From positions 1-22,890 of IMG/VR virus record IMGVR_UViG_3300004461_000130: 22,890 nt of DNA. The stretch is one strand, 5' to 3'. Shown piece by piece: positions 1 through 22,890 of this stretch. Source of the stretch: a virus. The position numbers and the translations under genes were made by a program. Position 1 is the first letter of the stretch. Each line of letters opens with the position of its first letter. The notes under the pieces are model-generated. The model ran no database searches, was not told where the DNA came from, and saw only the letters and a list, made by a program, of their open reading frames with translations.

Positions 1-171
1 CACGTTAGATATAGAGCTTCAGAAACTGAAGACAGACGTTACAAGACTTGGATTACAGGTTCAGCAGGTGGAGCAGAAACATCTGATTTAGATGCAATGG
101 AGGTAAACTTCTTATCTGAAAGAGCAGTATGTACTTTAGGTGCTAACAACTTCTTCTTATTTAATTCATAA
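1..171 (+). CDS. Major capsid protein, C-terminal fragment
   Basis: The frame is open from base 1 to a TAA at 169-171, giving the last 56 residues of a protein whose start lies outside the window. The end of the protein, with a W-I-T-G-S-A-G-G stretch followed by DLDAMEVNFLSERA and LGANNFFLF, is what I recognise as the C-terminus of major capsid proteins in crAss-like and related marine Bacteroidota phages. It would be the HK97-fold subunit of the icosahedral shell. Its position just upstream of the 248-aa, ring and muzzle genes agrees. A strong terminator follows 13 bases after the stop, which fits a very highly expressed gene insulated from its neighbours. The identification rests on 56 residues and on context. 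Confidence 0.7.
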   Translation, partial: HVRYRASETEDRRYKTWITGSAGGAETSDLDAMEVNFLSERAVCTLGANNFFLFNS

Positions 172-184
172 GAAGTATATAATT

Positions 185-213
185 AAAGGGAGGTTTATTC
201 CTCCCTTTTTTTT
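185..213 (+). terminator. Rho-independent terminator after the capsid gene
   Basis: A perfect 9-bp stem (AAAGGGAGG at 185-193 pairing with CCTCCCTTT at 200-208) encloses a TTTATT loop and runs into eight T residues (206-213). It lies between the capsid stop codon and the 248-aa gene, so it should stop or reduce transcription leaving the capsid gene. Confidence 0.9.
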
Positions 214-243
214 AAATTTTAATTTTAATCTAATTTTATAATA

Positions 244-990
244 ATGAAAAAAACAAAAAAAATATTTGTTGACAAACAATATAAGTTAACATCAGATGCA
301 GCACCACTTTCTTTTATGCTGCCTACTAGAAACAACAAAAGATACCCTTTAATGTATTTTGATGAAGACACAGGTGAAAACCGTGCTTTAAGATACGCAA
401 GTAATCAAAAATCTCCTTTTGAAGATGAACAAGATGGTAATGCTTTATTATCTCCTGTTATTTTTGAAGATGGTTTTTTACACGTTCCTAAGTCAAATCA
501 AATACTTCAAGCATTTTTACATTATCATCCTTTAAATCAAAAGAAGTTTATTGAAGTAGATAAAGCTAAAGATGCAGAAAGTGAAGTTGAAGACTTAATG
601 GTTGAAGCTGACGCACTATTAGAAGCAAAGTCTTTGTCTATTGAACAGCTAGAGAATGTTTGTAGAGTTCTATTCAACAAAGATTCAAGTAAAGTTTCTA
701 CTTCAGAATTAAAAAGAGATGTTTTAGTTTATGCTAAAAATAATCCTGAAGATTTTTTAGATGTAATTAATGATCCTGAATTAAAAATTCAAGGTACTGT
801 TCAGCAGTTCTTTGATCAAGGATTATTAACTTTTAGAAAAAGTAATAAAGAAGTATGGTTTAGTACTAAAACAAATAAGACAAAAATGCTTAATGTTCCT
901 TTTGGGCAAGACGGAATTGATTTAGTAGTTTCATATATGAAAGATGATGATAATATAGAAACATTAAAGCATTTAGAATCTTTATTATAA
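244..990 (+). CDS. Conserved phage protein of unknown function downstream of the capsid gene
   Basis: This 248-aa protein has no signal peptide or membrane segment. I recognise its pattern (PLSFMLPTR near residue 21, LRYASNQKSPFEDEQ near 49-63, ELKRDVLVYAKNNPEDFL in the second half) as a protein regularly found next to the capsid gene in phages of marine Bacteroidota, but no function is established that I know of. Residues 107-145 form an acidic, helix-prone segment. The gene stands alone between two terminators (185-213 and 1019-1043), which suggests its dosage is set separately from both the capsid and the tail genes. The start at 244 has only A/T-rich sequence upstream; a weak TAATTTTA at 231-238 resembles a -7 element. 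A capsid-associated or assembly role is a guess from position. Confidence 0.75.
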   Translation: MKKTKKIFVDKQYKLTSDAAPLSFMLPTRNNKRYPLMYFDEDTGENRALRYASNQKSPFEDEQDGNALLSPVIFEDGFLHVPKSNQILQAFLHYHPLNQKKFIEVDKAKDAESEVEDLMVEADALLEAKSLSIEQLENVCRVLFNKDSSKVSTSELKRDVLVYAKNNPEDFLDVINDPELKIQGTVQQFFDQGLLTFRKSNKEVWFSTKTNKTKMLNVPFGQDGIDLVVSYMKDDDNIETLKHLESLL

Positions 991-1018
991 TATATTTATA
1001 ATATCAAGTAATTTTAAC

Positions 1019-1049
1019 AGACCTCTTCTTTTTGAAGGGGTCTTTTTAT
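1019..1049 (+). terminator. Rho-independent terminator after the 248-aa gene
   Basis: AGACCTCTTC (1019-1028) pairs with GAAGGGGTCT (1034-1043) with one T-G wobble, around a five-T loop, and is followed by TTTTATT. It sits 29 bases beyond the stop codon at 990. The loop and right arm include the TTTG that serves as the possible -33 element of the next promoter. Confidence 0.85.
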
Positions 1050-1063
1050 TTTGTTTATCTTTG
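1031..1063 (+). promoter_or_regulatory. Bacteroidota-type promoter for the tail operon
   Basis: TTTG at 1031-1034 and TATCTTTG at 1056-1063 are separated by 21 bases. This fits the Bacteroidota housekeeping promoter (-33 TTTG, -7 TAnnTTTG). The start codon of the 320-aa gene follows 16 bases after the -7 box, so the leader would be very short. The signal would drive the ring/muzzle genes with the host sigma factor. Confidence 0.65.
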
Positions 1064-1079
1064 TATAAAAGAATTATAG

Positions 1080-2042
1080 ATGATTAACTCAGTTAGACAA
1101 ACGGTAATGTCGGTTCTGAATAAAAATAATTACGGATACATATCCCCATCTGATTTTAACTTATTTGCTAAACAAGCACAGTTAGATTTATTTGAAAATT
1201 ATTTTTACTCATATAACTATCAAATACTAAAAGAAAATGGAAGGCAGTCCGGTACAGGATATGCGGATATTACTAAAGGATTGGAAGAGGTAATTGATAC
1301 TTTTTCTGAAACAAAATTTTTAGTTCACAATTATCAAAACAGATTTTTTACTCCAAGCTTAGTAACTACTAATGATGATTATTATTTACTTAATAAAGTA
1401 TTAGTATATAGTAAAGAAGAAGTTAGTGGGACTACAAATCAAGTACAAATTCAATCTTTAATAGACACCACAAAAGATTTTGTAGCACTAGGTGTTAGTA
1501 TAGGAGATATTGTAGCAAACACAACTTCTAATTTAGTTGGTTTTGTTTCTCAAGTTCAAACAATTGAACTTACATTAGTTGATGTGGATGGTAATCCTAA
1601 TAATGTTGGATTTTTAAGTAATGATCAAAACTATATTGTATACTCTCCTAGTCCTATAAAAGAAGCAGAAAAAGTTAGCAACAGTAAAATAACTATGTTA
1701 AATAACTCTGTTATAACAAAACCAACTTTAATGTTCCCTGCTTATAGTTTACAAGAACCTACTATTTCATTGTTTCCAAACACTATAGATAAAATGGGTG
1801 GAGTAGAATGTCAATACATAAGATTTCCTAAAGTTCCAAAATGGACATATGTGGATTTAGTAAATGGAGAACCTGCGTTTAATCAAAGTGCAGCAGATTA
1901 TCAAGATTTTGAGCTACCTAACGATGATGAAGTTAATTTGATAAATAAAATTTTACAATATGCAGGGATGTCTATTAGAGAGGCAGGAGCAGTTCAATTC
2001 GCAACAACTTTAGATTCAGCTAGTAACGCATCAGAAAAATAA
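1080..2042 (+). CDS. Virion ring/adaptor-type structural protein
   Basis: A 320-aa soluble protein. Its start (MINSVRQTVMSVLNKNNYGY), the QAQLDLFENYF helix and the C-terminal YIRFPKVPKWTY (about residues 246-257), then DFELP and ILQYAGMSIRE, form a signature I recognise from structural proteins placed between capsid and muzzle genes in crAss-like and marine Bacteroidota phages. In those virions several ring proteins link the portal to the tail. Which ring this is cannot be told from sequence alone. It is the first gene after a terminator-promoter pair, and the next gene starts two bases after its stop, indicating co-transcription. An alternative is a minor head or collar protein. Confidence 0.7.
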   Translation: MINSVRQTVMSVLNKNNYGYISPSDFNLFAKQAQLDLFENYFYSYNYQILKENGRQSGTGYADITKGLEEVIDTFSETKFLVHNYQNRFFTPSLVTTNDDYYLLNKVLVYSKEEVSGTTNQVQIQSLIDTTKDFVALGVSIGDIVANTTSNLVGFVSQVQTIELTLVDVDGNPNNVGFLSNDQNYIVYSPSPIKEAEKVSNSKITMLNNSVITKPTLMFPAYSLQEPTISLFPNTIDKMGGVECQYIRFPKVPKWTYVDLVNGEPAFNQSAADYQDFELPNDDEVNLINKILQYAGMSIREAGAVQFATTLDSASNASEK

Positions 2043-2044
2043 TT

Positions 2045-2968
2045 ATGGGATATATAACAGACTATCAATATTATGAAAATGGAGGACTTAACCCTAGCCA
2101 AAAAAATTGGGGTTCTTATCAGTATATATCTTTAGAAGATATAATTAACAATTTTATGTTAATGTATGCAGGAAACCATAGTCTTGTAAATAACGAAGAA
2201 AGATATAAAGTTTTATTTCACGCTAAAAGAGCAATACAAGAATTAAATTATGATGCTTTTAAAGAGATAAAAATATTAGAGTTAAGTGTATGTGACACTT
2301 TAAGATTTGTATTACCTCCTGACTTTGTTAATTGGGTAAGAATATCACAAGAGATAGATGGTATATTATATCCTTTAGGAGAAAATATTCAAACAAATTG
2401 GAGTGGTGCTTACTTACAAGATAACGAATGTAGAATTTTATTTGATCAAGATGGAAACTCATTAAAGCCTGAATTTTCAGATTTAGATATGTCAAGAATG
2501 TTTGGAAGTTCACCAACTATATATTTAAACTCAAATTCTCCTATGAATGGAAAGTTTGGATGGAATATAGATGGGACTTGGTATTTTCAACACAATCTTG
2601 AAGGAAGATATGGTCTTAACACGGAAACCGCTAATGCTAATCCTACTTTTAGTATAAATAAAAAAGGAGGAGTTATTAATTTTAGTTCAGGTGTGTCAGG
2701 TGGATTGGTAGTATTAGAATATGTTTCTGATGGTATGGAAAGCGGAGATGACAGTTTGGTTTCAGTAAATAAAATGTTTGAAGACTATTTGTATGCTTAC
2801 ATAGAGTATGCTATATTAGGTTCTAAGGTGGGAGTTCAAGAATATATAGTTAGTAGAACTAGAAAGCGTCAATCAGCACTTTTAAGAAACGCAAAAATTA
2901 GAATTAGTAATATACATCCCGGAAGACTTTTACAAAACTTAAGGGGTAGAGATAAGTGGTTAAAGTAA
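2045..2968 (+). CDS. Head-tail adaptor / ring protein (tail tubular-type)
   Basis: A 307-aa protein. The N-terminal part (NWGSYQYISLEDIINNFMLMY, about residues 21-41), the FHAKRAIQELNYDA helix and LPPDFVNWVRIS near residue 90 match a conserved structural family found immediately upstream of the muzzle protein in crAss-like and related podoviruses. The layout of an N-terminal helical bundle followed by beta-rich sequence resembles tail adaptors of the P22 gp4 / T7 gp11 kind. The last 37 residues are strongly basic (many R and K). Start and stop lie two and one bases from the neighbouring genes, so the three tail genes are probably translated from one message. Exact ring assignment is inferred from position. 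Confidence 0.7.
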   Translation: MGYITDYQYYENGGLNPSQKNWGSYQYISLEDIINNFMLMYAGNHSLVNNEERYKVLFHAKRAIQELNYDAFKEIKILELSVCDTLRFVLPPDFVNWVRISQEIDGILYPLGENIQTNWSGAYLQDNECRILFDQDGNSLKPEFSDLDMSRMFGSSPTIYLNSNSPMNGKFGWNIDGTWYFQHNLEGRYGLNTETANANPTFSINKKGGVINFSSGVSGGLVVLEYVSDGMESGDDSLVSVNKMFEDYLYAYIEYAILGSKVGVQEYIVSRTRKRQSALLRNAKIRISNIHPGRLLQNLRGRDKWLK

Positions 2969-2969
2969 T

Positions 2970-5900
2970 ATGGGAAAAATAATTAGAAATTTCACCGCAG
3001 GAAAAATGAACAAGTCCTTGGATGAACGTCTTATACCAAATGGTGAATACGTTGATGCACTTAATGTTCGTATGGGTTCAACTGAACAAGCTGAAATTGG
3101 TGTAATTGAAAATTCTAAAGGAAATACTCAGTTAACAACTTTAAAATATAATAATATTTCATTAAGTGCTAATGCAAAATGCATAGGTGCTTTTGAAGAC
3201 GGAGCTTTAGAAACTATTTATTGGTTTGTTCACGACTCCTCATTTTCTTCTAGTCCTACAGGAAAATTAGATATGATTGTATCTTTTAATACTACACAAA
3301 GTATAATTACATATCACGTTATTTCTATAGCAGATCCTAATGATTCTACCGCAACTAAAACAACATTAAATTTTGATCCTGAATTTTTAATAACAGGAGT
3401 TAATAAAGTAGAAAATTTATTATTTTTTACAGATGATTATAATCCTCCTAGACAAATAAATGTTACTACTAATTATCCTAATCCTAATGCTACTGAAGAT
3501 TTAACTTCAGCAGAATCTTTACTTGTTATAAAAAAACCACCTATAAATTCTCCAAAAGTATTTCCTATTTCAACATCAACTCAAGATAATTTTTTAGAAA
3601 CTAGATTTATAAGTTTTGCTTATAGATATAGATATGAAGATGGAGAATACTCTGCAACTTCTCAATTTTCAGAACCTTCATTTATACCTAAAAGTTTTAC
3701 ATACAGTAATATAACCGCCCTTAATGAAGGAATGGTAAACAGTACAAATCAATGTAATATAATTTATAATTCAGGAGGACCTTTAGTTAAAAGTGTGGAT
3801 TTACTATTTAAAGATATGAATAGTTCTGTAATAAAAGTTATAGAGAAACTAGATAAGCTAAAAGATGGGTTAGCTAATGATACAGAATATACATACACTT
3901 TTAACAATAGTAAAATATTTACTGTGTTACCTTCTTCAGAAATATTAAGACTGTTTGATGGTGTTCCAAGATTAGCACAATCACAAACTTTGATGGGTAA
4001 CAGAATTACTTATGGAAATTATTTAGAAAACTATGATTTACAAAGAAACAAAGTTCCAACTAAATTAGAATACATTGTAAATCAAGAAAATATAGAAATC
4101 GGGAGTAAAGATGTTAGCTCAAGTTTATCTTCAAGCACATATACTTTTGATACAGGAACACAAAACATTCCAAACAGTCAAGTAGATATTGATTTTAGTG
4201 GTCTTGATTTAAAACAAGGAGCTTCTTTTGGTATTTTACTAAGGTTTGAACACAATTCTTTTTCCGGAAATACTCCTTTTCCTACAGAAACAACTTCTTC
4301 TGTAAATATTGATTTTAATTATATATTACCCACTAGTTTTTCTAGTGTTTTTGATTTAGCAACATCTTTAGATTTTGTAGAAAAAATTGGAAATATCACA
4401 AATATTTCAACTGTAGCAAACTCTTGTTTGGGAGTTACGTATACTGACCTTTTTAATTGTAATATTACTAATGAGTTGTCAGGAACAACTCCTGTTTTTA
4501 AGCTTGAAAGTGGTATTAGTGCAGCCGGGCAACCTATTAATATTATAAGTAGCACATCATCTAATGTTTTGTCTTTACAATTACCTGCAATGAAGTTTGT
4601 AGATGATCTTACTAATATTACATTTACTGTATTTGAATATTATAAAATTACTTTAAATGATATTTCTTTTCAAGAAATTGGAAATCCAACAAGCTTACAC
4701 AGTAATAGAGGTTATGAAATAGGAATTATTTATATGGATGAGTTTAACCGAATGACTACTGCTTTAGTGAGTCCTAACAATACTGCTCACATTGCTTGTT
4801 CGGAATCTGAAAATCAAAACACTTTAAACGTAACTATACCTACTACTCAAGTTGGTCCTGAATGGGCAACTAGATACAAGTTTTGTATTAAGCCTGATAA
4901 AAAAGATTATAACACAATTTATGCTAATTTGTTTTTTAGAGATGCTAGTTCAGGAAATGATTTTTTTCTACTAGAAGGTCAGAACTCTCAAAAAATACAA
5001 GAGGGAGATGAAATGATTGTAAAGGTTGATACTTCCGGACCTAGAAATGTTTGCACTTTTACAACAGTTTTAGCAAAATCAACAGAGTTTAAAGATTTTT
5101 TAAATCCTAAACCTGTTGATTCTCAAGGTACAGAAATACCTGTTCCTGCAGGAGTTTATATGAAAATTAGAGCCAACAATTTCTCTACAGAAGTAGGGGA
5201 TTTACCTGTAGTTGATTACGGAGAATACCGTGAAAGAGGTAATGGTTGCAAGGTTATAAGATACCCCGTTGATACTCCCGATACTAGTACTCCGGGAAAT
5301 TTTGTAGATTATACAATACCGGCAGGTTCTCGTATAACTATAGATATTGAAAATTTTAGAAGAGGAGCTCAGAGTGTTCCTGAAAGATTTTTTAGAGTAG
5401 AACAGACATTAACTGCATCACAAGATTATACTAACTTTAAAAATTGGTTTGATGGAGATAATGTTGCAGCAGCATTAGAAGCAAATGCTACAGAAAGTCA
5501 GCCTGATGTAGGTCTAAATTATTTACCAAATAACAATAGTTTACCTGTAGGTTGTAATTTTAGTCAAATGTTTGCGTGTTTTGAAGTACAAAATGCAGGG
5601 ACTGCTAATCAAAGAACTTTTTTAAGATTTCAAAGTAGTGAGGGATATGGTCCTAGTAACGGAAAAGGAGCAAATGCTAGAAAAAATATAATACTTGCGG
5701 TTAAGATCCAAGTAATAAGAGCATCAGGATTAATTGTTTTTGAATCTTTACCTCAAGATGCCGAGCCGGATTTATGGTATGAATCTTCAGAATCATATGC
5801 TATTGATTCTATTGGTCAACATCAATCTGATTTACAAAATCAAGTTTTTTCTACCAATACACCTGCAGTTATTAAAACAGATTTTTTTAATTGTTTTGCT

Positions 5901-7631
5901 TTTGGAAATGGTGTTGAAAGTTATAAAATTCAAGATTCTGTAATTGGAAAACCATTAGTTTTAGGAAATAGAGCAACTACAACAGACTCTAAAGAATATG
6001 CTGAAACACGAAGATTTGCTGATTTAACATATAGTGGTGTTTATAATGCAGAGTCAAACATTAATAAGTTAAATGAGTTCAACACAGGATTATTAAATTT
6101 TAAAGCTTTAGAACAAGAGTTTGGTCCTGTTATGAAATTACAAGCAAGAGAAACGGATATACTTGTATTACAAGAGGATAAAATATCTTATGTTCTTGCA
6201 GGTAAAAATTTACTTTCTGACGCAGGTGCAGGAAACTCTTTAACATCAGTTCCTGAAGTTTTAGGAACACAAATTGCTAGAATAGAAGAATATGGAATTT
6301 CTGCAAATCCGGAAAGTTTTTCACAGTATGGTCCTCATAAATATTTTACTGACGCTAAAAGAGGGACAGTAATTCAGTTAAGCGGAACTAGCTATTCTAA
6401 TGATTCCTTAAGTCCTATTTCAGAATATGGTATGAGAAGTTGGTTTAGAGATTTATTTCAAGATGCATTTACAACTCAAAAATTAGGAGGGTTTGATCCT
6501 TATATGAAGGAATACGTATTGTCTTCTAATTCAAGATCAATTCCTTTAAAAACTCCCTGTATAGAATGTGGTTTAACAAAAACCATAAACATAACAACCT
6601 CAAACGGGTTTGACGTATGTTATGATTTAGGTGCATTTGTTGGCCCTGTTGATATTGATTATAGCGTTGAAGCTTCAAGCTTAGTGAGTACATTTAGAAT
6701 AGATGCAACATACAAAGGAACAACTAATACTACAGGTGATGTTAATACCGGAGGCACACTAACTTTCAACAAAAGTACTGTTTTAGATAATGAAGTATCT
6801 ATTCAAGCTACTTCTTTTGGGTCTGCTACTATAACTCTTACAGTCAAATGTCCTTCAGCAGAAACTATAAATATATATTTAATTCACGTTTCAAGTACTG
6901 TTGACACAGGATTACAAACTACAGACGAATATAGATGGGCAGATGGAGTTTTTGTATCGCCACTACACACAGAATCAGTTGTTTTTAACACAGGAGCTTT
7001 CCCTATTGTTTCATTGTTTGACACTATAACAGGACCGCAAGGTGGAGGAGTTATACCAACTAACGGATCTACTGTAACAATGTTGTCTAATAAAATAGGA
7101 ACTGATGATTATAATTTTTCTGTAAGTTCAGATAAATTTAAATATTTAAGAACAGATACTAATTATGCTAACAATTCTTCTGATATTTTATCTTTAATAG
7201 CAGCAAGTGCTGTAGCTACACCAATTAATGTTCCCTCACAAGGAAATACTGCTTTTAGTGCTGATTTTATTATGCCGTCTGTAGGTAGCAATTTATATTT
7301 ACTTTGGGATTTTAGAGATAGTACTGCTGTTGATTTGTGTTTTGGAGCCACTATTAATGACGCTTGTTGTGGTTGTGAAGGAATAGAACCTGCGGCTCCT
7401 GTTTGGATATTGTCAGACTGTGTTACAGGTAATTTTAGAAAAGTTACAGATACTTTTAGTGTTTATTCTCTTTTTGATGTTGTTCAATATCAAATGACTG
7501 CAGGAGGAACAATATTTTGTGGGACAATTATTACTTTAGATAGTGGGGGTTATCCACAGACTCCATCTGCAACATTATATAGCACAGGAGCAACATTTAA
7601 TTGTGGAGACGAAACTAATTGTAATATATAA
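2970..7631 (+). CDS. P22 gp10-like stabilisation / muzzle protein of the tail
   Basis: A 1553-aa protein, large for its family. Its N-terminus (GKIIRNFTAGKMNKSLDERL, then NGEYVDALNVRMG and GVIENSKGN, residues 2-50) is the hallmark of phage stabilisation proteins related to P22 gp10 and of crAss-like muzzle proteins, which close the DNA exit channel at the tail tip. The DDYNPPRQINV and AYRYRYEDGEYS segments near residues 150-225 are also typical, as is GGFDPYMKEYVLSSN near 1175. The remainder is Ser/Thr/Asn-rich and probably beta-structured. From about residue 1195 it becomes cysteine-containing (CIECG; DACCGCEG near 1466) and ends in a 74-residue module (about 1480-1553) that recurs at the end of the next protein. 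Transcribed with the adaptor gene, whose stop is one base upstream. Confidence 0.85.
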   Translation: MGKIIRNFTAGKMNKSLDERLIPNGEYVDALNVRMGSTEQAEIGVIENSKGNTQLTTLKYNNISLSANAKCIGAFEDGALETIYWFVHDSSFSSSPTGKLDMIVSFNTTQSIITYHVISIADPNDSTATKTTLNFDPEFLITGVNKVENLLFFTDDYNPPRQINVTTNYPNPNATEDLTSAESLLVIKKPPINSPKVFPISTSTQDNFLETRFISFAYRYRYEDGEYSATSQFSEPSFIPKSFTYSNITALNEGMVNSTNQCNIIYNSGGPLVKSVDLLFKDMNSSVIKVIEKLDKLKDGLANDTEYTYTFNNSKIFTVLPSSEILRLFDGVPRLAQSQTLMGNRITYGNYLENYDLQRNKVPTKLEYIVNQENIEIGSKDVSSSLSSSTYTFDTGTQNIPNSQVDIDFSGLDLKQGASFGILLRFEHNSFSGNTPFPTETTSSVNIDFNYILPTSFSSVFDLATSLDFVEKIGNITNISTVANSCLGVTYTDLFNCNITNELSGTTPVFKLESGISAAGQPINIISSTSSNVLSLQLPAMKFVDDLTNITFTVFEYYKITLNDISFQEIGNPTSLHSNRGYEIGIIYMDEFNRMTTALVSPNNTAHIACSESENQNTLNVTIPTTQVGPEWATRYKFCIKPDKKDYNTIYANLFFRDASSGNDFFLLEGQNSQKIQEGDEMIVKVDTSGPRNVCTFTTVLAKSTEFKDFLNPKPVDSQGTEIPVPAGVYMKIRANNFSTEVGDLPVVDYGEYRERGNGCKVIRYPVDTPDTSTPGNFVDYTIPAGSRITIDIENFRRGAQSVPERFFRVEQTLTASQDYTNFKNWFDGDNVAAALEANATESQPDVGLNYLPNNNSLPVGCNFSQMFACFEVQNAGTANQRTFLRFQSSEGYGPSNGKGANARKNIILAVKIQVIRASGLIVFESLPQDAEPDLWYESSESYAIDSIGQHQSDLQNQVFSTNTPAVIKTDFFNCFAFGNGVESYKIQDSVIGKPLVLGNRATTTDSKEYAETRRFADLTYSGVYNAESNINKLNEFNTGLLNFKALEQEFGPVMKLQARETDILVLQEDKISYVLAGKNLLSDAGAGNSLTSVPEVLGTQIARIEEYGISANPESFSQYGPHKYFTDAKRGTVIQLSGTSYSNDSLSPISEYGMRSWFRDLFQDAFTTQKLGGFDPYMKEYVLSSNSRSIPLKTPCIECGLTKTINITTSNGFDVCYDLGAFVGPVDIDYSVEASSLVSTFRIDATYKGTTNTTGDVNTGGTLTFNKSTVLDNEVSIQATSFGSATITLTVKCPSAETINIYLIHVSSTVDTGLQTTDEYRWADGVFVSPLHTESVVFNTGAFPIVSLFDTITGPQGGGVIPTNGSTVTMLSNKIGTDDYNFSVSSDKFKYLRTDTNYANNSSDILSLIAASAVATPINVPSQGNTAFSADFIMPSVGSNLYLLWDFRDSTAVDLCFGATINDACCGCEGIEPAAPVWILSDCVTGNFRKVTDTFSVYSLFDVVQYQMTAGGTIFCGTIITLDSGGYPQTPSATLYSTGATFNCGDETNCNI

Positions 7632-7641
7632 AAATTAAATT

Positions 7642-8781
7642 ATGGCAACTTATTATTTAGACGGAACATCATTAGCTAACTCAACTTCAATATTTTCGGA
7701 TGCAGCTTTAACAATTTGTGCTGCAGATGGTTTTTATTCTGATGGTGTAAATTCTAGAGAATTAGTTTCTTGTTCATTATTACCTCAAACAGCTTGTGTA
7801 AGTTGTGCTACTCCCTGCGGAGGTGTAATAGCCGCTACAGGTACAGCCGGAGTATATAAGCTTAATATAGATGTTGGTGGAACAGCAACAGATATTGGTG
7901 CTATTATTATTACATTTTATGTAGGATTAATTCCTGACGGATTATTAGCAACATTTGGTGGTGTAAATTACAACAAACTTAGTTCACCTAACTTTGGAAA
8001 ATTACAAGGGACTGTTGGTACATCTCCTACTGTTATTGGAGGTATTTCTAGAGATTGTTCAATTTCAGGAGGTACTTTTACAGGAGATGAATTTTTATTT
8101 GATGGTACTAATTTTGTAGGTTCAGGTAATACTGTTACTTATACTATTCCTGCAGGAAATAATGTTCTTACTAACGGAGCTCCCGGAAATTCTGTTATGG
8201 TTATTCCAAAAACTCAAGCAGCTCCAAATGTAATTGATATTAGTGTTTTTGCTCCTTGTCCTACGACAGGTTGGGATATAGACATACAATGTCCAACAGC
8301 ACTTACTAGCGTTTTGACAAATTCAACACCAAAAACACTACAAAATGTTTGTTCTGCAACTTTAGATGGTTTGTTATATCACGTACCTGTGAATACAGCA
8401 TCTACTCCGGGTAATGTAAATAGATATGACTATTTGTTTGTTGATCAAAATGGAGCTATTAAAGCTTCAGATGGATATTATAAATTACCAACAGGTGCTT
8501 ATGTTGGTGTAGTAGATGGAATTGTGGATGTAACGGGTCAAAACTGTGTTACATTAACTATTAGCGATTGTGATGGTGGGGGTACTTTTACTATGACTGA
8601 ACTAACTCAAGGAAGTTTTATTGTAGGAGATACTGTACAGTATCAAACACTTAATCCAACAACAGGACCTAGTGGTGTTACTAAGTGCGGAACAATAACA
8701 AGTATTGGTAGTGGAGTGAATACAAATGCAGTATTAATGAGTGATATTATAAGAGAATGTGGTGACACTACACATTGTTAA
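7642..8781 (+). CDS. Cysteine-rich modular tail protein
   Basis: A 379-aa protein with no signal peptide, rich in Gly, Thr, Asn and Cys, built of repeated modules. Residues 1-44 (YYLDG, IFSDAALTICAADGFY, ending in Cys44) are echoed by residues 244-302 (LFVDQNGAIKASDGYYKL, ending in Cys302). Between them is a beta-rich region (DIGAIIITFYVGLIPDG, NYNKLSSP, about 85-125) that I have seen in tail proteins of marine phages. Residues 307-379 repeat the C-terminal module of the muzzle protein with matching cysteines (SDC, CGTI, CGD, C). It starts 10 bases after the muzzle stop. Likely an exposed tail or fibre component; receptor or glycan binding is a reasonable guess, not shown. Confidence 0.65.
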   Translation: MATYYLDGTSLANSTSIFSDAALTICAADGFYSDGVNSRELVSCSLLPQTACVSCATPCGGVIAATGTAGVYKLNIDVGGTATDIGAIIITFYVGLIPDGLLATFGGVNYNKLSSPNFGKLQGTVGTSPTVIGGISRDCSISGGTFTGDEFLFDGTNFVGSGNTVTYTIPAGNNVLTNGAPGNSVMVIPKTQAAPNVIDISVFAPCPTTGWDIDIQCPTALTSVLTNSTPKTLQNVCSATLDGLLYHVPVNTASTPGNVNRYDYLFVDQNGAIKASDGYYKLPTGAYVGVVDGIVDVTGQNCVTLTISDCDGGGTFTMTELTQGSFIVGDTVQYQTLNPTTGPSGVTKCGTITSIGSGVNTNAVLMSDIIRECGDTTHC

Positions 8782-8792
8782 AAAAATAAAAT

Positions 8793-9593
8793 ATGGCAAC
8801 AGCAGCAAATCAAAACTATACATTAACATATGATCCGGGTTCTAAAGGATTCCCTTCTTTTTATTCTTATGCTCCTGATTGGATGATAGGTATGAATAAC
8901 TTTTTTTATACTTTTAGAAACGGCAATTTGTATAGACACAACACAAATGAGTTAAGAAATAATTATTATGGTATTGATTACCCTTCAACTTTAACTTCTG
9001 TATTTAATGATCAACCTCTAGAAAATAAACTTTTTAAAACTATAAATTTAGAAGGTGATGACTCTTGGGGAGTTACTTTGGAAAGTGATCAACAAACGAC
9101 AGGATTTATAAATAATGAATTTTTTGAAAAAAAAGAGGGTTCATATTTTGGTTATATTAGAAATTCAGGAAGCACACCTGCATTGTTAGATAATTATGCA
9201 TTACGTTCTTTGAATGGATTGGGCAATACAACCACAGTTGTAACAACAGGAACTACTCAAATATTAAGTTATCCTACCACTTTATTTATAGGTAATATTG
9301 TAAGCATAGGAGATATGGTTTATTATGGGCATCCTAACCCTATTTTAGCAGGTCAAATAAGTGATATAAATCAAAATTTATCTTTTGGAGCAAATACATT
9401 AACTATAGACAATACTACCACAGGTGCAGTACCAATACCATCTCAAGAGGTGTATACACTTTATATTAAAAATTCAGTTGCTGAATCTCACGGTGTTTTA
9501 GGACATTACGGTGTTTTTAAATTAACAAATTCTAATACTTCTAAAATTGAGTTGTTTGCGGTTTTAGCAGATGTGATGAAATCATTTCCTTAA
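8793..9593 (+). CDS. Tail protein with a domain usually found in gp10-like tail proteins
   Basis: A 266-aa protein beginning with a pattern (GFPSFYSYAPDWMIGMNNFFYTFRNGNLYRHN, residues 19-50, with FYTF and YRHN) that I recognise from the distal part of stabilisation-type tail proteins in marine phages; here it is a separate gene. It continues with KLFKTINLEGDDSW and NEFFEKKEGSYFGYIR. No membrane segment or signal peptide is visible. It begins 11 bases after the preceding stop and follows the muzzle gene closely, which supports a role in the same tail-tip assembly. Its end is close to a promoter-like box, so this is probably the last gene strongly linked to the tail transcript. Confidence 0.65.
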   Translation: MATAANQNYTLTYDPGSKGFPSFYSYAPDWMIGMNNFFYTFRNGNLYRHNTNELRNNYYGIDYPSTLTSVFNDQPLENKLFKTINLEGDDSWGVTLESDQQTTGFINNEFFEKKEGSYFGYIRNSGSTPALLDNYALRSLNGLGNTTTVVTTGTTQILSYPTTLFIGNIVSIGDMVYYGHPNPILAGQISDINQNLSFGANTLTIDNTTTGAVPIPSQEVYTLYIKNSVAESHGVLGHYGVFKLTNSNTSKIELFAVLADVMKSFP

Positions 9594-9599
9594 AATTAG

Positions 9600-9607
9600 T
9601 ATCTTTG
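9600..9607 (+). promoter_or_regulatory. Promoter-like -7 box (TATCTTTG) before the cupin-like gene
   Basis: An exact TATCTTTG lies seven bases before the ATG at 9615, in the 21-base gap after the previous gene. It is identical to the -7 box at 1056-1063. No clear TTTG is present at the expected -33 distance, so this is a weaker call. The transcript would be almost leaderless. Confidence 0.45.
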
Positions 9608-9614
9608 TGTTAAT

Positions 9615-10133
9615 ATGAGTGTTCTTACAAAAAAACATAATAAGCCGGAAACTGTTTTAGAAAACATTAATCAAAACAGAGGGTTATTGTGGGAAAGAAT
9701 TAATAACTTTAAAGAGCAAATGCTTTCAGTTGAAGAAACTATTCATCATCACACAAAAGAGATGGAAAGTGCAATGCCTTTAAAGCATCATATAAAAGAT
9801 GGTATATATACAAGAGAAATATTTATGCCTAAAGGAATGTTGGTTTTAAGTTTTATTCATAAAACTAATCACCCTTCTTTTTATATGAGTGGAGAAATGT
9901 CAATTATAAATGACAAAGGCGAGGTTAATAGAATTAAAGCACCTATGGTAGTGCAAACAGAGATAGGAACGCAAAGAATAGCTTATATACACGAAGATAG
10001 TGTTTGGGTTTGTGTTTATAAAACAGATGCAGAAACAGTTGAAGAAGCAGAAAAAGAATTGTACACGGAGGATTTTAAAGAACTTCCCGAATATGTAATA
10101 AAAAAAAATAAAGAATTATGTCAGCAGCAATAG
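9615..10133 (+). CDS. Cupin-like phage protein
   Basis: A 172-aa protein. Residues 1-50 are helical and charged. Residues 56-135 have the pattern of a cupin-type beta barrel known from many phage genomes: DGIYTREIFMPKG, FIHKTNHPSFYMSGEMSII, then GTQRIAYIHEDSVWVCVY. His82, His86 and His126 are plausible metal ligands but the typical cupin set is incomplete. The function of these phage cupins is not settled; a virion-associated or assembly role fits the position between tail and internal protein genes. Its last 16 bases overlap the next gene in another frame, indicating translational coupling. A run of nine A residues lies at 10100-10108, just before that overlap. Confidence 0.65.
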   Translation: MSVLTKKHNKPETVLENINQNRGLLWERINNFKEQMLSVEETIHHHTKEMESAMPLKHHIKDGIYTREIFMPKGMLVLSFIHKTNHPSFYMSGEMSIINDKGEVNRIKAPMVVQTEIGTQRIAYIHEDSVWVCVYKTDAETVEEAEKELYTEDFKELPEYVIKKNKELCQQQ

Positions 10134-10900
10134 CCGGAGTAGTAATAGGATTAGGAAGTGCAGCAATGAGTTTTGCTCAAGCATCAAAACAAAAAAAACT
10201 TCAAGCAAAAGCTGAACGAGAGGCAGATGCAGCAATGGCAGCAGCTAGAGGTAGATTAGAAGTAAATTTTGCTGAAGAAATGTCTATTAAAAAAGAGGGT
10301 TATGAGCTTGAAAGCGAAGCAAATTTAGCAGCAGGTGCTCAAGCTTTAGAAGCGGGTGTTGAAAGCGAAAGAGGTGGAGCAGCTACCGCAGGTAGAATTC
10401 TTGCTGCACAACAAGCAGGGCAAGCAGGTGTTAGAACTGCTATGGGAGACGAACTTACAAACATTGAAGGTGCTATTCTTGAAGAAGATTCTAGGCTTAG
10501 AGATTTAAATGTTTCTTTAGATTTAGAAGAAGTAGCGGGTAATCAACAAAAAGCAGCAGAAGCACAAGCCGCCTCTGAAGCTGCTAAACAAGCAGGGATA
10601 CAATCTACAGTTAGTGCTGTAGGAGGTGCTGTTTCATTAGGAGGAGCTTATTCTCAAAAAACTTCTAATACAAAAGCTGCAGTTGGGGGTATGACTGAAT
10701 TAAGTCCTACAGCTAAAGCCGACTTTAACGCATCAGGGGGTGCTAGTTATTTGACTCCTAATCAAGCCGGTGCATTAAACAATAGGCAATTTAGACAATA
10801 CTCAAAAAGTATGTCACCGGCTCAATCTAAATCAACATTTGGGACTACTGAGTTTGCAAATCAATTTGATCTGCAACAACAGTATGGTTTTAATAGGTAA
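10118..10900 (+). CDS. Small internal virion / ejection protein (T7 gp14-like layout)
   Basis: A 260-aa protein, Ala-, Gln- and Glu-rich. It starts with a hydrophobic helix (residues about 3-21, IAGVVIGLGSAAMSFAQA), followed by a long helical, coiled-coil-prone region (about 24-158), a second short hydrophobic Gly/Ala patch (about 159-177), and a Gln/Ser/Asn-rich tail. This layout, length and placement ahead of two larger internal proteins resemble the smallest ejected core protein of podoviruses such as T7 gp14, which inserts in the outer membrane during DNA entry. The start overlaps the end of the cupin-like gene by 16 bases. Homology to gp14 is not demonstrated; the call rests on architecture and gene order. 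Confidence 0.55.
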   Translation: MSAAIAGVVIGLGSAAMSFAQASKQKKLQAKAEREADAAMAAARGRLEVNFAEEMSIKKEGYELESEANLAAGAQALEAGVESERGGAATAGRILAAQQAGQAGVRTAMGDELTNIEGAILEEDSRLRDLNVSLDLEEVAGNQQKAAEAQAASEAAKQAGIQSTVSAVGGAVSLGGAYSQKTSNTKAAVGGMTELSPTAKADFNASGGASYLTPNQAGALNNRQFRQYSKSMSPAQSKSTFGTTEFANQFDLQQQYGFNR

Positions 10901-10936
10901 TAGAAGATAAAAAAGATAATATAAATAAATAGATAT

Positions 10937-13012
10937 ATGGCTACTGCGTATAAAAGAGTTGCAAGAGACACAGCTAATACTCAAATAGATTGGAATGAAG
11001 TTGGTAACAACTTAACCAATGTATTAAAAGAGGAAAATAGAGTAAGAGAAGAAACTAGAACAGCAATTGATTCTGCTTCTAGGGAATACACAGCAAGATT
11101 AAATGACGTACCTCAAGGTGGAAATTCAGATTTAAATACATTTGCAATAGATGGTGCAAATAAATTAACGGAGCAAAAACTTATAATGACCGGACTATTA
11201 AAATCCGGCCAAATGAGTGTAAAACAGTATACTCTTATGAATCAAAACCTTGTAGATGGGACTGACCAAGCATTTAGTTTATTAGAGAATTACAATGCTG
11301 AATGGGAAACGAAAATGGCTATGAACAATTCAGGTTTACCTCCGGGAGAACAAGCTTCAAGTACGCAGAATTGGTTAATGGAAACTGTTGAAGGATTTGG
11401 AAACTTTGGAAAAGGAGCCGGTCAATCTTCAATGGTAATTAATCCCTTAACCGGTATTGTTTCAATGGCAAAGATGATTCCTGCTGATCCTAGCAATCCT
11501 AACGGACCTTTAATTCCTGATCCGGACAATATAGAGTCTGTTCAAGTTTTAGAAAATAGAATCAAACAGAAGATAACTAAGTTTGATGTTATGGCTGCTT
11601 CCGAAGAATATAACGAAATGGTTGGAGAACAAAAAGTAGTAATGCAAAATTTAGGAAGTACCTATAAAAAAGGTATTTTTAAAACCATATCAGATGTAAG
11701 GAGCAAATCGGGTGGAAAATGGGAAGGTATGAGTGCTGCTGACAAACAAGCTCAGTTAGATAGTGTTAATGCAGCTAGAAAAGCAGCCGGAGAAAAACCA
11801 ATTACTTTAGCGGATTTTACTTCTATTACATTATTTCAAGAATCACAAAATAATTATATACAAAGTCAACTTGAAGGTAATACTTTAGCAGGATCATCTG
11901 TACTTTTAGATTTTAAAAATACAAACCCTGCAACAGGCGAAGAATATTATGAAGCAATGAATACACCTGCAAATATTGCTAAAGCTAAAACAGATCCTAA
12001 TATGATTCTTTTTGAAAACAAGGCAGGTCGTATAGTTCCTTTGCTAACCGATGAACAAAAAAGGGTTTCTGAAGAAGTTCTTAGAGCACAAATAGATATA
12101 GGTGTAGATTATACAGAAGAAGTTGAGGTTAAAGAAGTGTTTAAGACACCAAAGGATAAACAATATGCACCTGCAGATGTTAGAAGACAAGATAAAGATG
12201 ATAAGGCTAAAGAAAATGTTCAAAGAACTTGGAACTCAATTAAAGGCCAATCGGCTGCAGAAAGAGTTGCATCTTTTGAATCTTTAATTGGTACTCAGGC
12301 AGCTAAAAATGCAGGATTGGTAGGTGTTAACCCATCATCGGATGGACTATCTATTTCATTTGAATATGTTGACCCTAAGAAAAACAGAACAATTGAATTT
12401 ACTGAAGACATTAGTGATTTAGATTGGGCAATAATAGGTAATGAAATTGTAGAACTTGATGATCCTCAAAAAGCATTGGAAGCAGGGAATTTCAAAAAAG
12501 ATAAAGACGGAAATAGTTTAGCTCTCAACCTTGACTTTACCGGGGTAGGAGCAAACAGACAAGGTAATGACTCTAGATTTGATAATGAAATAAGTTCATT
12601 TATTAAAGAAGGATTCCCTAAGGTTAAGACTCTGACAGGCACAGAGCCATTCTTAGACCAAAGTGATACAAAAGTAGCTCAAGTTTTAAATGATAGATAT
12701 AGTGAGTATGGTCTAAAAGCGGAAGCGACAGGAGTTGGAACAACGGATAATACCCTTGTAACTATAGATGGTTGGAAAGGTAATGCAGAATATCCTGCGG
12801 AGTTTAATTTAGATTCAGATATTAATTTAAATTCTAGTGCACTAGAAGAAGAACAACGATTTGAGAAGTGGTTGACTTATGTATTAAAGCAAACTAAGCA
12901 AGTAGATAAACTAGCACAAAACGAGAAGTTTACAGGCGGTAAAGGGGATTATGGCCCTTGTGTTGGCGGAAAGAAAGAAAATCTTAAAACAAAATTAAAA
13001 GTGCCTTGCTAA
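10937..13012 (+). CDS. Internal virion protein, middle-sized (ejection/cargo candidate)
   Basis: A 691-aa largely helical, soluble protein with no membrane segment. The N-terminal 130 residues (helices rich in Glu, Arg, Asn and Thr) recall a structural protein seen beside the ejection proteins in marine podoviruses, but I cannot name a family. Position between the gp14-like and giant proteins suggests it is the second of three ejected or cargo proteins. The C-terminus ends in KTKLKVPC. The stop codon lies inside a perfect 14-bp tandem duplication (12996-13023); with a single copy the protein would end KVPCP instead. The start at 10937 is the first ATG after a 36-base A/T-rich gap. Confidence 0.6.
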   Translation: MATAYKRVARDTANTQIDWNEVGNNLTNVLKEENRVREETRTAIDSASREYTARLNDVPQGGNSDLNTFAIDGANKLTEQKLIMTGLLKSGQMSVKQYTLMNQNLVDGTDQAFSLLENYNAEWETKMAMNNSGLPPGEQASSTQNWLMETVEGFGNFGKGAGQSSMVINPLTGIVSMAKMIPADPSNPNGPLIPDPDNIESVQVLENRIKQKITKFDVMAASEEYNEMVGEQKVVMQNLGSTYKKGIFKTISDVRSKSGGKWEGMSAADKQAQLDSVNAARKAAGEKPITLADFTSITLFQESQNNYIQSQLEGNTLAGSSVLLDFKNTNPATGEEYYEAMNTPANIAKAKTDPNMILFENKAGRIVPLLTDEQKRVSEEVLRAQIDIGVDYTEEVEVKEVFKTPKDKQYAPADVRRQDKDDKAKENVQRTWNSIKGQSAAERVASFESLIGTQAAKNAGLVGVNPSSDGLSISFEYVDPKKNRTIEFTEDISDLDWAIIGNEIVELDDPQKALEAGNFKKDKDGNSLALNLDFTGVGANRQGNDSRFDNEISSFIKEGFPKVKTLTGTEPFLDQSDTKVAQVLNDRYSEYGLKAEATGVGTTDNTLVTIDGWKGNAEYPAEFNLDSDINLNSSALEEEQRFEKWLTYVLKQTKQVDKLAQNEKFTGGKGDYGPCVGGKKENLKTKLKVPC

Positions 13013-13023
13013 AAGTGCCTTGC
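12996..13023 (+). repeat. Perfect 14-bp tandem duplication spanning a stop codon
   Basis: TAAAAGTGCCTTGC occurs twice back to back (12996-13009 and 13010-13023). The TAA stop of the 691-aa gene is formed by the first bases of the second copy (13010-13012). The identity of the copies suggests a recent replication slippage. Confidence 0.95.
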
Positions 13024-13041
13024 CCTTAATAAATAATTACT

Positions 13042-16000
13042 ATGGATGAAATTTTTTATGTAACACCAAATGGTTCTAAAGTTAGTGAATCAGAATTACT
13101 AGAGGAGTATGGTGATGAATTGTTTGACCAACTTGTAAATGAGGGGCAACTTAAAGAATTTGTTGAAGAAGAAACTCCTGAAATAAATTTTAATGGTGGA
13201 AGTTTTTACGAGACTCCTTCAGGTGAGGTATTCTCTGAAGGTGATTTAATTAATGAATTTGGTGTTGATGTGTTTAATCAAGTACTAGACGAAGGACAAT
13301 TAAAAAAAAAAGATTCTCCGGGTTCAATATCAAGTTTTTCAAGTGGCACATCAGGTGTTACAACTTCACCGTCTCCCGGTTCAAATAAAGGATTACTTAA
13401 AGAAGAAAACTTTTTTAAAGGTAATTTCGGAGCTTTTTTAAATGCAATTGACTTTGGAACAGATGCAGGTCTTGGAGATTTAATTGACGATATGGGTCGT
13501 GCAGCTCAAGCCGGTTTTGAAAATGGTCAAATTGCAGAGAGTGGTAACGATTTACTTTTGGGTGGAACTAATGCATCATTAGAAGACATTCAAGAGTTTA
13601 TTTCTAAAAACGAAAACGCTTTAAGATTAGGTCCTTCTCAAGAAATGCAAAATTATCAAAAAATTTATAATGAAGAAAAAGCAGACGGGAATAGTGTATG
13701 GGGATTTGTAAAAGGAATTGTGCTTAACCCCGGTATAATTCCTGAAATTATGGTAAGTTCATTTGCAGGTATGGCAGGGAACAAAGGCTCAGCAGCAGCA
13801 GCAGCAGCGACAATTGGAACAGGTGCAACATTAGGTGCAACCACAGGTTCGGTAGGTGGTCCTGTGGGTGGAGCAGCAGGTGCACTTGCAGGAGCAGCAG
13901 CTAGTATACCATATGCTTTTGCAGCAGGTAGTACGGTATTAGAAACAGGATTAACTTATGGAGAGTTATTACAAGCAAGGCTTGAAGAAAAGGGGGAAGA
14001 GTTAACTGCAAAAAATGTTCAAAATTTACTACAAAACGAAGAGGTTGTTAAAGAATTAAGGTTTGATGCAGTTGCAAGAGGATTAGCAATCGGTACAATA
14101 GATGCGTTAACAGGTAGATTAGGTGGTAAAATTGCAAAACCTTTTTTAACAAAAGCAGGGAGTGTAGGGTCTAAGGCTGCAGCTAAAGCTTTAAAAAGAA
14201 AAGCGATTGGTTCAGCAGCATTAGTAGAGTCGGTAGGGGGTTCAATAGGTGAAACCGCAGGTATTACAGCAACTAATTTATATGGAGACCAAGGGCAAGA
14301 GTATGACACAGGCGAAATATTATTAGAAGGTATTGCAGAAGCTCCGGGATCTGTAAAAGATTTAATAGCAGTAAGGTATCAAAACCCAAAATACAAAGTT
14401 AATGGCAAGAAAGCTACAGTAGAAGAAATAGATGCACTTATTGATGGAATGACCTATGAGCAATTAACTGCTCCAAATTTAAAAATTGAAATAGACAATG
14501 ATTTTGAAGGAAGAAAAGAAAAGCTTCATAATAAAATATTAGAAGGAAGAACTAAACAGTCAGTAATGGCAGCTAATCCTGATCTTAATGGCCCAACTGT
14601 AGATGCAATTGTAACTTTAGAAAGACAAGTACAAGAATTAGAGGGGAGAGTTTTAGGAACTGTTACGGGTAAAAACAAAATTGCAGATTTAAAATCTCAA
14701 ATAAAGAATCTTCAAGAAAATCAATTAGAAGCAGAAGCTGTTGAGGAGACAGAAGCTGTTATTGAAGAAACAGAAAGATATAAAGATTCACAAATACCAA
14801 CGGGTAAGGAAATATATACATTAGAAACTGAAGAAGGAGAAGGGGTTAGAACTGTAGAAGTAACCACTAACAAGGATGGAAGCAGAAAAATAGTTCAAAA
14901 GTTAGATGGAACAGTAGCAGGTAGCGAAACTCTTTCAAAAGACAACACTCTTGAGACTAAAGGATATGTAGAAAGTGCTTATGATAATATAGTTGGTGAA
15001 TCTGAAGTATTAGCAATGGAAGATGTTATGAATCCTAAAATGAAGGAAAAATTAACTACCAAGCAAAAACAAGAATTAGGAATTTCGGAACAAGAAAAAC
15101 CTAAAACAGTCAAAGACTCACAGATACCTACAGGTAAAGAGGTGTTTACTATTGAAACTGAAGAAGGAGAAGGAGTTAAAACTGTAGAGGTTACTACCAA
15201 TAAAGATGGAAGCAGAAGTGTAGTTCAAAAAGTAGATGGAGATAATGCAGGTAGTCAAAACATACCTTCTAGTAACAGCGTAAATAATGAAGATTTTGTA
15301 AAAGGTTCTTTTGGAAATATAGTTGGAGATGTAGAAGTAATTGGAATGGAAGATGTTATGAATCCTAAGATAAAGGAAAGATTAACTACAGAACAAAAAA
15401 AGGAGTTGGGTATGGTTGAAGAAACCGAGGATGCATCTCCTAAAATATACGAAAGCATTAATGATAACTTAGAAGTCTTTGGAGAGTTCACTACTCCTGT
15501 TAATTCTTTAAATGACTTTGATAACTTGCCAAATGAAGTTAATAAAGTAATTAATTTAGGACAAAAATTAGATTCTGAAAATATTACTTGGGAAATAAAC
15601 AGAGATTTAGGTGTAGTAGATGGAAGACAAATTTTAGAAATAAAAACTAATAATGGCGATAAGTTTTTAATGTATAATTCTACGGGTCGAGGAACAGGTG
15701 CTGACTCTAAAGGACAATGGGTTCCTATGTTGGGATTTGCTAAAAACGGTGGATTTATTAAGGGTGCTTTTAATCCTGAAACAGGCAAGACATTTACACC
15801 AACAAAACCATTGAGTAATGCTAACAACCCTAAATTTAATAAGTACGGAAGTGAAACATTTAAAAATATAGCTGAACAATTAGCTAAAGGTGAAACAAGT
15901 TCTGTTGAAGTGGTTTCAGAAGTTGAAGTTGAAATACAACCAATCGAAAACATTAGTGGTTTTGAAAGGGTGATGGACAAAATTAAAAACATAGTTAAAA

Positions 16001-19000
16001 AGAAAAAGTCAAGAAACACAAAAGAAAGTACTAATCCAAAAGAAATTGAAAAAGCTGCAATAGACTATTTGCAAAAAACAAAAGTATACGAAAACTCTAG
16101 TGACATTCAGAGAGAAGCTATGGTTAGAAAGGTTAGGGAGTCAATAGGTATAAAAGAAAAGAAAGCTCCAACCCCTAAAGCTGCAATTAAAAAAGCAGAG
16201 AAAAGTTTAGGACTAGATGTTAAAGAACCATCTAAAATTACTTTAACTGAAAAACAAGCAATTGCCTCACAAATAAAATCTTTAAATAGAGGAGCAAAGG
16301 ATGCTATAAAATCATTTGTTAATGCAAGCAAAATATTAGCAGAAGAAGTTTCTCAGATGGTTGAAAAAGGAAAAATAACTACTAAACAAGCTGCTGCTAT
16401 TATAAAAAGATTTACTAAAGTTAATATGTTAAATGATGCTTCTGTTGATAGTTTTGTTGACTATATGAGCAGAGTTTTTGAAAACGCAAACTTTGCAGAA
16501 GAAGTTTCAATTGCTAGAAAAAAAAGACCAACTGCATTAAAAAATATTAGAACAAAAATCGGTATTGCAAAATCGGTTTCTCCTAACTTAAATAAAATTT
16601 TTTCTATAAAAAATCCTGCCTCAATTCCTCAGTCAGTATTCCAAGATTACTTGAATCTAATTAATGTATTTGGAGAAAGATCATCTGTTTTGTCTCCTTC
16701 AGACATTGCTGAAGTTGAAAAAACAACTAAAAAAATATTAGACGCAATTGATTTAGAGATTTCAGAAATCCCTAGATTAAGTGATGTATTTAATTTATAC
16801 GAAAACAAAATTTTAAATGATAAAGGTGATGTTGATTATGCAGCCACTTTGAAACAAATGTTAAAAGATGGAGAGGTTGATGCTGATGAAGTTGAGATAA
16901 TGAAAAAATATAAATCAGAAATATCACCATCTAAACCTGTAAAAGAAAAAACAAAAGCTGAATTAGAATTAGAAAAACAAAGTGTAATAGAGCAAATTAA
17001 TGAAACAAAAGCTTTACAAATCTCATCTTTACCTTCTAGGCTAGAAAGAGCTGCTGCTGATAAATTTAACTCATTAATCAATGATATAGATGCGTTAAAT
17101 GGGTTAAGCACTCAGGAATTAAAACAAGTTTTAAAGTTAATTAATAATATTAACAACGGATTTCTACCTTCTTTAGTTGTTACTATGAACTCAAAAATGG
17201 AAGCAGTTCTTCAAGGGGCGATTTTGGGAAAATCAATTGAGAAGGGTAAAATACTTCCTATATCTAAATTATATTCTAGATTAAAAAGTAAAATAACTAA
17301 AAGAGGAGCTGTACTAGAAGCTATTAGAAGAAACCCTCTTTATTATGTAGATCAGATTTTTGGTGATTCAAAAACAAAAAATATTTTTAATTCTGTATTT
17401 AATAGTTCTGCTAAAGCACAAGAAGCATTTACTTATGAGTACAAAAAGATATTAGGAAAACTTGAGAAAGCTGAACAAAAAGTTTCTAAATCTTTTAAAA
17501 GCAATTCAAATAAAACTTTAAGGTCTAGTTTTAAGCAAATGGTTTATATGATTCAGCTTGAACACGATTCAAATTTAAATAATCCTGAAACTAAAAATCA
17601 AGCGGCTGCTTATATTAAAAAAACAATTGAATCAATTGACACGGGAGAAACTAGTTATACCGATGATGACGCAATAATGTTAGCAGAAATTTTAGAAAAA
17701 TTTAAAAATAAAGAAACGGGAGAAATTGATAATGAAAAACTTTATAATAGTTTTAATAAAGCGGAAAAAGAATCTATTGAAACCATTCAAGAAGTTAATT
17801 TAAGTTTAGCTGAAACAGCAGAATACACTTCTTCAATTATAAGAGGAGATAATGTTACTCTTAGAAACAACTATGTTCATTTAAATGTATTAAGTGAAGC
17901 TCAAAAAGGTGCAAACATAGAAAACTCATTAGGAGTAGCGAGTGGACAATCTTATATTGAGCAATTTAATAAAGGATTAAAACCATCTACAAAAGCTAAG
18001 TCTTTAATAAAAAGAACAGGATCTGTTTCTCCTTTAAACTTTAATGTATATGCTTCCGCATCAAGAGGATCAAAAGGAGTACTTCTAGATTTTCATATGA
18101 CAGAGCCAATTAAAACTGCAAGAAGAACAATAAATGAAGCTGAAAAATTTTTAAAAGGAGATAAAGCAAGAATGGACTCTGACTTAAGAGAAAAGTTTAA
18201 CGCTATTAAGCAGGCTAATGAAGAAGTGGTTGAGAACTTATTAACTAATGCTTATCAACAAACAACTTTAGGGGAAGACGCTTTAATTTGGTTACAGAAA
18301 AATGGCTATCGTGCTATACTCGCAAGTGGAACAAGGTTTGTTGCAGAATTAACTTCCAATACTTTTTTTGCTATAATGACAGCTCCTATTTCTTTTGTTA
18401 CAGGAGCTAAAATAGGAATGAAATTTTTAAATAGTGACTCAGCTCCTTTATCTATGAAAAATCTTGGAAGTAAACTTGTCACTCGTTTGTATTCTAATCA
18501 AGATATGTCAGGGAGAATGATTGATGCAAATATTATAAATCAATCTTCTAATCCAAAAACATCTAAGTCTAAGGGAAAAATATCAAATAAAATAGCTCAA
18601 ATATGGAATAGGACAGGAGCTAAATATCAAGGTGCTGTAGCTACGGTTGCAGATGGGTTAATATCTACTCCTGACAAGGTGGTAATGAGGCCGATGTGGT
18701 TTGGTACTTTTAAATCAGAATTTAAAGCTATTACAGGTGTAGATCCTGATATGGAAAAAATAGCGGCTAATGATGAAGTTTATATGAAGGAAAATAAAGA
18801 AGCATTAAAAACTGCAACAGAATTAGCTGATCAAAATGCAGTAATGACAGGTGGTAATTCTAATCCTTTTATGGGGATATTAAAAGGTACTAAAAAAGCA
18901 AATGATAGTGGTATTAAAACTGCTATAAACGCATTTAATGGCTTTATGACTACCTTTCTTATATATGAATACATTACTGCTCGAACAGGAATTGTTAATG

Positions 19001-19938
19001 CAGTAGGTATGGGAAGCCTAACTAAAACAAAAGGAGCAGCCTTGATGGCCGGTTCAGCTACTCGTATGATTATGTATACTATGATGGCTAATATTCTTGG
19101 TGAAATGTTAGCGTCAATAGCAGGAGAAGAAGAAGAGCCTAAAGATTTGGAAAAACAACTAGGTCAAGCAATTGCTTCTTCTGTAACAAGCTTGGTTTTA
19201 GGAAGAGACTTTGGTAACATTACTAAAGGGATAATGAATGCAGGCATAATAGAGCCTTTAAACAGAGAATATGGTGGGCCTCTTAGGGATGGGGAATATG
19301 ATGTTTACAAAGATGGATTATCTTATCAAATAATACCTAACAATAAAGATGGTAGAGGAACAAGTATAGGTGAAATAGCAACTAATATGGCTGCAGCTTT
19401 TGGCCCTGCAATTAAAACTTTAGACTTTGCAGTTAAAAAAGCTACTTCAGCTCCTAAAAAAACTCCGCAAGGAAAGGCTTTAGAGGAAGCAGAACTTATG
19501 TATAGACTTCCACTTGAGATTTTAGGAAACACAGGCTTAATTCCAATGTACCGAGATGTAAGGAGATTAGTTTTAAGAGATATTTATTCTGAAATGAATA
19601 AAGCTTCTAACGATTTAAAGGATAAAAAGAAAAGAGAAAAAGAAAAGCTTGGTATTTATAATTCAAGAAGTGATATGAAAAGGTACAACTACCGTTTATG
19701 GTATGATACTTTTGGTCCAAACTCTCCTGACTATGAGTCAGAACAACAGTTAAAAGAAGAGAAAAGAAGAGAATATGAACTAAAAAAAAGGCTTAAAGAT
19801 AGAGAAAATAATTATTACGGTGGGTCATCAGGATTTGGTAGCGGTGATTCTTTTGGTGGCGGTGGTTCTTTTGGTAAGGGAAGAAAAACTAAAAAAGCAG
19901 GGAAAGACACTTTTGGTTCATCAAAATTTGGAAACTAA
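13042..19938 (+). CDS. Giant internal virion / ejection protein
   Basis: A 2298-aa protein. Visible in order: two copies of a 34-residue motif with a 50-residue period (5-38 and 55-88); a Gly/Ala-rich glycine-zipper-like hydrophobic stretch (about 239-300); two 110-residue tandem repeats (581-690, 691-800); a compact unrecognised domain (about 802-955, with FLMYNSTGRGTG, WVPMLGF and NKYGSETFKNIA); long helical regions; hydrophobic segments near 1758-1800, 1962-1983 and 1999-2028; and a Gly/Ser/Phe-rich tail (about 2258-2298). The part with PDKVVMRPMWFG, NDEVYM and FLIYEY near 1878-1980 matches large marine-phage proteins I remember. Size, hydrophobic patches and gene order fit the largest ejected core protein (as T7 gp16 or crAss-like cargo). 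No lytic transglycosylase or RNA polymerase motif was found. Confidence 0.65.
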   Translation: MDEIFYVTPNGSKVSESELLEEYGDELFDQLVNEGQLKEFVEEETPEINFNGGSFYETPSGEVFSEGDLINEFGVDVFNQVLDEGQLKKKDSPGSISSFSSGTSGVTTSPSPGSNKGLLKEENFFKGNFGAFLNAIDFGTDAGLGDLIDDMGRAAQAGFENGQIAESGNDLLLGGTNASLEDIQEFISKNENALRLGPSQEMQNYQKIYNEEKADGNSVWGFVKGIVLNPGIIPEIMVSSFAGMAGNKGSAAAAAATIGTGATLGATTGSVGGPVGGAAGALAGAAASIPYAFAAGSTVLETGLTYGELLQARLEEKGEELTAKNVQNLLQNEEVVKELRFDAVARGLAIGTIDALTGRLGGKIAKPFLTKAGSVGSKAAAKALKRKAIGSAALVESVGGSIGETAGITATNLYGDQGQEYDTGEILLEGIAEAPGSVKDLIAVRYQNPKYKVNGKKATVEEIDALIDGMTYEQLTAPNLKIEIDNDFEGRKEKLHNKILEGRTKQSVMAANPDLNGPTVDAIVTLERQVQELEGRVLGTVTGKNKIADLKSQIKNLQENQLEAEAVEETEAVIEETERYKDSQIPTGKEIYTLETEEGEGVRTVEVTTNKDGSRKIVQKLDGTVAGSETLSKDNTLETKGYVESAYDNIVGESEVLAMEDVMNPKMKEKLTTKQKQELGISEQEKPKTVKDSQIPTGKEVFTIETEEGEGVKTVEVTTNKDGSRSVVQKVDGDNAGSQNIPSSNSVNNEDFVKGSFGNIVGDVEVIGMEDVMNPKIKERLTTEQKKELGMVEETEDASPKIYESINDNLEVFGEFTTPVNSLNDFDNLPNEVNKVINLGQKLDSENITWEINRDLGVVDGRQILEIKTNNGDKFLMYNSTGRGTGADSKGQWVPMLGFAKNGGFIKGAFNPETGKTFTPTKPLSNANNPKFNKYGSETFKNIAEQLAKGETSSVEVVSEVEVEIQPIENISGFERVMDKIKNIVKKKKSRNTKESTNPKEIEKAAIDYLQKTKVYENSSDIQREAMVRKVRESIGIKEKKAPTPKAAIKKAEKSLGLDVKEPSKITLTEKQAIASQIKSLNRGAKDAIKSFVNASKILAEEVSQMVEKGKITTKQAAAIIKRFTKVNMLNDASVDSFVDYMSRVFENANFAEEVSIARKKRPTALKNIRTKIGIAKSVSPNLNKIFSIKNPASIPQSVFQDYLNLINVFGERSSVLSPSDIAEVEKTTKKILDAIDLEISEIPRLSDVFNLYENKILNDKGDVDYAATLKQMLKDGEVDADEVEIMKKYKSEISPSKPVKEKTKAELELEKQSVIEQINETKALQISSLPSRLERAAADKFNSLINDIDALNGLSTQELKQVLKLINNINNGFLPSLVVTMNSKMEAVLQGAILGKSIEKGKILPISKLYSRLKSKITKRGAVLEAIRRNPLYYVDQIFGDSKTKNIFNSVFNSSAKAQEAFTYEYKKILGKLEKAEQKVSKSFKSNSNKTLRSSFKQMVYMIQLEHDSNLNNPETKNQAAAYIKKTIESIDTGETSYTDDDAIMLAEILEKFKNKETGEIDNEKLYNSFNKAEKESIETIQEVNLSLAETAEYTSSIIRGDNVTLRNNYVHLNVLSEAQKGANIENSLGVASGQSYIEQFNKGLKPSTKAKSLIKRTGSVSPLNFNVYASASRGSKGVLLDFHMTEPIKTARRTINEAEKFLKGDKARMDSDLREKFNAIKQANEEVVENLLTNAYQQTTLGEDALIWLQKNGYRAILASGTRFVAELTSNTFFAIMTAPISFVTGAKIGMKFLNSDSAPLSMKNLGSKLVTRLYSNQDMSGRMIDANIINQSSNPKTSKSKGKISNKIAQIWNRTGAKYQGAVATVADGLISTPDKVVMRPMWFGTFKSEFKAITGVDPDMEKIAANDEVYMKENKEALKTATELADQNAVMTGGNSNPFMGILKGTKKANDSGIKTAINAFNGFMTTFLIYEYITARTGIVNAVGMGSLTKTKGAALMAGSATRMIMYTMMANILGEMLASIAGEEEEPKDLEKQLGQAIASSVTSLVLGRDFGNITKGIMNAGIIEPLNREYGGPLRDGEYDVYKDGLSYQIIPNNKDGRGTSIGEIATNMAAAFGPAIKTLDFAVKKATSAPKKTPQGKALEEAELMYRLPLEILGNTGLIPMYRDVRRLVLRDIYSEMNKASNDLKDKKKREKEKLGIYNSRSDMKRYNYRLWYDTFGPNSPDYESEQQLKEEKRREYELKKRLKDRENNYYGGSSGFGSGDSFGGGGSFGKGRKTKKAGKDTFGSSKFGN
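13054..13305 (+). repeat. N-terminal duplicated 34-residue motif in the giant protein
   Basis: Residues 5-38 (13054-13155) and 55-88 (13204-13305) align without gaps with 17 of 34 identical positions. The shared pattern is FYxTPxG, SE, L, EYG/EFG, F, Q, EGQLK. The period is exactly 50 residues. Confidence 0.85.
14782..15441 (+). repeat. Two 110-residue tandem repeats in the giant protein
   Basis: Residues 581-690 (14782-15111) and 691-800 (15112-15441) each begin KDSQIPTGKE and contain ETEEGEGV, VEVTTNKDGSR, MEDVMNPK and ELG. They align ungapped with 66 of 110 identical residues by eye; bases are also nearly identical in the first half. Confidence 0.95.
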
Positions 19939-19949
19939 AATATTTATAT

Positions 19950-20090
19950 ATGCCTTTTAAAAGTGAAAAACAAAAAAGATGGATGTATGCTAATAAGCCT
20001 GAAATAGCTGAAGATTGGAGTAAGTCTTATAAGAAAGGATACATACCTGAAAGCTTAAGTCCTAACAAGTCAAGGAAAAAGAGCAACTAA
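19950..20090 (+). CDS. Small conserved phage protein (MPFKS family)
   Basis: A 46-aa basic protein starting MPFKSEKQKRWMYANKPEIA. This pattern (MPFKS, Q-R/K, a W/F-M-Y/F-A core, then K/H-PEIA) is a very widespread small protein in phages, of unknown function. It begins 11 bases after the giant gene and is the last gene on the plus strand. Its final 21 bases overlap the end of the convergent minus-strand nuclease gene, so both ends are coding on both strands. The start is the only in-frame ATG and is preceded by A/T-rich sequence. Confidence 0.85.
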   Translation: MPFKSEKQKRWMYANKPEIAEDWSKSYKKGYIPESLSPNKSRKKSN

Positions 20091-20486
20091 ATCTATTCCT
20101 TCTTTTATATTTATATAACTAATATCTTTTTCAATGTGGTATTTTTTAGAAAAGTCTGTTTGTTTTGGTAAGTTTTTTTTAATCCAAGTCATTCTAATTT
20201 CAGCAATGTAAAATGCCCATATTCCTTTAGGTGTAGAATTTATATATACAGGTATGGTTTTCAAATCTAAAGACCTATTCATTAAAGATTTGTATTTAGA
20301 TTTTTCTATAATTAAATCGTCATAATGAGTTCGTCTGCATTTTAATTCAATGTCTAAATTAAATTTAGTAGAATAACAGTCATAAGAAGCATTTGTTTTT
20401 TTTGTTCTTTGTAAATCAGGAATAAAGTTCTTTTTTAAAAGAGAAAATAAGTCTTTTTCTAAAAATATTTTTCCATCATATATCAT
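20070..20486 (-). CDS. PD-(D/E)XK-type nuclease, conserved phage family
   Basis: A 138-aa protein. Asp36 followed by the strand and motif Glu47-Leu-Lys49 (in DIELKCRRTHYDDLIIEKSKY) gives the D...ExK arrangement of the restriction-endonuclease-like fold, and the tail of that segment (C-R-R-T-H-Y, D-L, EK.KY) is a pattern I recall from small nucleases of Bacteroidota phages. It would cut DNA by metal-dependent hydrolysis; the substrate is unknown. It is the last gene of the minus-strand operon and overlaps the preceding gene by 11 bases. The stop (TGA at 20072-20070) lies inside the convergent 46-aa gene. Confidence 0.65.
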   Translation of the reverse strand: MIYDGKIFLEKDLFSLLKKNFIPDLQRTKKTNASYDCYSTKFNLDIELKCRRTHYDDLIIEKSKYKSLMNRSLDLKTIPVYINSTPKGIWAFYIAEIRMTWIKKNLPKQTDFSKKYHIEKDISYINIKEGIDLVALFP

Positions 20487-20670
20487 CTTCTACAGAAGTT
20501 GAAATGTCTTTTAGAATTGACATTAAATTTTTTATTTCTTTTTTTAGTGAATTAAATTCACGATCAATAAGTAATTCATATATTTCGGAAGTAGAGTCGT
20601 TTATTGTGTCCATCAAGTGATTGATGTGTGCTATGCGTTCTTTATCATAAGCAGACGGATCTAATGGCAT
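20476..20670 (-). CDS. Small helical protein of unknown function
   Basis: A 64-aa protein when started at 20670 (MPLDPSAYDKERIAHINHLM). A longer frame begins at 20730 but would overlap the upstream gene by 59 bases; starting at 20670 leaves the arrangement TAA-T-ATG with the gene before it, the same one-base junction as at 2966-2972, so I prefer it. After residue 8 the protein is predicted by eye to be one or two long charged helices ending in an acidic EDD. I do not recognise a family. Translationally coupled with both neighbours. Confidence 0.6.
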   Translation of the reverse strand: MPLDPSAYDKERIAHINHLMDTINDSTSEIYELLIDREFNSLKKEIKNLMSILKDISTSVEDDI

Positions 20671-20671
20671 A

Positions 20672-20920
20672 TTAGGTTTTATTTTTATTAGAGTCCATTG
20701 TTTGTAAAAACAAAGTTCCTGTGGACTCATCTATACTTTTAATTCCTAAATAGATTTTTCTTGAAGAAACTCTCACTTCTCCTTTGTCACTTTTAGAAGA
20801 ATCACTTCCTAAGTTACAGTACATTGAGCAGTCCATTCTAAGAAGTTCGTCAACTTTCTTTTTAGTGTTCCAAGTTTTATAAGAGAGAACTTTGTCAATA
20901 TCACTTGTCGTAAACACCAT
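20672..20920 (-). CDS. Conserved phage protein of unknown function
   Basis: An 82-aa protein with an N-terminal helical part (DIDKVLSYKTWNTKKKVDEL), a short Cys-containing segment (MDCSMYCNLG, two cysteines near 31-35), a basic stretch (VRVSSRKIY) and a helical end. The pattern is familiar to me from small proteins of marine Bacteroidota phages but no function is known to me. Its start overlaps the DnaA-domain gene by 20 bases, and its stop is one base before the next start, so it is part of the same operon. Confidence 0.6.
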   Translation of the reverse strand: MVFTTSDIDKVLSYKTWNTKKKVDELLRMDCSMYCNLGSDSSKSDKGEVRVSSRKIYLGIKSIDESTGTLFLQTMDSNKNKT

Positions 20921-21452
20921 TGTAAAACCTATTTAATTTATATAACAACTGTTGTTCTGTTCCTTTTCTTGTCCTATTTTCTACACATTTGAACAAATCT
21001 TGTAGCTTTTCTTTGTTTTTAGTCAAGCTAGAAATAACAGAATTTAATCTTTTTATTTCCGAAGATAAGTTTTTATTTTCAATTTTCAAAGAAATTATGT
21101 CTGTTTTTAGTTCATTTTCTGATAACAAAGATACAGGGTCAGTTTCATTATAGTACTCTTTTTTTATTCTGTCGTAGTTTTTCTTGAGGTGAATGTCACT
21201 TTTTAAATACCAAGGAATTGTTTTGAAGTAGTGTAAAACTGTTGCGTGGTTCATTCCCATTGATTTAGCTATAACACTACATCCATATCCTTTTTCCTTA
21301 AGAATATATGCGTATATCATTTTGGCATTTACAACTTGTTGAACTCTAGATTTATCTTCTAAAACATCTACACCTAGTAAGTCTCTAATTATTGTTTTCA
21401 AATAACTGAACTCCTCGTGTTTTCTCATTAGGATATTTATTTCTTCTTTCAT
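20901..21452 (-). CDS. DnaA C-terminal-domain-like DNA-binding protein with coiled coil
   Basis: A 183-aa protein. Residues about 36-100 match the C-terminal DNA-binding domain of bacterial DnaA: a helix with NAKMIYAYILKEKGYG, then a helix-turn-helix (SVIAKSMGMNHATVLHYFKT) whose N-H-A-T-V-L-H (68-74) corresponds to the DnaA signature around H-S/T-T-V. The AAA+ ATPase of DnaA is absent. Residues about 108-160 form a heptad-like Leu/Ile/Lys/Glu coiled coil, and the last 25 are basic. Likely roles are an origin-binding factor, a transcription regulator or a competitor for host DnaA boxes; none is shown. The start at 21452 overlaps the previous gene by 68 bases; Met9 (21428) would reduce this to 44. 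Confidence 0.75.
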   Translation of the reverse strand: MKEEINILMRKHEEFSYLKTIIRDLLGVDVLEDKSRVQQVVNAKMIYAYILKEKGYGCSVIAKSMGMNHATVLHYFKTIPWYLKSDIHLKKNYDRIKKEYYNETDPVSLLSENELKTDIISLKIENKNLSSEIKRLNSVISSLTKNKEKLQDLFKCVENRTRKGTEQQLLYKLNRFYNGVYDK

Positions 21453-21774
21453 TATAATAGTATTTGATTGATTTTTGACTTGATATAAAATCTAAATATT
21501 CATCAACTTCTATTTCGTTGATGTCTATTAATATTGGTATGCTTACTGTTTCTTTTAAATATTCAATTACAAAAAACACAGGACTTTCCTTGTGCACTAC
21601 CCCTGCAACTTCTTGTGACCACTCATCTTTTTCAGGAAGTTCATCTAAAATAGAAAGTATTTGACCTATAATAACTGTAGCATCAGGTATAGAAAATAAT
21701 TCTAATTGAGAAAAAAACCACTCATCAATTTCATAAGATAATTTATCCTCTATATACTTCAGTTCTAAATCCAT
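21385..21774 (-). CDS. Acidic protein of unknown function
   Basis: A 129-aa acidic protein that I do not recognise. It begins with a charged helical segment (LELKYIEDKLSYEIDEWFF), has a hydrophobic core segment (ATVIIGQILSILDELPEKDEW), beta-prone stretches (SPVFFVIEYLKETVSIPILI) and a basic end. The start overlaps the VRR-NUC gene by 32 bases; no other in-frame ATG exists nearby. Its end overlaps the DnaA-domain gene by 68 bases. It shares the operon with nuclease and DNA-binding genes, so a DNA-metabolism role is possible only by association. Confidence 0.55.
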   Translation of the reverse strand: MDLELKYIEDKLSYEIDEWFFSQLELFSIPDATVIIGQILSILDELPEKDEWSQEVAGVVHKESPVFFVIEYLKETVSIPILIDINEIEVDEYLDFISSQKSIKYYYNERRNKYPNEKTRGVQLFENNN

Positions 21775-21982
21775 ATTTATCTAATTCTTTTAACCTATAT
21801 TCCTGTAATTTAGATACCTTCCCTTTTGGTGTTTTTACTTCACTAAATAATACTTTAACATTTTTTGGTATTGCTAAAATATCAGGTATTCCATTCTTAT
21901 TGGTCTTAATTAATTTAAGAACATAATATCCTTCTTCTTCCAACTGCTTTATTCTTTTAGATTGTATCTGCTGCTCTGTCAT
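21743..21982 (-). CDS. VRR-NUC domain nuclease
   Basis: A 79-aa protein that is essentially one VRR-NUC domain, the minimal PD-(D/E)XK nuclease family common in phages. The motifs are clear: an N-terminal helix with Gln and Glu, G-Y-Y-V-L-K (18-23), G31-I-P33-D34, S-E48-V-K50, and a C-terminal Q60 before the G-F-R-T-E-V end. Asp34, Glu48, Lys50 and Gln60 are the expected active-site residues. Stand-alone VRR-NUC proteins of this size can act as structure-specific, often Holliday-junction-type, endonucleases after oligomerising. A TATCTTTG box lies six bases upstream of the start. It overlaps the next gene by 32 bases. Confidence 0.9.
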   Translation of the reverse strand: MTEQQIQSKRIKQLEEEGYYVLKLIKTNKNGIPDILAIPKNVKVLFSEVKTPKGKVSKLQEYRLKELDKYGFRTEVYRG

Positions 21983-21988
21983 TCATAA

Positions 21989-21996
21989 CAAAGATA
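21989..21996 (-). promoter_or_regulatory. Promoter-like -7 box (TATCTTTG) before the VRR-NUC gene
   Basis: On the minus strand TATCTTTG lies six bases before the ATG at 21982, in the 18-base gap after the upstream gene. It matches the other two boxes exactly (all continue with T). The -33 region is T-rich but has no clear TTTG, so the call is moderate. Confidence 0.45.
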
Positions 21997-22000
21997 CAAT

Positions 22001-22414
22001 TTAGTTATTTATGGTAAAAAAAGAATCTTGATCATCAAAATATAACATATATTCTGTATCATTATACGAACCCTCTCTTTCTTTAAGTCTTCCACTAATT
22101 TTTCCTGTAGATTCTAAGTCTTTTATATTTGCATATATTAATCCGTCATAACAGGCCCATATAATAATTGCAGGTACTTTTTTATCACAAAGTTTAACCA
22201 TTTTTCTAGCAGCCACCGGTAAAGGAAAAGCGTTTTTTATGTTTCTTTTTCTGCCTTTAACTTCAACGTAACATTTTTTTTCATCTTTAGTAACTAAATA
22301 ATCTATGTCCCATTCATCAAGTTCCTCATAACTAGCTACAAACTTTTCACAGAACAGACTAATCGCTTTGCGTTGTCTTTCCAAGTCTTCTTTTGTTTCA
22401 AATTTTTTACTCAT
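22001..22414 (-). CDS. PD-(D/E)XK nuclease-like protein
   Basis: A 137-aa protein. An N-terminal helix (ERQRKAISLFCEKF) is followed by Asp36/Asp38 in EWDIDYLV and by C-Y-V-E51-V-K53-G-R, the D...ExK core of the restriction-endonuclease-like fold. A later helix (AARKMVKLC) and strand (VPAIIIWACYDG, YANI) complete the usual alpha-beta order. The substrate is unknown; phage proteins of this type serve in recombination, repair or host-DNA breakdown. It begins 9 bases after the stop of the 53-aa membrane protein gene and is followed by a promoter-like box. Confidence 0.7.
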   Translation of the reverse strand: MSKKFETKEDLERQRKAISLFCEKFVASYEELDEWDIDYLVTKDEKKCYVEVKGRKRNIKNAFPLPVAARKMVKLCDKKVPAIIIWACYDGLIYANIKDLESTGKISGRLKEREGSYNDTEYMLYFDDQDSFFTINN

Positions 22415-22423
22415 AATATTTTT

Positions 22424-22585
22424 TTAAAATCTGTACGTAAGTCCTACTGCAACAAAAAAACCTCCTGTTGCTATGGCTAAAGTGTTTGGGTTTAAATCAA
22501 ATTGTGGTGCGTGTGGATGCCACATCATATATGTACTTCCTGCGGTCATTAAACTAAGACCTCCTATTATTGCTAGTTTTTTCAT
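22424..22585 (-). CDS. 53-aa predicted membrane protein
   Basis: A small protein with two hydrophobic segments: residues about 4-21 (LAIIGGLSLMTAGSTYMM) behind an MKK start, and about 35-51 (LAIATGGFFVAVGLTY), with a short His/Pro-rich loop (WHPHAPQFD) between. It probably spans the inner membrane twice as a hairpin. Holins can look like this, but no endolysin or other lysis gene is visible nearby, so I leave the function open. It lies between the HNH and nuclease genes with gaps of 19 and 9 bases, in the same minus-strand operon. The first segment could alternatively be a signal peptide. Confidence 0.6.
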   Translation of the reverse strand: MKKLAIIGGLSLMTAGSTYMMWHPHAPQFDLNPNTLAIATGGFFVAVGLTYRF

Positions 22586-22604
22586 ATTGTTTTGTTTTTA
22601 TAGT

Positions 22605-22889
22605 TTAATTTAAATTTTTCCATCCTTTTTGTAAGTTTTCAATAGCCCATAATGGCTGTAGGTTAGTATAATGACATAACTCGTATGTTTCTTTTTCTGT
22701 ATTAGCCAGAGCTAATGGTTTAATATGATCTATATGCCATTCTCCATAATTATCCCAACTCATTCCTTCTTTAAATTTATTACTAATATAATCTCTGACT
22801 TCATCGTAACCACATCCTAATATGTCTGTTGTTTTTCCTGTCTTATTAATAATAGTCTTTCTTATTCTACTTCTTAAATTTAGTTTTAT
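22605..22889 (-). CDS. HNH endonuclease, C-terminal part (truncated by window edge)
   Basis: The last 94 residues of a frame that runs out of the window. GEWHIDHIKPLALA, then CHYTNLQPLWAIENLQKGWKN, is the beta-beta-alpha metal HNH motif of free-standing phage endonucleases: the WHIDHIKP pair of histidines, and the NLQPLW-x-x-N-x-x-K-G end. The upstream part (ILGCGYDEVRDYISNKFKEG, M-x-W-D-N-Y-G) is the region usually found before it in this family. Such proteins are often mobile (homing-type) endonucleases that nick DNA, though some aid packaging; there is no sign here that it interrupts another gene. The N-terminus is unseen. Confidence 0.9.
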   Translation of the reverse strand: MKLNLRSRIRKTIINKTGKTTDILGCGYDEVRDYISNKFKEGMSWDNYGEWHIDHIKPLALANTEKETYELCHYTNLQPLWAIENLQKGWKNLN

Positions 22890-22890
22890 C

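Follow-up and report, generated by a model that had tools for sequence, protein, structure and literature searches.

Described relatives and the layout of the locus

The stand-alone VRR-Nuc proteins stNUC, saNUC and psNUC are described as dimers that cut Holliday junctions (PMC4103454), and the phage enzyme Hjc_15-6, with the motif E-SD-EVK, is also described as cutting junctions (PMC8805305). Among named phages, Podoviridae sp. ctfjg026 (MW202828) shares with our locus a VRR protein, a DnaA-domain protein annotated as 'chromosomal replication initiation protein' and a PDDEXK_14 protein. The cultured flavobacterial Polaribacter phage P12002L encodes a short DnaA-domain protein, annotated as 'chromosome replication initiation protein DnaA', in the neighbourhood of genes for NinG and a replication protein (PMC4615864). 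P12002L differs in that its annotation includes no VRR cassette, and it has no cluster of AATCRACAT boxes.

The window, meaning the whole stretch of 22,890 nucleotides of viral DNA that was analysed, has nine minus-strand open reading frames packed into positions 20070-22890, and four of them are nuclease-like. From the promoter-proximal end these are the HNH gene followed by genes for proteins of 53, 137, 79, 129, 183, 82, 84 or 64, and 138 aa (g9 down to g1). The spacing from the HNH gene is operon-like, with gaps of 19, 9 and 18 bp followed by overlaps of 32, 68 and 20 bp; when g2 is started at 20670, a 1-bp gap follows g3 and g2 overlaps g1 by 11 bp. The original prediction of a tight minus-strand operon was borne out by these gaps (1-19 bp) and overlaps (11-68 bp), and its count of four nuclease-like genes in nine also held, with the quoted motif residues present and conserved. 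On the ORF map of the window late genes adjoin the cassette, and in longer relatives a Sak annealase, a DUF3799 exonuclease, a BT4734/DUF5906 primase-helicase and a helicase are encoded upstream of it. We consider the region to be probably the 3' end of a lytic-type phage replication and recombination operon, a judgement made jointly for the whole of the explanation that we prefer.

Nuclease genes and the conserved cassette

The g6 gene (21743..21982, minus strand, 79 aa) encodes a minimal stand-alone VRR-NUC. It matched Pfam VRR_NUC above the cut-off (E 2e-9, 38 bits against 23.8) and also Pfam Hjc (2.7e-4), and its profile matched 4qbn in the PDB (E 0.0032). The catalytic residues D34/E48/K50 were invariant in four lineages, and at least 455 relatives were detected among viral contigs. 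Like stNUC, saNUC and psNUC, g6 is a minimal single-domain VRR-NUC with a D/E-x-K site; unlike these proteins as presented in PMC4103454, it usually has next to it the genes for an acidic protein of putative RelE-like fold and for a DnaA-domain protein (69/82 loci each). Judged by its sequence, g6 is likely a Holliday-junction resolvase.

The terminal gene g1 (family N1; 20070..20486, minus strand, 138 aa) had no Pfam match in the profile search. Its AlphaFold2 model (pLDDT 88.6, pTM 0.82) has a nuclease fold. In Foldseek the top 18 matches were all Hjc-type resolvases (best E 1.9e-5), and in VIA the best 11 rows were of the Hjc type (Z 12.0, rmsd 3.3, 104 residues aligned). E10, D36, E47 and K49 were invariant in 25 aligned sequences and are placed as in the Hjc type, with a helix at 10-20, strands at 37-39 and 44-50, and D36 one residue before the strand. 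The protein thus shares the predicted fold and the E10-D36-E47-x-K49 motif with archaeal Hjc and with Hjc_15-6 as described (PMC8805305), but differs from Hjc in giving no detectable match in a sequence search of PDB chains. The model predicts an Hjc-fold Holliday-junction resolvase, and two cassette nucleases accordingly belong to, or look like, such resolvases, g6 by Pfam and g1 by predicted fold.

The product of g7 (family N7; 22001..22414, minus strand, 137 aa) is a putative endonuclease of the Pfam family PDDEXK_14 (PF24579; E 1.4e-6, 29 bits against a cut-off of 25), with D36/D38/E51/K53 invariant in three sequences. Elsewhere the family is found downstream of the VRR gene, after g2, in 25/82 loci and upstream of it in 5/82. 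The HNH endonuclease gene g9 (22605..22889, minus strand) is cut by the window edge to 94 aa; it is whole at L015:9374-9877, and encodes 167 aa in G001, a contig near-identical to the window. It had no Pfam match and matched the PHROGs phrog_28061 (6.6e-11) and phrog_1035, endonuclease VII (2.8e-9). Beyond the window and G001 copies it was seen, among the loci tabulated, in L095 only, and it is probably a free-standing mobile gene. Similarly, the small membrane-like protein encoded by g8 (22424..22585, minus strand, 53 aa) had no Pfam family above the cut-off, and its seven matches in the searched loci represent one unique sequence (the window and G001 copies). Both g8 and g9 are local additions outside the conserved set.

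The conserved set consists of VRR-NUC, g5, the DnaA-domain protein, g3, g2 and a nuclease, and is found in this colinear order in dozens of uncultured phages. Its core was never rearranged in 82 nonredundant VRR-anchored loci, a locus being counted as nonredundant if fewer than 10% of its sampled 31-mers recurred in the loci retained before it. The cassette counts were made with HMMs built here from the very loci counted; all records are fragmentary, and the counts treat related sequences as if they were independent, ignoring kinship. Because the identical order recurs in many contigs, the gene set is far beyond chance. The small genes without recognised families were suggested as partners of the nucleases, and they do travel with them (g2 in 74/82 loci, g5 in 69/82, g3 in 42/82). 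Of the concern that the genes might be scattered and independent in related phages, nothing applied to the core, which kept its order. In MW202828 a g2-like protein of 58 aa is also present and is followed by the PDDEXK_14 gene, but g5, g3 and g1 were not found.

Directly after g2 lies a slot that in 68 of 74 loci is occupied by a nuclease-type protein from one of five families (N1, N7, two phosphoesterases and HNH); MPEl had no Pfam match and was identified through PHROGs. In none of the 82 loci were N1 and N7 both downstream of VRR (hypergeometric 8.6e-4, ignoring kinship). The gene before the slot, g2 (20476..20670, minus strand), encodes a small acidic protein with a family median pI of 4.5 and a match to phrog_32863 (4.4e-8). 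Its 64-aa version is likely the right one because homologues start at the inner Met, although an 84-aa frame opens at the upstream start 20730. For g3 (20672..20920, minus strand, 82 aa) neither a Pfam nor a PHROG match was obtained.

The neighbour of the VRR gene, g5 (21385..21774, minus strand, 129 aa), belongs to a very acidic family (median pI 4.1 in 151 ORFs). By sequence it gave chance-level matches to solved structures. Its AlphaFold2 model (pLDDT 83.8) suggests a RelE/ParE-like fold: the best Foldseek E was only 0.03 (HigB2), and in VIA the best Z was 8.1 (RelE1; rmsd 3.9, 74 aligned), with nearly all top rows RelE, ParE, HigB or YoeB. RNase members of the RelE/ParE superfamily have conserved basic catalytic residues. 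Unlike them, g5 had no K or R among the columns conserved in 45 sequences (M1, F20, G58, E71, D84, Y93, L94, D95).

When single sequences were searched against the phage collection, g4, g7 and the small DnaA protein each matched MW202828 and no other record; g1 matched two unannotated records and g5 nothing. The cassette is therefore essentially a trait of uncultured phages. When 84,980 bacterial and archaeal genomes were scanned, five loci turned up; each was in a metagenome-assembled genome and may stem from a phage contig that had been binned with bacterial ones.

DnaA-domain proteins

The protein encoded by g4 (20901..21452, minus strand, 183 aa) was predicted to have a DnaA-type DNA-binding domain, and this was confirmed by a match to Pfam Bac_DnaA_C (E 3.2e-6), which for the single protein is below the cut-off (27.5 against 31.5 bits), and by a match of its own-family profile to E. 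coli DnaA domain IV (PDB 1j1v, 7.1e-7). In DnaA domain IV a histidine and a threonine contact bases and the arginine is basic. The helix-turn-helix of g4 shares these residues with 1j1v and Bacteroidota DnaA, as R36, H69 and T71 were invariant or almost so in 39 sequences. The match covers residues 29-79, and the part after it matched coiled-coil models only. No AAA+ ATPase domain was found by Pfam search and family alignment. The protein thus differs from DnaA in lacking the AAA+ domain and in adding a coiled coil and a conserved C-terminal motif, RT..G.E..KLN..YNG. The family is missing from 13 of the 82 loci, some of which have a different protein there, so g4 is not indispensable to the cassette.

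Nearly complete relatives encode a second DnaA-domain protein, of about 100 aa, 7-9 kb upstream, and MW202828 also has a second 'dnaA'. Of 25 records, 17 gave two Pfam DnaA_C matches. The remaining 8 gave a single match, and at their loci the cassette HMM built here detected the larger protein.

Small terminases have in outline a helix-turn-helix and a coiled coil. The coiled-coil protein could on this likeness be a small-terminase-like recognition protein in a packaging set, with the nucleases debranching concatemers; g4 has a sub-threshold Pfam match to Terminase_5 (E 0.08), and late genes abut the cassette. The DnaA_C match is far stronger, however, and the late operon of MW202828, which contains the genes for the portal and the large terminase subunit, is distant from the cassette, and we regard a packaging role as very improbable.

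The recognition helix, [ND]HATVLH, is identical to, or one residue off, that of two Bacteroidota DnaA proteins. A protein whose recognition helix is almost exactly that of host DnaA could occupy or mark host DnaA boxes and so block initiation or aim the nucleases at host DNA for nucleotide recycling, and DnaA boxes are scarce in the phage genomes (68 found against 110 expected in 1.17 Mb). However, this scarcity is merely at the 4th percentile of permuted motifs, and it was equal in phages without the cassette: the motif TTWTNCACA occurred 13 times against 21.4 expected in flavobacterial phages lacking the cassette and 34 times against 63.1 in cassette genomes. This control removed the depletion as a sign of host attack. 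Six contigs were inspected for clusters of DnaA boxes and showed none. Moreover, characterised relatives of the resolvase-type nucleases are junction-specific, and the genes reside in a replication operon. The suggestion of an attack on the host chromosome through DnaA boxes therefore found no support, and we consider such a takeover unlikely.

The four-box element and the favoured explanation

Outside the window, many relatives have a conserved noncoding element in which four direct AATCRACAT boxes flank an IHF-like site. It is found before the primase and beside groEL (MW202828 has both copies), next to a stretch of 76-100% A+T. In L015 it spans positions 4910-5086. Clustered direct repeats with an adjoining A+T-rich stretch are arranged as in iteron-type origins; the element is degenerate in G026. 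The likeness of AATCRACAT to the DnaA box TTATCCACA is weak, as just six of nine positions are shared. The central site occurred 11 times in 517 kb of nine cassette genomes, always inside the element, and was absent from 188 kb of five other phage stretches. Before the primase it was absent in G026 and G028, and G026 had no boxes there.

Searching 2.9 million viral contigs for the element alone yielded 21 stretches, nine before a primase and nine beside groEL. The element also led to 11 further contigs, and in 8 of these, which are fragments of 12-36 kb, no primase, DnaA domain or VRR was found. The tandem-box pattern with 0-1 mismatch gave 7 matches in the nine cassette genomes against 0 for the reversed form, a count that alone is not strong because three of the 20 permuted patterns also produced such matches (5, 1 and 2). 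With up to three mismatches it showed no enrichment in 28 records (47 matches against 67 reversed). A loose form of the element pattern was also tried and rejected, as its matches were mostly chance, with a primase close downstream in 13 of 80 among the loci listed.

Both copies of the element lie at starts of transcription units, with box 4 close to the primase start codon (primase starts in the scans are a few codons off in some genomes), and the element could therefore be a mere operator. Short helix-turn-helix proteins with a coiled coil are a frequent regulator architecture. The DnaA-domain proteins might accordingly be transcription regulators acting at an operator or promoter for the divergent groEL/early and primase units, with the nucleases just co-transcribed. 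The parts of the element are origin-like, however, and the Bacteroidota -7 motif TAnnTTTG was absent within 260 bp of it in all nine genomes. In addition, the primases of elemoF and Panino resemble the cassette-phage primase in its N-terminal part, and in both of these phages an annotated replication initiation protein adjoins the primase, whereas none was recognised in the cassette phages. We hold the regulator role to be possible but doubtful.

We instead favour, as the probable explanation, that the cassette is a set for phage-DNA replication and junction processing and that the DnaA-domain proteins act on the phage's own element. A set for replication initiation and junction processing was one of the roles originally put forward, and it is supported by the operon with its annealase, exonuclease, primase-helicase and helicase, by the resolvase-like nucleases and by the co-travelling small genes. 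The VRR-NUC and the Hjc-like or PDDEXK_14 nuclease would cut branched intermediates, which would arise from annealase-driven, recombination-dependent replication, and this cutting would permit packaging. The g4 protein and its sister of about 100 aa would bind the phage's own DNA, most likely at the four-box element, where the DnaA-domain protein may be an initiator or loader without AAA+, or a regulator, and may recruit the primase-helicase and the enzymes that act on junctions to the phage's DNA. The acidic g5 might perhaps restrain or guide the basic VRR nuclease.

The individual cassette enzymes are of known kinds. In our literature search no description was found of a fixed linkage between an ATPase-less DnaA-domain protein, an acidic protein of putative RelE fold and an exchangeable junction nuclease. 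Tentatively, and with considerable doubt, we propose a widespread uncultured flavobacterial-type phage lineage that initiates replication with an AAA+-less pair of proteins built from the DNA-reading domain of DnaA, at two phage-specific elements of four boxes and an IHF site; one member of the pair is encoded in the cassette with the VRR-NUC, its putative RelE-fold partner and the five-family slot. The slot is a natural comparison of five enzymes seemingly able to do one job. If the proteins bind the AATCRACAT element and the element drives replication, these phages have turned the DNA-reading domain of DnaA into an ATPase-independent initiator, and the DnaA-domain pair with its element would represent a novel type of initiator and origin for phages, physically linked to junction processing.

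Conserved gene cassette at the minus-strand end

The plus-strand structural genes of this 22,890-base virus record resemble those of flavobacterial podophages. In a protein search of phages, the 1553-aa virion protein was 45% identical to that of MW202828 (Podoviridae sp. ctfjg026) and, among the matches listed, 31-35% identical to those of Cellulophaga and Flavobacterium phages. ORF calling recovered all nine tightly packed genes of the original prediction at the minus-strand end (20070-22890), convergent to the structural genes. The predicted nuclease motifs were conserved among homologues, and the 64-aa gene is the likely true form of an 84-aa ORF. A second contig, G001, encodes nine proteins 97-100% identical to these and reaches about 9.5 kb further upstream. 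A conserved 46-aa ORF (MPFKSEKQKRWMYANKPE..., 19950-20090, plus strand) closes the late operon at its 3' end, its tail overlapping that of the 138-aa gene; homologues occupy the same place in G001 and the related G003. The 2298-aa late protein (13042-19938, plus strand) has an N-terminal stretch unlike its G001 copy and is otherwise about 93% identical to it.

Relatives' loci were gathered from the best 80 matches to the 183-aa DnaA-domain protein and the best 80 to the 79-aa VRR-NUC (VRR) protein (at least 80 for each), and cassette genes were scored over the 160 loci with purpose-built HMMs. The VRR gene lay upstream on the same strand in 70 of the best 80 DnaA-centred loci; three of the ten lacking it (L052, L070, L091) start at a contig edge. 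Removal of near-duplicates left 104 of the 160 loci, 82 of them with a VRR gene and at least 3 kb downstream. The small genes had been expected to travel with the nucleases, which held for the 64-aa (74/82) and 129-aa (69/82) genes and less often for the 82-aa gene (42/82). The DnaA-domain gene was found downstream of VRR in 69 loci, the 137-aa PDDEXK_14 nuclease (N7) in 25 and the 138-aa nuclease (N1) in 17. Members of the core order (129-aa, DnaA-domain, 82-aa, 64-aa) may be absent, with no rearrangement in the 82 loci; 36 had all four and two had none. The HNH and 53-aa genes are local to the window rather than general cassette members. In L144, L189, L192, L208 and L209 the DnaA-domain place is taken by a different short protein, which matches no family clearly, and L067 has two adjoining DnaA-domain ORFs, possibly a duplication or a split gene.

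The nuclease slot was scored as the first recognised gene lying no more than 300 bp beyond the 64-aa gene (74 loci). It held N1 (16), a long phosphoesterase assigned to the 'DNA repair exonuclease' PHROG (16), a short metallophosphoesterase (15), an HNH protein (12), N7 (9), or other or none (6). N1 and N7 never occurred together downstream of VRR (0/82; hypergeometric 8.6e-4, uncorrected for kinship), and in loci with both, the window among them, N7 sits upstream of VRR. The N1 family was also seen near a DnaA-domain gene in phages with no VRR gene found (L113, L115-L119, L127, L128), overlapping it in L119.

Predicted proteins of the cassette

The N1 model (AlphaFold2, 25 sequences) had a pLDDT of 88.6; its best 18 Foldseek matches were all Hjc-type resolvases, and VIA gave Z 12.0 and rmsd 3.3 over 104 residues. 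The 129-aa model (pLDDT 83.8) gave RelE/ParE/HigB/YoeB proteins in nearly all best VIA rows, the matches being weak one by one (at best Z 8.1, rmsd 3.9, 74 aligned). We did not call it a toxin, because lysine and arginine are absent from its conserved residues, all of them acidic, aromatic, aliphatic or glycine, and its median pI is 4.1 (151 ORFs), as against 9.4 for VRR proteins. The acidic 129-aa protein may restrain or guide the basic VRR nuclease.

The helix-turn-helix of the 183-aa protein aligned with E. coli DnaA domain IV (PDB 1j1v, 7.1e-7). R36, H69 and T71, conserved in 39 family sequences, presumably correspond to E. coli DnaA R399, H434 and T436. Its recognition helix (NHATVLH) differs by a single residue from that of two Bacteroidota DnaA proteins (DHATVLH); unlike DnaA, it lacks the AAA+ domain. 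Pfam found two DnaA-domain proteins in 17 of 25 cassette records and one in eight; in these eight the match was the protein of about 100 aa, and the purpose-built model recognised the larger one.

Upstream operon and four-box element in relatives

In G001 and G003 the nine-gene region ends an operon, with families assigned from the G001 copies and G003 genes by homology. It opens with the DnaA-domain protein of about 100 aa (PF08299, 6.5e-8 in G001), followed by a Sak annealase (1e-44), a DUF3799 PDDEXK exonuclease (3e-17), a 92-aa protein that fits no family clearly, an 809-aa BT4734-like/DUF5906 primase-helicase and a 492-aa ResIII/SNF2 helicase; the cassette comes next.

Directly 5' of the primase gene, relatives carry AATCRACAT direct repeats, two pairs flanking TRATWAYCARTNANTTA. 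This central site often includes WATCAANNNNTTR, which we take to be the IHF consensus (exact in 8 of 13 copies), and the element adjoins a 76-100% A+T stretch. Noncoding copies in cassette phages lie at L015:4910-5086, L018:4001-4160 and 13205-13382, and L010:12620-12810 and 23570-23718. The box count in the 140 bp before primase exceeded every other such stretch in six of nine genomes; MW202828 (two boxes) and G013 (three) were not top, and G026 had none there. Since the consensus was first drawn from four of the nine, a fair test needs the remaining five (G013, G015, G026, G011 and G028), of which three ranked top, one came close and one had no box. In the 517 kb of the nine genomes the central site occurred 11 times, always within the element, and not at all in 188 kb (five stretches) of other flavobacterial phages; its pattern was drawn from elements, and therefore absence elsewhere is the informative part.

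A second copy lies beside groEL in a divergent region in four of nine genomes. In MW202828 and G011 it lies no more than about 1.3 kb from the minimum of cumulative GC skew, a point that coincides with the gene-strand switch. A tRNA-like sequence (GCACCTATAG...TTGGATA) follows this copy in G003 (L018:4160-4200) and G011 (L233:8150-8190). Scanning 2.9 million viral contigs for the element alone gave 21 stretches: nine before primase (eight read directly, L303 inferred from neighbours), nine beside groEL and three unplaced (L367, L373, L380). The scan led back to the same phages, as three of 11 further contigs, these three all exceeding 50 kb, encode a primase, a pair of DnaA-domain proteins and VRR; the remaining eight (12-36 kb) have none of primase, DnaA-domain protein or VRR. 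Judged by sequence, the element before primase and beside groEL is a candidate phage origin or operator. Its repeat matches the DnaA box TTATCCACA at six of nine positions, a likeness weak on its own.

Probable role in replication and junction processing

The region is a real, conserved phage cassette, probably for replication and junction processing. An attack on the host chromosome at DnaA boxes had also been proposed. Such boxes numbered 68 against 110 expected in 120 loci (1.17 Mb), but the box (TTWTNCACA) was equally scarce in phages without the cassette, which removes the scarcity as support for that reading. In this cassette, the nucleases would resolve junctions arising in annealase-dependent replication, and the DnaA-domain proteins may act on the phage's own element as initiator, loader or regulator. 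The enzymes are of known kinds and their arrangement is new; the cassette gives a testable hypothesis, that of a new initiator.
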